The translations under genes were made by a program, and so were the position numbers. From the NCBI GenBank assembly GCA_903789535.1, contig CAIFES010000002.1, positions 62,001 to 126,000 of the forward strand: a stretch of 64,000 bases of DNA. The letters are read 5' to 3'. Shown here piece by piece: positions 1-64,000 of the stretch; within the stretch, counting starts at the first letter, position 1, and every line of letters begins with the position of its first letter. The notes beneath the pieces were generated by a model. The model did not search any database. It saw nothing but the letters and a program-made list of their open reading frames with translations, and had not been told where the DNA came from. This DNA is from an uncultured Aeriscardovia sp. Its GTDB lineage: Bacteria; Actinomycetota; Actinomycetes; Actinomycetales; Bifidobacteriaceae.

Positions 1-10
1 ACTCAAAAGC

Positions 11-1723
11 ATGGCAGAAGCGAGGTTCGATACTGATGCGCAGGCACGGCTGACCGTGCCGACCGTCCCCACACCCGGCGCCGTGGCGCGGGCGGCGGAC
101 GGCCAGAAGCTGTATGACACGGCGCGGCACGCCATTGTGCCGTTCCGCCCGAGCACCCCCGGCCAGGTGCGAATGTATGTGTGCGGCGCCACCGTGGACG
201 ACGCCCCGCACATCGGCCATATGCGCGCGGCCGTCTGCTTTGACGTGGTGCGCCGCTGGTTCCTGCGCCTGGGCTACAACGTCGTCTTCGTGCGCAATGT
301 GACCGACATCGACGACAAGATCCTGCGCAAGGCAGCCGCCGCGCACCAGCAGTGGTGGGCGCGCGCCTACCACTTCGAGCGCGTCTTCACCGACGCCTAC
401 GCACGTCTCGGCGTGCTGGCACCCACCTACGAGCCGCGCGCCACGGGCCAGATGCCCGAGATGATCGAGCTCGTCCGTCGTCTGATCGAGCGCGGCCACG
501 CCTATGTGATCCCCGACGAGAATGGCAACCCGAGCGGCAACGTGTTCTTCGACGTGCCCAGCTGGAAGGACTACGGCGAGCTGACGCACCAGTCCGGCGG
601 CCATGGCGGCACAGCCGGCGAGGACGAGGAGGGCCGGATCGCCGACCAGATGGGCCCCTCCGTCGACCAGAGCGGCGAGGACAAATACAATCCCGCCGAC
701 GCCGCCGACCTGTCGCAGGCAAAGCATGACCCGCGTGATTTCGCGCTGTGGAAGGCCGCCAAGCCGGACGAGCCGGCGACCGCCGTGTGGCAGACCCCGT
801 TCGGGGCGGGCCGGCCGGGCTGGCACCTCGAATGCACGACGATGGCGCACCGCTATCTGGGCGATGAGTTCGACATCCACGGCGGCGGCCTCGACCTGCG
901 TTTCCCCCATCACGAGAACGAGCTGGCGCAGGCGCGCGCGGCCGGCTGGGGCTTCGCCCGCCACTGGATGCACTCGGCGTGGGTGACGGCCAAGGGCGAG
1001 AAGATGAGCAAGTCTCTGGGCAACGGCCTCTCTGCCGAGAAGCTTCTGGGCGACAACCCCGCGTGGGTGGTGCGCTACGCGCTGGCGAGCGTGCATTACC
1101 GCGCGATGCTCGAGTGGGGCGATGACACGCTGCCCGCCGCGCAGGCGGCCGCACGGCGTGTGGAGCGCTTCGTGCAGGCGGCCGGGGAGTTTGCCGGGCA
1201 GCCTTCCCGGCAGGAGGTGGCGGGCGTGCCCGCCGACGATCTGCCGGCCGATTTCACCCGCGCGATGAACAACGATTTCGACGTCTCCTCCGCCCTCGCC
1301 GTGGTGTTCGCGCTCATAAGGGAGACGAACCAAATACACACCGCACAAAACGCAGATAGGTCTGCGCGGGCCAAGGGCGCAACAACGCCCGCAGACGGTG
1401 CAAATACTGCCCAAACCGGGCAAAACGGGCGCGAACGCATCCGCCGCAATCTGCTCTTTGTGCGGTCGATGCTTGATGTATTCGGCCTCGACCCGCTCGC
1501 CTCCCCGTTTGACGGGAATATCTCCGGCCAGGCATCGGCGGGCGCCGACGGTCCCACGGCCAAGGCGCTCGACGCGCTTGTGACCGCGCGTCTTGCCGCA
1601 CGGCAGAAGGCGCGCAAAGAGCGTGATTTCGCCACCGCCGACGCCATCCGCGACGAGCTGGCGGGACTGGGTATCACCGTGGAGGACACGGCGTCCGGCT
1701 CGCGCTGGAGTTTCGCCGGCTGA
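11..1723 (+). CDS. cysS: Cysteinyl-tRNA synthetase
   Basis: Class I aminoacyl-tRNA synthetase that charges tRNA-Cys in the cytoplasm. The HIGH motif is at residues 67-70, preceded by a zinc-ligand-type Cys58, and KMSKS is at 331-335. The zinc-site segments around LECTT and FPHHENE are also visible. At 570 aa it is longer than a typical CysS of about 460-480 aa. The excess lies in a Gly/Asp/Glu-rich insert at about 196-235, an Ala/Thr/Gln-rich insert at about 445-475, and an N-terminal extension. The ATG at 11 is the first possible start in the window; its ribosome-binding site is cut by the window edge, so the true start could lie slightly further upstream. Confidence 0.95.
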   Translation: MAEARFDTDAQARLTVPTVPTPGAVARAADGQKLYDTARHAIVPFRPSTPGQVRMYVCGATVDDAPHIGHMRAAVCFDVVRRWFLRLGYNVVFVRNVTDIDDKILRKAAAAHQQWWARAYHFERVFTDAYARLGVLAPTYEPRATGQMPEMIELVRRLIERGHAYVIPDENGNPSGNVFFDVPSWKDYGELTHQSGGHGGTAGEDEEGRIADQMGPSVDQSGEDKYNPADAADLSQAKHDPRDFALWKAAKPDEPATAVWQTPFGAGRPGWHLECTTMAHRYLGDEFDIHGGGLDLRFPHHENELAQARAAGWGFARHWMHSAWVTAKGEKMSKSLGNGLSAEKLLGDNPAWVVRYALASVHYRAMLEWGDDTLPAAQAAARRVERFVQAAGEFAGQPSRQEVAGVPADDLPADFTRAMNNDFDVSSALAVVFALIRETNQIHTAQNADRSARAKGATTPADGANTAQTGQNGRERIRRNLLFVRSMLDVFGLDPLASPFDGNISGQASAGADGPTAKALDALVTARLAARQKARKERDFATADAIRDELAGLGITVEDTASGSRWSFAG

Positions 1724-1729
1724 GCATGT

Positions 1730-1770
1730 CGGATGTCAGTGCGACCGGTTGCCGGCTGCACTGACATCCG
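1730..1770 (+). terminator. Strong hairpin after cysS
   Basis: A perfect 13-bp stem (1730-1742 paired with 1758-1770) closes a loop that itself contains two CCGG blocks able to pair. It starts 7 nt after the cysS stop. There is no T-run, so it is either a non-canonical terminator, as is common in high-G+C actinobacteria, or an mRNA-stabilising 3' hairpin. Confidence 0.6.
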
Positions 1771-1833
1771 CGTCTCGTCGCCTGTCCATCGTCCACATTT
1801 CGCACGGCGGACAGAGCCGTAAGCGCCGGGCGG

Positions 1834-1839
1834 TAAAAT
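1834..1839 (+). promoter_or_regulatory. -10 box for a leaderless ffh transcript
   Basis: TAAAAT ends 7 nt before the ffh ATG, and no Shine-Dalgarno sequence lies between them. That spacing puts the expected transcription start at or next to the A of the ATG, the actinobacterial leaderless-mRNA arrangement. No good -35 hexamer is visible. Confidence 0.5.
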
Positions 1840-1846
1840 CGGCGAC

Positions 1847-3613
1847 ATGCCTACAGCTTTCAGTTCCCTGACCGACCGGCTCACCGGCGCGTTCAAGCAT
1901 CTGCGCTCCAAGGGCCGTCTTTCCGAGACCGACATCGACGGCACGATCTGCGAGATCCGCCGCGCCCTGCTCGACGCGGATGTCGCCCTGCCGGTCGTCA
2001 AGGATTTCACCGCGAAAGTGCGCGAGCGGTGCCTGTCCACCGAGGTGAGCGAGGCGCTCAACCCCGCCCAGCAGGTCGTCCAGATCGTCTATGACGAGCT
2101 CAACCAGGTGCTCGGCGCGGGCGTGGACCGCCCGCTGCGCTTTGCCAAAAAGCCGCCGACCGTCTTCATGCTCGCCGGCCTGCAGGGCGCGGGCAAGACC
2201 ACGCTGGCCGGCAAGCTCGGCTACTGGCTCAAGCAGTCCGGCCACACCCCGCTGCTCGTGGCGGCGGATCTGCAGCGCCCGAACGCCGTCACCCAGCTCA
2301 AGGTGGTCGGCGAGAACGCCGGCGTGCCGGTCTACGCCCCGCAGCCGGGCGTGACAAGCGAGGCCGCCCAGCAGGTGCAGGCCGCGCAAGAGCAGAACGC
2401 ACAGAACAGCCTCTCCGGCTCCGACGCGCAGGCCGCCCAGGCCGCCGATCAGCTCGCCGCCCTCCTCGATACGACGGTCGTCACCCCGGGCGCCTCCCAC
2501 GGCGACCCGGTGCAGGTGGCGAGGGACTCGATCGACTACGCGCGCACGAACCAGTACGACACGGTCATCATCGATACCGCCGGCCGCCTCGGCGTGGACG
2601 AGGAGCTGATGGCCCAGGCGCGCGACATCCGCGACGCCGTCCATCCTGACGAGATCCTCTTCGTCATCGACGCGATGGTCGGCCAGGACGCCGTGCAGAC
2701 GGCCGAGGCCTTCGACAAGGGCGTCGACTTCACCGGCGTGGTGCTCACCAAGCTCGACGGCGATGCCCGCGGCGGCGCGGCGCTGTCCGTGGCCTCCGTG
2801 ACGCACAAGCCGATCCTCTTCGATTCCAACGGCGAGGGCCTGTCCGACTTCGAGGTGTTCCACCCCGACCGCATGGCCTCCCGGATCCTCGACATGGGCG
2901 ACGTGCTCACCCTCATCGAGCAGGCGCAGAAGCAGTTCGACGAGCAGCAGGCAAAGGAATCGGCCCAGAAGCTCGCACAGGGCAGCTTCGGTCTGGACGA
3001 CTTCCTTTCCGAGCTGCAGCAGGTGCGCAAGCTCGGCCCGATGAAGGACCTGCTGGCGATGGTGCCGGGCATGGCGCAGTACCGCTCACAGCTCGACCAG
3101 TTCGACGAGCATGTGGTGGACCAGTCCGAGGCGATCATCAAGTCGATGACCCCGGCCGAGCGGCGCGACCCCTCGATCATCGACGGTTCGCGCAGGGCGA
3201 GGATCGCTGCCGGCTCGGGCACGCAGGTCTCCGACGTCAACGGCCTCATCCAGCGCTTCGAGCAGGCCGCCAAGATGATGAAGCGCGTGGCCAACGGCAC
3301 GCGCGGCATGGCCGGCATGGGCATCCCTGGTATGGGCATGGCCGGCGGCGCCAGCTCGCGCAAGCGCAAGAAGGGCAAAGGCAAGAAGAAGCGCCGCGGC
3401 GGCGTCTCCGGCAATCCTGCCAAGCGCGCCGAGCAGGAGCAGGAGTTGCGCGACCGTCTTGCCGGCAAGGCTTCCGGCACCGGCAATGGTTCTGGCGAGG
3501 GCGCGCAGGATGGTTCGAGCTTCCATCAGCAGCCGCAGCAGCCGGATCTGAACAATCTCGGCAATCTGGGCGGAATGCTGCCGCCCGGCGGCTTGGGCGG
3601 CCTTCTCGGTTGA
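1847..3613 (+). CDS. ffh: Signal recognition particle protein Ffh
   Basis: GTPase subunit of the signal recognition particle, which binds signal sequences and SRP RNA and delivers ribosomes to the membrane via FtsY. An N domain is followed by the G domain with P-loop GLQGAGKT (residues 111-118), DTAGR (243-247) and TKLDGDARGG, then a methionine-rich M domain. The G domain has an uncharacteristic Gln/Ala/Ser-rich insert at about 180-215. The C-terminus carries a Gly/Met segment, a Lys/Arg block and a Gly/Pro/Gln tail, giving 588 aa against roughly 450-530 in most bacteria. The upstream -10 box suggests leaderless translation. Confidence 0.96.
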   Translation: MPTAFSSLTDRLTGAFKHLRSKGRLSETDIDGTICEIRRALLDADVALPVVKDFTAKVRERCLSTEVSEALNPAQQVVQIVYDELNQVLGAGVDRPLRFAKKPPTVFMLAGLQGAGKTTLAGKLGYWLKQSGHTPLLVAADLQRPNAVTQLKVVGENAGVPVYAPQPGVTSEAAQQVQAAQEQNAQNSLSGSDAQAAQAADQLAALLDTTVVTPGASHGDPVQVARDSIDYARTNQYDTVIIDTAGRLGVDEELMAQARDIRDAVHPDEILFVIDAMVGQDAVQTAEAFDKGVDFTGVVLTKLDGDARGGAALSVASVTHKPILFDSNGEGLSDFEVFHPDRMASRILDMGDVLTLIEQAQKQFDEQQAKESAQKLAQGSFGLDDFLSELQQVRKLGPMKDLLAMVPGMAQYRSQLDQFDEHVVDQSEAIIKSMTPAERRDPSIIDGSRRARIAAGSGTQVSDVNGLIQRFEQAAKMMKRVANGTRGMAGMGIPGMGMAGGASSRKRKKGKGKKKRRGGVSGNPAKRAEQEQELRDRLAGKASGTGNGSGEGAQDGSSFHQQPQQPDLNNLGNLGGMLPPGGLGGLLG

Positions 3614-3712
3614 GCTTCCGCCCGGGGGGGGCAACAGTTCACGGGCACGGGCACTGCCACATACACGTCGGCTGTGCTTCTGCCCGGATGAGATGAGACA
3701 TATGCCCATGAC

Positions 3713-3740
3713 AAAGGGGACCTTCGGGTCCCCTTTTTTC
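3713..3740 (+). terminator. Rho-independent terminator after ffh
   Basis: The 10-bp stem 3713-3722 / 3727-3736 has a TTCG tetraloop and runs into a T-run. This is a textbook intrinsic terminator for ffh. A G8 homopolymer (3624-3631) lies between the stop codon and this hairpin. Confidence 0.93.
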
Positions 3741-3838
3741 ATGCCGATTTTCTCTGCGGGCATCGCCCGACATCTTCTGGCACGTCATGGGCGAATAATG
3801 GTCTGAACCCCACACAACGGGAAAGAAAGGCGGGCATC

Positions 3839-6469
3839 ATGCTGGAGCTGCGGCACCTGACAAAGGCGTACAAGGTCGGCGACACCGTCACCAAGGCACT
3901 CGACGACGTCAGCCTCTCGTTCCCCGACACCGGTTTTGTCTCCATCCTCGGCCCCTCAGGCTCGGGCAAGACCACGCTGCTCAACATCATCGGCGGTCTC
4001 GACCACTACGATTCGGGCGACCTGCTGCTCGACGGCCGGTCGACGAAGGACTTCTCCGAGACGGACTGGGACGCTTATCGCAACAATTCTGTGGGATTCA
4101 TCTTCCAGAGCTATAACCTCATCCCCCATCTGTCCATCACGGAGAACGTGGAGCTGGGGATGCGGCTGTCCGGCGTGAAAAAGAAGGACCGGCATGCCCG
4201 GGCCGTTGAGGCGCTCACAAAAGTGGGCCTGGGCGCGCAGATCCACAAGCGGCCCAACCAGCTCTCCGGCGGGCAGATGCAGCGTGTGGCCATCGCCCGC
4301 GCCATCGCCGGGGATCCGCAGATCCTGCTGTGCGACGAGCCGACTGGCGCCCTCGATTCCGTGACGAGCGTGCAGGTGATGGATCTCATCCGCACCCTCG
4401 CCGCCGACCATCTCGTCATCATGGTCACTCACAACGAGGAACTGGCGAAAGAGTATTCCACCCGCATCATCCGGCTCAAGGACGGCACGATCCGCGCCGA
4501 TTCGGAGCCGTTCACACCGAGTGAGGGCGAGAAGAAACGGGCGGGATTCACCCTGCGCCGCACGCGCATGGGCTACGGCTCGGCCATCGCGCTCAGTCTG
4601 ACCAATCTGCTCACCAAGAAGGGCCGCACGTTCCTGACGGCCCTCGCCAGCTCCATCGGCATCATCTCCATCGCCGTCGTCCTCTCGCTCTCGGGCGGTT
4701 TCCAGACGCAGATTGACCAGGTGATGAGCCGGACGCTGGGCCGCTACCCTGTCTCTGTCACGCAGACCGCGATCGATCAGAAGGGCCTCACCAAAGCGCA
4801 GAACAGCAGCACCTCCTCGCTCTCGCGCACGAAGAACACGGTGAGCCACACGCATCTGACAGCGACGTCGAATCCGATGGTGCAGGCCGTGCACGTCAAC
4901 CACATCACACAGGAATATGTCGATTATGTCAGGAAGATCAGCCCGGACGCCGCCTCGGACATCACGCTGCAGCGCTCCACACAGCTGAACCTGCTCACAA
5001 AGGATGACGATGGCACGGTCCGGCGCGTCTCGTTCACGAGCGCCGCGGCCTCGGCGGTGTCGTCGGCGGGGACCTCGACCGGCGCGTCGGCAGAACAATC
5101 AGCCAACGCCTCCGGTTCCGGCACGGCAGGTGCGACGGCAGGCACCCAGAATCAGGTCGGTTCCGCCCAGTCGAGCGGCACGTCCTCGGATGGCGTCACC
5201 GGCTCGGGCGCGACGGGTACAGGCGCTTCCTCAGCCACCGGCGCGACAGGGGCAGCCGGCACATCAGGCTCGGCAGGCGCCTCAGGCGCGACAGGCTCCG
5301 TGGATTCCTCCGACCTGGCCCAGCGCGCCGAGATGAGCCAGCAGATGGCCAACTCCAGCGGCGTGGCCTCCGCTGTGTTCCCCACCCCGGTCAACGGCAA
5401 AAAGGGCTCGTTCCTGCGCGGCAACTATGACCTGCTCGCCGGCTCGTGGCCGAAGAAGGCGACCGACGTGGTGCTCGTGGTGGACGGTGACGACTCCATC
5501 CCCGCCACCACGCTGCAGGCCATCGGCATCGACGCCAAAGAAGGGCAGAAAATCACCTTCTCCGACATCCTGAACAAGGATTACCGCCTCGTCTCCAATG
5601 ACGACTGGTACACGCGCCTTCCCACCGGCGTCTACACGCCTGTCGCCCCCAGCGCCGATCTGTTCAGCAAGGCGGGCATTCGCCTGAAGGTGACCGGCGT
5701 CATCCAGCCGAAGCCGCAGGGCGCCATGGAGCTGCTCTCGCCGGGCATCGCCTATTCCAACGATCTGACCGACAAAGTCATCGACCAGGCGAAAAACTCG
5801 CAGATCGTCGCCGCGCAGAGATCTTCCGACACGAGCGTGCTGACCGGCGCGCCGCTCGACTCCTCCTCGCGACAGCGCGTGCTCGCCTCCATCGGAGGCA
5901 GCTCCCTGCCCGAGTCGATCCTCGTCTATCCGACCAATTTCAACAGCAAAGACAAGGTCCTCGATTATCTGGACGACTGGAACAAGGGCAAGAAGAAGGC
6001 CGACCGCATCTACTACACCGATATGTCCGGCCTTGTGACCGATCTGACCGGCGGGCTCATCTCGGGCATCACCAATGTGCTCATCGCCTTTGCCGCCATC
6101 TCGCTCATCACCTCGATGCTCATGATCGGCATCCTCACCTATACGTCGGTGATCGAACGGACGAAGGAGATCGGCGTGCTCAAGGCGCTCGGTGCCAGAA
6201 AGCGCGATGTGACGCGCGTGTTCGACTCCGAGACGTTCCTGCTCGGCGTGTTCTCCGGCGTGCTGGGCGTGGCGATCGCCTATCTGCTCGACATCCCGAT
6301 CAACCAGACGTTGCAACGACTGACAGGACTGGTGAACGTGGCGGTGCTCGATCCGCGCGACGCGCTGCTGCTCATCCTCGTCAGCACGGTGCTCACGCTG
6401 ATCGGCGGGCATATCCCGGCACTCATGGCCGCACGGCGCGATGCCGCGGTGGCGCTGCGGAGCGAGTGA
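3839..6469 (+). CDS. MacB-type ABC transporter, ATPase fused to FtsX-like permease
   Basis: Single-chain ABC protein of 876 aa. The N-terminal ATPase has Walker A GPSGSGKT at 38-45, signature LSGGQMQR at about 142 and Walker [13 protein letters not shown] first membrane segment lies near 255-285. A large extracytoplasmic region contains an Ala/Ser/Gly/Thr-rich low-complexity stretch (about 400-500). The C-terminal FtsX/MacB-type permease helices span about 740-870. This fusion is typical of MacB/LolCDE-like exporters of peptides, antibiotics or lipoproteins; the substrate cannot be read from sequence. The stop overlaps the upstream end of the next gene's leader, suggesting a two-gene operon. 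Confidence 0.85.
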
Positions 6470-6483
6470 TGGAGGAGGGACCG

Positions 6484-7650
6484 ATGCAGACGGCGATTGT
6501 TCTTCTCGTGATCGACTGGGTGCTTGTCGGGCTGGCAGCCGGTCTGACGCTGTTCTCATTCCCCACGTCCGCAAAAGGCGTGAGACCGGATCCTGCGCCG
6601 GAATGGCGCGGCTGGATGCCCAATCTCGTGGCGCTTGAGCCGTATATCGCCATGGTCGCGGCCATCTGGGCGTTCGCGACGGATATCGTCATCACCGTGT
6701 TCCTGCCACCGTATTCCACGCTCAGTGGCGGCGCCTTCATGGGGAATCCCGTCATTCTACAGACGCTCTTCCTGACGGCGATGGCCATCATCATCGCCGT
6801 GAATGCGTGGCAACCGTTCAATACACACGGATGGAACACGAAGCCCGCCGGTCCGGCGCTGACCGTGTTCTCGCTCAATTGCCGCTACGGCAAGGCCGAC
6901 GCGGCACAAATTGTGCAGACTGTGCGCGCGCACGACGTGGACGCCCTCTGCCTCATGGAGGTGAGCGATGGGCTGCTCAGACGGCTGGAGGCCGCGGGAA
7001 TCGGCGATCTTCTGCCCTATCGCGTGACCGGGGAGAAGGGTGACGATGACAACGGTGGCTTCAACGCCGTGCTCACGCACGGCAAGCCCGTGGCACAGGT
7101 CCGGGCGAGCATGGACCTGAAGGCGTCCGATGTGCCGGTGGCCGTCGTGCCGCTGCCCGCCGGCGTGAAGAATGCCGCCGATGATGCCGCGAAGAATACC
7201 GTGAATGGCTCTTCACCCGCCCTCGAACCCGTCCTCGTCACCATCGCCGCGGCGCACACGAAGTCGCCGCAGCGCGGGGTGCGGGACTGGGGCTACGGCG
7301 TCGCGCATCTGGCCAACCCCGCGCTCAGCCCCGCGGTACAGGATGCGGTGCAGAAAGCCGCCCCCGCCGCTGCGACCGACCCGGCTCTCGCAGTGCTCGC
7401 CGGCGACCTCAACGCGAGCGCCTCGCACCGTTCCTTCCGTTTCGCGCTCGGCACCGACCGACGGCTCGCCGACAGCTCGGATGATCTCGCCCACCGCCGC
7501 ACGTTCCCGTCGAACTGGGCGCTCATCCCGCCCATGCTTGAACTCGACCACGTGCTGCACGGGCCGGGGCTTGTGGCCCGTTCGCTTGAGACGGTCAGGG
7601 TCGCCGGCACCGACCATCGCGGTCTGCTCGTCCGCCTCGAGAAGATCTGA
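6484..7650 (+). CDS. Membrane-anchored endonuclease/exonuclease/phosphatase family protein
   Basis: The N-terminus has about three hydrophobic segments (within residues 1-115). A soluble domain with the EEP fold follows: FSLNCRYGKAD near its start, LMEVSD, AGDLNAS and a final TDHRG, which match the metal/phosphodiester motifs of this superfamily. Substrates range from DNA to lipid and sugar phosphates, so the function is not assigned. I chose the ATG at 6484 because GGAGGAGGGA lies directly before it; GTG 6466 and ATG 6469 are in frame but have no such site. It starts 14 nt after the ABC transporter stop and is probably co-transcribed. Confidence 0.75.
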   Translation: MQTAIVLLVIDWVLVGLAAGLTLFSFPTSAKGVRPDPAPEWRGWMPNLVALEPYIAMVAAIWAFATDIVITVFLPPYSTLSGGAFMGNPVILQTLFLTAMAIIIAVNAWQPFNTHGWNTKPAGPALTVFSLNCRYGKADAAQIVQTVRAHDVDALCLMEVSDGLLRRLEAAGIGDLLPYRVTGEKGDDDNGGFNAVLTHGKPVAQVRASMDLKASDVPVAVVPLPAGVKNAADDAAKNTVNGSSPALEPVLVTIAAAHTKSPQRGVRDWGYGVAHLANPALSPAVQDAVQKAAPAAATDPALAVLAGDLNASASHRSFRFALGTDRRLADSSDDLAHRRTFPSNWALIPPMLELDHVLHGPGLVARSLETVRVAGTDHRGLLVRLEKI

Positions 7651-7738
7651 CGCGGTCCTCGCCACGAACGCCGGCAGCACAGATCACGTCCAGTCGAGGC
7701 ACGCCGTGGACCGCCCATGATTTCTCCCCTCTCGCGGC

Positions 7739-7744
7739 TATAAT
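7739..7744 (+). promoter_or_regulatory. -10 box (TATAAT) and structured rpsP leader
   Basis: This is a perfect TATAAT, but the hexamer 17 bp upstream (CATGAT) is a poor -35. The roughly 115-nt leader that follows can fold: GCGGT (7786-7790) pairs with ACCGC (7826-7830) around a GGGG/CCCC hairpin (7802-7805 / 7815-7818). This is a candidate ribosomal-protein leader structure. Confidence 0.5.
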
Positions 7745-7860
7745 TCCCCTTGTTGTCCGTATCGAGGAACCCTCATACCGTCGGTGCGGTCAGTAGCGGA
7801 CGGGGTCTCCTTGTCCCCACAGGGAACCGCAATCCGCGCCCCAAAACTAAGGGAGTCATT

Positions 7861-8322
7861 TTGTCAACCAGGATTCGTCTCAAGCGCCGTGGCAAGAAGT
7901 TCTACGCGTTCTACCGCATCGTCGTCGTCGATCAGCACAAGAAGCGCGACGGCAAAGTGATCGAAGAGGTGGGCACGTACGATCCGAACACCCAGCCTTC
8001 GACCATCCATGTCAACTCTGAGCGCGTGCAGTACTGGCTCGGTGTCGGCGCACAGCCGTCCGACCCGGTCCTCGCCCTGCTCAAGGTGACCGGCGACTGG
8101 CAGACCTTCAAGCACCTTCCGGGTGCCGAGGGCCACTACAAGGAGCCGGCCGTCAAGTCCGCCGCCGTCGAGGCCGTCGAGAAGGCCGACAACGAGGCGC
8201 AGAAGCTCAAGGCCGCGAAGGCCGCCAAGGAGGCCAAGAAGGAGGCCGAGGCGAAGAACGCCGAGGCTGAGTCCGACAAGGCCGCTTCCGATGACGCCGC
8301 CTCCGACGAGAAGAGCGAGTGA
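7861..8322 (+). CDS. rpsP: 30S ribosomal protein S16
   Basis: Small-subunit ribosomal protein. The N-terminal 90 residues match S16 ([20 protein letters not shown], then [10 protein letters not shown]). The remaining 60 or so residues are an Ala/Lys/Glu/Asp-rich tail, making 153 aa against about 80-90 in most bacteria. The start is a TTG at 7861 preceded by AAGGGAG; the in-frame upstream reading has no S16 similarity. The usual partners khpA-rimM-trmD are not adjacent but about 3.4 kb away, beyond an accessory block and a terminator. Confidence 0.95.
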
Positions 8323-8391
8323 GCATCTGGTCATCGATATCTGCTGGCAACAGAGTCATCTGTTTCCAACAGATCAGACATGACTGATTGG

Positions 8392-8424
8392 TCTCCCGGG
8401 TCCTGCGATCCGGGAGATTTTTTA
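8392..8424 (+). terminator. Rho-independent terminator after rpsP
   Basis: An 8-bp GC-rich stem (8392-8399 / 8410-8417) is followed directly by six T. It separates rpsP from everything downstream. Confidence 0.9.
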
Positions 8425-8583
8425 TACCCTTTTTCCGCACACATCTCTTTTCCAACCGATCACCGCCGCGTCGTGACCGCTCACCGTCAGTCGCGCGAAA
8501 AGCCTCTTCTTCCGCCGTAATCTGTTCATATCCAGTCAGATTCATCCGATCGATTTCGATTCAGGAGGGAAGGAGGCAGGCAG

Positions 8584-9018
8584 ATGCACATCACGACGAC
8601 CATCGATCCGTCGCTCACAGACGAATCGGTCGAGTTCAGACTACGACGGATGACACCGCGGATCGCCACGATCATCAATCTCCTCGGCACGAGCGGCAAC
8701 CAGCTGTGGTGCTACAACGGCTCACACCTCGTACCGGTGCCGACAAGCGCCATTTATTATCTCGAGGCGGAGGAGAACACCGTGGCGGTGCACTGCGCCG
8801 ACCGGCGGCTGACATACCGCGGCCGGCTCTATCAGGTCGCGCCGCAGCTCGGCCCGGACTTCGTGGAGGCCTCCCGCAGCGTCATCTTCAACTACCGCAC
8901 AATCGATCATCTTGAGTTGCAGCACAACGGGACGATCGATGTCGTCCTCAAAAATGCGCGGCGCCTCCACGTCTCGCGCAGAAAGATCAAACAGTTGCAG
9001 GAGCGTCTGGGACTATGA
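8584..9018 (+). CDS. LytTR-domain DNA-binding protein
   Basis: 144-aa protein whose residues 45-144 fit the LytTR DNA-binding fold: AIYYLEAEENTVAVHC, then RRLTYRG, EASRSVIFNYRTIDHL and a basic C-terminal SRRKIKQLQERLGL. There is no receiver domain, so it is not a classical two-component regulator. Stand-alone LytTR proteins typically pair with a small DUF3021 membrane protein, as here (4-nt ATGA overlap with the next gene), and usually autoregulate or control a neighbouring transporter. A strong GGAGGGAAGGAGG-type ribosome-binding site precedes the ATG. The gene lies in the accessory block between rpsP and khpA. Confidence 0.85.
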   Translation: MHITTTIDPSLTDESVEFRLRRMTPRIATIINLLGTSGNQLWCYNGSHLVPVPTSAIYYLEAEENTVAVHCADRRLTYRGRLYQVAPQLGPDFVEASRSVIFNYRTIDHLELQHNGTIDVVLKNARRLHVSRRKIKQLQERLGL

Positions 9019-9536
9019 AGAAATATATTCGCCTGGGCATCGGCAGCGCCGCCGCCGGGGTCACGATCGGCTTCCTGTTCTCCCTTGCCTTCAGTTTCCT
9101 GTTCGGGGCAACGCAGTATTACCCCTCGTCGCCGCGGTTCGTCGCCCGCTTCCAGACCCCGCTGCAGGCGACGGCCGTCTCCGCCCTGCTGTGGGTGTTG
9201 ATCGGCCTTGTGTTCGGCTACGGCACGCTCATTTTCGAGATCGAGGAGTGGTCGCTCCTGCGACGGACGGTGGTGACCTGCCTTGTGTACTACGTGGGTT
9301 TCCTCCCGCTGGCGATCGCCGCCGGATGGTTCCCGCTTGACTGGAAGTGGATCGCCGTCTTCACGGGGATTTATCTGCTCATCTACGCCATTATCTGGGC
9401 GATCAACTATTGGGTGGCCGAGGCGCAGGTGCGGCGCATCAATCAGGGGCTCAGCGAGCGGTCCGGCATCTCTGATGACGGTGACGCTGATGGTACTTCC
9501 TCGGATGGCACCGTCTCCCGCGACAGTGCCATCTGA
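9015..9536 (+). CDS. DUF3021 family membrane protein
   Basis: 173-aa protein with four hydrophobic segments (about 8-31, 55-78, 90-110, 117-138) in the DUF3021 arrangement, including the conserved F(E)IEEWS-type motif after the second helix. It probably acts as the membrane partner that tunes the LytTR regulator it overlaps. The cytoplasmic tail is Asp/Ser-rich. After the stop, another reading frame stays open to 9666 with a similar Asp/Ser-rich sequence, so the tail may have been truncated by a frameshift. Confidence 0.8.
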   Translation: MKKYIRLGIGSAAAGVTIGFLFSLAFSFLFGATQYYPSSPRFVARFQTPLQATAVSALLWVLIGLVFGYGTLIFEIEEWSLLRRTVVTCLVYYVGFLPLAIAAGWFPLDWKWIAVFTGIYLLIYAIIWAINYWVAEAQVRRINQGLSERSGISDDGDADGTSSDGTVSRDSAI

Positions 9537-9962
9537 GGATTCCGATTCGGCCGGCACCGACGTTAATGACATTGCCTCTGAGAACGTCGCAGATGGCATT
9601 GTCTCTGATGTCGATGCTTCTGATACCGATGCCGCCAATTCCGTTGGCGACGAGAAGCACAAATAAGCGCGATCAGCGCTGATTCAAACGCCGATTCGGC
9701 TGTGATCCGTCGAATCACGCACAAAAACACAAGGCTGCCCAGGATTCATAGTCCCGGGCAGCGTTGTATCGACCTAAACAAATCCATTTACGTTCACAGC
9801 GCTCATTCTCGGCACACTTACACCGAATCGCACAGCCCAATTGTTTTCAGCTACAGCAAATTTCATCTGATGCCCTGAATAGAGGGTTCCCTATCAGTTC
9901 ACAACATGTCGTGGATTAACATGGGCATAAGCAAAACCCATATTGCGAACGGGGAAGACGCC
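9537..9962 (+). other. Intergenic: possible frameshifted tail, hairpin, AT-rich leader
   Basis: Positions 9537-9666 hold the out-of-frame acidic extension described for the DUF3021 gene. A hairpin at 9734-9768 follows. From about 9770 the base composition becomes visibly AT-richer and stays so through the next gene. I see no other gene here. Confidence 0.6.
9734..9768 (+). terminator. Terminator-like hairpin after DUF3021 gene
   Basis: The stem GCTGCCC (9734-9740) / GGGCAGC (9756-9762) is followed by the U-containing GTTGTA. It is moderately convincing as the 3' end of the LytTR-DUF3021 transcript. Confidence 0.55.
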
Positions 9963-10652
9963 ATGTCCAGCAACAAAGAGACAAATCAGAACTCGCTATC
10001 GCAGCAGTACCCACAAATGCCCCCTGTTGCTCCTCCTCAGTTTGATGGAACACATGGTGCCCATAAGACTAAGCAGCATAAGACAATCAAACTATCCATC
10101 CCCGTTTTCATCGTTCTCATCGTTGCTATTGTGCTGTCATTCTTCACCGGTGTATTCGTTCAGACACAGATTCTTCGAAATCGTGTGAACCAATACAAGG
10201 CTCAAATTGCACGCCTAGAGGAAACGATCAATAGTGCGCCCAATAAGCCGGATAGCGATACAGCAGACGGTAACGCCGATAGCAACAGTCCGGGGATGGA
10301 CAGCACAAGGCCAAATGCGATCACTGTTACCGGTGGACAATACCAGGGCACTGATGGTGGAGGTTATGGAGAAGGATATGCGACTCTTCAGAACAACTCA
10401 GGCCATGTTCTTAGCGGGATTAGTCTGACGTTTGCGTATCTCGATTCAAACGGGAACATCCTCAGTGAGAATTATGCTCAACCTCAATCTCAACTTCATC
10501 CCGGTCAGAAAATGAACGTTGATACTCAGATCGATCTCTCAAAGAACAACATCAAATACTTCCAAGTAACAGAGGTTGATTACTTTATCGATGGTGACCA
10601 AGGGACCCTTTATCGGCAAACAGTCGATGGTCCAAAGATCGAAGTCAAATAA
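9963..10652 (+). CDS. FxLYD-type membrane-anchored protein
   Basis: 229 aa from the chosen ATG. Order: a Gln/Pro-rich cytoplasmic N-terminus, one membrane segment (about 42-65), a short coiled-coil-like stretch, an Asp/Ser/Asn-rich linker, and a C-terminal beta-rich extracytoplasmic domain. That domain carries the GYATLQNNSGHVLSGISLTF / YLDSNGNIL pattern of FxLYD domains. Function unknown. I chose ATG 9963 because GGGGAAG lies upstream; ATGs at 9906 and 9930 are in frame. The DNA is clearly lower in G+C than its neighbours, suggesting horizontal acquisition. The stop at 10650-10652 abuts an ABC ATPase remnant. Confidence 0.65.
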   Translation: MSSNKETNQNSLSQQYPQMPPVAPPQFDGTHGAHKTKQHKTIKLSIPVFIVLIVAIVLSFFTGVFVQTQILRNRVNQYKAQIARLEETINSAPNKPDSDTADGNADSNSPGMDSTRPNAITVTGGQYQGTDGGGYGEGYATLQNNSGHVLSGISLTFAYLDSNGNILSENYAQPQSQLHPGQKMNVDTQIDLSKNNIKYFQVTEVDYFIDGDQGTLYRQTVDGPKIEVK

Positions 10653-10653
10653 A

Positions 10654-10959
10654 TGACTTCCCGGCGGCGAGGGCCGACTCCTCTCCGTTGTGTGCACATG
10701 CCTGCTGGCCCGCAACCTCTATTTGTTCGATGAGCCGCTGGCCGGTGTGGATTCGACGAATGCGCCGATCGTCGCGGCGGCCATCTCCTCGCTCGTCCCT
10801 TCGTGGCCCAACCCGGCGGACGGCGCGAAAACTCTCACCGCTCTCACCGCCGAGCAGCGCCGGGCACGGGCATTGCGCACGGTCATCGTCGTCACGCACA
10901 GCGACGAGCAGGCCGCGCTCTTCCCCGGCGCGAACGTGCTCACGCTGGAACGAGGGTAG
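10654..10959 (+). pseudogene. 3' remnant of an ABC transporter ATPase
   Basis: Reading from just after the previous stop gives a degenerate signature (LPGGEGRL), Walker B LYLFDEPLAGVD, an H-loop (VVTHSDEQ) and a normal C-terminal end. This is the last ~100 residues of an ABC ATPase with no Walker A, no first half and no permease. The junction with the AT-rich gene is within a few bases of 10653, so the 5' part appears to have been replaced or deleted. The first usable start inside (GTG 10690) lies after the signature, so a working ATPase is not possible. Confidence 0.8.
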
Positions 10960-11036
10960 GAACACATGCACATGTCATATGCCATAGAAGATCATTGGCT
11001 GTTCATCACTTCATTCTTCGTGCCGCCCGCGAGTCT

Positions 11037-11054
11037 TTATTCTGTACACAAAAA
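11037..11054 (+). promoter_or_regulatory. Candidate Phd/YefM-type operator
   Basis: An imperfect 18-bp palindrome centred on TGTACA (11043-11048), with TT..TT / AA..AA arms. TGTACA is the known core of YefM and Phd autoregulatory operators. It overlaps the -35 hexamer of the toxin-antitoxin promoter, as expected for a repressor site. Confidence 0.5.
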
Positions 11055-11073
11055 TGTCTTATATAGTTATACT
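11045..11073 (+). promoter_or_regulatory. Promoter of the phd-doc pair
   Basis: -35 TACACA (11045-11050), 17-bp spacer, -10 TATACT (11068-11073). An ATTGACAG direct repeat (11078-11085 and 11093-11100) follows in the leader, and AGGGAG precedes the start codon. Confidence 0.55.
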
Positions 11074-11109
11074 TTTTATTGACAGACTTTGGATTGACAG
11101 GGAGCTCTC

Positions 11110-11334
11110 ATGCTGACAGCGAGCTATACCGACGTGCGCAAAGATTTTTCCGCCATCACCGCGAAAGTGATGAAGGATAGAGTGCCTATCACAGTATTCA
11201 AGAACAACAAGCCGGCTTTCCGGATCGTCCCCATCCAGGAATCGGCATCGACGCAGGACGAGTATCTTGCCGAAGCGCACGCGCTCGATCAGGAATATTA
11301 CGACGTGTTCGAGGCACTTGCCCATGAGAAGTGA
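11110..11334 (+). CDS. phd: Phd/YefM family antitoxin
   Basis: 74-aa protein. Its N-terminal half (TASYTDVRKDFSAITAKV, then VPITVFKNNKPAFRIVP) is the Phd/YefM DNA-binding fold. The C-terminal part is acidic and probably disordered, the toxin-binding arm of this family. It would neutralise the Doc toxin encoded downstream and repress the operon. Ribosome-binding site AGGGAG precedes the ATG. It overlaps the toxin gene by 11 nt, indicating translational coupling. Confidence 0.88.
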   Translation: MLTASYTDVRKDFSAITAKVMKDRVPITVFKNNKPAFRIVPIQESASTQDEYLAEAHALDQEYYDVFEALAHEK

Positions 11335-11722
11335 ACCGATCTCAGAGGAGACGATTCTGCGGATTCATGCTGAGCTGATCACAGAACATGGAGGTGCAAA
11401 CGGCGTCAGAGACGAAAATGCACTGTTGGCCGCGCTTGCCTCCCCATGGTCAGGATTCGCAGATCAAGAGCTTTATCCTTCCACGGAGGAGAAGGCATCG
11501 CGCTTGTGCTATGAGATTATTACCCAGCATCCGTTTGTTGACGGCAATAAACGTACCGGTCTGATGGCCTTGCTGATTTTGCTTTCGCATGCCGGAAAAC
11601 ATCTTGAAGCCGGCCATTCCTCACTGATCAATCTTGCAAAATCTGTCGCAGCAGGAGAAATGGATTACGAAGGCCTTCTGGATTTCACGCATCGCTATAT
11701 CACAGACCAGGCTATCCCCTGA
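11324..11722 (+). CDS. doc: Doc family toxin (Fic fold, death-on-curing)
   Basis: 132 aa, the usual Doc length. The Fic/Doc motif HPFVDGNKR lies at residues 69-77 with His and Phe intact, so it is probably active. Doc of phage P1 phosphorylates EF-Tu and halts translation; that activity is assumed from the family. I start it at ATG 11324, inside the end of the antitoxin gene, because the upstream in-frame extension translates the antitoxin region out of frame. The toxin-antitoxin pair closes the accessory block before khpA. Confidence 0.88.
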   Translation: MRSEPISEETILRIHAELITEHGGANGVRDENALLAALASPWSGFADQELYPSTEEKASRLCYEIITQHPFVDGNKRTGLMALLILLSHAGKHLEAGHSSLINLAKSVAAGEMDYEGLLDFTHRYITDQAIP

Positions 11723-11742
11723 ACGCTCTGTTGATTCCCAGC

Positions 11743-11771
11743 CTGCCACCATGCCGATGAACCGGTAGACT
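11743..11771 (+). promoter_or_regulatory. Promoter of khpA-rimM
   Basis: -35-like CTGCCA (11743-11748), 17-bp spacer, -10 TAGACT (11766-11771). TAGACT recurs as a probable -10 before the MIF-family gene and ppk in this window. Confidence 0.5.
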
Positions 11772-11811
11772 GGCAGAGGATATCCGTCCCGTCCGAAGCA
11801 AGGAAGCCGAC

Positions 11812-12048
11812 ATGGAAAAAGAAGCGCTGAGGCATCTCATCACCAACATCGTTGATCATCCCAAGGATGTGCGCATCCGCTCCTCGCGCATGCGTGACGG
11901 CGGCGAGCTGCTGCGCGTGCAGGTCAACCCGGAGGACATCGGCCGCGTGATCGGCCGCTCCGGACGCACCGCCACCGCCCTGCGCACCGTCATCCAGGCG
12001 GTCAGCGACCATCACACGCGCATCGACATCGTTGACGTCCGTCGCTGA
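11812..12048 (+). CDS. khpA: KH-domain RNA-binding protein KhpA
   Basis: 78-aa single type II KH domain with the GxxG loop read as IGRSGRTATALRTV. KhpA-like proteins bind RNA, usually as dimers with KhpB/EloR, and influence cell size and translation. A good AAGGAAG ribosome-binding site is present. In most actinobacteria this gene follows rpsP directly; here it has its own promoter. Its end overlaps the in-frame upstream extension of rimM but not the chosen rimM start. Confidence 0.9.
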   Translation: MEKEALRHLITNIVDHPKDVRIRSSRMRDGGELLRVQVNPEDIGRVIGRSGRTATALRTVIQAVSDHHTRIDIVDVRR

Positions 12049-12067
12049 GACCGCAGGATTTTACCGC

Positions 12068-12703
12068 ATGGGCGATCAGAATACAGCGGCAGCATCCACA
12101 ACAGCATCCGCTTCCCCGTCCGATGACCTGCTGCGCGTGTGCCGCATCGGCCGCGCACAAGGCCTCAAGGGCGAGGTGAACGTCTACGCCTACACCGATG
12201 AGCCGGAGCTGCGCTTCGCCGCCGGGTCCGTGCTCGTCGATGCGCACGGACGCACGTTCACCGTCTCGCACGCCCGTATGTTCAAGCAGCGCTGGATCCT
12301 CAGCTTTGAGGGCGTCAGCGACCGCAACGCCTCCGAGGCGCTCAACGGCACCACGCTCTACATCACGCGCGAGCAGGCCGAACAGCAGGACCGGCAGGCC
12401 ACGCAGGACGGCGATGCCGAGGAGGATCTGGACGAGGAGGGCTACTACCTCGAGGATCTCGTCCGGCTCACCGCGAAGGCGCCTGACGGTACCACACTCG
12501 GCACGGTGACGGATGTGCTGGAGGGTGCGGCGCAGGATCTGCTGCAGATCGCCGAGCCGGGCGGCCATACGAGCCTCGTGCCGTTCGTGGACGCGTTCGT
12601 GCAGGAGGTCGACCCGGACGCCGGCCGTCTCATCCTCGATGTTCCCAAGGGCCTGCTCGCCGAATATCCGCCACAGGGCGATTCTTCTGCCGGTCAGCAC
12701 TGA
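12068..12703 (+). CDS. rimM: Ribosome maturation factor RimM
   Basis: 16S rRNA-processing protein that binds S19 and helps mature the 30S head. The RimM N domain begins at about residue 22 (RVCRIGRAQGLKGEVNVYAYTD), and the PRC-barrel half starts near EGYYLEDLVRL. 211 aa from ATG 12068, with an Ala/Ser/Thr-rich N-terminal 20 residues and an acidic Gln/Asp linker between the domains. An upstream start at 12032 is possible but would overlap khpA and lacks a better ribosome-binding site. Confidence 0.93.
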   Translation: MGDQNTAAASTTASASPSDDLLRVCRIGRAQGLKGEVNVYAYTDEPELRFAAGSVLVDAHGRTFTVSHARMFKQRWILSFEGVSDRNASEALNGTTLYITREQAEQQDRQATQDGDAEEDLDEEGYYLEDLVRLTAKAPDGTTLGTVTDVLEGAAQDLLQIAEPGGHTSLVPFVDAFVQEVDPDAGRLILDVPKGLLAEYPPQGDSSAGQH

Positions 12704-12856
12704 CACCAGGCCACAGGAGACGGAATCATCCGCAGCATTATCAGCGCAAACGATCAGTACTGGCCCACAGCAATCAGCAATCGGCAACGATCCGCACTGA
12801 TCGACACCGGCCCGTTCTGATATGCCCCGGTCCGTCCTGGTTGCCACACTGTTTCC

Positions 12857-12894
12857 CTGTCACTATCCGATATATCTGTCACTATCCGATGTAT
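12857..12894 (+). repeat. Two tandem 19-bp repeats before trmD
   Basis: CTGTCACTATCCGATATAT (12857-12875) is repeated at 12876-12894 with one mismatch, ending just before the trmD ribosome-binding site. I see nothing else in the 205-nt rimM-trmD gap. Confidence 0.9.
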
Positions 12895-12908
12895 TTGTAG
12901 GAGCCGTT

Positions 12909-13952
12909 GTGCGCATCGATATCGTCTCCGTCTTCCCGCGCTATTTCGAGAATCTGGACGAGAGCCTGCTCGGCAAAGCCCAGCAGGACGGGCTTGTGCA
13001 GATCCACACGCACGACCTGCGCGACTGGACGCACGACGTGCATCGCTCGGTGGACGACACGCCCGTGGGCGGCGGGGCCGGCATGGTGATGAAGCCGGCC
13101 GTCTGGGCCGAGTGCCTCGATGAGCTGCTCGGCCTGCCTCCCGCCGAGGAGGCGGTCAGCCCGGAGCAGATGGCGACCAGCCCGCTCTCCGATCTGCCCA
13201 ATGCGGCGGCCACGCAGGCGACGCAGGCATCCACGCAGACAGCGCAAGCCTCGCCGACAGCTGTTCCCGCATCCGCATCCAAACCGATCGATGAAGAACA
13301 GACTGACGGCAATCCGGATATCGATAATTCGGATATCGGCGATCTGCGTGCCGACAATCCTGATATCGCCAGTCGCGATGACAACGCTGAAGACGACCGC
13401 GACGACCGCCCGGTCCTGCTCTTCCCTGAGCCGTCTGCCCCGCTTTTCACGCAGAAAACCGCAAACGAGCTGAGCCACCGGTCGCATCTTGTTTTCGGCT
13501 GCGGCCGCTACGAGGGCATCGACGCCCGTGTGAGCCAGTATTATGCGGCACGCGGGGTGGATGTGCGCGAGTATTCCATCGGCGACTACGTGCTCAATGG
13601 CGGCGAGGTGGCGGTCTCGGTGATGATCGAGGCGATCACCCGTCTGCTGCCCGGTTTCATGGGCAACCCCGAGTCGATCGTCGACGAGAGCTATACCGGC
13701 GACCCGCTGCTCGAATACCGCCAGTTCACGCGTCCGACGCTCTGGCGCGGGATCGGCGTGCCGCCCGTGCTCCTATCCGGCGACCACGGAAAGGTCGACC
13801 GGTTCCGCCGCGACGAGTCCCTCGCCCGCACGGCGGCCATCCGCCCCGACCTCGTGGAAAAGCTTGACTGCCACGCCCTCTCGAAGCAGGACCGCAAAAC
13901 GCTCATGGCCCTCGGCTGGGAGGTCTCCGGCGACCACCCGAGGAAAGCCTGA
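12909..13952 (+). CDS. trmD: tRNA (guanine-37-N1)-methyltransferase TrmD
   Basis: SPOUT-class enzyme that makes m1G37 in tRNA and prevents frameshifting. The N-terminus RIDIVSVFPRYF, the VGGGAGMVMKP segment, the knot motif FGCGRYEGIDARV and EYSIGDYVLNGGE are all present. At 347 aa it is well above the usual 230-270. A roughly 90-residue Ala/Gln/Thr then Asp/Asn-rich insert (about 80-168), with repeated NPDI/NSDI units, interrupts the catalytic domain. The start is GTG 12909 with TAGGAG upstream. Confidence 0.94.
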   Translation: MRIDIVSVFPRYFENLDESLLGKAQQDGLVQIHTHDLRDWTHDVHRSVDDTPVGGGAGMVMKPAVWAECLDELLGLPPAEEAVSPEQMATSPLSDLPNAAATQATQASTQTAQASPTAVPASASKPIDEEQTDGNPDIDNSDIGDLRADNPDIASRDDNAEDDRDDRPVLLFPEPSAPLFTQKTANELSHRSHLVFGCGRYEGIDARVSQYYAARGVDVREYSIGDYVLNGGEVAVSVMIEAITRLLPGFMGNPESIVDESYTGDPLLEYRQFTRPTLWRGIGVPPVLLSGDHGKVDRFRRDESLARTAAIRPDLVEKLDCHALSKQDRKTLMALGWEVSGDHPRKA

Positions 13953-13975
13953 CGGCTCAGCTGATCGCCCTGCCC

Positions 13976-14584
13976 TCACCGTGGCGCCAGCAACAGCCAG
14001 ACAAGCGGGATGATGAATGCGACCAGCTCCACGACCAGCAGGATGATGCCCGCCCGTGTCTTTGTGTAATGCAGGCTCAGGCAGGCAAAAATCAACGCGG
14101 CGAGCACCGAGCCGCCGCAGACAGAGAGAATAATGCGCGGCACATCTGACGCCGTGACAGAACTACCCTGCAGCCACCCCGCCAAAGCGGGCACAACCGC
14201 CAGCAGCACGGCCACAATGAGAAAGGCAAGAGAGAGCCGGGAATATCTCTTCGCAAAATAGTCATTGCCCGACTCGTCATTATCGTTGCGTTCGGTCACC
14301 TGTCCACCGTCTGCCGTCCACGAATCTGCCGCACCTGAATCCGCCGGTTCTGTGGCTGCCGGTGTTGTGTCTGTCACCCCTACCGCCTTTGTGTCTGGCG
14401 GTGTTGTGTCTGCCGCCCTTGCGTCTGCCGGTTCTGCGCCCCAGGCATCAACAGACCGGGTATCTTTCATCGATGCCGGCAAAGCCGATGTGACCGGCGT
14501 CTGACGAACGGTCTGAGCGGTTGCGATTGCGGTTTCGATATTCTCTGTGGTTTCTGTATTATCCCCGTCTGTATTCCCACGCAT
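13976..14584 (-). CDS. Membrane protein of unknown function
   Basis: 202 aa. The N-terminal 110 residues are Thr/Ala/Asp/Pro-rich and probably disordered; they contain irregular repeats of the type ADTTPPDTKA. Three hydrophobic segments follow (about 117-138, 150-170, 178-200). I recognise no domain. It is convergent with trmD. Its start is preceded by four 15-bp repeats that each contain a Shine-Dalgarno-like GGGATAGG or GGGAACAGG. Confidence 0.6.
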   Translation of the reverse strand: MRGNTDGDNTETTENIETAIATAQTVRQTPVTSALPASMKDTRSVDAWGAEPADARAADTTPPDTKAVGVTDTTPAATEPADSGAADSWTADGGQVTERNDNDESGNDYFAKRYSRLSLAFLIVAVLLAVVPALAGWLQGSSVTASDVPRIILSVCGGSVLAALIFACLSLHYTKTRAGIILLVVELVAFIIPLVWLLLAPR

Positions 14585-14592
14585 TTTTCTCG

Positions 14593-14652
14593 CCTATCCC
14601 TATTGGACCTATCCCCGCTAGACCTGTTCCCGTTGGACCCATCTCCATTGAT
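14593..14652 (-). repeat. Four degenerate 15-bp tandem repeats
   Basis: Units of the type CCTATCCCTATTGGA lie at 14593, 14608, 14623 and 14638. They sit immediately upstream of the start of the minus-strand membrane protein gene, so its untranslated leader consists of the repeats. Confidence 0.85.
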
Positions 14653-14793
14653 AGGTCCGGTCGAGCAGTCTTATAAAGACTCAAGTGCCTTTACTGCGAT
14701 AGTAGGCATTCCCGAGGCAAAGAGAGAAGCGGGGCACGAAAAACGCGCGACAGCAGTCTTTACAGCGGTCTTTCTCGCCTCGCTGGTTACGCC

Positions 14794-14863
14794 TTCTTTG
14801 CTGTTACGCTTTCTTTGCTGTTACGCTTTCTTCGCTGTCACACGCTTTTCTTGCTGTCACGCC
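14794..14863. repeat. 17-bp tandem repeats at the 3' end of rsmD
   Basis: Two identical 17-bp units (TTCTTTGCTGTTACGCT, 14794-14810 and 14811-14827) are followed by two diverged ones. The last overlaps the end of rsmD. They fill most of the gap between the membrane protein gene and rsmD. Confidence 0.85.
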
Positions 14864-15594
14864 TTGTAGACGTAGGTGACCGTCGTCTCGCCGTAGCGCT
14901 TCGGCTTGCCGGCCTCCCAGCCTTCGGGCAGCGCGACCGGCTGCGAGCGCGTGGAGCGCTCGAGGACGATCTCCCCGTCATCGCTTACTAGGCCATGCGA
15001 CGTCATTTTTGCGATGAGCACGGCAAGATCCGCTGATTCCAGCGCATAGGGCGGGTCGAGGAAGACCACGTCGAACGGACAGAAATCAGTGACCTCTGTT
15101 TTGACGGCTTGCTTTTCGACGGCTTGCGCTTCGGCAGCCTGTGTTTCAGTGGCTTGTGTCCCGGAAGCCCGTGTTTCAGCGGTTTCTTTTCCGCCGGCTT
15201 GTGTTTCGACAGCTTCTGTTTCTATCGCAGCCTCTTTTTCCGCAACAAGCCGGTCGATCGCCTTGTCGGCAGAAAGACGCAGCACCTCGATGCTCATCGT
15301 GGCAGGGTCCCACGAGGCATGCCGGCGGAGGCCGGTTGCGGCCTTCTTGATGAGCGCGACCGCCTGGGGCGAACGGTCGACGAGCACGGCGTGGTCGGCG
15401 CCGCGCGAGAGCGCCTCAAAGGCAAGCGCCCCCGTGCCGGCGAAGAGGTCAAGCACCCGCGAGCCGGGCGTGAGGATCCCCTCGGCGTCGAGATGCGAGA
15501 ACAGCGCCTCTTTCGTGCGGTCGGTGGTGGGCCGCGTGCCCGAACGCGGGGTCTGCAGCGGAATTCCCGCGAATCGTCCTGCGATGACGCGCAT
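14857..15594 (-). CDS. rsmD: 16S rRNA (guanine-966-N2)-methyltransferase RsmD
   Basis: SAM-dependent methyltransferase of 16S rRNA. The N-terminus MRVIAGRFAGIPLQTP with TRPTTDRTKEALFS, the SAM motif VLDLFAGTGALAFEALSRG and the catalytic DPPY (in FDVVFLDPPYAL) are all clear. Between the SAM-binding half and DPPY lies an insert of about 45 residues built of a 5-residue unit like ETQAx, encoded by 15-bp DNA repeats. 245 aa against about 185-200 usual. It follows recG with an 11-nt gap. Confidence 0.93.
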   Translation of the reverse strand: MRVIAGRFAGIPLQTPRSGTRPTTDRTKEALFSHLDAEGILTPGSRVLDLFAGTGALAFEALSRGADHAVLVDRSPQAVALIKKAATGLRRHASWDPATMSIEVLRLSADKAIDRLVAEKEAAIETEAVETQAGGKETAETRASGTQATETQAAEAQAVEKQAVKTEVTDFCPFDVVFLDPPYALESADLAVLIAKMTSHGLVSDDGEIVLERSTRSQPVALPEGWEAGKPKRYGETTVTYVYKA

Positions 15595-15605
15595 CCGTCC
15601 TCCAA

Positions 15606-18248
15606 TCAGTTCTTCGTCAGATAATCCTCGTTGCCGCGGCGGAAGTCGAGCACCGCCCCCGCCAGCTGCGGGCTGTGGGAAAGGCCCGGGTCGGCCGCGA
15701 GCGTGGCCTGCGCGTCCTGCCGTGCCGCCGCGATAATTTTCGCATCCTTGACCACGCGCAGCACCTTGAACGAGGAGTGCCCGCCCGCCTGGCTGTCACC
15801 GAGTACGTCGCCGGCACCGCGCAGATCGAGATCCGCCTCGGCGATTCTCTCGCCGTCATGCGTGGAGGCGATCACCTTGAGCCGCTCGGCCGCCACGGAA
15901 TCGGCAGGGGCGCGCGAGATGAGGAATGCCCAGCCCGGCGTGCCGCCGCGGCCCACGCGCCCGCGCAGCTGGTGCAGCTGGGAGAGGCCGAAATGATCGG
16001 CGTCGAAGATGACGATGGACGAGGCCTGCGGCACGTCCACGCCCACCTCGATGACGGTCGTCGCCACGAGGATCGGTGTCTTGCCGCTCTGGAAATCGGC
16101 CATCACGCACTCTTTTGTGGCCGCGTCGTCCCGGCCGGTCAGCGTGGCGACGGGGATTCCGGCCAGCTGCGGCAGGGTGGGCAGGATGCCGGCGATCTCT
16201 TGCACCGAGTGCAGAACGGCCGGTTCCTCGTCCTCGTCGTCGCCGGCGGCGGTGAACAGATCCACTCCCTCGTCAATCTGCGGCAGACTGGCAGAAGCGG
16301 CGGCTGCGATTGTTGCCGCAGCGCGGCCGGGTGCAGAAGCAGAAGCGGCGGCGGAACCGGCACCGCCCCGCCGGCTGCGGGAAGAACGTGAGCCACCCCG
16401 CGCGGCCGCACTCTCTGTGCCGCCCGGTCCAGTCTGGTCGGTGTCGACAGGCGTCTCGATGGCCGGGCACACCACGTACGCGCGCTCGTGGAACTGCCGG
16501 ATCCTCCAGCCGAGGTGCCCGAACACGTCGGCCATGCGCGGGCTGTCCTCGTCGATGATGTAGGTGGAGACCGGCTGACGGCCCGACGGCAGCCCTTTCA
16601 GCTCGCTCAGGCTCAGGTCGCCGAACCACGTCATCGCGGCCGTGCGCGGGATGGGCGTGGCGGTCATGACGAGCAGGTGCGGGGTCTTCTCCGACTTTTC
16701 CAGCAGCGCGTCACGCTGATCGACACCGAAACGGTGCTGCTCGTCGATGATGACGAGGGCAAGGTTGGGTGCCTGGAACGAGGAGGAGAAGGCGGCGTGG
16801 GTGGCGACGATGAGGCACGGCTCACCGCTGGCGACGGTGGCGAGCACCCTGCGCCGCTGGGCGAGGCGCAGCGCACCGGTCAGCAGCAGGACGGGCGGGG
16901 TATCCCCGGCCATCTGCGAAAGCCGCGAGCGGATGTTGTCGTAATGCTGCTCGGCGAGCACCTGCGTGGGCGCGACGAGCACCGCCTGATGGCCCGCATC
17001 GGCGGCCTGTAGCATGGCGAGCAGCGCGACGATCGTCTTGCCGCTTCCCACCTCGCCCTGCAGCAGCCGTTGCATGGGATGCGTCTGGGCCATGTCCGCG
17101 CCGATCTGCCGGCACACCTGTTCCTGGCCCGGGGTGAGGTCGAAGGGCAGGCTCGTCAGCAGCCGGCGCACGAGGGAGGGCACACAAGTCTTTGCCGCGT
17201 CGTTCTGGGCATCCACGTCACCGTCGTGCGCGCCCGTCGCCTTCGACGCGGTACCGGCACCATTGCTGTCTGTGCTCTCGCCGCCCAGCCGCTCGAGAAC
17301 GGGCTCGGGGCAGCCGAACGCCTCCTTGCTGCCGGCGGCCTGCCGTGCCTGCAGCAACGCGAGCTGGGAGACGTACGCCTCCTCATAGCGGAACGTGCGC
17401 AGTGCCGTATCGAACGCCTCGACGCTTGTTGGATCGTGGATGGCGCAGAACGCCTCGAATCGGCCCATCAGGCCATATTTTTCGCGGATATCGGCGGGCA
17501 GTACGGTCGGCACGAGACGTGTGCCGGCGTCATCGGCGGGGTGCGGCCCCTTGGCGGCGTCATCGTCCAGGCCGGCCTGCACGGCGTCACCGGTCAGCGC
17601 GTCGGGTGATGTGCCCTCTGAAGCCGGTTCCCCGAGGTTGGCCGTCTTCCCGCTGTCCGTGCCCGGATCGAGCTGACGGATCCGGTCCAGCAGCGCGAGG
17701 ATCGTCTCGTGGATCTTCTCGGAGGAGAGCCGAGCGCTGGCGTGATAGACCGGCCGTGGCCGCGTCACACAGGCGAACGCCGCTTCGGCGGTCGGCATAT
17801 CCTGCGGCACGCGCAGCACCTCGGGGTGCGTGAACTGCAGCAGACCGTCGAAATAGCTCGGGGCACCGCTGATGACGACCTCCTGGCCGACGCCGAGCCG
17901 GGCGAGCATCCATTTGGCGTAGTTGGCCTTGGCGGTGAAGAAGATGAGCTCGGCCGTGGAGCCGCCACCTGCCTCGTCGAACCCCACGTCGCTGATGCGG
18001 AAGACGAGGCGCGAGCCGCGACGGCCGTGGAAGGGCAGATCCTGCGCGCCGATCACACGGGCATGGACGGCGATCGCCTGCTTCTCCTTCGTCTGGCGCA
18101 GCGTGCCGCGCGGCACGGGCGGGGTGACGCGGAAGGGGAAATAGGTGAGCGCGTCGGCCACGGTGTGGATGCCGAAGCGCTTGAGCAGGCCGGCACGACG
18201 GGTATTGCCGATCGCCTCGCCCAGCAGGGTGTCCATTGTCAGCGCCAT
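15606..18248 (-). CDS. recG: ATP-dependent DNA helicase RecG
   Basis: Superfamily 2 helicase that reverses stalled forks and processes R-loops and recombination intermediates. Order: wedge/OB-like N-terminus, Walker A GEVGSGKT at about residue 397, DEQH box (IIDEQHRFG) at about 500, motif III (MTATPIPRT), and the C-terminal helicase half with QLRGRVGRGG. 880 aa against about 690-740 usual. Extra length is in low-complexity inserts near 195-245, 330-350 and 600-680 (Ala/Ser/Arg then Asp/Glu-rich), the last between the two helicase lobes. Confidence 0.94.
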   Translation of the reverse strand: MALTMDTLLGEAIGNTRRAGLLKRFGIHTVADALTYFPFRVTPPVPRGTLRQTKEKQAIAVHARVIGAQDLPFHGRRGSRLVFRISDVGFDEAGGGSTAELIFFTAKANYAKWMLARLGVGQEVVISGAPSYFDGLLQFTHPEVLRVPQDMPTAEAAFACVTRPRPVYHASARLSSEKIHETILALLDRIRQLDPGTDSGKTANLGEPASEGTSPDALTGDAVQAGLDDDAAKGPHPADDAGTRLVPTVLPADIREKYGLMGRFEAFCAIHDPTSVEAFDTALRTFRYEEAYVSQLALLQARQAAGSKEAFGCPEPVLERLGGESTDSNGAGTASKATGAHDGDVDAQNDAAKTCVPSLVRRLLTSLPFDLTPGQEQVCRQIGADMAQTHPMQRLLQGEVGSGKTIVALLAMLQAADAGHQAVLVAPTQVLAEQHYDNIRSRLSQMAGDTPPVLLLTGALRLAQRRRVLATVASGEPCLIVATHAAFSSSFQAPNLALVIIDEQHRFGVDQRDALLEKSEKTPHLLVMTATPIPRTAAMTWFGDLSLSELKGLPSGRQPVSTYIIDEDSPRMADVFGHLGWRIRQFHERAYVVCPAIETPVDTDQTGPGGTESAAARGGSRSSRSRRGGAGSAAASASAPGRAAATIAAAASASLPQIDEGVDLFTAAGDDEDEEPAVLHSVQEIAGILPTLPQLAGIPVATLTGRDDAATKECVMADFQSGKTPILVATTVIEVGVDVPQASSIVIFDADHFGLSQLHQLRGRVGRGGTPGWAFLISRAPADSVAAERLKVIASTHDGERIAEADLDLRGAGDVLGDSQAGGHSSFKVLRVVKDAKIIAAARQDAQATLAADPGLSHSPQLAGAVLDFRRGNEDYLTKN

Positions 18249-18312
18249 CTCTCCCCTTTCGTTGATCTCCCGCGATTATTCCGATCCCAGTTGCTTCGGG
18301 CAGCAGCGGATA

Positions 18313-18341
18313 ACAAAAAAGGGAGCCCCACGGACTCCCTT
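18313..18341 (-). terminator. Rho-independent terminator after rpmB
   Basis: On the minus strand AAGGGAG (18341-18335) and CTCCCTT (18325-18319) form the stem, continuing into a T-run. It ends rpmB before recG. Confidence 0.9.
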
Positions 18342-18391
18342 CAGCACCGAAAACTCCGGCGCCCAAGACTGTCAGACAGTCCCACGCGGCC

Positions 18392-18589
18392 TCAGCGGGT
18401 GGCGCGGGCGACCTTGCCGGCCTTGAGGCAGCTGGTGCACACGCGCAGACGGCGGGTGCCGCCCTCCTCGGCGTTCACACGCACGACCTGGAGGTTCGGC
18501 ATGAAGCGGCGCTTCGTGCGACGATGAGAATGAGAAACCGAGTAACCGACCTGCGGGCCCTTGCCGCAAATGGCGCAACGTGCTGACAT
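18392..18589 (-). CDS. rpmB: 50S ribosomal protein L28
   Basis: 65-aa large-subunit protein. It begins [22 protein letters not shown], and the CxxC pair at the start and CTSC near the end make it the four-cysteine, zinc-binding (C+) form of L28. I start it at ATG 18589, where S-A-R-C-A-I-C begins; the longer upstream frame has no L28 similarity. Confidence 0.95.
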
Positions 18590-18743
18590 AACAGTGCTCC
18601 TCTGCATATTTCCTACGCTCAGGTGTCCGGAGACACTCATCCCAGACACATACGAGAACATAGGTTAGCGCACCGGTTCGACGCACAAAAGACGTCTTTC
18701 CGATGCGCTGATCCGTGTCATGACGGGCGGGACAGACGATCTC

Positions 18744-19967
18744 TTACTGCTTCTGGGCGTCCAGCCCGCGGCCGCGGTTGTCGTAGCGCGGGTACTTGAG
18801 CGCGGAGGAGATGAGCCCGTTGATGGCCGAGGGGTACGGCAGGCCCGAGGCTTCCCACGCCTTCGGCCAGAACGAGCGCGGCGTCTCGCCCGGCAGGGTG
18901 TTGATCTCGTTGACGATCACCTCGCCCTCCGGCGTGACGAAGCAGTCCACGCGCATCAGGCCCGTGCCGCCCACGGCGCGGAACGTGCGCACACCCATCT
19001 CCTGCACGCGGCGCAGGATGTCCTCGGGCATCTTGGCCGGCGCGTCGATGTGCGAGGCGGAGGTATCGACGAACTTGGCGGAGAAATCGTAGAAATCATC
19101 GGCCCCGTCGTGACGGTCCATGACGATCTCGGTCGGCCAGGCGGCGCGCGGCGGCTCCTGCGGGTTGAGGCTGATGAGCGAGCACTGCAGCTCGCGCGCC
19201 TCCACGTTCTTCTCGATGAGGATCTTGTAGTCGTACTGCGACGTGTCCCACAGGGCGGCGGCGAGCGCCTTGCGGTCCTCCGCCTTGTGTGTGCCGACCG
19301 AGGAGCCGCCGTTCGCCGGCTTGACGAACACCGGGTAGTCGATGCCGGCCTGGCGCAGCCGCTCCTCCACGCCGTCCATGTCGGTGGCGTAGTGTGTGCC
19401 TTCGTCGAAGCTGCGCGTGTCGACGGTCACGCCCGGCACCACCGGGATGCCCGCGTTGCGCAGCACCATCTTGGTGAACGACTTGTCGATGCTGATGGCC
19501 GAGGCGAGGATGCCGCAGCCCACATACGGCACGCCGAGCGTCTCGATCAGACCCTGCACCGAGCCGTCCTCGCCGCCGATGCCGTGCAGCACCGGGAAGA
19601 TGAGGTCGATGTGGCCCATCCACTCCAGATCGAGCGGGCGGGTGTCACCCGGCTGGCGGTTGCCCGGCCAGTAGTCGGCACGCGCGGTGCCCGGCTCGCC
19701 GAGATAGAAGCCGTCGCCATGCTTGGAGAAGTCGATGATGACAGGACGGCTGTCGTCGTCGGCCGTGACGACCGGCAGGTCCGCGAGCGTCCAGTCGCGC
19801 GGGTCCTGCTTGAGCACGAGCCATTCGCCGGTCTTGGTGATGCCCACCGGGATCGGCTCATAGCGGTCCGTGTCGATCGCACGCAGGACGGCGCCCACGG
19901 AGACCGCGGAGACGGAATGCTCGGTCGAACGACCGCCGAACAGGACGAGAATCTTCTTTTTGGCCAT
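18744..19967 (-). CDS. ddl: D-alanine--D-alanine ligase
   Basis: ATP-grasp enzyme that makes D-Ala-D-Ala for peptidoglycan. It has the N-terminal LVLFGGRSTEHSVSAVS, the ATP-binding loop region FVKPANGGSSVGTHK, and EINTLPG near the C-terminus (metal ligands). 407 aa, somewhat long but normal for actinobacteria. A clear AAAGGAAAG ribosome-binding site precedes the ATG. It lies downstream of gpsA on the same strand. Confidence 0.96.
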   Translation of the reverse strand: MAKKKILVLFGGRSTEHSVSAVSVGAVLRAIDTDRYEPIPVGITKTGEWLVLKQDPRDWTLADLPVVTADDDSRPVIIDFSKHGDGFYLGEPGTARADYWPGNRQPGDTRPLDLEWMGHIDLIFPVLHGIGGEDGSVQGLIETLGVPYVGCGILASAISIDKSFTKMVLRNAGIPVVPGVTVDTRSFDEGTHYATDMDGVEERLRQAGIDYPVFVKPANGGSSVGTHKAEDRKALAAALWDTSQYDYKILIEKNVEARELQCSLISLNPQEPPRAAWPTEIVMDRHDGADDFYDFSAKFVDTSASHIDAPAKMPEDILRRVQEMGVRTFRAVGGTGLMRVDCFVTPEGEVIVNEINTLPGETPRSFWPKAWEASGLPYPSAINGLISSALKYPRYDNRGRGLDAQKQ

Positions 19968-20074
19968 TTCTTCTTTCCTTTGTCAGGGGCGGCTGCCCAC
20001 AGACGGCCGTCGCGGGCCCGCCCCGCACGCGACCGCCCCTGAAAGGACGGCCCGCGAGGAGGAAGAACCCCCCA

Positions 20075-20107
20075 GACGCGACGGTGACAGATGGCGTCCG
20101 TCGCGTC
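20075..20107 (-). terminator. Hairpin between gpsA and ddl
   Basis: A perfect 10-bp stem (20075-20084 / 20098-20107), very GC-rich, without a T-run. It could end the gpsA transcript or fold in the ddl leader. Nothing else is recognisable in the 276-nt gap. Confidence 0.4.
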
Positions 20108-20243
20108 GTCTCCCCGCCGGCACCATGCCGGAGGGAACCGGGCCGCGTCTGCGCCGCGCCGCGAGCCCGAAGCATCGGTAGTACCACGGATTTCTCCGTG
20201 ATGATCCCTGTGATGAGTGATCTATGTGATTGATCTATGCGGA

Positions 20244-21242
20244 TTACTCCGTGGTGATCTCGCTGCCCACGAGGGCAGCGAACATCTGGGAGAACGAGTA
20301 CCCGTCGGCGAGCACATGGTTCATCGCCTCGGCAAGCGGCATGCGCACGCCGAGCCGCCTGGCGAGCTCGAGCACGGCGGAGGTGGTGGCCACGCCCTCG
20401 GCCACGCCGTCCGAAGCCTTGGTGGCCTCCTCGACGGACAGCCCCTTGCCGAGGTTGAAACCGAACGTGTAGTTGCGCGACAGCGGCGAGCTGCAGGTGG
20501 CAACGAGGTCGCCGAAACCGGCGAGGCCCTGGAACGTCTCCGCCTTCGCGCCGGCCGCCACGCCCAGGCGCGTCAGCTCGCGCAGACCGAGCGTCATGAT
20601 CATGCCGGCGGTGTTCTCGCCATAGCCGGCACCATGGCTCATGCCCACGGCGAGCGCGGTCACGTTCTTGAGCGAGCCGGCCATCTCGGTGCCGATCACG
20701 TCATCGGAGATGTACGGCTTGAAGTAGTCGGTGTGGCAGGCGTTCGCCACGGCGAGCGCCGCCTCCTTGTTCTCGGACGCGACGAGCGCGCCGGTGGGCT
20801 GGCGCAGCGCGACCTGCTTGGACAGGTTCGGCCCGGAGACGGCGACGAACCGATCGGCGGACAGCTCCAGCGCCTCGCGCACGACCTCGTCCATGCGCTT
20901 ACCGGTGCCTTTCTCCACGCCCTTCATGAGCGAGACGACGATGGCGTCGGCCGGCACGAACGGGCGGAACTGCTCGAGCGCGCCGCGGGCGAACTGTGCC
21001 GCGATGGCCACGACGATGATCTGCGCGTTCTTGACCGCGGCCTGCCGGTCACCGGTGGCCGTCATGTTCGACGGCAGCGTGCCGGCGGCAGGAAGACGGT
21101 ACGAATTCTGATGCTTGTTCTGGATGTCCTCCACAATCTCGGGCTCGATGGCCCACATCAGAACATCGTTGCCCGCATCGGCGAGCACGCGGCCAAAGCC
21201 GGTACCCCAGGCACCGGCACCAAGAACAGTGATTTTTGCCAT
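20244..21242 (-). CDS. gpsA: NAD(P)+ glycerol-3-phosphate dehydrogenase
   Basis: Reduces dihydroxyacetone phosphate to sn-glycerol 3-phosphate for phospholipid synthesis. The Rossmann motif GAGAWGTGFGRVLA is at residues 7-20. The catalytic Lys lies in SLMKGVE, and GNLKNV-like SLKNVTALAVG and NTAG segments match the family. 332 aa is normal length. Together with the adjacent plsC it forms a phospholipid-precursor pair. Confidence 0.95.
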   Translation of the reverse strand: MAKITVLGAGAWGTGFGRVLADAGNDVLMWAIEPEIVEDIQNKHQNSYRLPAAGTLPSNMTATGDRQAAVKNAQIIVVAIAAQFARGALEQFRPFVPADAIVVSLMKGVEKGTGKRMDEVVREALELSADRFVAVSGPNLSKQVALRQPTGALVASENKEAALAVANACHTDYFKPYISDDVIGTEMAGSLKNVTALAVGMSHGAGYGENTAGMIMTLGLRELTRLGVAAGAKAETFQGLAGFGDLVATCSSPLSRNYTFGFNLGKGLSVEEATKASDGVAEGVATTSAVLELARRLGVRMPLAEAMNHVLADGYSFSQMFAALVGSEITTE

Positions 21243-21349
21243 AGTTACAGCCTAGTTTCGTGGGTTAACGTTCCGTGCGGTCCCCGGTGATGCCGGTTCC
21301 CGCCTGGTTGGTTTTGGCGCTCGGGCGACGCCCGATGCACTGATGACAT

Positions 21350-21387
21350 CACAGCGCGATGGGGACGCCACAGTGCGATAGGGATGC
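21350..21387. repeat. Two degenerate 19-bp tandem repeats
   Basis: CACAGCGCGATGGGGACGC (21350-21368) is followed directly by CACAGTGCGATAGGGATGC, between plsC and gpsA. Confidence 0.8.
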
Positions 21388-21403
21388 CCTCCACACTGCC
21401 GGC

Positions 21404-22408
21404 TCAGCGCATCTCCTCGCCTGTGCGACGGGCCGCCTCCGACAGCGACCATTGGCCGCCCAGGTCGATCTCGCGCGTGTCATCGGCATCGTACTGCTGG
21501 GCGGGCAGATGCAGCTCAGGCCTGGGCACACGCCGGGCCGTGCGATAGTCCCACATGCCGGCAGCCGGCGGCTCCTCGCCGCGGATCTCCGCCATGATGG
21601 TCTCCATCTGCCGGCGCACGCGCTCGCTCAGCTCCGCGACGGCCGGCTTCGACGGCGCGCCATCCGCGTCGAACGTGTCCGGGTCGGCGAGAAGGTCCGA
21701 ATAGTCGACCGCCCCGCCGATACCGAGCACGATGTTCTTGCGCGGCCACGGCCACCAGTTGTTGATGGAGGCGCCGCCCCAGGTGACGGCCGGGAAGATC
21801 GGCACCTGATAGCCGAGCCGGTGCGAGGCCGTCAGCGCGATGACCGCGAGACCCGGTTTGAGACTCATCGGCCATTTCTTCGGATCGCGGGTGACGGTCC
21901 CCTCCGGGAAGATCGTCAGCGGCCGGCCGGAGAGCAGGATCTTGACCGACTCCTCCTCAATCTGCCGCGCCTTGCCCGAGCGCCTCTCCACCGGCACCAT
22001 GCCCACGGTCTGCAGCGCCCAGCCCACGAACGGCCAATGCACCATCTCCGCCTTGGCCATGAAGCGCGGCCTGCGGCCGAGGTGGAAAAGCGTCTGCATG
22101 GGCACGAACACATCCATCTGCGTCACATGCGTGGCGGCGCACAGGAACACCCCGCGCTCAGGGATATGCTCGACGCCGTAGGCGCGCGTCTTGGAACGCA
22201 TGCGGGTGACGACCGAGACACCGCCCAGCAGACGCTCGGTGGTCTTGGGGTTCTGGGCGTCGATCTCCTCGCGGTTGGGGTGATGGAGCCGGCCGTACAT
22301 GTAGTGGGTCGGATCGACGAGACGATGCCGCGCGGCGAGCTTGTCCACCTGCTCGTTGCTCAGAGGCGGGACGGACCGTCCCGGTGACGGTTTGCCTGGT
22401 GAGACCAT
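21404..22408 (-). CDS. plsC: 1-acyl-sn-glycerol-3-phosphate acyltransferase family protein
   Basis: Acylates lysophosphatidic acid to phosphatidic acid at the membrane. The catalytic H(x4)D motif appears as THVTQMDVF, followed by FPEGT (motif III) and a Pro-containing motif IV (PIFPAVTW). 334 aa, with about 60 extra N-terminal and 80 extra C-terminal residues compared with short PlsC proteins. It lies between murA and gpsA on the same strand. Confidence 0.88.
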   Translation of the reverse strand: MVSPGKPSPGRSVPPLSNEQVDKLAARHRLVDPTHYMYGRLHHPNREEIDAQNPKTTERLLGGVSVVTRMRSKTRAYGVEHIPERGVFLCAATHVTQMDVFVPMQTLFHLGRRPRFMAKAEMVHWPFVGWALQTVGMVPVERRSGKARQIEEESVKILLSGRPLTIFPEGTVTRDPKKWPMSLKPGLAVIALTASHRLGYQVPIFPAVTWGGASINNWWPWPRKNIVLGIGGAVDYSDLLADPDTFDADGAPSKPAVAELSERVRRQMETIMAEIRGEEPPAAGMWDYRTARRVPRPELHLPAQQYDADDTREIDLGGQWSLSEAARRTGEEMR

Positions 22409-22446
22409 GTGTCCTGTGCCTTTCCTGGCTGTCGTTTGTTCTGACT

Positions 22447-22490
22447 GTCGTGCCCGAAGTCTCGTTTGGTCGTGTCCGAAGTCTCGTTCG
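22447..22490. repeat. Two 22-bp tandem repeats between murA and plsC
   Basis: GTCGTGCCCGAAGTCTCGTT plus TG (22447-22468) is repeated at 22469-22490 with two mismatches. It occupies the upstream region of plsC. Confidence 0.9.
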
Positions 22491-22588
22491 TGCGCGTCGC
22501 GTCGCTGATGGCTGCGGCCGGGCTCGCGCGGGACTGTCTGATGAGCAGGTCCGCGGCCGGCTCTGCCACACCCGTCCTGCGCCCGGCG

Positions 22589-23965
22589 TTATTCGGCCGC
22601 CGGCCACTCCACATGGGCGCCGAGCGCCTCGAGCTTGTCGTGGAAGCGCTCATAGCCGCGGTCGATGAGCGAGATGCCGTGGACGCGCGACTCGCCTTCG
22701 GCGGCGAGCGCCGCGATGACGTGCGAGAAACCGCCGCGGATGTCCGGCACGTCGATGTCCGCGCCATGCAGCGGCGTCGGGCCGAAGATGACGGCCGAGT
22801 GCACGAAGTTCTTCTCCTTGAAGCGGCACGGCAGGCTGCCCAGGCACTCCTTGTACAGCTGGATGGTGGCCCCCATGCGGATGAGCGAGTCGGTGAAGCC
22901 GAAACGGTTCTCGTACACCGTCTCGTGCACGATCGACAGGCCCTTCGCCTGCGTGAGGGCGCACACGAGCGGCTGCTGCCAGTCGGTCATGAAACCGGGA
23001 TGCACGTTCGTCTCGATCGCCACCGGGTGCAGATCCCCGCCCGGATGCCAGAAGCGGATGCCGTCGTCACGCACCTCGAAGCGACCGCCCACCTTGCGGA
23101 ACACATTGAGGTAGGTGATCATATCGTGCTGCTGGGCGCCTTTGACGAAAATATCGCCGCGCGTGGCGAGGGCCGCCGAGGCCCACGAGGCCGTCTCGAT
23201 GCGGTCGGGCAGGGCGGTGTGCCGGTAGCCGGAAAGCGAGCGGACGCCCTCGATGTGGATGGTGCGGTCGACATCGACGGAGATGATCGCGCCCATCTTC
23301 TGCAGCACGTCGACGAGGGCCATGATCTCCGGCTCGACGGCGGCGTTCGTCAGCTCGGTCTTGCCGTCCGCCTCGACGGCGGCGAGCAGCGTCTGCTCGG
23401 TGGCGCCCACGGACGGGTACGGCAGGCGGATCTGCGCGCCGTGCAGCCCGTGCGGGGCGGTGATGTGCGTGCCGTCCGGGCCGTCGGAATCGACGATCGC
23501 GCCGAGCTTCTTGAGCGTGGCCAGATGGAAGTCGATCGGCCGGCCGCCGATGCGGTCGCCCCCGAGCGAGGGGATGAACGCCTCTCCCAGACGGTGCAGC
23601 AGCGGGCCGGAGAAGAGGATCGGGATGCGCGAGCTGCCCGAGAGGGTATGCACGTCGGCCACATCGGCCAGCGAGACGTTGGTGGCATCGATGCGCACCA
23701 CGCCCTCGCGCGGCTCATAATCCACCTCCACGCCGTGCAGGCGCAGCAGGTCGGAGACGACGTGCACGTCGCGGATGGCGGGCACGTTGCGCAGTTCGGA
23801 GACGCCGGGCGCCAGCAGCGCCGCCACCATCGCCTTGCTCACAAAATTCTTTGCACCGCGCACGTGGATGGTGCCTCGCAGCGGGGTCCCGCCCCAGACG
23901 TGCAGGACATCCTTCTCATCGCCGCCCTGGCGGCCTGTCGTCGTGCCCTGTTCAGTACCAGACAT
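22589..23965 (-). CDS. murA: UDP-N-acetylglucosamine 1-carboxyvinyltransferase, Cys-to-Asp form
   Basis: First committed step of peptidoglycan synthesis: transfer of enolpyruvate from PEP to UDP-GlcNAc. The substrate-binding GAKN (37-40), R-G repeats and FMTDWQQP are visible. The active-site loop reads LGGDRIGGRPIDFH, with Asp137 at the place of the catalytic Cys (Cys115 in E. coli). Mycobacterial MurA has the same change, which makes the enzyme insensitive to fosfomycin; resistance here is inferred. The 458-aa length is slightly above normal because of the N-terminal 18 residues. Confidence 0.93.
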   Translation of the reverse strand: MSGTEQGTTTGRQGGDEKDVLHVWGGTPLRGTIHVRGAKNFVSKAMVAALLAPGVSELRNVPAIRDVHVVSDLLRLHGVEVDYEPREGVVRIDATNVSLADVADVHTLSGSSRIPILFSGPLLHRLGEAFIPSLGGDRIGGRPIDFHLATLKKLGAIVDSDGPDGTHITAPHGLHGAQIRLPYPSVGATEQTLLAAVEADGKTELTNAAVEPEIMALVDVLQKMGAIISVDVDRTIHIEGVRSLSGYRHTALPDRIETASWASAALATRGDIFVKGAQQHDMITYLNVFRKVGGRFEVRDDGIRFWHPGGDLHPVAIETNVHPGFMTDWQQPLVCALTQAKGLSIVHETVYENRFGFTDSLIRMGATIQLYKECLGSLPCRFKEKNFVHSAVIFGPTPLHGADIDVPDIRGGFSHVIAALAAEGESRVHGISLIDRGYERFHDKLEALGAHVEWPAAE

Positions 23966-24048
23966 CGTCGCACCCCCGGAATCAGTCTGTGATCGTATCC
24001 GTGAAAACTGTGACTGTGGGACTTCGTTTTCCCCGAATTTCTATCCTC

Positions 24049-25647
24049 TCACAGCCTGTCGCCGCGGTGGGTAAAGACCCGGCGAAGACCGGCGCCGATG
24101 CCCGCGAGCGCCGCGATGGCGGCCGCGAGGCCGGCGAGGTTGCGCGGACGGCGCACCACGTCCTGCGCCTGCTGGAGGTTGACCGGCACATGCGCGGAGG
24201 CGAACGTGTAGACCGCACGGGAAGACGTGCCGCCCACGAGGTCGCCGAAGGTGAGCAGTTTTGTGCGCGGGTGCCACGGATGGCGTGCGTCGAACTCGAC
24301 GAGCCTGATGGCGCGTTTTGAGGCCGGCGGGCCGTAGGAGCCGAAGCCGGACGTGGGTGTGGCCGCGAGCAGCAGCCCGTCGAGCATACCGGCGAAGGCG
24401 TTGCGATGGTCATGGCCGGAAAGCACGCCGATGAAGCCGTTTGCCTCCTCTGCAGCGGTGCCGTTCTCGCTTCTTCCGGTATGGATCTGGGCGACGGGCC
24501 GCGTGAGCACGTCCCATTCGCCGGCGTCCCGGGCCGGACAGGAGATCCCCTCGCCCAGCACCGAGCCGGGCAGGATCTTCGACTCGTCAAGGCAGAACGC
24601 CTGCGCCGACTGTGCTCCGTAGCCCTGGATGGCACCGGCCGCGGTGGCGGCCACCGGCCGGAGCAGACCGTACGTCTGCGGCAGCGCGAAATGCTGGAAG
24701 ACGAGCGATTTGACGCCGATCGTCGGGGCGAGGCGGGCAAGCCAGCCCAGCGCCCGTCCGGAAGGGGCACCATAGCCGCCCCCGCGGGCATAGTCGCCCG
24801 AATACAGGCAGACGAGCGCGAGCACGGGCCTGTCGACGCGGCTGGCGCGGATGGCCGCATCCTCACCCGGTTCGACGCCGTCGAGCCGACCGCGCTGCTC
24901 CTCATAGACGCCGCGGGAAACGCGCACGCCGTGCTGGAGCGGGTCGTCGTCAGGCACGTCCCACACCGGCAGCGCGAACGTGCCCGGCCCGCAGGCATAG
25001 GCTTCCTGCCGGTCCATTCCCGAGGCGGAAACAGGCTGCGGCGCGAGCGGCGCCGCCGGATCGCGGTCCAACGGCCCGGGGTTGAGGCAGCCGGGAAACT
25101 CGCGGTAGATGGCATCAAGCTCGTCGACCGACAGGCCGCACTGGAAATCATGGTTGCCATAGGTGATGGCGAACGGGATGCCGCGCTCGATGAGCGGGGC
25201 GAGGAACTGCGAGGCCTGCTGTCGCACGAGCGCGCGGGTGCGCTCCAGCGCCTGCGGCGAGGGCGCCGCGGGCGATTCCCACGGTTTGTGCCAGCGACGG
25301 GAGCGGAACGTGGCCGAGAACGCGGAATCGTAGCCTTTGATCTGATTGCCCGTGAAAATGACGATATCCGGCCGCGCCTCGTCGCAGGCCGCGGCGATCA
25401 GACGGATCGTGTCGGCGGAGACTTTCGGTCCCTCCTGGATGTCCGCCACCTGCAGCACGCGGAATTTGCCGGACAGATGGAACTGCAGTCGCCCGAGGCG
25501 CCGCGAGACGGACAGCGGACGCGGACGGTCGGACCGCGACGAGGATGCCGTGGAAGACGACGCAGACGCTGACGATGCTGCAGACGCTGATGACGGTGTC
25601 GCCGACGGCGTTGCCGCACAGGACGGCGAGGAGGGTGCACAAGCCAT
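24049..25647 (-). CDS. Calcineurin-like metallophosphoesterase, membrane anchored
   Basis: 532 aa from ATG 25647, chosen over the start at 25743, which would run further into the lacI region. Low-complexity Ala/Ser N-terminus, then the phosphoesterase core: LQVADIQEGP, FTGNQIKGYD, YGNHDF and GHDHRN. The usual DxH and GDxxxD motifs read DxQ and GNxxxG, so metal binding may differ. A C-terminal hydrophobic segment (about 505-523) followed by basic residues looks like a membrane anchor. The substrate is unknown. Confidence 0.75.
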   Translation of the reverse strand: MACAPSSPSCAATPSATPSSASAASSASASSSTASSSRSDRPRPLSVSRRLGRLQFHLSGKFRVLQVADIQEGPKVSADTIRLIAAACDEARPDIVIFTGNQIKGYDSAFSATFRSRRWHKPWESPAAPSPQALERTRALVRQQASQFLAPLIERGIPFAITYGNHDFQCGLSVDELDAIYREFPGCLNPGPLDRDPAAPLAPQPVSASGMDRQEAYACGPGTFALPVWDVPDDDPLQHGVRVSRGVYEEQRGRLDGVEPGEDAAIRASRVDRPVLALVCLYSGDYARGGGYGAPSGRALGWLARLAPTIGVKSLVFQHFALPQTYGLLRPVAATAAGAIQGYGAQSAQAFCLDESKILPGSVLGEGISCPARDAGEWDVLTRPVAQIHTGRSENGTAAEEANGFIGVLSGHDHRNAFAGMLDGLLLAATPTSGFGSYGPPASKRAIRLVEFDARHPWHPRTKLLTFGDLVGGTSSRAVYTFASAHVPVNLQQAQDVVRRPRNLAGLAAAIAALAGIGAGLRRVFTHRGDRL

Positions 25648-25693
25648 AAATCCCAGCCTAGCCCACGTCCGACGGCCAGCCGCCGGCCATGTG

Positions 25694-26736
25694 TCACACG
25701 GCTTTGATCTCATCGACTCCGGCACGGGACGGGGCTGTCGCACAACTGCCCCGAGGTATCAGCCTCGCCTCATAGGTACTCACCCGCGATTGTGGAGCAG
25801 CCGGCGAGGACGAGAATTCCTGCCCATGCAGCTCCATTCGCCGAAAGGCATCACTGACCATCTGTGATACGGGATGGCGGAATGTCGTCAGCGGCGGATC
25901 CACATGCTCATCGGAGCGGATATCATCACACCCGAGCAACGAAAGCCGGGACGGCACATCGATATTCAGCTGGCGGGCGGCCGACAGCACACCGATTGCC
26001 TGCGTATCCGATGTCGAGAACACGGCGGTGGGCCGAATCGGCTCCGGATCAGACAGCAGTTCGAGCGCGGCCTTCCTTCCTGCTTCCATCCACCCATCCG
26101 TAAAACGGATCCAGCGTGATGGCAGAGCAAGATGCTCCCGCCCCAGGGCGGAGCGGAACCCATTGACACGGGCAGCATTACAGGGAACCGAATTCGGACC
26201 GGCTATCACCGCCATTCGTTTATGCCCCAGACCCATCAGATACTGCCCGGCGATAAATCCTGTCCTCCAGTCATCAATCCTGTACTCATCAACCTCTTGG
26301 GAGGCGGATCCGTCCAGCGAAAGAGCGGAATAAGCGATCTGCAACCGGTCGCAGACACGCCGGTCCTCCATCGGAATGTAAGAACTGTCAAACAGCACAG
26401 CGAAGGGATGGGCACGTTCGATCGCCCGGATATAGACCGTATTGCCCACATCACGGCCGGTTATCGCCACTGTCATCCCACGCGACTCGGCATACCGTAA
26501 TGCTCCTTTGAGCAGGTCCGGGACCCAGGGCTGGGAGAGATTGGAACAGACGATCATGACGGTCCGAGACCGCGGATGCCGGGCCGGACGTTTGGAGTAA
26601 TTGATCTGTTCCAATAGCGCATTGACACGTTCGCGCATCGGTTCGGATACGCCCGGCCGGCCATTGATGACCTTCGAGACGGTGGAGGCCGTCGTGCCGG
26701 CAAGAGCGGCATCTGGGCAAGTTTGGGTCGCGCCAT
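25694..26736 (-). pseudogene. LacI-family regulator with frameshift in the HTH
   Basis: The gene should start at ATG 26736 with MARPKLAQ, the first part of a LacI helix-turn-helix. The continuation AALAGTTASTVSKVINGRPGVSE lies in another frame. One nucleotide is missing near 26710-26714. From there the frame is open to 25694 and gives a full periplasmic-binding-type effector domain (SRTVMIVCSNLSQPW, VAVIAGP-like, LGCDDI). As read, no product contains the intact DNA-binding domain, unless the base loss is a sequencing error. It is divergent from a sugar transporter and two esterases that it probably controls. Confidence 0.8.
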
Positions 26737-26827
26737 GCCGCAGTCCCTTCTGATCGGTTCGCCCCGGCTTCTTGATCGGAGTTTGGAATACCGGCGACCA
26801 ACACGCTGGCAAGTTTCATCGTCAATC

Positions 26828-26839
26828 AAGAAATTTCTT
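26828..26839. promoter_or_regulatory. Palindrome AAGAAATTTCTT, candidate operator 1
   Basis: A perfect 12-bp palindrome in the lacI/transporter divergent region. Its GAAATTTC core recurs at 26894-26901. LacI operators more often have a central CG, so assignment to this regulator is tentative. Confidence 0.4.
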
Positions 26840-26893
26840 ATTTACTCCAATCTAAAGCGTTATATCAACAAACAACAGCATCCACCAGTAATG

Positions 26894-26926
26894 GAAATTT
26901 CTTTGCCGCTTATCACAGCGGCTTTT
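26894..26926 (+). promoter_or_regulatory. Second GAAATTTC palindrome and adjoining inverted repeat
   Basis: GAAATTTC at 26894-26901 is followed by the inverted repeat GCCGCT (26905-26910) / AGCGGC (26917-26922) and four T. The latter could be a second operator or a small attenuator in the transporter leader. Confidence 0.35.
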
Positions 26927-26978
26927 CCGCACCCCGACACTGGAAGGAGCGCACGCTCGTCACAACAAAGGAGTTGAC

Positions 26979-28391
26979 ATGGCGGACACAGTGACACATA
27001 AAGCCGTCGACACGGACAGCGCCGATGTACGGCTCTCCCTGCGGGAGAAACTCGCCTATGGCGCGGCGGACACCGGCTATAACCTCGTCTTCAACGTGCT
27101 GACGATGTATCTCATGTTCTATTACACCGATGTTGCGGGCATCGATGTCCTCAAAGTCGGCACGCTGTTCCTCGTCGTCCGCCTGCTTGACATCATCGCC
27201 GGGCCGGTTGTCGGAGAGCTGATCGACAGGACGCACACGCGGTGGGGAAAGGTACGCCCGTGGTTCCTCTGGTTTTCCGTGCCGTTCGCAGCCGCCGGCG
27301 TGCTCGTCTTCAGCGTGCCGAATATCCCCGCCGATGGCAAACTCATCTATGCCTATGTGACCTACATTCTCATCAGCTTCCTCGCGGCAGGGGCCGGTAC
27401 CCCGACGACGGCGATCCTGCCAAACCTCACCACCAACCAGCAAGAACGCATCAACGCCAATGCCTTCCGCAATGTCGGCGGCCAGATCGGCGTCATCCTC
27501 TCCGGCGTGCTCACCCTGCCTCTTGTCGGCCTGTTCGGCCACGGGAACCAGCAGCTCGGCTTCACACTGACCATGCTCTGCTTCGGCATCATCTCCGTAG
27601 GCTGCCTGCTCTTCACCTTCAGCTGCACGCGCGAGCGCGTCGTCACGCCGAAGGCACAGGAGCCGCCGTTCGCCAAGAGTTTCGGCGCCATGATCCGCAA
27701 CATCCCCTGGTGGCTGATCGTGCTGCTCAATATCGTCACTTTCATCGGGGTGGTCAGCAAATCCGCTTCTATCGCCTACTTCTTCAAATACAACGTCGGC
27801 AATGCCGCGCTCTCCTCCGTCGTCAACGGCATCAATTCCGTGGGCATGATCGCCGGAATGATCCTTACGCCTTTCATGGCCAGGAAAATGAAGAAGCGCG
27901 ATATCGTGATCACTTTCTTCGCCTGCTCGATCGTTGGTTCCTGCATTCTCCAGCTCGGCACAAGCATCGGATCCATCCTCGTCATCATGATCGGCGTGGT
28001 CGTCGCCTCCCTGTCTGGTGCCGGTTCCTCCGTCGGATTCGTCATGCTCGCCGACGTGGTGGATTTCGGCGAGTGGAAGACGGGCATCCGCGGGCAGGGG
28101 CTCATCACCTCGTGCGCCACCATCGGTGTCACGGCAGGTGCCGGTATCGCCGGTTGGCTGACGAGTTTCCTGCTCAGTCGCGCAGGCTTCGTCGCCAACA
28201 AGACGCAGACGGCCGCAGCCCTCGGCGCCATCTCGTTCAACTTCATCTGGCTCTCGGCCATCTGCTCGGTCATCGGCATCGTCATCATGCTCTTCTACCG
28301 CCTCGATGACACCGGAGTCATGGATCGGATCCACACCGATCTTGCCGCCCGTGCTGTCGGTCAGACCCATGAGCCGACGACGAACAGCTGA
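26979..28391 (+). CDS. GPH-family sugar:cation symporter
   Basis: 470-aa MFS protein with 12 predicted helices. The pattern EKLAYGAADTGYNLVFNVLTMYLMFYYTD, DIIAGPVVGELIDRTHTRWGKVRPW and a later MLADVVDFGEWKTG are hallmarks of the glycoside-pentoside-hexuronide family (MelB, XynB, LacS). It lacks the IIA-like domain of LacS. Substrate unknown, probably a plant-derived oligosaccharide or glycoside given the esterase genes downstream. It appears to be the first gene of a three-gene run. Confidence 0.88.
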   Translation: MADTVTHKAVDTDSADVRLSLREKLAYGAADTGYNLVFNVLTMYLMFYYTDVAGIDVLKVGTLFLVVRLLDIIAGPVVGELIDRTHTRWGKVRPWFLWFSVPFAAAGVLVFSVPNIPADGKLIYAYVTYILISFLAAGAGTPTTAILPNLTTNQQERINANAFRNVGGQIGVILSGVLTLPLVGLFGHGNQQLGFTLTMLCFGIISVGCLLFTFSCTRERVVTPKAQEPPFAKSFGAMIRNIPWWLIVLLNIVTFIGVVSKSASIAYFFKYNVGNAALSSVVNGINSVGMIAGMILTPFMARKMKKRDIVITFFACSIVGSCILQLGTSIGSILVIMIGVVVASLSGAGSSVGFVMLADVVDFGEWKTGIRGQGLITSCATIGVTAGAGIAGWLTSFLLSRAGFVANKTQTAAALGAISFNFIWLSAICSVIGIVIMLFYRLDDTGVMDRIHTDLAARAVGQTHEPTTNS

Positions 28392-28456
28392 TGCCGCAGC
28401 CATCTATCCGGAAACCGACGAAACCTCTTAAACGAATCTGACGAAAGGATTCCATC

Positions 28457-29272
28457 ATGGTCACCATTTCTTCGACAAGTTTCACCGTTCCTCGTGCAGG
28501 AGGCACGACCCTCACACTGCGTGCCACCGTCTATCTGCCCGATGGGGTCGATCCCCGCTCTTCCACCGCAAAACTGCCGACTGCCGTGCTCTTCCACGGC
28601 TTCTGCAGCACACGCATCGAATTCGGACGATATTTCGTCCAGATCGGCCGAATGCTCGCCGAAAATGGCGTGGCGGCCATCGCCTATGACCGGGCAGGAC
28701 ACGGCGAGTCGGACGGCGTCTTCTTCGACACCTCCACGCACGGTGACGTCCATGACGCGGTGCGGGTGGTCGACCAGATCCGACGGCTGCCGTTCGTCGA
28801 TCCCCACCAGATCCACTTTGTCGGACTGAGCATGGGGTCAGTGGTGGCGAGTCTGACCGCCCCGCTCCTTGCCGAGCAGCCGGTGAGCATGGTCCTCACC
28901 TCGGCGGCGACCTCCTTCGTGGATGAGATCACCAAGAAGCACACCATCCAAGGCCACCCGTTCGCCGATGAACTCAGGGACAAAGGTTATTTCGACTTCA
29001 TGGGCGAGGCGATGGGCCCGACGGAAATCGAGGATGCCGCCACGCTCGACCCTTATCAAGAAGCCGAAGGCTTCACCGGTGATGTGCTGTTCATCCACGG
29101 AACAGCCGACTTCATCCCGCTGGACTATATCCGCCGGTACAAGGACATCTACGGTGCGCATATGAGTCTCAAGGTGATCGAGAATGGGGGGCACGGCTTC
29201 GGCAATGTGGAGCATCGCAAAATCGTGCTACCGCTGATCCGCGATTTCATCGTGTCCCGCACAACACGATGA
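28457..29272 (+). CDS. Alpha/beta hydrolase, cinnamoyl/feruloyl-esterase-like
   Basis: 271-aa serine hydrolase. Nucleophile elbow GLSMGS, acid in HGTADFIP, His in GGHGFGN. The oxyanion region LFHGFCSTRIEFGR and the DRAGHGESDG segment resemble gut-bacterial hydroxycinnamoyl esterases (Est1E, LJ0536 type) that release ferulic or chlorogenic acids; this assignment is by resemblance only. A good AGGA-type ribosome-binding site is present. It is 65 nt after the transporter. Confidence 0.7.
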   Translation: MVTISSTSFTVPRAGGTTLTLRATVYLPDGVDPRSSTAKLPTAVLFHGFCSTRIEFGRYFVQIGRMLAENGVAAIAYDRAGHGESDGVFFDTSTHGDVHDAVRVVDQIRRLPFVDPHQIHFVGLSMGSVVASLTAPLLAEQPVSMVLTSAATSFVDEITKKHTIQGHPFADELRDKGYFDFMGEAMGPTEIEDAATLDPYQEAEGFTGDVLFIHGTADFIPLDYIRRYKDIYGAHMSLKVIENGGHGFGNVEHRKIVLPLIRDFIVSRTTR

Positions 29273-29356
29273 GCCGGCACGGGCGGCCGATGCCCCCGCA
29301 GACCGAGTTACTGTGGTATCTGTCGACAGCACGTCAGCATTGTCAAAGGAGACACA

Positions 29357-30289
29357 ATGACCGCCTCGCCACAGGCACTGGCCGCCGCAAAGGCCATGTT
29401 CGCGCAATGGAGAGCAAACGACGACAAGCGCGATGAGGGGCTGGACGCCGAACAGGACGGCGTCACCCGCTTCGCCGACATCGTCTATGGCCCGGCTGGG
29501 GCGCCGTGGAACGCGCTCGACGTGAGCGTGCCGGACCAGTACCTGGCCGACGGCCAGGCCGCACCGGTCATCGTCAGTATTCATGGCGGCGGCTGGTTCT
29601 ACGGCACAAAGCACACATACGAGTTCTGGGCCGCGCACATGGCCTCGCTCGGCTTCGCCGTGGTCAACTTCTCCTACCGTCTGCCGCCCGAAGTCGAGTT
29701 TCCCGGTGAGCTGGACGACGTCTCACGCGTGATGGTGTGGGTGGCCGACAATGCGGAGAAATATCATCTCGACCGGCACAACGTGTTCGTCATCGGCGAC
29801 AGCGCGGGTGGGCAGATGGCGCTGCAGTATATGACGGCCATCACCAACCCGCGATTCAACGAGTATTTCGACTACCCGGTGCCGGACCTGACCTTCCGGG
29901 CCGTCGTCACCAACTGCGGGGCCTCATTCCTCGACCAGCAGGTCGCGGCCATGCAGGCCGCCCCCGCGAATGATCCGATGGCGCTCGTGCAGCAGGCCTA
30001 CTTCACGCCCGACTCCCTATCGAGGAATCCGCAGCGGCTGCGCACCGAGGAGTACATGACCACGGCACTGCCGCCGATCCTGATCGTCACCGGCAATGCC
30101 GATTTCATCCGCGACTGCTCGGTGCGCCTGGACGGCTATCTGCTCGCCAAGGGCATCAAGCACGAGTTCCGCTCCTACGGCACGCCCGACAATCCCCAGC
30201 AGCATGTGTTCAACTACGACATGAAGAACCCGGTCGGCCTGCAGGCATGCGCGGACGAGGCAGATTTCCTGCGCCGGCACATCGCCTGA
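29357..30289 (+). CDS. Carboxylesterase, HSL-type alpha/beta hydrolase
   Basis: 310-aa hydrolase with the HSL-family oxyanion motif HGGGWFYG, nucleophile elbow GDSAGGQ, an acid in TGNADFI and a C-terminal His in QQHVFNY. The family cleaves short acyl or acetyl esters; acting on acetylated sugars together with the upstream transporter is an inference. GGAGACACA precedes the ATG. It is followed by a strong palindromic terminator. Confidence 0.78.
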   Translation: MTASPQALAAAKAMFAQWRANDDKRDEGLDAEQDGVTRFADIVYGPAGAPWNALDVSVPDQYLADGQAAPVIVSIHGGGWFYGTKHTYEFWAAHMASLGFAVVNFSYRLPPEVEFPGELDDVSRVMVWVADNAEKYHLDRHNVFVIGDSAGGQMALQYMTAITNPRFNEYFDYPVPDLTFRAVVTNCGASFLDQQVAAMQAAPANDPMALVQQAYFTPDSLSRNPQRLRTEEYMTTALPPILIVTGNADFIRDCSVRLDGYLLAKGIKHEFRSYGTPDNPQQHVFNYDMKNPVGLQACADEADFLRRHIA

Positions 30290-30308
30290 CGAGAGGGGGG
30301 ATGACGCG

Positions 30309-30340
30309 CAAAGGGGCGGCCATATGGCCGCCCCTTTGTT
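30309..30340 (+). terminator. Palindromic terminator after the esterase genes
   Basis: A 30-bp perfect palindrome (30309-30338) with arms beginning CAAAGGGGCGGCC, followed by TT. It probably works in both directions, as the next gene is convergent. The rest of the gap to 30483 contains two copies of GTCAGCGTTCGT and nothing else I recognise. Confidence 0.85.
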
Positions 30341-30483
30341 TCGAAGTATCGGTTTTGAAGTGTCATCTCGCCCGAAGCATTGTGCCTCAGGCATCACGAC
30401 TCACTCAAAGCCGACGTGACTTCGTCAGGCTCACTGCGCCGTCAGCGTTCGTTGCCTCACTACACTGTCAGCGTTCGTCAGCC

Positions 30484-30942
30484 TCACTGGGCGTCGTTGG
30501 AAGAGGCGCGGGAGAGGATGGCGTCGTAATCCTTCGGCACGTACTTGGGCTGGTGGGACTGCGAATTGACCTGATCGACGAACGCGGAGGCGCGATGCTG
30601 GTCGGCCTCGGACACGCCGGCGTCCAGCTCCCAGTCGAGATACGGGCTGCTGAAGCGGATCACACCAGTCTCGGCGTCATAAGCGGCACGCACGCCGTTG
30701 AGCGGCGCGGTCTCCTCATAGTGGCTGGTGTTGTTGCCACGGCCCGCGACGATGCGGGAGAAGACCGGCTGCGCCTCGAAGGCGTTCTGCTTGGCGACGA
30801 TATGGCCGGCACGCTTGTCCTCAGCGGCGTCGGTGTAAGTGAGGTGGTCGCGGGTCAGCGTGACCTGCGAGCCGTCCTGCGCATGGAAAGTGGAGAGTGT
30901 CTGGCCCACGAAGAGGCTGTGCTTCTGTTCAACGTAGCTCAT
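30484..30942 (-). CDS. Conserved-looking protein of unknown function
   Basis: 152 aa, soluble, no signal peptide or membrane segment. The sequence starts SYVEQKHSLFVGQTLSTF and alternates polar and hydrophobic residues as a beta-rich fold would. The C-terminal 40 residues are Gln/Ser/Asp-rich. I recognise no domain. Codon use matches the surrounding genes, so I accept it as real. It is transcribed towards the esterase cluster and is divergent from the glycosyltransferase. Confidence 0.6.
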   Translation of the reverse strand: MSYVEQKHSLFVGQTLSTFHAQDGSQVTLTRDHLTYTDAAEDKRAGHIVAKQNAFEAQPVFSRIVAGRGNNTSHYEETAPLNGVRAAYDAETGVIRFSSPYLDWELDAGVSEADQHRASAFVDQVNSQSHQPKYVPKDYDAILSRASSNDAQ

Positions 30943-31045
30943 GCCTCAAAGTCTACTCCCGACGGGGGTCGTGGGACGAGCAACGGATGCGGCCGTATCA
31001 TTGCAGATGAGACTCCATCAGACACCGTCGTCCCCGGAGAACATC

Positions 31046-32215
31046 ATGACCGCCTCCTTGCCTATCGTTTCTGCCCGCACCACACCCGAACCATCGGCTC
31101 CGACCGGCAACGCACCAGCAACCGACCCCTCGCCGGCAGCCGGTCACACGCCGCTCGTCTCGTGCGTGATCTGCGTGCACAACGCCGCGTCCACGCTGCC
31201 GCGCTGCCTCTCCTCCGTCTCCACCCAAACGCTGGGTGATTTCGAGGTCATCCTCATCGACGACGGATCCGATGACGGATCGGAGGATATCTGCGATGAA
31301 CAGGCGCACGCCGACCCCCGTTTCCATGTGGTCCATCAGGAAAACCACGGGCTGCAGGCCTCCCGCCGCACAGGGCTGGGACTGTGCCGCGGCCGCTACG
31401 TGCAGTTCACCGACGCCGACGACTGGCTCGAGCCGCAGGCGTTCGAGCTCCTCGCCCGAACCGCCGAGGCCTGCCATGCCGACCTCGTGCTCTGCTCGGC
31501 CTGGCGTTACCGCGCTGACGGCATCACCGCCATCTGCAACATCCCCCTGCCCGAAGGCGATTACAGCCCCACAGATCTGCTTGACCCGTGGATCAAACCC
31601 CTCTACGGCGACCTGCGCGAGGACCGGCTCGTCACGACCGGCTATCTATGGCCGTGCCTCTTCCGCCGCACGTGCCTCACGGGCGTGCGGTTCTACCCGT
31701 CCATCGTCATGCACGAGGACGAGGTGATCCTGCTGCAGGTGCTCCACCGGGCGCGAAAGGTCTCCATCCTGCGCGACTGCCTCTACAACTACAGCCGTCT
31801 CGCCCCCGACTCGATGAGCAAGCGCACGACGTACTGGCCGGGCTACTGGGACAACATGTGGCGGGTGTTTTGCGCCAAACGCCGCTCCGCGCGCTTCTAC
31901 TTCGCCGACGAGCAGGAGTATCTGCCGCGCATGGAAACGTGGCTGCTGCAAAAACTTTTACGCTCCATCCGCAACGAGACCGGCTGGCAAAACCCTGCCG
32001 GATTCTGGGGCGGGCTGCGCAATGTGCGGCATTTCACCCATCTCGGCTCGGTCATGGCGGCAAAGATGTGGCGCTATTACGACCCCTCGCAGTTCACGCG
32101 CTTTGAGAATATGACGATCCGCCTGCTGCGCCACCAGCATTTCCTCGCCTGCTACGCGCTATGGGCCATCGCCTGCGGGCGTATGCGCACGTACAAGGAG
32201 AAGACGAAGAACTAA
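31046..32215 (+). CDS. Family 2 glycosyltransferase
   Basis: 389 aa. GT-A fold start VSCVICVHNAASTLPRCLSSVSTQTL, DDGSDDGS nucleotide-binding motif and the metal-binding TDADDWLEP. It probably transfers a sugar to a surface polysaccharide or glycolipid. No membrane helix is evident apart from a weakly hydrophobic end. ATG 31046 follows CGGAGAAC; the longer upstream frame lacks family similarity. It converges with the MATE gene and their stop codons overlap by 3 nt. Confidence 0.85.
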   Translation: MTASLPIVSARTTPEPSAPTGNAPATDPSPAAGHTPLVSCVICVHNAASTLPRCLSSVSTQTLGDFEVILIDDGSDDGSEDICDEQAHADPRFHVVHQENHGLQASRRTGLGLCRGRYVQFTDADDWLEPQAFELLARTAEACHADLVLCSAWRYRADGITAICNIPLPEGDYSPTDLLDPWIKPLYGDLREDRLVTTGYLWPCLFRRTCLTGVRFYPSIVMHEDEVILLQVLHRARKVSILRDCLYNYSRLAPDSMSKRTTYWPGYWDNMWRVFCAKRRSARFYFADEQEYLPRMETWLLQKLLRSIRNETGWQNPAGFWGGLRNVRHFTHLGSVMAAKMWRYYDPSQFTRFENMTIRLLRHQHFLACYALWAIACGRMRTYKEKTKN

Positions 32216-33651
32216 GCCTCATCGACCGCCGACACCTTCATATCCGACAGTTGCTGCCCACCCGTCAAATACTTTTTGCGCACGGACAGATACATCGCCC
32301 CGGCGGTGAGGCCGGAAATGGTGTCGCTAATGGGTTCGGCCGCGAACACACCGACCGCGCCGAGGAACTGCGGCAGTATGAGCGCGAGCGGGATGAGCAG
32401 GATCACCTTGCGCAGCACGGCGAGGAAGAGCGAGCGCCTCGCCATGCCCAGACCGACGAACACGGTCTGCGCGCCGGATTGCAGGCCGAACACGAGCCAG
32501 CCGCACACGAACAGCGGCAGCACGCGCAGGACGATGCGTCGCACCGAGGGTGCGGGGGCTAACAGATCGGCGAACATCTGCGGGAAGGCCGCCATGAGCG
32601 CCACGACGACGCAGTACACGCCGATGTACAGCCGGAAGACCACCGAGGCGACCTTGCGCACGCGGGGTATGTCGCCGGCACCGTAACAGTAGCTGATGAC
32701 CGGCTGGGCGCCCTGGTTGATGGAGTTGGAGAAGACGTAGAAGAACTGCATGCAGCTGGAAACGACCGTCATCGCCGCCACCCAGTCGTCGCCGCCGTAG
32801 GTGCGCAGGCTAGTGTTGAAGATGATGTTGATGAGGCATTCGGTCAGCTGCATGGTAAACGGTGCCGCACCGAGGGCCATCACCCGTCCGAGCACCGGCG
32901 AGAAGCGCAGCGCATGCCAGCGCAGCCGCAGCCCGCTGCGCGGCGAGAGCAGAAAGGCGCAGATCCACAGCGCGGAGAGGAACTGGCCCGTCACGCTGGC
33001 GATGGCGGCGCCGCGGATGCCCCAGCCGAATGTGAAGATGAACAGCGGGTCGAGCACGAGGTTGACGCCCGCGCCGATGAGCGAGGAGACCATGGCGGCC
33101 GCGGACCGGCCTTGTGCGGAGATGAACGGGTTGAGCCCGAGCGCGAGCTCCACCGCCACGGTCCCCCACAGGTAGGCGCCCAGATACTCGGAGCCGTACG
33201 GCAGCGTGCGCGGCGAGGCGCCGAACAGCAGCAGGATCGGGTCCTTCCAGATCTCGAAGACGACGGTGAGGACCACGGAGATGGTCAGCAGGGCAGCTGC
33301 CGAGGAGCCGAGGATCGTCTCCGCGCGGCGCGCGTCCTTCTTGCCCAGGGCGATGGCGGCCAGGGGCGCGCCGCCGTTGCCGATGAGCTGGGCGAACGCG
33401 GATATGGCGATGGTGATGGGGAAGCAGATGCCGATACCGGCGAGCGCCTGCGTGCCCTGCCCGGGGATACGGGCGATGAAGATGCGGTCGACGATGCTGT
33501 AGAGCGCGTTGACGAGCTGGGCGACGAACGCCGGTGCGATGAGCACGGGCAGTAACCGGCCGAGCGGCTGTGTGCGCATCCGTTCCGGCGTGGGGGCGGA
33601 GAATCGTGGGGTGGAAAAGCGCGAGCCTGTTGGCTTACCGGAGTCTGTCAT
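32212..33651 (-). CDS. MATE family efflux transporter
   Basis: 479 aa with 12 hydrophobic segments in two homologous halves. The GQGTQALAGIGICFPI and NGGAPLAAIALGKKD segments are typical of MATE proteins, which export drugs or metabolites using Na+ or H+ gradients. The substrate is unknown. Its upstream region contains a C10 homopolymer (33752-33761). Confidence 0.88.
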   Translation of the reverse strand: MTDSGKPTGSRFSTPRFSAPTPERMRTQPLGRLLPVLIAPAFVAQLVNALYSIVDRIFIARIPGQGTQALAGIGICFPITIAISAFAQLIGNGGAPLAAIALGKKDARRAETILGSSAAALLTISVVLTVVFEIWKDPILLLFGASPRTLPYGSEYLGAYLWGTVAVELALGLNPFISAQGRSAAAMVSSLIGAGVNLVLDPLFIFTFGWGIRGAAIASVTGQFLSALWICAFLLSPRSGLRLRWHALRFSPVLGRVMALGAAPFTMQLTECLINIIFNTSLRTYGGDDWVAAMTVVSSCMQFFYVFSNSINQGAQPVISYCYGAGDIPRVRKVASVVFRLYIGVYCVVVALMAAFPQMFADLLAPAPSVRRIVLRVLPLFVCGWLVFGLQSGAQTVFVGLGMARRSLFLAVLRKVILLIPLALILPQFLGAVGVFAAEPISDTISGLTAGAMYLSVRKKYLTGGQQLSDMKVSAVDEA

Positions 33652-33751
33652 GCTGTCACATCACCTTTGACGGCACACGCGCCTGTGCGTGCGCCGCTGA
33701 CGGTCATCCCTTCATCGGGATGCTGCTTCCAGCCGCTCTGACGGCTGCCTA

Positions 33752-33761
33752 CCCCCCCCCC
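33752..33761. repeat. C10 homopolymer upstream of the MATE gene
   Basis: Ten C in a row about 100 nt upstream of the MATE start codon. It may be slippage-prone. Confidence 0.8.
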
Positions 33762-33825
33762 AACCTACTCACGCCTCGGCCAGATTGTCCCGGCCAGATC
33801 GCCGCCGCATCAAACGGGTGAGAAT

Positions 33826-33858
33826 ACAAAAAAGCCCGGGAGCAATGCTCTCGGGTTT
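33826..33858 (-). terminator. Terminator after the tRNA genes
   Basis: On the minus strand GAGAGC and GCTCCCGGG arms form a long stem with an ATT loop, followed by a T-run. It starts a few bases after tRNA-Gln. Confidence 0.88.
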
Positions 33859-33866
33859 CTTCCTTG

Positions 33867-33938
33867 CTGGGGTACCTGGACTCGAACCAAGAATGGATGA
33901 ACCAGAATCACCTGTGTTGCCAATTACACCATACCCCA
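33867..33938 (-). tRNA. tRNA-Gln (anticodon CTG)
   Basis: 72-nt cloverleaf. Acceptor TGGGGTA/TACCCCA, anticodon stem GGTGA/TCATC with loop TTCTGGT (anticodon CTG), T arm CTTGG-TTCGAGT-CCAGG, discriminator G. CCA is not encoded. It reads CAG codons. Confidence 0.95.
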
Positions 33939-33993
33939 ATGGGCTGTGCTCTGTGCCACAGCACTTTCATACTGTAGCACGGATCAGGCCTGG

Positions 33994-34066
33994 TACCCCC
34001 GAGCGGATTTGAGCCGCTGTTTGCGCCGTGAGAGGGCGATGTCCTGGACCGCTAGACGACGGGGGC
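33994..34066 (-). tRNA. tRNA-Glu (anticodon CTC)
   Basis: 73-nt cloverleaf. Acceptor GCCCCCG/CGGGGGT (G1-U72), anticodon loop CTCTCAC (anticodon CTC), discriminator A. Two oddities: a T-C mismatch at the top of the anticodon stem (27-43), and a T loop reading CTCAAAT instead of TTCRANY. It reads GAG codons and lies 55 nt upstream of tRNA-Gln, with gltX just beyond. Confidence 0.92.
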
Positions 34067-34103
34067 AGATCTTTAGTTGTGTTGCCGAAGACAACAAAAG
34101 ATG

Positions 34104-34132
34104 ACTATACACAGACACCCGGATAAGCGCAA
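34104..34132 (-). promoter_or_regulatory. Promoter of the tRNA-Glu/tRNA-Gln pair
   Basis: On the minus strand TTGCGC (34132-34127), 17-bp spacer, TATAGT (34109-34104), with the -10 ending 37 nt before tRNA-Glu. The -35 is partial. A small hairpin (GTTGT...ACAAC) lies in the leader. Confidence 0.6.
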
Positions 34133-34301
34133 GACCTGAAAACGACGACACGCCGAAGGACGGGGATAACGGTGCGATCACCGCCCCGCCCGGAGGGTCT
34201 CAGCGCAGTATCAGCGAAACGGCGGCGTGCCGGTATCTCGGAAAAGCCATAGAGAAGCCACGGGATGCCGGCATCGCTGTCGTCTCAGTTCTTCGTGCCG
34301 C

Positions 34302-35882
34302 TCAGTTCTTCTTGCCGCCCTTGGAAGCGTCCTTCTGCGCGGCGGCCTTGGCGGCGAGCACGTCATCGAGATGCGAACGCAGGTTCTTCAGACGCGCCAC
34401 CGACAGATCCTTGCCGATGATCTCCATCGACTGGAACAGCGGAGGGGAGACGCGGCGGCCGGACTCGGCCACACGCACCGGGCCGAACGCGCGGCGCGGC
34501 TTGAAGCCGGCCTTCGCCACGAGCTCGTCCTCGAGCAGCTCCTGCAGGTGGTCGGCCTTCCACTGCCCGTCCGGCACGGCCTCGAGCACCTCGATGGCCT
34601 TGTCGAGCACCTCGCCCGAGTCATCCTTGAGCTGCTTGAGCGCGCCCTCATCCGGCTCGAGGTATTCGTCGTCGGAGAGCAGCGAGCCCACCATGCCGGA
34701 GACCTCGGAGAGCAGGCGCACGCGGGTCTGCACCAGCGGCGCGGCAGCGGTGAGCACCTCGCGCTCATGGCCGGTCAGGTCCTCCCACTTCTCGGCCGAG
34801 ACGACGCCGTCCTTGTGCAGATACGGCACCGAGCGCTCGATGAAATCCTGCGTGTCGAGCTGGCGGATGTGCTCGGCGTTGATGGCGATGGCCTTGTCGA
34901 TGTCGAAGTGTGCCGGGTTGGCCACCACGTCATACACGGAGAAGTTCTTGGCGAGCTCGTCCATGCTGAACACGTCCTTGTCGGGGCCCATCGACCAGCC
35001 GAGCAGGGCGAGATAGTTGAGCAGGCCCTCCTTGATGAAGCCACGGTCGCGCAGCAGGAAGAGGTTGGACTCCGGGTCGCGCTTGGACAGCTTCTTGTGG
35101 CCCTTGCCCATCACGTACGGCAGATGACCGAACAACGGGGTCTGCTTGGCGATGCCGAGCTTCTTCAGATAGTCGTAGAGCACGATCTGGCGCGGGGTGG
35201 AGGAAAGCAGATCCTCGCCGCGCAGCACGACGTTGATGTTCATGAGCGCGTCGTCAACCGGGTTGGTGAGCGTGTAGAGCGCGTCGCCGTTGGGCCGCAC
35301 GATCACGTAATCGGGGGTCGAGCCGGCCTTGAAGGTGATCGGCCCGCGCACGAGATCGGTGAAAGTGATGTCCTCGTCCGGCATCTTGATGCGGATGGCC
35401 GGCTTGCGGCCCTCGGCACGGAACTTCTCCTTCTCCTCCTCGCTCATCGTGCGGTCATAACCGTCGTAGCCGAAGCGGGCAGGACGGCCGTTCGCCTCGT
35501 TGCGCGCGGCGGTCTCCTCCGGGGTGGAGAAGGACTCATAGGCGTAGCCCGCGTCGAGCAGCTGCTGGGCGACCTTCTTGTAGATGTCAGTGCGCTGCGA
35601 CTGGTAGTACGGCCCGTCCGGGCCGCCCACATTGATGCCCTCGTCCCAGTCGATGCCGAGCCAGTTGAGGGCCTCGATGATCATCTTGAGGGACTCGTCG
35701 GTATCGCGGGCGTTGTCGGTGTCCTCGATGCGGAAGACGAGCTTGCCGCCGGTGTGACGGGCCTCGGCCCAGTTGAACAGGGCGGTGCGGACCATGCCGA
35801 CATGCGGGATGCCTGTGGGGGACGGGCAGAATCGGACGCGGACGTCCTTGGGAAGTGACGGTTTCTCACTATTTTCACTCAT
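34302..35882 (-). CDS. gltX: Glutamyl-tRNA synthetase
   Basis: Class I synthetase. The HIGH-equivalent is [15 protein letters not shown] near residue 20 and the KMSKS-equivalent is [11 protein letters not shown]. 526 aa. I start it at ATG 35882 ([22 protein letters not shown]); a much longer upstream open frame translates the antisense of the permease gene. It is followed on the same strand by tRNA-Glu and tRNA-Gln. In organisms that lack GlnRS, this enzyme also misacylates tRNA-Gln for GatCAB; whether that applies here cannot be seen. Confidence 0.96.
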
Positions 35883-35920
35883 ACCCTTATTCTGCTTCCC
35901 AACGGGGACGCCGGCGATCC

Positions 35921-36769
35921 TCACGCCCGGTAGTCGGCGGTCGTCTCCACCGCCCAGAAGCGCTCGAGCAGTGAGACGAACCCGACGAGCAGGCCGGTCA
36001 GCGCGATGATGATGAGTGTGGCAGCGAGGATGAGCGGGGTGCGGAAGGAGTTGAACGCCGACTGGAGCACGATGCCCAGCCCCTGCCGTGCGCCGAGGTA
36101 CTCGGCGGTGACGGCCGTACCGTACACATACACCGCGGCGATGCGCATGCCGCCCAGGATCTGCCGCGCCGCGACCCTCAGCCGCACGTGGAAGAGCGTC
36201 CAGGCCGGCCCGGCACCGCACGTGAGGGCCACATCGTCATAGAACCGCGGCACGGCGAGCAGCCCGCGCGTCGTCTGCACGGTGATGGGGAAGAACGAGA
36301 GGACGAGCACCATCACCACCTTGCCGGCCGGTTCGAAGCCGAACCAGATGATGAACAGCGGGGCGACAGCGATGAGCGGCAGCGTCTGGAGGGTGACGAG
36401 CAGCGGGGACAGTGCCGCGGAGGCGAGCGGCGAGAGGTAGAGCAGGATTCCCAGCCCGATGCCGACCGGGATGGCGAGCAGGAAGCCGGCCAGCCCCTCG
36501 AGCCACGTGACGAGCGTGGCGGGGCCGAGGATGGTCCCCCACGAAGCGGCGAATTCCGAGACGATTTGTGCAGGCGAGGCCATCACACGCGTGGAGACGC
36601 CGGAGATGTCGACGGCCGCCTGCCAGAGCACGAGCAGCAGCACGACCGCCACGGTGCCGACCGCGAACCGCGTGCCGCGCGACAGCGGACGCGGATGCAG
36701 ACGCCCTCCGGCATCAGCGCGCCTATCCGTGTGCGGCAGGCGCGAGGACCATGCCCTCCCCCGGCTCAT
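35921..36769 (-). CDS. ABC transporter permease, thiamine-precursor/SsuC-TauC type
   Basis: 282 aa with six hydrophobic segments and the EAA-type loop [26 protein letters not shown]. Belongs to the BPD permease family of nitrate/sulfonate/pyrimidine-precursor systems. It overlaps the preceding substrate-binding protein gene by 4 nt. The N-terminal ~30 residues are Arg/Gly/Pro-rich. No ATPase gene accompanies the pair. Confidence 0.85.
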
Positions 36770-37878
36770 CGTGTCTTCTCCAGATAGGCGTCGGTGGCGA
36801 GCGAGCGGGCCTGCGGCGCCTTGCCATTGCCGCCGCTCTTGGCCGAATACACGCCCGCTTTTGCGAGGAAGTCGAGATATTCCTGTGCCTGGGCGAAATC
36901 CGTGGTGCCGATCTTTGACGAATCGCCCCAGTATTTCTTCTCGACGATCCGCTTCATGGAGTCCTGTGCCAGCTTCTGGCTGATCCCGCTACCGCTGCTC
37001 TCCTCCACAAGGATCTTCGCCGCCTTGTCAGGATGGGCGAGCGCCCAACGATAGCCTTTCTGCGTGGCGGTGATGAAGCGCGAGAGCGTCTTCTTGTGCG
37101 AGGCGGCCCAGGAGGTCTTCACCGCCAGGCCCACCTGGTCGGGGTTGCCGGGCACGCCGTAATCGCCGGCCTCGTAGCAGCGCAGCCTCGGGCCGTCCAT
37201 CCGCGAGCGCACGCCCTCCCATGTGTCGTAGAAACCGGCGAAATCGCCCTTGCCGGCGGCGAGCGTGTCGAAGGTGGAGGTGCCGGAGGTGGCGGTGGAG
37301 AAGGTGGGCTTTCCCCCGTCGTGGGCGATCATCTGCCGGACGACGGCGGTCTGCTCGGCCGAGCCGAACGAGACGAACGTCTTGCCGGAGAAGTCCTTGG
37401 GCGAGCGGATGTCCGTGCGCGAGGCGAGCGCGCACCAGCGGGCGATAGGCTTCTGGACGAGGTCAAACACCATCCGCAGGTGCGAGCCGCGCGCATCGGC
37501 GGCGGCCACGTTGGAGAGGGTGGTGAACCCGAGGTCAGCCACGCCGGTCTCCACCGCACGCTCCGCACCGGCGGTGGAGGTGGGCAGGATCTGCACGTTG
37601 ACGCCGGCGAGCCGGTAGAACCCGCGCTTCTGGGCGACGAAGACGCCGATGTGGTTCGTGTTCGCGGTCCAGTCGAGCATGACGGCGACCGTGGGGAAAT
37701 GCGCGTCGCCGGCCTTCGCATCAGACGAGGCCGAAGAGGAGGTGGCGGAGGACCCGGCCCCGCAGCCTGTCAGCGACAGCAGCAGCGCGGCCGCCAAAAC
37801 GAATGCCGGCATTTTCCGCGCGGGGACGGCGGCACGACGGTTGGAAAGGGAATGGACGAACCGGGATAGAAAGCGCAT
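36766..37878 (-). CDS. thiY: Substrate-binding lipoprotein, ThiY/NMT1-like
   Basis: 370-aa lipoprotein. Signal peptide with lipobox LSLTGC (acylated Cys near residue 43), a Ser/Ala linker, then an NMT1/THI5-like domain: LDWTANTNHIGVFVAQKRGFYR is the typical beginning of formyl-aminopyrimidine (thiamine salvage) binding proteins. It delivers substrate to the overlapping permease. ATG 37878 with AAGGTGA upstream. I looked for a TPP riboswitch in its leader and did not find the conserved core; a partial hairpin (37887-37907) is the only structure seen. Confidence 0.78.
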   Translation of the reverse strand: MRFLSRFVHSLSNRRAAVPARKMPAFVLAAALLLSLTGCGAGSSATSSSASSDAKAGDAHFPTVAVMLDWTANTNHIGVFVAQKRGFYRLAGVNVQILPTSTAGAERAVETGVADLGFTTLSNVAAADARGSHLRMVFDLVQKPIARWCALASRTDIRSPKDFSGKTFVSFGSAEQTAVVRQMIAHDGGKPTFSTATSGTSTFDTLAAGKGDFAGFYDTWEGVRSRMDGPRLRCYEAGDYGVPGNPDQVGLAVKTSWAASHKKTLSRFITATQKGYRWALAHPDKAAKILVEESSGSGISQKLAQDSMKRIVEKKYWGDSSKIGTTDFAQAQEYLDFLAKAGVYSAKSGGNGKAPQARSLATDAYLEKTR

Positions 37879-38363
37879 TTCACCTTGCCTCTCGCGCTGT
37901 GCGAGGCGCCGGATCGGGTCCGGTAAGGTGAGGAGCCCGGCGATCCGACGGCTGTGTGGGTCGATCGTTCGTGTCCGCCGTCCGCAGGATGCCCGCATGG
38001 TCTGGTCGATCCGCGATGGCCACAGCCCGCGACGGGCAGGCCAGCACTGCACAGACCGATACCGGGCGGATCAGCGCTCGGCAGACCCACACAGTGTACT
38101 GTCGTCCCACAACACCGCCACCTCCCGTTTTCCCTTCCCCATCCGAATCGATGCCCCCGGCAGACTGACAATCCAGACAGATGACGATCCGAACAAGCAG
38201 CGATCCGGGCAGACCGGCGATTTCATCCCGCAGACCGATCCCTCCCCCATCCATCGATATTTACAATCAGAGGCAATCGGAGTGCTTGTGCCCGTGCCGC
38301 GCACACCGGCACGTTTTGAGGAACGACGGCTGGGAACGGCCGCCATCGAGCAAAGGAGAGACG
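37879..38363. other. Divergent intergenic region, thiY / DUF805 gene
   Basis: 485 nt with both promoters presumably inside. Visible: a GCCTCGC...GCGAGAGGC partial hairpin next to the thiY start, and an ACAGT/ACTGT inverted repeat (38091-38102). No gene or riboswitch is recognised. Confidence 0.5.
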
Positions 38364-39590
38364 ATGACTTCTCCGAATTATCCCGGCGGTTTTCCTTCCG
38401 GGAACCAGTATCCACAGCCGCCGCAGTACCCGGCACCGGGCCAGCAGTATCAGGCACCGTACGATCAGCAGCAGTACGGCGACGGCGGCTACGCGCAGAA
38501 CGGCTACTCCGGCTATGGCGGCCAGTACGGCGACGGCGGCTATCAGCAGCCCGGCTATGAGCAGCCGGCACAGTTCCCGCCGCGGTTCGCGACAAATCAG
38601 ACCGCAGGCGCCTCGGCAGGCGGCACCGCACCCATGAACGGGGCGAACGGCCCGGCACCGACGATGCCGATGAATCAGCCGGTGGGCCAGATGCCGCCCG
38701 CCTACGGCATGAACGCTGGTGCCGGCACGCCGATGAACGGTCCGGCCCCCGCACCGATGCCGCCGGCCGGCATCGCCCAACCCGCGCCGGTCGCCACCGC
38801 GCAGCGCTCGAAGCTGCCGGCCCCGCGCCGTCTGCCGCAGTACGGTGCCAACCCGCTCAACGCCTTCACGCGCTTCTTCACCAAGTACGCCACCTTCACG
38901 GGTCGCGCCTCCAAGAGCGAGTACTGGTGGATGCAGTTCTGGCATCTGATCGTCAGCTGGTTCATCGTCCCGGGCGTCACTGCCCTGTGCGTGTACATCT
39001 GCCTCGTGCCGATGATCGGCATCGTCAGCGATGACATCACCACCGTGCAGTCCTCGCTGCGCAACTGTCTGTACGTGGCCATCGGCGTTCTCATCGTCGC
39101 CGCCATCGTCGACCTCGCGCTGCTCATCCCCTCGCTCTCGCTGCGCGTGCGGCGTCTGCATGATGCGAACGGATCGGGCTGGTGGGCCGCGTTCTGGGTG
39201 GTGCCGGCGGTGGTCACCGATGTGCTCGCCTACGCCGCCTACACGCTCATCTTCATCGCCTGCTTCCGTCTTGTCGACTACCTGCCGCAGGTGGATCAGG
39301 TGCTCAACAGCAGTGATTTCGAGCCGGGCAGACTCGACCGCTTCCTGCCCTTCGCCACCGGCACGGTGCTGGTGGTGTTCGCCTACGTGCTGCTCGCCGC
39401 CGCCATCTCACAGATGATCACCCTCATCTTCGACCTCGTGGTCGGCTTCATCACCACCGATCCGGCGGGAAGCCGCTTCGACGCGCAGGAGCCGGAGGTC
39501 GAGCCGGTGCCCGCCGCCGCGCAGGAGGCGGCACAGGAGGCCGCAGCCGTACAAAAGACCGCGGCACAGGACGACCACAGCTCTGACTGA
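38364..39590 (+). CDS. DUF805 membrane protein with Pro/Gln/Gly-rich N-terminus
   Basis: 408 aa. Residues 1-165 are a disordered cytoplasmic region rich in Pro, Gln, Gly, Tyr and Asn with repeated QYGDGGY/GYGGQYG units. The DUF805 domain follows: FTGRASKSEYWWMQFW, hydrophobic segments at about 195-220, 240-270, 285-320 and 340-370, and RVRRLHDANGSGWW. The C-terminal 35 residues are Ala/Glu/Gln-rich. DUF805 proteins have no established function. AAAGGAGAG precedes ATG 38364. Confidence 0.85.
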   Translation: MTSPNYPGGFPSGNQYPQPPQYPAPGQQYQAPYDQQQYGDGGYAQNGYSGYGGQYGDGGYQQPGYEQPAQFPPRFATNQTAGASAGGTAPMNGANGPAPTMPMNQPVGQMPPAYGMNAGAGTPMNGPAPAPMPPAGIAQPAPVATAQRSKLPAPRRLPQYGANPLNAFTRFFTKYATFTGRASKSEYWWMQFWHLIVSWFIVPGVTALCVYICLVPMIGIVSDDITTVQSSLRNCLYVAIGVLIVAAIVDLALLIPSLSLRVRRLHDANGSGWWAAFWVVPAVVTDVLAYAAYTLIFIACFRLVDYLPQVDQVLNSSDFEPGRLDRFLPFATGTVLVVFAYVLLAAAISQMITLIFDLVVGFITTDPAGSRFDAQEPEVEPVPAAAQEAAQEAAAVQKTAAQDDHSSD

Positions 39591-39712
39591 TCAACACAGA
39601 CGGCTGTGACTCGAGCCGATCGGCACAGCAGACGGCCGCGGCACGGTCTGACCGGTTACGGTCTGACTAGAGCACAGTCTGATCGGTCACAGACCGACAA
39701 GAACAGTCTGTC

Positions 39713-40372
39713 TTACTCGACGTCCTTGGCGGGGTCATGATAGTCGACCCCGACGAGGCGGTGCGTGCCCGTCTCGATCGCCAGTGAGGTGACCGAGGCG
39801 AGGCCCGTCTTGCGCAGCAGCACGTTCGAGGAGGCGCGGCCTGTGGCGAGCATGTGCCGCAGCGTCCAGATCGGCGACTCATGCGAGACGACGATGAGGT
39901 TCTGCCCCGGGTAGGCGTCGGCCTTCTCGAACGCGAACGACATCATGCGCTCGGCGATCTGCTCGTACGGCTCGCCCCAGCCCGGGCGGCGAAGATTGAG
40001 GAACTTGAACAGATTTCCATGCCGGTACCAGGCCGCCTGCCCGTGGTTGACGCGCTGGCCGGCATAAATATTCTTTGCCTCCAGCAGCCGCTCATCAGTC
40101 TGGATGGCAAGAGGTTCGAGACCGTCTTTCTCCCGCTGCTGGTTGACAGCCTGCTGCACAAGGCGGGCGGTGTCCATCGTGCGGTCGAGGGGCGAGGAGA
40201 AGAACGCGGCGGACCGGACGATCTGCGGCTGGCCCGCCACCCACTCGGCAGTGGCCTGCGCCTGGCGACGGCCGAGATCGGAGAGATGGAAGCCAGGAAG
40301 ACGCTCGTAGACGACTTTGCCCGGGTTCTCGACCTTGCCGTGACGGACGAAGTTGAGGACGGTGACAGCCAT
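39713..40372 (-). CDS. Histidine phosphatase (phosphoglycerate-mutase-like)
   Basis: 219 aa. N-terminal LNFVRHGKVENPG carries the phospho-acceptor RHG motif. SSPLDRTMDTA and VVSHESPIW provide the second Arg and catalytic His. The substrate is unknown; the family includes phosphoglycerate mutases and broad phosphatases. Its ATG overlaps the stop of the GtrA-like gene (TGATG), indicating translational coupling. Confidence 0.87.
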   Translation of the reverse strand: MAVTVLNFVRHGKVENPGKVVYERLPGFHLSDLGRRQAQATAEWVAGQPQIVRSAAFFSSPLDRTMDTARLVQQAVNQQREKDGLEPLAIQTDERLLEAKNIYAGQRVNHGQAAWYRHGNLFKFLNLRRPGWGEPYEQIAERMMSFAFEKADAYPGQNLIVVSHESPIWTLRHMLATGRASSNVLLRKTGLASVTSLAIETGTHRLVGVDYHDPAKDVE

Positions 40373-41283
40373 CAGCGGCTCTTCTTCCCCTGCTTCTTCT
40401 TTTTGGCCGGCGGGTCGACGGGCATGGTGGCGAGATCATCGCCCAGCATGCCGGCCACGGCGTTCATCGTCGCCTGACGATCCTGAATCTTGCGTGAGAG
40501 GCCACGGGTGAGCACGGCCGTCTCCTCGGCCGCCGTCACCGGGTCGACGCCGCGGGCGATGCGCGCCTCGTAGAACGGCAGCGCCACCGGGTCGGCGGGC
40601 ATGGCCCACTTGGAGGAGAACGCCGCAGAGGTGATGAGCGAGGCGGCCATGGTCGGCGCGCCCTGCGGGCGCTGCCAGCGGGCCGGCCCGTGCTGCAGCG
40701 ACCACAGGCCGATGCGGTGCGCGAACGTATTGTCATTCTCGTGGCCGGCGCGCGGGGCGTCGATGGTGAACTTGCGCGAGAAGAAGTTCCACACGCTGAC
40801 GATGATGGTGGCCACGATCTTGGCGATATTGGTCATCAGCACGATGAAGCCGTGCGAGCTCTTGCCGATGAACGGCTGGGTCATGGCGGCGATGATGAGG
40901 CCGTTGATGATCAGGCCGATCACCGAGCAGATGACGAAGATCGTCAGCTCCATCCATCGTGCCATATCCACGCGGTGGATGAAGACGAACTGCATGCTCG
41001 CCAGATAGTTGACGACGAGTGAGATGAGGAACGAGATGGACCCGGAGACGGTCGGGTTCATGCCCAGGGCGGCGACGAAAACGTTGAGCAGGCCCCAGTC
41101 GATGAAGAAGCAGACGAAGCCGATGACGCCGAAGCCGACGAACTGCAGCACCACGTGGCGGACGACCGGGTTGAGCCGGGCGACCCACGTCGGCATCTTG
41201 TGTGAATCCCCGTCCTGCGCATGGTTTGTACCGCCGCTGTGCTGATCGCGCTGGGCGGCGGTGTTCTCACTCTGTTGTGCCAT
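40372..41283 (-). CDS. GtrA-like membrane protein
   Basis: 303 aa from ATG 41283 (an alternative ATG 9 nt upstream is in frame). Four helices at about 38-155 match GtrA/DPMS: VLQFVGFGVIGFVCFFIDWGLLNVF, SISFLISLVVNYLASMQFVF and FIGKSSHGFIVLMTNIAKIVAT...NFFSRKF. GtrA proteins help move or use polyprenyl-linked sugars in cell-surface glycosylation. The C-terminal 130 residues are soluble, with a Lys-rich end. It is in an operon with the histidine phosphatase. Confidence 0.85.
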   Translation of the reverse strand: MAQQSENTAAQRDQHSGGTNHAQDGDSHKMPTWVARLNPVVRHVVLQFVGFGVIGFVCFFIDWGLLNVFVAALGMNPTVSGSISFLISLVVNYLASMQFVFIHRVDMARWMELTIFVICSVIGLIINGLIIAAMTQPFIGKSSHGFIVLMTNIAKIVATIIVSVWNFFSRKFTIDAPRAGHENDNTFAHRIGLWSLQHGPARWQRPQGAPTMAASLITSAAFSSKWAMPADPVALPFYEARIARGVDPVTAAEETAVLTRGLSRKIQDRQATMNAVAGMLGDDLATMPVDPPAKKKKQGKKSR

Positions 41284-41539
41284 AACGAACATTGTCCCAC
41301 AGGCGCCGACACACACCGGCATTGCCGGCCTGACGCCCACCCGCCCGCGCTGGCTCCACCGGACCGACACCATCAGCCGAGCCACCGCCATCGGCCAGAC
41401 CGCCCACAACGAGGAACGGCCCCGCCCACGATGTCTCTGCGGAGGGCGCATTGCCGCCGCTTAGACTAGGAACGGCACGCGCACACCGCCTGTTTGCGGT
41501 GCCGCGCACACGTAGTCCCGTCTTTTCAAGGAGGCACCC

Positions 41540-41890
41540 ATGCCGTGCATCATCACCCATACGTCACAGAAGATCTCGCAACAGCAGCGCGAGCATCTCA
41601 AGACCGTCTTCGGCAAGGCCATCGAGGATCTGCCGGGCAAGAGCGAGTTCTGGCTGTGCTGCCTGTTCGACGATGACAAGCCGATGTACTTCGGCGGCAC
41701 GAACGACAAGCCGGCCGCGTTCATCGAGGTCAACGCCTACGCGACCGGCGAGATCCCGCAGTCCGCTTGGCAGAAGCTGTCGGCCGACATCCAGGAGGCG
41801 GTCAGCTCCGAGCTGGGCGTGCCGAAGGACCGCATGTATGTGCGTGAGATCGCCTCGCCGGACTGGGGCTGGAACGGCGGCAATTTCTGA
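41540..41890 (+). CDS. MIF/tautomerase-superfamily protein
   Basis: 116 aa. Starts Met-Pro, leaving the N-terminal proline used as catalytic base in this superfamily. Sequence pattern matches macrophage-migration-inhibitory-factor proteins (SEFWLCCLFDDDKPMYFGGTND, AFIEVNAYATG, ELGVPKDRMYVREIASPDWGWNGGNF). Probably a phenylpyruvate or dopachrome-type tautomerase; the physiological substrate is unknown. CAAGGAGGCACCC precedes the ATG, and a TAGACT -10 box lies at 41462-41467. Confidence 0.85.
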   Translation: MPCIITHTSQKISQQQREHLKTVFGKAIEDLPGKSEFWLCCLFDDDKPMYFGGTNDKPAAFIEVNAYATGEIPQSAWQKLSADIQEAVSSELGVPKDRMYVREIASPDWGWNGGNF

Positions 41891-41900
41891 GCCGTCATCA

Positions 41901-41908
41901 CCCCCCCC
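41901..41908. repeat. C8 homopolymer
   Basis: Eight C just downstream of the MIF-family gene stop codon. Confidence 0.75.
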
Positions 41909-41986
41909 GCGATGCGCCCTGTTACCGGCGATAAATCGTCGCCAGCCGGGCAGGACGCGCACCAGACGACAGACAATAATCCGACA

Positions 41987-42042
41987 TAAAAACAGAGGCG
42001 CCCGCCAGACTGGTATCAACCATGATCTGGCGGGCGCCTCTG
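41987..42042 (-). terminator. Terminator of the rpsF-ssb-rpsR-rplI operon
   Basis: A perfect 17-bp stem (41993-42009 / 42026-42042) is followed on the minus strand by TTTTT. It probably also stops transcription from the convergent MIF-family gene. Confidence 0.93.
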
Positions 42043-42090
42043 TGTTGAGAGAAGAAAATCAGCCCGGAAACCTCAGTCCCCGGTCAAAGC

Positions 42091-42549
42091 TCACTTCTCG
42101 GCGGTCACCTTGACGGTGAACTGCGCGGAGATCTCCGGGTGCACGTTGGCCGTGACCGGGAAATCACCGGTGGTGCGGATCGGCTCGAAGACGAGGGTCT
42201 TCGGATCCACGCTGATCTGCTTGGCGGCGAGCGCGGACGCGATGGCGTCGGCGGAGATGCCGCCGAACAGCTTGCCGGACTCGGAGACCTTGGCGGAGAT
42301 CTCGACGGTGCTGCCCTCGAGCTGCTCCTTGAGCGCGACGGCGTCCTCACGGGTGGCGAGCACCTGTGCACGACGGGCCTTGCGCATGGCCTCGATCTGC
42401 TTCTCGGCGCCGGCGGTCCACACAAACGCCTGGCCCTGCGGGATCAGGAAGTTGCGGGCATAGCCGGTGGCGACGGTGACGACGTCACCCTTGTGGCCGA
42501 GGTTGGCGACGGTGGTGCGAAGAATGACCTTCTGCTGCTTGTTCGGCAT
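42091..42549 (-). CDS. rplI: 50S ribosomal protein L9
   Basis: 152-aa large-subunit protein that binds 23S rRNA. The N-terminal domain [33 protein letters not shown] is canonical, followed by the connecting helix and C-terminal domain. Last gene of the rpsF operon, 17 nt after rpsR. Confidence 0.96.
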
Positions 42550-42566
42550 TGTTCCTCCTTCTTGCC

Positions 42567-42854
42567 TCAGCGGTCGGTGTGACGACGGCGGTGACCGTGG
42601 CTGACGGAATGGCCGAGGGTCTGGTACGGAAGAAGGGCCATCTCACGGGCGTTCTTGATGGCCTTGGACAGCTCGCGCTGCTCCTGGACGGACACGCCGG
42701 TGATGCGACGGGAACGGATCTTGCCGCGATCGGAGATGAACTTGCGCAGCAGCGCGACGTCCTTGTAATCGATCTCGGTGACCTTGGCGGCCTTGAGCGG
42801 ATCCGGCTTCTTCTTGAACGGCTTGACGGGAGGATGCGGCCTCTTGCGTGACAT
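42567..42854 (-). CDS. rpsR: 30S ribosomal protein S18
   Basis: 95 aa. The core [26 protein letters not shown] is diagnostic; S18 partners with S6. It has a His/Arg-rich C-terminal extension ([15 protein letters not shown]). Third gene of the operon. Confidence 0.96.
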
Positions 42855-42961
42855 ATGAAAACTCCTTGATGATTTTGAATCTCGTTGATCAGTATGTGGA
42901 TGACGGTTCTGCGCTCAGGCGGGAATGCGGACGGGGACCGTCACGGCATCAGGCGACCGGC

Positions 42962-43543
42962 TCAGAAGGCCGGCTCGTCGCCCGTGCCGAGCGGGTCGGC
43001 GTCCTGGCCGGTGCCGCTGGCACCGAAGCCCGCGCCGTTGGAGTAATTGCCGTAGGAACCCCACTGGCCGGCCTGGCCGGACTGTGCCGGCGCGGCAGCC
43101 GAGGCGCCGCCACTGTAGCCGCCCTGCGCGGGCGCGGCGGGACGCGCACCGCCGGCATAGCCGGAGGCGCCGCCCTGACGCGGCGTGCGGGTGACCTGCG
43201 CGGAGGCATAGCGCAGCGAGGGGCCGATCTCGTCGACCCTCAGCTCCACCACCGAGCGGGTGCTGCCGTCCTGCGCCGTGTACGAGCGCTGGACGAGGCG
43301 GCCCTGCGCGATGACGCGCGTGCCCTTGGTCAGGGAGCTGGCAATGTTCTGGGCCATGTCGCGCCACGCGGAGCAGCGCAGGAACAGCGCGTCGCCGTCC
43401 TCCCACTGCTGCGTCTGGCGGTTGTAGGTCCTCGGGGTCGAGGCGATCGTGAAATCGGCGACCTGTGCGCCGGAGCCGACAGTGCGCAGCTCCGGATCGG
43501 CCGTCAGATTCCCGATAACGGTGATCACCGTGTCATTTGCCAT
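42962..43543 (-). CDS. ssb: Single-stranded DNA-binding protein
   Basis: 193 aa. An N-terminal OB fold ([42 protein letters not shown]) is followed by a Gly/Ala/Gln/Tyr-rich linker. It ends in the acidic tip DEPAF, the partner-binding tail typical of SSB. Located between rpsF and rpsR, the standard arrangement. Confidence 0.96.
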
Positions 43544-43659
43544 TTTTCCCAGCTTCTCGGCAGAAAATCAGTCATTCACGGGCACAGACCCGCGCGGTAC
43601 GAAGGTGCGCGGACCTGTTCTTGTCTGCGCGGACAGGATCGTCCGTGGGCCGATGCGGC

Positions 43660-43953
43660 TCAGTTGTCCTTGCGCAGAATCTTGGTGCGGATCACCTGCG
43701 GGGCGAGACCAAGCTGACGCTTGAGCTCATCGTTCGTGGCCGGGTCAACGCTGTAGTTGACCACCACGTACGAGCCCTCGGTGTTGCCGTCGATCTCGTA
43801 GGCGAGCTTGCGACGACCCCAGAAATCGGTCTTGTCGATCGAGCCCTTGGCGTTCTTCACCACGTCGAGATATCCATCAACGAGCTTCTTGACGCTCGCG
43901 TCCTCAAGCTGAGGATCCACGATCATCATGAGTTCATACTTATGAGCAGACAT
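43660..43953 (-). CDS. rpsF: 30S ribosomal protein S6
   Basis: 97 aa. YELMMIVDPQLED and GRRKLAYEIDGNTEGSYVVV are typical. First gene of rpsF-ssb-rpsR-rplI. ATG 43953 follows AAGGAGG at a suitable distance; a GTG one codon upstream is less likely. The leader can fold so that the ribosome-binding site is covered. Confidence 0.96.
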   Translation of the reverse strand: MSAHKYELMMIVDPQLEDASVKKLVDGYLDVVKNAKGSIDKTDFWGRRKLAYEIDGNTEGSYVVVNYSVDPATNDELKRQLGLAPQVIRTKILRKDN

Positions 43954-43959
43954 CACCCA

Positions 43960-44002
43960 CCTCCTTTGGACTGACTGGTCACGGGCCTTCCGTGACAGGA
44001 GG
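43960..44002 (-). promoter_or_regulatory. rpsF leader with possible SD sequestration
   Basis: On the minus strand CCTCCT (44002-43997) is followed by a 7-bp hairpin (43996-43990 / 43984-43978). The AAGGAGG Shine-Dalgarno (43966-43960) then follows and can pair with CCTCCT across the hairpin. This is a plausible autoregulatory leader; S6:S18 leader control is known in other bacteria. Confidence 0.45.
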
Positions 44003-44166
44003 ATGTGCTGCGAGTGCGGCCGGGGTTGGCGGCCACAACAACAGGTCGATTTTACGCGGCGGCGGCGACGCGGCAGATCGCACGTCGCTGCCTGGCCGCA
44101 GACGGCGCGGCCCCGGAAAAACAGGCCGCCGTGCCCGGCAGTCAGGCAGGAAACCCAGCGGGAAAC

Positions 44167-46377
44167 TCAGCGGGCAGAGGATGAGGAGGCGGTCTTGGAG
44201 GACGCGCCGCTGCCCGAAGGCAGGCGGACGAAGTCCGTCGAGCGCAGGTAGTTCTTGCCGGCCGTCATGTCGTACTGGATGAGCCGGTACTCGCGCAGCA
44301 GCGCCGACGCCTTCTTCGGCAGCTTCGCCGTCGTCACGGTCTTCCCGTCCGACATCACGTTGAGCTGCTCGCCCTCGGGGATGCGGTCCCACACCTGGAT
44401 GCCGTTCATCACCGGCGGCTCCATGGCAGGGATCGCCTCATGCATGCGCGTGAGGAAGGCGAGGTAGGGCGAGACCTTCGAGTCCGTCTGTGCCGCGGCC
44501 TGAGCCATGAAGTAGTTCGGCGAGGTGTAGGCGCTGCCGGCGGCAGACAGCTTCTTCGCGTTCTTCGTGGCCTTGTTCGACCAGATGAAGTAGTCCGTCT
44601 CGTGCAGGGCGAGCGAGTTCTTCTCGCTGCGGCTGGCGGTGTCATAGATGCCGGGCAGGTGGTCGCCGTACCAGATGACGGTGATCGGCCGGTCGATGGC
44701 GTCGAGCTTGTCGAGGAAGTCCTTGGTGGCCTTGTCCGTGTATTCCACGCCCTTGGCATACGTGCGGATATGCGTCTTCTCAGTGGCGGACAGGCCGGTG
44801 CCGGAGACCTGGAACTGATTGTCGTCGTACCAGTTGTTGTAGTTCATGTGGTTCTGCATGGTGGCCAGCTGGTAGTAGCCCGCCTTCTGATCCTTTGCCA
44901 GATGGTCGAGGATGGCCTGGTAGCTGGAGGCATCACAGACATACGGGTTGCGGTCGATCTTGTTCTGCGGCTCGAACACGTACGGGGTTCCGGTCTGCGC
45001 CCAGAACTTCGCGAAGCCGAAACGCTTGTAGTCGCTGTCGCGGAAGTACATCTTGGCGTTGTACGGGTGGAACGCGAGCGCGGTGCGGTCGGCCTGGTTC
45101 CACATCTGCGAGAAGGCGTACGGCCATGACTGCGTGGGCACGAGCTGGGTGTAGGGCGCGGTCATCGAGGCGGAGAAGTTGGCCATCGACAGGCCGGTGG
45201 TGGCCATGTACTCGAGGTTGGCGGTGCCCCCGCCGTAGCCGGAGGAGACCATGAGCCCGCTCGTGGTGGTCTTCTTGATGGCGCGGATGCGCGGCATCGG
45301 GTCGGCGTTGAGGCTCACGCCCGGCACGCGCGTGGGGTCGGAATACGACTCGGACAGCACGGTGATGACGGTGTTGTTCGTGAGGGTCCCCATGCGCGAG
45401 GCGTTGATGGTCTTTGCCACCTTCGTGTATTTGGCGGCGATCTTCTTCATCGTCTGTTCGCTGTAGCCCTTCGGCTCGTCCATCACCTTGATGCGGGTCA
45501 GGCGCATGAAGCCGATGGCGGTGCCGTTGCCCTGGGCGTCGAGCACGGCGTCCCACAGGTGGGGGATGTCGCCCATGTAGGCGGCGAAGCGGTTGGCGGC
45601 CGTGCCCTCGGTGCCGAGGTTGACGGCGAACCCGCCCAGCAGGCCGGCAGGCAGTGCGACGAGCACGATCTGGGCGATGACGCGCAGCGCGCGGCGGGTG
45701 GCGGTGGCGGCGCCCTGGCCGTGCGAGCGGGCAAGGCCCGCCACGCAGCGCGAGAAGCTGTCGCGCGTAAAGATAGCGCCCTTGTGCCCGTCAAACAGGC
45801 CGAGCACAACACACAGCGCCACGAACACGAGCACGAAGACGACGGCCGCGATGATGGTGCCGGCCGCATCGTCGGGGATGAAGTCGGTCAGCGAGCCGGC
45901 GTTGTCACCGGCGAGCAGCACGTCGGAGGGCAGGATCGGCTCGTTGCGCATCTGCACCTTCATCCGCTCGATGACGGCGACGACCGTCACCACGGCGAGG
46001 AAAACGGGGCTCGCCACCCAGAAGCGGTTGAAAAGGAACAGTATCGCCAGATAGATGAGGGCGAGGACGGCCATGTTGAGCGCCCAGACGAAGCGGTGCT
46101 GGGTGACGCACAGACGCAGGAACGCCCACAGCTGGCCCCACGGGTTGGACGGCGAGACGGACATCTGCAGCACCGCCATCGCCAAGAAGTCGGTCAGCAG
46201 GAACCAGAGGATGTAGACGAGCGGGTTGTAGCCGCGGCCGGCGGCTAGTCGGCGCGCACGCAGGGAGGGTTGTGCTGCCTTGTCGCCCGTCTTCCGGCGC
46301 ATGTCCGTGTCCTGGCCTGCGACCATGTCCTCGGCTGCGGCCGTCACCCGGCCTGTGGGACGTGGTGAATTCGTCAT
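44167..46377 (-). CDS. LtaS-like phosphoglycerol transferase / sulfatase-family membrane enzyme
   Basis: 736 aa. A cytoplasmic N-terminus is followed by five hydrophobic segments (about 52-72, 97-116, 122-138, 175-195, 233-253) and a large extracytoplasmic sulfatase-fold domain. Metal/nucleophile motifs include LSESYSDPT (Glu343), GGGTANLEYMATTG (Thr385 as probable nucleophile) and VIWYGDHLPG. Family members polymerise glycerol phosphate into lipoteichoic acid or decorate surface glycans. A Ser-rich tail ends the protein. It is divergent from the PBP gene. Confidence 0.85.
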   Translation of the reverse strand: MTNSPRPTGRVTAAAEDMVAGQDTDMRRKTGDKAAQPSLRARRLAAGRGYNPLVYILWFLLTDFLAMAVLQMSVSPSNPWGQLWAFLRLCVTQHRFVWALNMAVLALIYLAILFLFNRFWVASPVFLAVVTVVAVIERMKVQMRNEPILPSDVLLAGDNAGSLTDFIPDDAAGTIIAAVVFVLVFVALCVVLGLFDGHKGAIFTRDSFSRCVAGLARSHGQGAATATRRALRVIAQIVLVALPAGLLGGFAVNLGTEGTAANRFAAYMGDIPHLWDAVLDAQGNGTAIGFMRLTRIKVMDEPKGYSEQTMKKIAAKYTKVAKTINASRMGTLTNNTVITVLSESYSDPTRVPGVSLNADPMPRIRAIKKTTTSGLMVSSGYGGGTANLEYMATTGLSMANFSASMTAPYTQLVPTQSWPYAFSQMWNQADRTALAFHPYNAKMYFRDSDYKRFGFAKFWAQTGTPYVFEPQNKIDRNPYVCDASSYQAILDHLAKDQKAGYYQLATMQNHMNYNNWYDDNQFQVSGTGLSATEKTHIRTYAKGVEYTDKATKDFLDKLDAIDRPITVIWYGDHLPGIYDTASRSEKNSLALHETDYFIWSNKATKNAKKLSAAGSAYTSPNYFMAQAAAQTDSKVSPYLAFLTRMHEAIPAMEPPVMNGIQVWDRIPEGEQLNVMSDGKTVTTAKLPKKASALLREYRLIQYDMTAGKNYLRSTDFVRLPSGSGASSKTASSSSAR

Positions 46378-46703
46378 GACGCCTTCTTTTCCCTCTCGTG
46401 CCTGCCGTCAACCGCAGACCGGCGGTCCCACCGTCGGTCTGCCTGACGCTGTCGGGCGCGCCCTGCCGCCGCGCCTGACGCACGCCTGCGCGCCCGGCAC
46501 GGCACGGCATCCCCGGATCGCCGGCGGACGCGCCCATCCCGCCCCACCGTACATGCCCGTCCTGCCGCCGGCGGCAGGACGCCGGTCTTAGCCGGCAAAC
46601 CACCACAGTTCATGTGCAAACTGTGCGGATCCCGTGCGAATACGCCGTACGCGCACCGGGAAATATGCCCTCGGCGCGGGCACGGTAAGAAACAGTCCCT
46701 AGC
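46378..46703. other. Divergent intergenic region with a 24-bp perfect palindrome
   Basis: Between the LtaS-like and PBP genes. Positions 46558-46581 form a loopless 24-bp palindrome (arms CGTCCTGCCGCC). I see no other gene; short GC-rich repeats of GCC/CGC surround it. Confidence 0.7.
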
Positions 46704-49361
46704 ATGTCCGGTATGGCAAAACGTAGTGACGCGTCACAACCGCAGTCGTGGGGAACACGTGATCTCGGCCGCGAGCGCGAGGCGGCGCGGCGGGAGACCG
46801 CCCGCCGGTCCGCCCGTTCGGCGTCCTCGTCAACGCGACGGGGCACGACCCGTGGTTCCTCTTCCTCTCGCCGGTCCTCTGAGGCGCAGGAGTGGGGTGC
46901 CGGGCGTTCCGCCTCGCATGGCGCGTACCGTTCCAGCACGGGCTACACCATGCGCGGCGAAAACCGCGCCTCGCGTCGTGCCCGCCGCAGCTCGCGCACC
47001 TATCGCAGCCCTGCGGACGGGTCATACGGCACCTACGGCACGCGCCGGCCCGACGCCGGGCGTTCCGGCTCCTCACGCCCTCACCGCGGCGCGCATGCGG
47101 CGAGCCATAAGATGCCGCGCGGCGGGACGCATGGCGGGGGCGGCCGCGAGCCGAAGAAGCGTCATCTCGGCCTCAAGATCACCCTCGGCGTGATCGGCGG
47201 GCTCCTCGCCCTGGGGATCGTGCTCTTCGCCTTCCTCTACGCCACCATCCATGTGCCCGCCCCCGAGGACGTGGCCCTCGCCCAGAAGACGAACGTCTAT
47301 TACTCGGACGGCACCACGTCGATCGGCTCCTATTCGCAGCAGAACCGCGAGATCATCGGCTGCTCGGCGCTGCCCTCCTATGTGGGAAACGCCGTCGTCT
47401 CCTCGGAGAACCGCACGTTCTGGACCGACCCGGGCGTGGACGCGCGCTCGATCGTGCGCGCGCTGCTCAACAACATCTCCGGCGGTGCGCGGCAGGGCGC
47501 CTCCACCATCACCCAGCAGTACGTCGAGCGCTATTACCTGGGCGAGACCACCACCTATCCGGGCAAGGTGAAGGAAGCCATCCTCGCCCTCAAGATCGCC
47601 CAGACGCAGAGCAAATCCACCGTTCTATGCAACTATCTCAACACCATCTACTTCGGCCGTGACTCGTACGGCATCCAGGCCGCCGCCAAGAGCTACTTCA
47701 ACAAGGACGCCAAGGATCTGAGCGTGGGCGAGTCGGCCATGCTCGCCGGCATCATCCCCGCCCCCAACGCGTGGGCGCCGGACAAGAACCCCACGAAGGC
47801 GACCGAGCGCTACCAGCGCACGCTGCGCATCATGTACGCCGACAAGCACATCAGCAAGGCGCAGTTCGACGAGGCGATGAAAAACGAGCCCAAGCCCGTC
47901 TCCTACACGGCCGGCAACCAGTATTCCGGCCCGAATGGCTACCTCCTCAAGCTCGTCGAGCAGGAGCTGACGCGCAACAAGACGTTCTCCTCCGACGAGC
48001 TGGCGACCGGCGGCTACAAGATCACCACCACGATCGACAAGTCCAAGCAGGCCGTGATGCAGAAGATCGGCGACGAGCGGGCCACCGGCGAGCCGGACAC
48101 GATCTCCCACGCCGGCGTCTCCGTCAACGCCACCAACGGTGAGGTGGAGGCCCTCTACGGCGGATCGGACTATCTCAAGAAGCAGCTCAACCAGTCCACC
48201 CAGGCCCAGTTCCAGCCGGGATCGACCATGAAGCCCTTCGCCCTGCTGACCGGTGTGAGCCAGGGGATGAGCCTCAACTCCGTGTTCGACGGCTCCTCGC
48301 CGCGCTCGTTCCCGGGACTCGCCCAGCCGGTGAAGAACTACGACAACCTCAATTTCGGCCGCATCAACTGGTACCAGTCGGTGGCCTACTCGTCGAACAC
48401 CACGTTCGTCGACCTCAACAACTGCGTGGGACCGCAGGCCACCGCGGCCACCATGAAGAAGGCAGGCATCCGCTCAACGATCGACAAGCAGTCGCTCTAC
48501 AACGTGCTCGGCATCAACTCGATCACCGCCTACGACCTCGCGCGCGGCTACACCACCATCGCCTCGGGCGGCATCCGCCGCACCATCCATGTGGTCCGCT
48601 CCGTCACGGACGGCAAGGGACGCCAGCTGTACAAGGCGCCCACCGGCGGCACGCGCGTGTTCACCAAGCAAGCGGCCGACCTGACCCGCCACGCCATGGA
48701 GGCGGACGTGCATTACGGCTTCTCCGCTCCGGTGCGCACCGTCAACCGGCCGCTCGCCTCCAAGTCGGGCATCGCCAACGACTCGACCGCCGCCGATTTC
48801 GTGACGCTCAGCGCCACCCATGCCACCGTGTTCGCCGTGTGGAACGCCGACGCGGACGGCAACGCGGCGGCCTTCCCGAGCTCCTTCGCCTCCTATGCGG
48901 AGGACACGTACACGGCCGCCATGTTCGCCAGCTATGCCAAACAGGCGTGGGCGAACGAGCCGGTCAAGCAGTTCGACAAGGTAAGTGACAACGGCAAGAT
49001 CGGCGGCCCGCAGGGCACGTGGGGCCTGCGCTACGGCACGACCACCTGGTCGATGGGCACGGTCTCCTCCGATCTGACGTCCAAGTCGACCACCACGCAG
49101 CAAAAGAGCGATACCTCCAAGAAGGAGGACTCGTCGAGCGAGCAGGGTTCGGCGGACGGCGGGACCGGCAGCGGTGACGGAACAGACGGGACCGGGGACG
49201 AAACCAGCGACACCGGTACCGACTCGGCCGGGCAGGACGACGGCTCCGGCACGCAGGGCCAGAGCGGTGGTACCACCGGCGGCACGGGCGGGAATACCGG
49301 TGACGCAGGCTCAGACACGGGCGGCGAGTCCGGAGGGACCGGCGACGCAGGCGGGCAGTGA
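46704..49361 (+). CDS. Class A penicillin-binding protein (glycosyltransferase/transpeptidase)
   Basis: 885 aa, bifunctional peptidoglycan synthase. An Arg/Ser-rich cytoplasmic N-terminus (1-150) precedes one membrane segment (about 154-176). The GT51 domain has SSENRTFWTDPGVD and GASTITQQYV. The transpeptidase has SxxK at 507-510 (GSTMK), SSN in AYSSNTTF and KSG in place of the usual KTG. The C-terminal ~90 residues are Gly/Ser/Thr/Asp-rich low complexity. The start is ATG 46704; ATG 46713 is equally possible. Confidence 0.92.
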   Translation: MSGMAKRSDASQPQSWGTRDLGREREAARRETARRSARSASSSTRRGTTRGSSSSRRSSEAQEWGAGRSASHGAYRSSTGYTMRGENRASRRARRSSRTYRSPADGSYGTYGTRRPDAGRSGSSRPHRGAHAASHKMPRGGTHGGGGREPKKRHLGLKITLGVIGGLLALGIVLFAFLYATIHVPAPEDVALAQKTNVYYSDGTTSIGSYSQQNREIIGCSALPSYVGNAVVSSENRTFWTDPGVDARSIVRALLNNISGGARQGASTITQQYVERYYLGETTTYPGKVKEAILALKIAQTQSKSTVLCNYLNTIYFGRDSYGIQAAAKSYFNKDAKDLSVGESAMLAGIIPAPNAWAPDKNPTKATERYQRTLRIMYADKHISKAQFDEAMKNEPKPVSYTAGNQYSGPNGYLLKLVEQELTRNKTFSSDELATGGYKITTTIDKSKQAVMQKIGDERATGEPDTISHAGVSVNATNGEVEALYGGSDYLKKQLNQSTQAQFQPGSTMKPFALLTGVSQGMSLNSVFDGSSPRSFPGLAQPVKNYDNLNFGRINWYQSVAYSSNTTFVDLNNCVGPQATAATMKKAGIRSTIDKQSLYNVLGINSITAYDLARGYTTIASGGIRRTIHVVRSVTDGKGRQLYKAPTGGTRVFTKQAADLTRHAMEADVHYGFSAPVRTVNRPLASKSGIANDSTAADFVTLSATHATVFAVWNADADGNAAAFPSSFASYAEDTYTAAMFASYAKQAWANEPVKQFDKVSDNGKIGGPQGTWGLRYGTTTWSMGTVSSDLTSKSTTTQQKSDTSKKEDSSSEQGSADGGTGSGDGTDGTGDETSDTGTDSAGQDDGSGTQGQSGGTTGGTGGNTGDAGSDTGGESGGTGDAGGQ

Positions 49362-49399
49362 GTTCGCACCCGCCACGCTCAGTAATATGTCCGGGGCAA

Positions 49400-49429
49400 C
49401 TCTCAGGACAGGAGCTCTCAGGACAGGAG
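49400..49429. repeat. Perfect 15-bp tandem duplication
   Basis: CTCTCAGGACAGGAG at 49400-49414 and again at 49415-49429. The second copy covers the 3' end of the minus-strand gene, so it encodes that protein's last residues. Confidence 0.9.
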
Positions 49430-50035
49430 CATGACGCCCTTGCGGCCCGAGCAGTAGGCGTTGCCGAGCCATGTGTGCCGGCTCGTGGGCCAGATCGATG
49501 CCAGACGCGGCGAGCCCTGGCTCATCCAGATGGAGGGCACGCGCCCGTCGGAGCTGCGCGAGCCGAGCAGGTTGAACCCGTTCTTGCGCACGAGCCAGTC
49601 CGGGTGCTGCGTGGCGATAGCGAGCCCCTCCTCCAGGGCCAGCGGCTGGAAGCCGTCGGAATCCATCAGCTTGCGTGCCACATCCGGCTCGCGGTTGACA
49701 TAGCGCGTGCCGGTATGCGGGTTGACGACGATGTAGAACGGCCCTTCGGGCGGGTTGAAGTCCACCGGAACGAAGCTCTCGATGTCGCGCGGGGGCATGG
49801 TGGAGAAGCCCGCGCTGCGGCCGATGGATGTGCGGGAGATGAGCGAGTCGGGCGAGACGAGCTCACGCGTGGGTACGAGCAGCACATCGTCGGCGATCTC
49901 GATCCTGTCGAGCGCGGACAGCAGCGGCTGGGCGAGCGCCACGAACGCGCGGGTGCTCATGTCGGCGACCCGCGGATAGCCGAGATTGACGATGACGTCG
50001 AGCTGGCCCTGGACGATGTCGGCTGTGCGTGACAT
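49418..50035 (-). CDS. DUF5701-like protein
   Basis: 205-aa soluble protein without signal or membrane segments. It resembles conserved actinobacterial proteins that I know as DUF5701 (VPTRELVSPDSLISRTSIGRSAGFS, FNPPEGPFYIVVNPHTG, LLGSRSSDGRVPSIWMSQGSPRL). Function unknown. It is downstream of recR on the same strand with a 97-nt gap. Confidence 0.65.
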   Translation of the reverse strand: MSRTADIVQGQLDVIVNLGYPRVADMSTRAFVALAQPLLSALDRIEIADDVLLVPTRELVSPDSLISRTSIGRSAGFSTMPPRDIESFVPVDFNPPEGPFYIVVNPHTGTRYVNREPDVARKLMDSDGFQPLALEEGLAIATQHPDWLVRKNGFNLLGSRSSDGRVPSIWMSQGSPRLASIWPTSRHTWLGNAYCSGRKGVMLLS

Positions 50036-50132
50036 GCCTGCCTCCTTTTATGCGGCTGCTGTATGGCGCATTCCCAAGCCTAGTGTGCGACGACCATCCG
50101 GTTTCGCCCGGCCTGTCCCGGTTTACTCGTCT

Positions 50133-50741
50133 TTATTCGTCGGTGGAGCGGCGTCCAGCGAAGGCGCGGCCGAGGGTGATCTCGTCGGCATACTCGATCT
50201 CCGAGCCGACCGACAGGCCGGAGGCGAGCTTGGTCACCTTGATGCCCGAGCCGTCGAGCAGCCGGGTGATGTACGTCATGGTGGCGTCGCCCTCGATGGT
50301 GGGGTTGAGGGCGAGGATGACCTCGGTGACGGTGCCGTCCTTGAGCCGTTCGAGCAGGCTCTTGATGCGCAGCTTGGCAGGCGTGACGCCGGCCATCGGA
50401 TCGATGACCCCGCCGAGCACATGGTAGAGGCCGTGATACTGGCCCGTGCGGTCAAGCGGGAGGATGTCGCTGGGACGCTCGACCACGCAGATGGTGGTAC
50501 GGTCACGGCGCGGGTCGGAGCAGATCTTGCATGGGCTCTCCTCGGTGACGTTGCCACAGATCTCGCAGAAACGCACCTTCTCCTGCAGGGTGGTGATGGC
50601 GTCGGCGAGATGCCGCGCCTCCTCCTTGGGCGCGGAGAGAAGATAAAAGGCGATGCGCTGGGCGCCTTTGGGACCGATTCCCGGCAGTTTGGCGAAGGAA
50701 TCGATGACGTCCTGGATCGCGCCGTCGTAGATGAGGCTCAT
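50133..50741 (-). CDS. recR: Recombination protein RecR
   Basis: 202 aa. Helix-hairpin-helix FAKLPGIGPKGAQRIAFYLL, a zinc finger with four Cys (CEICGNVTEESPCKIC), then the Toprim domain (TICVVERPSDILPLDRTGQYHGLYHVLGG). Works with RecF/RecO in loading RecA at gaps. It overlaps the dnaX stop by 4 nt; the ybaB gene that often lies between them is absent. Confidence 0.97.
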   Translation of the reverse strand: MSLIYDGAIQDVIDSFAKLPGIGPKGAQRIAFYLLSAPKEEARHLADAITTLQEKVRFCEICGNVTEESPCKICSDPRRDRTTICVVERPSDILPLDRTGQYHGLYHVLGGVIDPMAGVTPAKLRIKSLLERLKDGTVTEVILALNPTIEGDATMTYITRLLDGSGIKVTKLASGLSVGSEIEYADEITLGRAFAGRRSTDE

Positions 50742-53700
50742 TGCGCATCCTTTCCGTGCGTCTGAGTGGTTTCCTTGTCATCCGCCCGCGCGGTTTTCTT
50801 GCCGTCAGCCTTCGCGGTTTTGTCCGGCCGCGCGGCGCTGTTCGCCGCAGTGGCTTTGTCTGACCCTGCGGCCTGTGCGGTTCTGGACTGTGCGGCAGAT
50901 GCGGCAGCGGTTTTATCGCCGCCCGCACCCAGATGGATGTCGGCGTGGAGATGGACGTCCCCCTCGGCCTTTTTCTTGCCGGTCGTCGTCACGTTCTTTG
51001 CCGCAAAGATCTGCGAGAGCTGGTCGATGCTCACGGGCTGGCCGGGCTGGAGGGCGTCCAATGCCTCCGATGACTGATCGGGTACAGCAGGAGCGCGGCC
51101 GGCCATCGGAACGGGTGCCATGGGGCGTGCGACAGGCGGCATCTGGCGGGTGGACGATGATGCCGGACTGTAGGCGGCGGCCTGCGCCGGGCGACGCGCG
51201 GAGGATGCGGCTGCCGGCGCGGCCGCGACAGGCGCAGACGAGACGGCTACGGAAGGAGCGGGCACAGAGGAGGGGACGGACGGATGTGAGGACGGGATGC
51301 CCGGCACACGTGGGATGCCCGCACCCGGCGCACCCATACCCGTCACGCCCACGTCAGGCGCACCCATCACACCGGATGGTGTGGAAGAAACCGGCCCCTG
51401 CGAGGGCTGCGCCCAGGGATCGATCTGGTCATGCGCGTCAGGGACGGCGATGTGCTTTGCCGGGTGCTGCGCTTGCGCCTGCGCGGCGCGGGCAGCCTCC
51501 TCGCGCTCTTCCTGCGGGTCAGGCGCGGCAAAACCATCAGTCGCCGGGCCGCCTGCTTTCTGGTCACCCGCGGCGTTGCCATTGTCGGTTTCGTCCGCAG
51601 AGCCGGTTTCGTTCACAGAGCCTGTTTCACTCGCCGAGCCTGTTTCATCCGCAGACCTCTTCCTGCTCACAGACTCTGCAGAAGGCTCTGTTGCGTCTGC
51701 CGGCCCTGTTCCATCTGCCGGTCCCGCTTCGCCTGCCGACGCTGTCTTGCCCCGACTTTCGTCCCGACGACGAACGTCCGAGCGTTGGCCACCCGGGCGA
51801 TGGCCGTCTCGGTGATGGTCGTCGGAGGTATCCGCTGACGCGGAGCCATCCGCAGCTGTATCGGAATCCGATCCCGCGTGAGAATCCGACCGCGCACGAG
51901 AATCCGATCCCGCGTGGGAGGCGGCGGATGACAATGCCGAGGCGCCCAATGCCGCCGATGCGGTCAGCAGGGCGATCTGCCGTTTGACCTTCGTCTGTTC
52001 CTCGGCGCTCATCGAACGCATGGTGCGCACCGTCTCGCCATTGGCGGCCTTCGCGGCCGGGGCGATGGTGGCCTGCGGACCGAAGACGGCCCGGACTGCG
52101 GCCAGGACGACGAGCGTGACGCGCTTCTGCCCTGCCGTGACGGCCATGGCGAACGCATGCTGCGAGACAGGCTTGTCAAAGGTGAAGACGAGATGGGGCG
52201 CGTTGGCGCGATTGCGCAGAAAGTCAACGTGGACCATGCGCGGGGGCGCCACATAGACGCGGACCGTCTCGTCGAGCGAGGAGAGCACCTGCTTCCAGCC
52301 ATCCTGCGGGGTCTCCGGCTGCCGGCGGGGTGCCGGAGTCGTGACAGCGGTCTGCGCGACAGGGGCAGACGACTGCACGGAGGCAGGACGCGCCTTCGGG
52401 GCAGGCTGCGCGGCCTGTGCTGACGGAGCGGCCGGAACGGTCCGCGCAGGTGCGGCCTGAACCGAGGCAGCAGAAACCGGCGCAGCAGGGGCAGACTCTC
52501 CAGCGGAAACGGGGACGGCGGGTGCTTGTGCCTGTGCACCCGTTTGCGGGGCCTGTGCGCCGTCAGAACCGGCAGATCGTCCGTTCATCGGCTGACCCGG
52601 CCGACCCGGCTGACCGGCCGGCTGATCCTGGGCATGCGTCAGCCTCACACCGGCGGCCTGCGCCGGCGTCTGCCGCCGGGCGGCCTGCTCGCGCTGCGCC
52701 TGCTCGGTGACGATCTCGAGCAGACGCGCGGCAAGCAGCTCGAGCTTCATGCGCGGGCTCGTGGCCGCCGCCATCGCGGAGAGCGCCGCATCGGCGGCAT
52801 CTGCCAGCCGCGTGAGCACGGGCAGTGGCAGGGCCTTCGCCTGACGTGTGATGGTGTCGGCCTGATCCGCCTGTTCCTGCTCCCCCGCCTGCTGGAGCGC
52901 TGTGACCCCGCCGAGGCTGACCATCACAAGGTCGCGCAGCCTGGCGAGAAGATCCTGAACGAAACGGCGCGGCTCGAACCCGCCGATCGCCACCTTCTCC
53001 ACCGTGTCGTACAGCTTGGAACCGTCGCGGTCGATGAGCGCATCAATCGTACCCGAGATCATCTCGGTGGGGGTATAGCCGAGCAGATTGGTGGCGGAGG
53101 ACAGCTCGACCGTGCCGTCTTTCGCGCCCACCATGAGCTGGTCGAGCACGGAGAGCGTGTCACGCACGGAGCCGCCGCCGGCACGCAGGACGAGCTGGAG
53201 CACGCCCGGCTCGAGCGCGATCTTCTCCTCCTTGCAGACCGTGGACACATACGGGCCGAGAATCTCCGGCGGGACGAGACGGAACGGGTAGTGATGCGTG
53301 CGCGAGCGGATGGTGCTGATCACCTTGTCCGGCTCGGTGGTGGCAAAGATGAAAATGACGTGCTCCGGCGGTTCCTCCACGATCTTGAGCAGGGCGTTGA
53401 ACCCCTGCTGCGTGACCATGTGGGCCTCATCGAGGATGAAGATCTTATAGCGGTCACGGGTGGGGGCAAACTGCGCACGCTCCCGGATCTGGCGCGCATC
53501 CTCCACGCCGTTGTGGCTCGCGGCGTCGATCTCGACCACGTCCACCGAGCCCGGGCCACCGGTGGCCAGATCCCGGCAGGAAGCGCATTTGCCGCACGGA
53601 TGGGAGGTCGGGCCTTTCTCACAGTTGAGGCAGCGTGCCAGAATGCGCGCGGTGCTCGTCTTGCCCGTGCCGCGCGGGCCGGAGAACAGGTAGGCCTGTG

Positions 53701-53809
53701 TGATCTTGCCATTGTCGAGCGCACGGGAAAGCGGGACGGTGACCTGGTCCTGGCCGATGACCCCGTCGAGGGTGTCGGGCCTGTACCGTCTGTAAAGCGC
53801 CAAAGCCAT
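50738..53809 (-). CDS. dnaX: DNA polymerase III subunit gamma/tau
   Basis: Clamp-loader ATPase. Walker A GPRGTGKT at 44-51, a zinc module with Cys60, 63, 72, 75 and 78, the DEAH-type LDEAHMV, and sensor SRC-like IRSRTHHYPF. I start it at ATG 53809 (MALALYRRYRP), giving 1023 aa; the frame stays open further upstream through the T10C9 tract but without family similarity. From about residue 380 the protein is mostly Ala/Pro/Gln/Ser/Glu/Asp low complexity, with one more ordered patch near 510-570 (DGWKQVLSSLDETVRVYVAPPR) that fits a tau-like domain. Confidence 0.95.
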   Translation of the reverse strand: MALALYRRYRPDTLDGVIGQDQVTVPLSRALDNGKITQAYLFSGPRGTGKTSTARILARCLNCEKGPTSHPCGKCASCRDLATGGPGSVDVVEIDAASHNGVEDARQIRERAQFAPTRDRYKIFILDEAHMVTQQGFNALLKIVEEPPEHVIFIFATTEPDKVISTIRSRTHHYPFRLVPPEILGPYVSTVCKEEKIALEPGVLQLVLRAGGGSVRDTLSVLDQLMVGAKDGTVELSSATNLLGYTPTEMISGTIDALIDRDGSKLYDTVEKVAIGGFEPRRFVQDLLARLRDLVMVSLGGVTALQQAGEQEQADQADTITRQAKALPLPVLTRLADAADAALSAMAAATSPRMKLELLAARLLEIVTEQAQREQAARRQTPAQAAGVRLTHAQDQPAGQPGRPGQPMNGRSAGSDGAQAPQTGAQAQAPAVPVSAGESAPAAPVSAASVQAAPARTVPAAPSAQAAQPAPKARPASVQSSAPVAQTAVTTPAPRRQPETPQDGWKQVLSSLDETVRVYVAPPRMVHVDFLRNRANAPHLVFTFDKPVSQHAFAMAVTAGQKRVTLVVLAAVRAVFGPQATIAPAAKAANGETVRTMRSMSAEEQTKVKRQIALLTASAALGASALSSAASHAGSDSRARSDSHAGSDSDTAADGSASADTSDDHHRDGHRPGGQRSDVRRRDESRGKTASAGEAGPADGTGPADATEPSAESVSRKRSADETGSASETGSVNETGSADETDNGNAAGDQKAGGPATDGFAAPDPQEEREEAARAAQAQAQHPAKHIAVPDAHDQIDPWAQPSQGPVSSTPSGVMGAPDVGVTGMGAPGAGIPRVPGIPSSHPSVPSSVPAPSVAVSSAPVAAAPAAASSARRPAQAAAYSPASSSTRQMPPVARPMAPVPMAGRAPAVPDQSSEALDALQPGQPVSIDQLSQIFAAKNVTTTGKKKAEGDVHLHADIHLGAGGDKTAAASAAQSRTAQAAGSDKATAANSAARPDKTAKADGKKTARADDKETTQTHGKDAQ

Positions 53810-53974
53810 GGTTTCCTCGTTCCTGTGTTCCGCCTTGCGATCCTCCCGGCGGCCTGACCGTACGGCGCCCGGCGCCGCACTCATAACGATAGCCGCCGCA
53901 GCCTCCGTGCCGCCGGCTTCGCCGGTCGGCGGACAGCGGCAGACGGACAGACACGCGCCATCGGTCTGCATGGA

Positions 53975-53993
53975 TTTTTTTTTTCCCCCCCCC
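53975..53993. repeat. T10C9 double homopolymer upstream of dnaX
   Basis: On the dnaX strand this is G9A10, 166-184 nt before the start codon. Such tracts slip readily and may vary between cells or be misread in assembly. Confidence 0.85.
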
Positions 53994-54052
53994 GGCCAGC
54001 ACGAGCCGGATATGCCATCAAGCTCCGGAATCGGTATCACCCTCAGCCGGGG

Positions 54053-54104
54053 CACCACCGCTGTGCACGGCCGCTGTGCACCACCGCTGTGCACGGCCGC
54101 TGTG
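54053..54104. repeat. Perfect 26-bp tandem duplication
   Basis: Unit starts CACCACCGCTGTGCACGG; two identical copies are directly adjacent, just downstream of the tadF stop. Confidence 0.92.
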
Positions 54105-54117
54105 ACGGGATGTGCCG

Positions 54118-54732
54118 TCAAGCCGCGGAGTCGGCTTTGACGCAATCGTCCGGACCGGCACGGGACGCCGTCTGTGTCAGAGCCACGAACGGTCCGGAAC
54201 CCGCGCGGACCGTGACAAGGACGTCGTCACCCTGCACGCGGCAGGAGACGAGCTGCACGGAGGAGCCCCGCGAGACACCGTGCGCCGGAACCCGCCCGTG
54301 CGCCGGAACCCGCGAAGAGGCACTCTGGGAAGTCCGCCAGGACGTGCGCGCGGAGGCGGTGGGAGAGTCAGCGAGCGTGAGGACGTAGGCGGCCTGCTCG
54401 CAGGGCGAGCGACCCGGCAGGAGGCCCAGACGAGCACTCGCAGCCGATAGCGCGGCGATATCGGCCTCCTGCCGGGCCTCGGCGCGCGCCACGACCACCG
54501 ATGCCCCGGCGGACAGCGCACCGAGGAGGGCCGCCGCCAGCAGCACGAGCATCAGGCCCACGATGGTGCCCGAGCCGCGCAGCGCTTTCATGCCGCGGTG
54601 GCCGGTGTCTGCACACGCACCCGCACGGCGTCCACCCCATGAGTCTGTGTAGCCCCGTCCCTTTTCCTGATGCCCCTTCCATCGGCATACGCCGTGCCGG
54701 CACGGGCAGACCTGGAACTTTTCACCGCGCAT
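54118..54732 (-). CDS. tadF: TadF/Rv3654c-like pilus-assembly protein
   Basis: 204 aa from ATG 54732, which overlaps the tadE stop (TGATG) and has a strong AGGAGAG site. The family-like part starts at residue 48 (MKALRGSGTIVGLMLVLLAAALLGALSAG), a membrane segment followed by a secreted TadE/TadG-like region with a pair of Cys. A start at ATG 54591 would give 157 aa and match the family better but has no ribosome-binding site. If 54732 is used, the protein has an unusual Cys/Arg-rich 47-residue N-terminus. Last gene of the pilin-tadE-tadF unit. Confidence 0.7.
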   Translation of the reverse strand: MRGEKFQVCPCRHGVCRWKGHQEKGRGYTDSWGGRRAGACADTGHRGMKALRGSGTIVGLMLVLLAAALLGALSAGASVVVARAEARQEADIAALSAASARLGLLPGRSPCEQAAYVLTLADSPTASARTSWRTSQSASSRVPAHGRVPAHGVSRGSSVQLVSCRVQGDDVLVTVRAGSGPFVALTQTASRAGPDDCVKADSAA

Positions 54733-55295
54733 CACGCTCTCCTATCCGCCTGCCTGAGTGTCATCGTCGCCCCTGTCTGCCGCCACGCCGTCACAGACAG
54801 ATCTGCGGGCAGACCTGGGACAGAGGGGCCCCGGCTTGGCAGCACACCCGGAACGGCCGGATCCGGGTTGGGCGACAGCCCCGGGCCATCCTGCCTGCCG
54901 TGAGACCATGATGCGACGGATGCCCCGGCTTTCGGCGGCATCTCCACAGCGGCCTCGGCGGTGACCGTGGCCGGCAGAATCTGGACGGAACCGGCATGGA
55001 TGGGGCATGACAGGCCCAGCCGCAGGACCCGGCCGGAACGCGTCAGCGCGAGTGTCGAACCGGATGGCGCCAGGCGGAGCACGACGGCACGGGCCGCGCC
55101 TTCCTGCCCGCCGTCAAGCAATGACGGGGTGGACAGGAGGGTGCGGGCCCCGCTCGCCACGGCGTCCTGGCAGGAGACACGCGTCCCGACCGCCGAACCG
55201 AGCCCGAGCAGCAGTGCGATGAGCAGCACCACGACCGGGAGCACGAGCGCGAACTCGGCCGTCACGGCCGCCCTGCGGGGACGCTGGCGTCTCAT
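54732..55295 (-). CDS. tadE: TadE-like minor pilin
   Basis: 187 aa. N-terminal RRAAVTAEFALVLPVVVLLIALLLGLGSAV is a TadE-type membrane segment with the conserved Glu, followed by an extracytoplasmic domain with two Cys. The C-terminal 60 residues are Pro/Gly-rich. Corresponds in position to Rv3655c of mycobacteria. It overlaps the pilin gene by 4 nt and the next gene by 3 nt. Confidence 0.8.
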   Translation of the reverse strand: MRRQRPRRAAVTAEFALVLPVVVLLIALLLGLGSAVGTRVSCQDAVASGARTLLSTPSLLDGGQEGAARAVVLRLAPSGSTLALTRSGRVLRLGLSCPIHAGSVQILPATVTAEAAVEMPPKAGASVASWSHGRQDGPGLSPNPDPAVPGVLPSRGPSVPGLPADLSVTAWRQTGATMTLRQADRRA

Positions 55296-55549
55296 CCGGC
55301 CGCCTTGAGCGCCTTGGTGATGATGGAGGAAAGCTGGCTCTTGACGCTCGCTGATTTGAGCAGCGCCACCAGCACCGCGGCAAAACCGGTCGCAGCGACG
55401 AGCACGATGACGTACTCGGCGGTGATCGCGCCTTTGCGCGGACGGTCAAGGGCCATGCGCGCATTCGTCGTCGCGCGCACGACCAGTCCGTCCGCCTTAT
55501 CGCGCAGATGAGAGAGCCTTTGGGCGATCCTGTTGGTTGCAGTGGTCAT
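55292..55549 (-). CDS. flp: Flp-like major pilin (DUF4244 type)
   Basis: 85 aa. Basic N-terminal half, then KGAITAEYVIVLVAATGFAAVLVALL, the hydrophobic pilin helix with Glu at position 5 after the presumed processing point, and a short tail. Matches DUF4244 (Rv3656c-like), the pilin candidate of actinobacterial tad loci. AGGAAGGA precedes ATG 55549. First gene of its unit, with a 263-nt upstream region containing an 18-bp motif shared with tadZ. Confidence 0.8.
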   Translation of the reverse strand: MTTATNRIAQRLSHLRDKADGLVVRATTNARMALDRPRKGAITAEYVIVLVAATGFAAVLVALLKSASVKSQLSSIITKALKAAG

Positions 55550-55717
55550 GGATAATCCTTCCTGGATATGATCGTCGTCCCGTATCTCGGGGCGACGTCC
55601 CCTGCAGTGACCGTCCGCGGCACTCCTTGCCGTCCCGGTCCTCGGCATCTTCACGGCTTTTCGCCGGTCATCCCCTACTTTCGCAGGCCGCACATGGCCC
55701 CGGAAGCGGAAAACCAC

Positions 55718-55735
55718 ATTGTGGAAAACTGGCGG
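55718..55735 (-). promoter_or_regulatory. 18-bp tad-associated element, copy 1
   Basis: Minus-strand CCGCCAGTTTTCCACAAT, 169 nt upstream of the pilin start. Here CCACAATGTGG adds a short palindrome. The exact same 18 bp occur upstream of tadZ. It contains TTTTCCACA, one mismatch from the DnaA box TTATCCACA. Confidence 0.6.
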
Positions 55736-55812
55736 AATCCATTAAGACCGCCGCATCCCCCTCCCCGCCCGCGATAAGCCAACTGCCTGCACGATGCACT
55801 CCGCAAAACCCC

Positions 55813-56415
55813 TCATGCCAGAGCAAACGAGGCGATGACCGGGATGACGCCGAGGACGACGAGCGCGGGCAGAAAGCACAGTCCCACCGGCAACAGGATG
55901 CGTACGGAAAGTACCGAACCATCACGCGCGAGGCGATCCTCCTCCTGCGAACGCAGATTCCGCGCCGCCTGACGCAGCCGCGGTGCGGCGGCGGTCCCGT
56001 CGTTCCACGAGGGTGCCAGCAGATCGGCGATGATCTCCAGACGTCGGGCCGCAGACGGATCGTCCCCGTTCGCAGCACATCCGGCGCATGCCGCCTTCCA
56101 GGCCATATCCCAGTCGACGCCGCGCAGCAGCAGCCGTGAGACACGCACGAACGCAGTGATTCCTGTCTGCCGTCCCGTCACCTCGAGGGCGCGCGGCACG
56201 GCGACGCCGCCGGCCAGGAGCGCGGCGAGCACGTCCAGAAGCAGGCAGAGATCCTCTTCGTTCCCCGGTACCCCGTTCCTAGGCCGGTCCGGGACAGACG
56301 CCGTGTCGATCACCCGTCCCGGACGGCAGTCATGGCGTGAGGAGCCGGGCGGCAGGAGCAGCAGGCCGAGCAGTCCGGCCAGAACAGTGGTGAGGATGAT
56401 GAGCGTGACCGTCAT
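55813..56415 (-). CDS. tadC: TadC-like inner-membrane platform protein (T2SS F family)
   Basis: 200 aa. One N-terminal membrane segment, a cytoplasmic GspF/TadC-type helical domain (LLLDVLAALLAGGVAVPRALEVTG, LLAPSWNDGTAAAPRLRQAARNLRSQEED) and a C-terminal membrane segment. Partner of TadB in the pilus motor platform. It starts 6 nt after tadB. Confidence 0.8.
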   Translation of the reverse strand: MTVTLIILTTVLAGLLGLLLLPPGSSRHDCRPGRVIDTASVPDRPRNGVPGNEEDLCLLLDVLAALLAGGVAVPRALEVTGRQTGITAFVRVSRLLLRGVDWDMAWKAACAGCAANGDDPSAARRLEIIADLLAPSWNDGTAAAPRLRQAARNLRSQEEDRLARDGSVLSVRILLPVGLCFLPALVVLGVIPVIASFALA

Positions 56416-56421
56416 TATCCT

Positions 56422-57231
56422 TCACCGTTCCTTGCGCTCATAGTCGCGGATGACGCGCCGATACCACAGCACGCCGCAGACGATGAGACCGATGCCGACG
56501 GCGAGGCAGACGAGACCCATCGGCGTGAGCAGGAAACCGACCGGGTCGGCCAGAAGGCTGCCCCCGATGAGCAGCACGGCCGGCAACGCGGTGAGGAGCC
56601 GAATCGTCGTCTGCGGGACGGCGAGCGCGCGCCGTTTCCTGCCGGCGACCGTCCTTTGGTGGGCGTCGGTGGCGATCAGCGCATCAAGCAACGGGACGAG
56701 CGGTGCGCCGCTCTGCCCGCACACGCCGACGGCGAGCGCGAGGCGACCGGCAAGAAGCCGCCTGTCTTCCTGCGTCTCGGACGGGCACAACGCGGAAAGA
56801 CGGAGGGAAAACCATGCTTCCAGATCGTGTGTGTCATGGTCGACAGCCGGGTTCGGCGTCTGCCCGAAGACTGTGGCGAGCGCCGCGGCGGTGGTTCGTC
56901 CGGCTTCCAGCTCGTCGCGCAGCCTGTGCAGGACGGAGGCGGCGTCACGTTCCGCAGACGGGTCGCCCCGCTGGACAAGACGGGCGAGGCGGTTGAGGCG
57001 GTCGGCGAGCACAGGTTGCTCAAAAGCAGGCGTCGCGTGCCTGATCCCGCCGGATGAGGAGGCGCACCCAGGCACGCGCCCGTGCGTATACACGCCCGCG
57101 CCTGCCTGTACCGGCACGGCAGGCAGAACGTGCGCGGCCCGACGGGAAGGATGCGGTATGAGCAGCACCGCGAGCACGACGACGAGCACGCAGAGGCACA
57201 ACAGCACCCTCTGACGGTCAGCATCGGTCAT
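56422..57231 (-). CDS. tadB: TadB-like inner-membrane platform protein (T2SS F family)
   Basis: 269 aa. An N-terminal membrane helix (8-26), a helical F-type domain (VLHRLRDELEAGRTTAAALATVFG, LAVGVCGQSGAPLVPLLDALI) and two C-terminal membrane segments. It overlaps tadA by 4 nt. Confidence 0.8.
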   Translation of the reverse strand: MTDADRQRVLLCLCVLVVVLAVLLIPHPSRRAAHVLPAVPVQAGAGVYTHGRVPGCASSSGGIRHATPAFEQPVLADRLNRLARLVQRGDPSAERDAASVLHRLRDELEAGRTTAAALATVFGQTPNPAVDHDTHDLEAWFSLRLSALCPSETQEDRRLLAGRLALAVGVCGQSGAPLVPLLDALIATDAHQRTVAGRKRRALAVPQTTIRLLTALPAVLLIGGSLLADPVGFLLTPMGLVCLAVGIGLIVCGVLWYRRVIRDYERKER

Positions 57232-58559
57232 CGGATCTCCTTTCCCTGTGATCGATCGGGCTCTTGTGGTCGCCCGGACTCTGCCGCGATGACCGGAAAC
57301 TGCCGGGTCTCATCTGACGCTTTATCTATCAATTGCCACGTCTCATCTGCAAAATCTCCCGTCTCATCCATCGACTGCCCCGTCCCCTCCATCAGCTGCC
57401 GCGTCCCACCCGTCAATTTCTGCATCTCATCTGCCGGGCAGCCTGCGCCGTCTTCTTTCTCCACGTCTGTTCCCGCTCCGCCTATGCCTATTCCGTCTAT
57501 TCCTGCTTCCGGTGCCATTCCCCAACAGCGAATGCCCCAATGCCGGATAAACTCCTGCCAGCCGAGCATCGGGCGCAATCCGGCTGTCGGTGAACAGCGT
57601 GCGAGCACATGGCCGACCGGACCTGCCGGCGAATCCTCCAGCACACCGACCTGTGAGACGAAACGCCGTCCCCCACGCCGCTCGCAGTGGATAACGGCAT
57701 CGAACGCGCCAGACAGCAGCGCCGATGCCTGCCGGCCGTCCATCCCGCCCTGCGCGGCGAGGGCGAGCAGACGGGCAGGCACGCGTGCCACGCCGTCGGC
57801 ATGGAGGGTGAGCATCCCACCGCGGTGACCCGTGTTGAAGGCGCGCAGCACATCGGCGGCCTCCGGTCCGCGACACTCGCCCAGCACGATGCGGTCGGGC
57901 CGCATGCGCAGGCTCGCCTCCACAAGCGCGTCCAGCCCGACGGCGCCCTTTCCCTCGGCATTGGCCGGGCGGGCGGCGAGCGAGACGACGTCCGGGTGGT
58001 CGACGCCTCCCAGCTCGCGCACCTCCTCGATGAGCACGAGCCGGTCGGTCGGATCCGTCTGCCGCAGCAGGGCACGCAGGAGCGTGGTCTTGCCCGTGCC
58101 GGTGCCGCCGGTGAGCAGCAGCGAGGCACGGTGGCGCAAAAGGCCGCGCAACAGTCCGGGCAGGCACGGGTCTGGGAAGAACCCGGCACGTTCCAGGTCA
58201 TCGAGACCAAAATCGGCGGCGGACGGCACGCGCACACTGATCGCCGCGCCCGCGGGCACGAGCGGCGGCAGGAGCGCGTTGAGGCGCAGCCCGGAGGGTG
58301 TGGAGGCGTCCGCCACGGGATGGGCGTCATCCAGCGGAACCCCGAGCTGCGCGCACAGGAACACCGCGAGCCGGCGCACCGCCCGCGCATCGTCCAGGGG
58401 GATGGTGAGGCTGCGGCGATGCATTCCTTCTCCCGTGTCCGCCCAGACGCTGCCGTCGGGGTCGACCGCGATATCGGTCAGGCCGGGCAGATGCAGCAGC
58501 GGGGAGAGTGGGCCGAGGCTGAGGCCGTCGGATATACCAGACGATTCCGCGCCGCGCAT
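57228..58559 (-). CDS. tadA: TadA/CpaF-family pilus assembly ATPase
   Basis: 443 aa from ATG 58559, which overlaps the tadZ stop (TGATG). Walker A GGTGTGKT at about 151-158, Asp-box-like LIEEVRELGG, the Arg-rich RMRPDRIVLGECRGPEA segment (Walker B) and His box GHRGGMLTLHADG. Powers pilus assembly at the cytoplasmic face. The last ~90 residues are a repeat-like Glu/Thr/Asp/Met-rich tail (MEGTGQSMDETGDFADETW) that TadA proteins usually lack. Confidence 0.9.
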   Translation of the reverse strand: MRGAESSGISDGLSLGPLSPLLHLPGLTDIAVDPDGSVWADTGEGMHRRSLTIPLDDARAVRRLAVFLCAQLGVPLDDAHPVADASTPSGLRLNALLPPLVPAGAAISVRVPSAADFGLDDLERAGFFPDPCLPGLLRGLLRHRASLLLTGGTGTGKTTLLRALLRQTDPTDRLVLIEEVRELGGVDHPDVVSLAARPANAEGKGAVGLDALVEASLRMRPDRIVLGECRGPEAADVLRAFNTGHRGGMLTLHADGVARVPARLLALAAQGGMDGRQASALLSGAFDAVIHCERRGGRRFVSQVGVLEDSPAGPVGHVLARCSPTAGLRPMLGWQEFIRHWGIRCWGMAPEAGIDGIGIGGAGTDVEKEDGAGCPADEMQKLTGGTRQLMEGTGQSMDETGDFADETWQLIDKASDETRQFPVIAAESGRPQEPDRSQGKEIR

Positions 58560-59443
58560 CACGCGCCTCCAGCCGGGCAGGCCGCCGCCCGCCGCACCAG
58601 CCGGTCGCACAGACGCAGGAGGCCGCGCGGCACCTGCCATAAACCCACTCCGGCCTCGATCTGGTCGGTCAGACGCGGGAAACGACGGTACCGTCCGATG
58701 ACCGGCACGCCGAGCGCATCGGCGATCTGCCCGTCATCCGGCGCGGGCGACGACCACCCCGGGACGACCGGGCCGATGCGGGAAACGACCGTGGCAATTC
58801 TCGCCCCCGGCAGGGCGCGGCGGCAGTCTTCCGCCAGCATCCGTCCGGCGGCGAGCGCGGCCAGGCAGGGCGCGGTGAGCAGGAGCACCGTCACCGCCCC
58901 GTCCTGCGCCTGCCCGCAGGAGTGCCCGAGAAAATGCGCAAGGCGGTCAGGAAGCCGGGTGCCCTGCCCTGCATCGATCACGAGCGGGCCGGGCAGGCCC
59001 ATCAGGGCGTCGAACACCGCGTCCTGCTCCCACGGTCGGGGCGCATGCCCGGACCACGGTCTTCCGGCAAGGACCCGCACACCGTCCGCCGCGGGCAGCC
59101 GCGCCGCGAGCGTGGTGGCGTCGACGACGCCGAGCGGGGCGCGGATATCCTGCCAGCGCAGCCCCGGCTCCTCCTCCAGTCCGAGGATCATGTCCAGACC
59201 ACCGCGGTCCGGATCCGCCCCGACGAGCGTCACACCGGCCTGCCCGCCCGAGCGTGCGGCCTGACACGCCAGCAGCGCGGCGAGCGTGCTCGTGCCGACT
59301 CCTCCCGCCGTGCCGACGACCACGAGGACGGGTTCCGTCCTGCGTGGGGTCGGCGGACGGCCGTTGTCGGGAGTATCAGGGTCGATTCCCGGCTCCTCGG
59401 CCGCAGGCAGCAGGCGCTGTGAGTAATCACTGATCGTTCTCAT
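58559..59443 (-). CDS. tadZ: TadZ/CpaE-like ParA-family ATPase
   Basis: 294 aa. A deviant Walker A (GTAGGVGTSTLAALLA) lies after a ~40-residue N-terminus. GADPDRGGLDMILGLE and IDAGQG follow as in septum-site/TadZ-like ATPases (Rv3660c position). It probably localises the pilus machine. ATG 59443 is preceded by a GGGGGC stretch, a weak ribosome-binding site. First gene of the tadZ-A-B-C unit. Confidence 0.82.
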   Translation of the reverse strand: MRTISDYSQRLLPAAEEPGIDPDTPDNGRPPTPRRTEPVLVVVGTAGGVGTSTLAALLACQAARSGGQAGVTLVGADPDRGGLDMILGLEEEPGLRWQDIRAPLGVVDATTLAARLPAADGVRVLAGRPWSGHAPRPWEQDAVFDALMGLPGPLVIDAGQGTRLPDRLAHFLGHSCGQAQDGAVTVLLLTAPCLAALAAGRMLAEDCRRALPGARIATVVSRIGPVVPGWSSPAPDDGQIADALGVPVIGRYRRFPRLTDQIEAGVGLWQVPRGLLRLCDRLVRRAAACPAGGA

Positions 59444-59490
59444 GCCCCCAGCCTCAAACAGAGCAGAAGCCAATTGAAGACGACGGCCCG

Positions 59491-59508
59491 ATTGTGGAAA
59501 ACTGGCGG
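59491..59508 (-). promoter_or_regulatory. 18-bp tad-associated element, copy 2
   Basis: Minus-strand CCGCCAGTTTTCCACAAT, 48 nt upstream of the tadZ start and identical to the copy upstream of the pilin gene, in the same orientation relative to the gene. Confidence 0.6.
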
Positions 59509-59570
59509 TCGACGATCAGCGGTCAGCCTGACCACGGAAACCGATCAAATGACAACCGCCAATTCGGTCG

Positions 59571-59676
59571 TAATGACCGTCTCGCTAATGACAGCAAGTC
59601 CAGTCACGGCAGACATCGTCCCATTCACGCCAATTCGGTCACAATTGTTTCGGTCACAATTGCCGAATTCGGTCAC
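59571..59676. repeat. Cluster of AATTCGGTC direct repeats
   Basis: AATTCGGTC at 59571, 59632 and 59666, with a variant TTTCGGTC at 59648. TTCGGTCACAATTG occurs exactly twice (59634-59647 and 59649-59662). It looks like a multi-site protein-binding region upstream of tadZ. Confidence 0.75.
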
Positions 59677-60019
59677 GCCGGCAGTATGGGCGAAACGCCG
59701 GGAATCACCGGCAAAAGAAGCCGGACAATGCTGAAAGCAACAATCTCGATCAGAATCTGTTCGTTTTTGTGCGTTTTTGAGCGATTATTTTTGATCAGAG
59801 CAGACAGACAACACAATTGCGATCACTCGAATCCGCCCCAAAATCCCCGCCGGCGACGCTTCCCAGCCGCCCAAAAGTCCGCCATAATAGGAGTCACAAG
59901 GAAAATTCAAGAGAGCAGCTCCACACCTGGTTACCGATTAACCATTGCGTTGGACGGAATTGATGAACATACTTACCGCCGCAACGAGGATGTTGTGACT
60001 ATCTGCTCTATTCCTTGTC

Positions 60020-60059
60020 AATAAGGGAGGGTCCCCACTTCGGATCCTCCCTTATTTTG
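60020..60059 (+). terminator. Strong intrinsic terminator of an unidentified transcript
   Basis: A 15-bp stem with one G-T pair (60020-60034 / 60042-60056) followed by TTTTG. No plus-strand gene precedes it; tadZ runs the other way and ppk starts after it. Confidence 0.88.
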
Positions 60060-60226
60060 TTGTCCGATGCTTTGCCGCCCGGCACGCCGGTCCTGTTGAC
60101 GGACGCACAGACGGCGACCTACGCACCGGCAATATCCAGCAGCCGCGTGGAACCCGCATCCACCGAGCGCATGTGACGCGCTCGTGACACCCCCGCGGAC
60201 AGCGCCTCGACGCCGCCCGCCCGCCG

Positions 60227-60232
60227 TAGACT
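60227..60232 (+). promoter_or_regulatory. -10 box (TAGACT) for ppk
   Basis: TAGACT ends 6 nt before the ppk ATG with only AAAGGT between, so the transcript is probably leaderless or has a very short leader. Confidence 0.5.
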
Positions 60233-60238
60233 AAAGGT

Positions 60239-62539
60239 ATGAGCCAGATGTACACCGAACCGTCCAAGCAGGAACTGCGCGAGGAGATCGCCGAGCATAT
60301 CGCCGAGCCGACGAAGAGCACGAAGCAGACCCTCAAAATCGAGGGCCTGTCCGAGTCCGAGCTCAAGAAAGGCCACCCGCTGCTCGAGAAGCCCCTGCCC
60401 GAGAAGCGTTTCTACGACCGCGAGCTGAGCTGGCTGCTGTTCAACAAGCGCGTCATGGAGCTTGAGGAGGACCCGGGCGTCCCGCTGCTCGAGCGCGCCA
60501 GCTTCGCCAGCATCTTCGCCAGCAATCTCAACGAGTACTTCATGGTCCGCGTCGCCGGGCTCAAGCGCCGCATCCAGCTCGGCATCGCCAAACCGAGCCC
60601 GGCGGGCCTGTCCGCCGCCCAGCAGCTGCACGCTATCGCCGACCTCAACCACCAGCTGCAGGCCGAGCACGCCCGCTACACGCTCGAGACGCTCATGCCC
60701 GAGCTTGCCGCGGAGGGCATCGAGCTGCTGCGCTGGAACGAGCTGAGCATCTCCGAGCAGGAGGAGCTCACCCAGTTCTTCCACCGTCAGGTGTTCCCTG
60801 TGCTCACGCCGCTCGCCGTCGACCCGGCGCACCCGTTCCCGTACATCTCGGGCAACTCGCTCAACCTCGCCGTGCTCGTGCAGAACCCCACCAGCGGCAA
60901 ATCGCACTTCGCGCGCGTCAAAATCCCGGACAATATTTCCCGGCTCATCCCCATCAGCGACAAGACGGGCATCGACCCGGCCACCGGCAAGCCGCGGTTC
61001 TGCTTCCTGACGATGGAGAACCTCATCAACGCGCACCTCGACGCGCTCTTCCCGGGCATGAAGATCCAGGAGTCGCGCAGTTTCCGCGTCACCCGCAACG
61101 AGGACATCGACCTCGAGGACGATGACGACGATTCCGGCTCGCTGCTGACCACCATGGAGCACGAGCTGCAGATGCGCCGCTTCGGGCCGCCGGTGCGTCT
61201 GGAGCTGAGCGAGAACACCTCGCAGTACCTCTCCCGCCTGCTGGCCGACAAGCTCGGCGTCACCGCGGACGAGGTGTACCGCCTGCCGATCCCGCTCGAT
61301 CTGACGCTCATGTCGGAGATCCACCACGACGTGGACCGCCCGGACCTCAAGTACCCGCCGTATTACGCGCCCACCAACGCGCAGATCGCCAACGTGCGCG
61401 CCGCCGGCAGCCAGGACGAGGACGTGTTCGCCGCCATCCGCGAGGGCGACATCCTCCTGCACCACCCCTACGAGTCGTTCCAGACCTCTGTGGTGCGCTT
61501 CGTGCAGCAGGCGGCCGCCGACCCGAACGTGCTGGCCATCAAGCAGACCATCTACCGCACCTCCGATGACTCGGCCATCGTCAACGCGCTCATCGACGCC
61601 GCACACCGCGGCAAGCAGGTGCTGGCGCTCGTGGAGATCAAGGCACGCTTCGACGAGCAGAACAACATCAGCTGGGCGCGCCGCCTCGAGCATGCGGGCG
61701 TGCATGTGGTCTACGGCATCGTCGGCCTCAAGACGCACTGCAAGCTGCTGCTCGTCGTGCGCCGCGAGAATGGCCAGCTGCGCCGCTACTGCCATGTGGG
61801 AACGGGCAACTACAACCCGAAGACCGCCCGCCAGTACACCGATCTGGGCCTTCTGACGTGCGACCCGGTGGTCGGCCAGGACCTGACCCGCCTGTTCAAC
61901 CAGCTCTCGGGCTACGCGCCGCAGGAGAACTTCCACCGCCTGCTCGTCGCCCCGCGCGGCATCCGCACCGGCCTGATCGCCCGCATCCGCCGCGAGGAGA
62001 AGGCGGCCCTCGACGGCCACCCGGCGTGGATCAAGATCAAGGTCAACTCGCTCGTGGACGAGGACACCATCGACGCGCTCTACAGGGCCAGCCAGGCCGG
62101 CGTGAAGATCGACTGCGTGGTGCGCGGCATCTGCTGCCTCAAGCCCGGCATCCCGCGGCTTTCCGAGAACATCCGCGTGCACTCCATCCTCGGGCGCTTC
62201 CTCGAGCACTCGCGCATCTTTGCCTTCGCCAATTCGAACGGCCCGCAGATCGGCGAGGGCCCGGCGAGCGGCCCGGAGGTGTGGATCGGCTCGGCGGACA
62301 TCATGCACCGCAACCTTGATTCGCGCGTCGAGGCGCTCATCCGCATCACCTCGCCCAACCAGATCAAGCAGCTCATCGATTACGTCGATCTGCAGATGAG
62401 CGAGAAGACCTCCAGCTGGCATGAGCAGCAGGACGGCTCGTATGTGCGGCACAACACCGACAAGGACGGCAAGGCGCTCCAGGACGCGCAGGTCGTGCTG
62501 ATGCGCCGGCGCCGTCACCCGGGCAAGAAGAACGACTGA
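60239..62539 (+). CDS. ppk: Polyphosphate kinase
   Basis: PPK1, which polymerises the gamma-phosphate of ATP into polyphosphate. 766 aa. N domain FYDRELSWLLFNKRVMELEED, head domain, and the catalytic core with AADPNVLAIKQTIYRTS, HVVYGIVGLKTHCKLLLVVRR (the autophosphorylated His region) and YCHVGTGNYNP. An acidic insert (DLEDDDDD, about 295-302) lies in the head domain. A C-terminal extension of about 40 residues is polar. Confidence 0.96.
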   Translation: MSQMYTEPSKQELREEIAEHIAEPTKSTKQTLKIEGLSESELKKGHPLLEKPLPEKRFYDRELSWLLFNKRVMELEEDPGVPLLERASFASIFASNLNEYFMVRVAGLKRRIQLGIAKPSPAGLSAAQQLHAIADLNHQLQAEHARYTLETLMPELAAEGIELLRWNELSISEQEELTQFFHRQVFPVLTPLAVDPAHPFPYISGNSLNLAVLVQNPTSGKSHFARVKIPDNISRLIPISDKTGIDPATGKPRFCFLTMENLINAHLDALFPGMKIQESRSFRVTRNEDIDLEDDDDDSGSLLTTMEHELQMRRFGPPVRLELSENTSQYLSRLLADKLGVTADEVYRLPIPLDLTLMSEIHHDVDRPDLKYPPYYAPTNAQIANVRAAGSQDEDVFAAIREGDILLHHPYESFQTSVVRFVQQAAADPNVLAIKQTIYRTSDDSAIVNALIDAAHRGKQVLALVEIKARFDEQNNISWARRLEHAGVHVVYGIVGLKTHCKLLLVVRRENGQLRRYCHVGTGNYNPKTARQYTDLGLLTCDPVVGQDLTRLFNQLSGYAPQENFHRLLVAPRGIRTGLIARIRREEKAALDGHPAWIKIKVNSLVDEDTIDALYRASQAGVKIDCVVRGICCLKPGIPRLSENIRVHSILGRFLEHSRIFAFANSNGPQIGEGPASGPEVWIGSADIMHRNLDSRVEALIRITSPNQIKQLIDYVDLQMSEKTSSWHEQQDGSYVRHNTDKDGKALQDAQVVLMRRRRHPGKKND

Positions 62540-62544
62540 GCAGG

Positions 62545-62570
62545 AAGGCCGGCCCCGTGCCGGCCTTTTT
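62545..62570 (+). terminator. Rho-independent terminator after ppk
   Basis: The 9-bp stem AAGGCCGGC / GCCGGCCTT (62545-62553 / 62559-62567) runs into a T-run. Confidence 0.92.
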
Positions 62571-62575
62571 GCTGC

Positions 62576-62603
62576 CACGAAAGCAGCTGCACGAAAGCAG
62601 TTG
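62576..62603. repeat. Two 14-bp tandem repeats
   Basis: CACGAAAGCAGCTG (62576-62589) is followed by CACGAAAGCAGTTG, between ppk and mutT1. Confidence 0.85.
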
Positions 62604-62708
62604 TCCAAAAGCAACTGTGCAAAAGACCGTGTGATCGATTGTGTGATCGCCGGTATACCACCGGGAACGCAGTAAGATTCCACACTCCGGTCAGGGGAAA
62701 GAAGAACG

Positions 62709-63947
62709 ATGTCGAAGAAAAAGAACGATGACGGCAAGAAGCCTGACGATCTCAAAAACGCCACGGTGATCGAGGCGGCGGGGGCGGTCATCTTCCGCAA
62801 CAGGACCGCGCACGCCAATAAGGACAACACCCAGAACAGTACCGAAAACAGCCTCAACAACGGCAACGACGCAACCGGCACCCGCGACGGCGTGGATGAC
62901 GCGCCGTCCACCATCGTGCAGGCAGGCGCCGTGGCCGGGCCGGACGGGCTGGAGATCCTGCTCGAACACCGCGCCAAATACGACGACTGGTCCATCCCCA
63001 AAGGCAAGGTCGACCCGCGCGAGTCGCTCGCCCACACCGCCGTGCGCGAGGTGGCAGAGGAGACAGGCGTGCACATCCGCCTCTCCGCCAAGATCGCCGA
63101 GGTGAGGTACCCGCTGCACATGGACGGCTCGGAGGGCGCCCGCGACAAGAAGCACAAGGGCGGCAAGCACCATCGCCACCAGGAGCTGGTCAAGCATGTG
63201 ACGTACTGGGCCGGCGTGCCGATCAGCCAGGAGCAGGCGGACACGCGCGAGCAGCCGTTCGGCCATCCCAATCCGAAGGACAACGAGACCGACCGGCTCG
63301 TCTGGCTCGGTCTGCGCGAGGCACGCGAGCGTCTGAGCTATCCGGATGACCGCAAGGTGCTCGACGCGTTCGCCGACTTCGTCACCGCGGGCGGCGACCA
63401 CGCGGCCACGCTCGTCTTCGTGCGCCACGGCGCCGCCGAGCGGCGCAAGCACTGGTCATGGCAGGAAGAGCTGCGTCCCCTCACACCAAAAGGCGCGGCG
63501 GAGAGCCTCGCCCTCGCGCGCGAGATCGCCTGCTACGCGCCGTCGCACCTCTTCTCCTCGCCATGGCGCCGCTGCCGCCAGAGCCTGGAGGCCTACTCCG
63601 CCCAGAGCGGTATCGCGGTGGAGAATATGCCACAGATGACCGAGGACGCGGCGCTGGCCAATCCGCCCGCGGCGGTGAGCGCACAGGAGGCGCTTGTCGC
63701 GGCCATGGCGGGCCGGGGTCTTTCCGACAGATCCACCGCCGCTGCGGCCGTCTGCCTGCACCGGCCGGTGCTGGGACTGCTGCTGCCGCTTATTGCGGAT
63801 GCCGCGCTCGACCATGACGTGGCCGACCGCGTGCCCGACGAGTCGCCGTGGCTCGCCACCGGCACCGGACTGGCCGTCACGTTCACGCGGCATGAGGGCC
63901 GGCTCGTCGTGCTCGACGCGCATCCCCTCACGCCGGTCGTGTACTGA
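62709..63947 (+). CDS. mutT1: Nudix hydrolase fused to histidine phosphatase (MutT1-like)
   Basis: 412 aa. The N-terminal Nudix domain has an intact Nudix box (GKVDPRESLAHTAVREVAEETGV, about 98-120). The C-terminal half is a histidine-phosphatase domain with FVRHGAAE (about 238-245) and SSPWRRCRQSLEA. The same two-domain order is found in mycobacterial MutT1, which hydrolyses 8-oxo-(d)GTP and diadenosine polyphosphates. An Asn/Thr/Asp-rich insert (about 32-70) and a Lys/His-rich loop (KKHKGGKHHRHQ) interrupt the Nudix domain. AGGGGAAAG precedes the ATG. It lies next to ppk, as in some other actinobacteria. Confidence 0.92.
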   Translation: MSKKKNDDGKKPDDLKNATVIEAAGAVIFRNRTAHANKDNTQNSTENSLNNGNDATGTRDGVDDAPSTIVQAGAVAGPDGLEILLEHRAKYDDWSIPKGKVDPRESLAHTAVREVAEETGVHIRLSAKIAEVRYPLHMDGSEGARDKKHKGGKHHRHQELVKHVTYWAGVPISQEQADTREQPFGHPNPKDNETDRLVWLGLREARERLSYPDDRKVLDAFADFVTAGGDHAATLVFVRHGAAERRKHWSWQEELRPLTPKGAAESLALAREIACYAPSHLFSSPWRRCRQSLEAYSAQSGIAVENMPQMTEDAALANPPAAVSAQEALVAAMAGRGLSDRSTAAAAVCLHRPVLGLLLPLIADAALDHDVADRVPDESPWLATGTGLAVTFTRHEGRLVVLDAHPLTPVVY

Positions 63948-64000
63948 GCGACCCGGAAATTCCGGCCCATCCGGATTTATTCCCGTTCTCCTCTCCTTTT

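Follow-up and report, generated by a model that had tools for sequence, protein, structure and literature searches.

In Bacillus and Streptococcus, one short cis-element, the ComK box or the cin-box of ComX (SigX), heads dispersed competence operons. The gene sets of both regulons include comEA-EC, dprA, recA, radA, ssb and pilus genes, and the cin-box of ComX/SigX promoters, TACGAATA, is located at the -10. In the actinobacterium Micrococcus luteus, tad, tadV, comEA/EC and a SAF/RcpC gene are required for transformation, and actinobacterial tadV lies apart from the tad genes (PMC4322843, PMC8467076). An HTH_17 gene affects com expression in M. luteus, where a promoter element or activator is not described; according to a 2026 study, the upstream signals and the regulatory cascade of its competence still await identification (PMC12849477). 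The literature searched, in which subscription papers and preprints are thinly covered, yielded no com element or activator of actinobacteria, and a search by the letters of the element presented here gave DnaA or unrelated papers. Such a competence control element seems not to have been described before in actinobacteria.

Here, we report on an 18-mer, CCGCCAGTTTTCCACAAT, of an Aeriscardovia genome, which we consider likely to serve as the binding site for the activator of a regulon for natural competence and recombination and, as part of the same reading, as an actinobacterial analogue of the Firmicutes com boxes. As in the ComK and ComX systems, one short element heads dispersed operons. 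It differs from them in sequence, in the pilus, which is of the Tad/Flp type, and in the combination of an upstream activator-type site with a sigma-A-like -10 instead of a sigma-X promoter. In the aligned core sites of the element, the -10 reads NANNNT and no further cin-box bases are conserved. With M. luteus competence the system shares the Tad pilus, comEA/EC and, presumably, a distant tadV and SAF/RcpC gene.

Two copies of the 18-mer in the tad region

The window, i.e., the whole stretch of 64,000 nt that was analysed, has a G+C content of 65%. It carries two exact copies of CCGCCAGTTTTCCACAAT on the minus strand, at 55735-55718 and 59508-59491, and no further site with up to 3 mismatches. 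Just as the original prediction had it, the copies lie upstream of both tad units and are oriented alike relative to each. It also held a chance origin to be unlikely, and none of 100 dinucleotide shuffles gave two matches. The region comprises the following features.

59491..59508, minus strand: predicted promoter element CCGCCAGTTTTCCACAAT upstream of tadZABC; exact match, among the 35 genomic core sites
59450..59455, minus strand: -10-like hexamer GAGGCT, starting 35 nt after the tadZ element
58559..59443, minus strand: tadZ/cpaE-like ATPase (NCBIfam TIGR03815, E 3.7e-28, under the curated cut-off)
57228..58561, minus strand: tadA-like secretion ATPase with Walker A GGTGTGKTT, assigned by translation without profile check; start codon uncertain
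56422..57231, minus strand: presumed tadB, by position and translation only
55813..56415, minus strand: presumed tadC, by position and translation only
55718..55735, minus strand: predicted promoter element CCGCCAGTTTTCCACAAT upstream of the pilin unit; exact match
55677..55682, minus strand: -10-like hexamer GAAAGT, starting 35 nt after the pilin element
55292..55549, minus strand: Flp-type pilin, DUF4244 (PF14029, E 2.4e-17)
54732..55295, minus strand: tadE-like pseudopilin (PF07811, E 4.8e-8)
54118..54735, minus strand: presumed tadF/TadG-like pseudopilin, by position and translation only

The ATG of tadZ is found 47 nt after the element and 12 nt after the start of the -10-like hexamer, and the tadZ transcript is probably leaderless. 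The pilin ATG is located approximately 170 nt downstream of its element; this gene is leadered, and AGGAAGG precedes the ATG. Both -10-like hexamers of the window begin with G instead of T and are thus weak matches to TANNNT. Apart from the tad genes, the upstream region of dnaX (53975-53994) shows about 9 consecutive T and then about 10 C, a possible slippage or assembly site.

Promoter arrangement and genes under the element

Genome-wide, CCGCCAGTTTTCCACAAT has 4 exact copies, and 25 sites lie within 3 mismatches, compared to 1 for the reversed-pattern control. The two exact copies outside the window are located upstream of comEA-comEC and of NAD kinase (ppnK)-recN. The idea that the repeat is placed at just the two tad sites is thus correct for the window and fails for the genome. 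The core [AG]GTTWTCCACAWT occurs 35 times, and TTWTCCACA has 73 matches versus 9 for its reverse. The genome was covered by pattern searches and by stretches around the sites, which may overlook less common variants of the element.

The core sites exhibit a common arrangement. At 14 of the 35, a TANNNT starts 34/35 nt downstream, while other two-offset windows reach a mean of 0.09 and a maximum of 1; for the relaxed hexamer NANNNT the number rises to 26 (other windows: mean 2.3, maximum 7). An ATG follows at exactly +47 from the element in 10 of the 35 cases. Genome-wide, the combined pattern TCCACAWT-N34/35-TANNNT matches 18 times and its reverse not once, and the aligned core sites show a conserved CGCC flank at the promoter copies. 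Because the -10-like hexamer and the ATG recur at these distances, we read the 18-mer as an element of promoters, many of them apparently leaderless, in which it covers about -64 to -47; this placing takes the first base of the ATG as the transcription start. Such a position would suit an activator site and not a -35. A processing signal, which had been suggested as well, is unlikely given the constant distance to the -10-like hexamer. One regulator for pilin and machine genes, in turn, gains support from both tad copies sitting in this genome-wide arrangement.

Gene identities in the Aeriscardovia genome were assigned by Pfam and NCBIfam profiles. The genes found under the element are listed below, by profile match unless stated otherwise.

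comEA, then comEC (PF03772) and a DNA polymerase III delta-like gene
UPF0102 (yraN), comM and dprA
recA and recX
RadA-like protein (radA)
SSB (ssb)
NAD kinase (ppnK) and a RecN-like gene
xseA and xseB
two UvrD-like helicases
tadZ/cpaE, and DUF4244 pilin with TadE protein, i.e., both tad operons
SAF/CpaB-like protein adjoining mscL, a candidate distant tad gene (weak match, under the cut-off)
candidate TadV, a multi-pass protein containing GDGD and matching Peptidase_A24 weakly (E 0.45)
WXG100 protein, FtsK/EccC-like ATPase, M23 peptidase and lipase-like proteins

Five of about 8 core competence operons carry the element (hypergeometric p ~1e-5, a rough value, as operon and set numbers are estimated). 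In bulk, this gene set looks like a natural-competence and recombination regulon. A late-competence regulon is expected to have a shared cis-element at a fixed promoter position and to have it upstream of both uptake and recombination operons; both properties are found here. Many copies elsewhere in the genome had been named beforehand as a refuting observation, and such copies exist. They are found largely at genes for DNA uptake and recombination, so tad is a single branch of a wider regulon, and the proposal of a tad-specific factor is not supported. Approximately one third of the sites precede genes without an evident link to DNA uptake, i.e., gcvH, ftsY, glycogen phosphorylase (glgP), an aldo-keto reductase and a HAD hydrolase, and the regulon may thus extend beyond DNA uptake. 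Among the scanned unknown proteins under the element, profiles detected no DNA-binding domain that would mark a candidate regulator.

Several further observations concern these loci. Box-like sites with TANNNT at about equal spacing precede the genes of two membrane peptides (G000:C2, ~172.0k and ~218.8k) that resemble each other, have about 50 residues and could be signalling or bacteriocin-like peptides. Type VII secretion genes recur under the element: WXG100 and FtsK/EccC-like genes in this genome, FtsK/EccC-like in other Aeriscardovia and WXG100 in another actinobacterial family. DNA uptake may be coupled to type VII secretion. A LexA-like box, TCGAACAGATGTTCT, is located between the element and the start of NAD kinase-recN (G000:C5, ~17.7k). 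Finally, a 223-residue protein under the element (L244:306-974, plus strand), which precedes another long gene, has no significant Pfam match.

Conservation at comEA and recA

Within the Bifidobacteriaceae, the core is found upstream of comEA in Aeriscardovia, Scardovia, Alloscardovia, B. gallicum and others; in many of the Bifidobacterium species examined, no recognisable box is present at comEA. In several genera of the family, recA is preceded by a TTNTYCACA box with a TANNNT 35-37 nt further on; in some genomes (G017, G047), inspection showed the recA copy GACCACATT, which TANNNT follows at 35 nt. Of the 33 family genomes with comEA, 17 have the recA box, as against none of the 8 without or with only weak comEA, counts that come from phylogenetically non-independent and partly incomplete genomes. 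Further copies of the core in other Aeriscardovia stand before genes for a UvrD-like helicase and an FtsK/EccC-like ATPase; an SSB gene of another genus has the core as well, without the -10 spacing. The 15-mer and 16-mer versions are rare in relatives, i.e., conservation is confined to the shorter core.

Outside the family, comEA of Kribbella carries TTNTCCACA with a TANNNT 35 nt on in all 5 regions that have the box. Actinomadura shows the same arrangement, and two Streptomyces have a tandem copy of the box with a spacing of 36. In other families of the class, 87 regions upstream of comEA gave 16 sites with TANNNT at 36-38; no other offset accounts for more than 3 sites, and the opposite-strand control gave 1. 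In several actinobacterial families, the comEA regions examined hold no recognisable box. The pattern TTGTCCACA-N38-40-TANNNT, searched in 108 genomes, precedes recA at six loci (two profile-checked) and comEA at two (one profile-checked), and also recQ, a WXG100 gene and several DUF222(-HNH) genes. The latter span several actinobacterial families, and some have a PafBC -26 element. In distantly related actinobacteria, too, versions of the box thus precede the same uptake and recombination genes. The element with its spacing and orientation, the gene set under it and the conservation at comEA and recA are all read directly from the genomes.

Candidate readers of the element and biological meaning

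From these patterns we infer an activating role of the element and competence of the cells. In the proposed mechanism, an activator would bind CGCCAGTTWTCCACAWT at about -64 to -47, directly upstream of the would-be -35, and aid sigma-A RNA polymerase at promoters with a -10-like hexamer 34-35 nt on. Transcription would often begin at the ATG, and the Tad/Flp DNA-uptake pilus, ComEA/ComEC, DprA/ComM, RecA, RadA, SSB, RecN and others would be co-produced.

As to the regulator, DnaA is the leading named candidate, and a tentative one. This is a special case of the activator reading: the boxes would be DnaA boxes, and DnaA as transcription activator would couple the state of chromosome replication to competence and recombination genes. 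Some dedicated competence activator other than DnaA is about as likely. The core TTNTYCACA equals a DnaA box and varies at positions 3 and 5 only, where DnaA tolerates change. It matches the relaxed E. coli box, TTWTNCACA; the original prediction had placed the core one base away from a DnaA box, and TTTTCCACA in fact fits the relaxed form outright. High-GC lineages mostly show TTGTCCACA, the DnaA box of Streptomyces and Mycobacterium, and Bifidobacteriaceae TTATCCACA or TTTTCCACA. One box adjoins dnaA. Proteins with the DnaA DNA-binding domain (DnaA_C) number one per genome, so a DnaA paralogue as regulator was rejected.

The promoter boxes differ, however, from ordinary DnaA boxes by their fixed orientation and distance to the -10, their extra conserved flanks and their third base. 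In the Aeriscardovia genome, clustered origin-type boxes are mostly TTATCCACA and promoter boxes mostly TTTTCCACA; at position 3, the former have 10 A and 4 T and the latter 7 A and 19 T (Fisher p 0.009, small numbers). The WT tail is absent from most clustered boxes, the -10 spacing is seen at none of them, and the CGCC flank is conserved at the promoter boxes. A base and flank preference as in origin-type boxes, a weak expectation of our own setting that relies on small numbers, was therefore not found. Moreover, comEA-poor relatives lack recA boxes despite having DnaA. The far-reaching version, in which DnaA would directly activate competence and recombination genes across much of Actinomycetota and thus tie DNA uptake to the replication cycle via one ancient promoter element, is somewhat more doubtful still.

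The box might also be an auxiliary upstream element of PafBC DNA-damage promoters. PafBC (RecA/LexA-independent) promoters have common targets such as recA, and both elements co-occur in other Actinomycetes: in 26 of the 92 TTGTCCACA-N38-40-TANNNT matches, including recA, TGTC precedes the -10 by exactly 16 nt, as it does in a PafBC -26 element. In other lineages, the box is thus combined with the DNA-damage promoter. The -26 element is located 8 nt from the -10, whereas the box is about 34-40 nt away. The -26 element is, moreover, absent from comEA promoters and from most promoters of the Aeriscardovia genome; TTGTCRGTG 8 nt before TANNNT is not a shared feature there, as no position between element and -10 is conserved. 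Of the two PafBC subunits, PafB is the one that binds the -26 motif, and PafC makes the contact to sigma (PMC11804915); this leaves no reader for an upstream site, so a protein other than PafBC should read the box. With few -26 elements at box promoters here and the roles of PafB and PafC taken, we judge PafBC an improbable reader.

Equally improbable is a general upstream promoter element of the species without a coordinated regulon. Housekeeping genes such as ftsY, gcvH and glgP are indeed among the targets, but the sites number only about 35, are strongly concentrated on uptake and recombination genes, and recur at the same genes in distant genera. Direct repeats flank tadZABC, which could also point to a regulator site dedicated to tad or to a mobile tad segment bounded by the repeats; we reject both readings in view of the copies at unrelated loci, many of them in a promoter position.

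Competence control in Actinomycetota is an open question, and an activator site of a competence and recombination regulon offers a defined promoter element that lists its genes. The element could serve as bait for finding the regulator. It predicts natural transformation with a Tad pilus in Aeriscardovia and relatives. As bifidobacteria are hard to transform, natural transformability would be of practical use.
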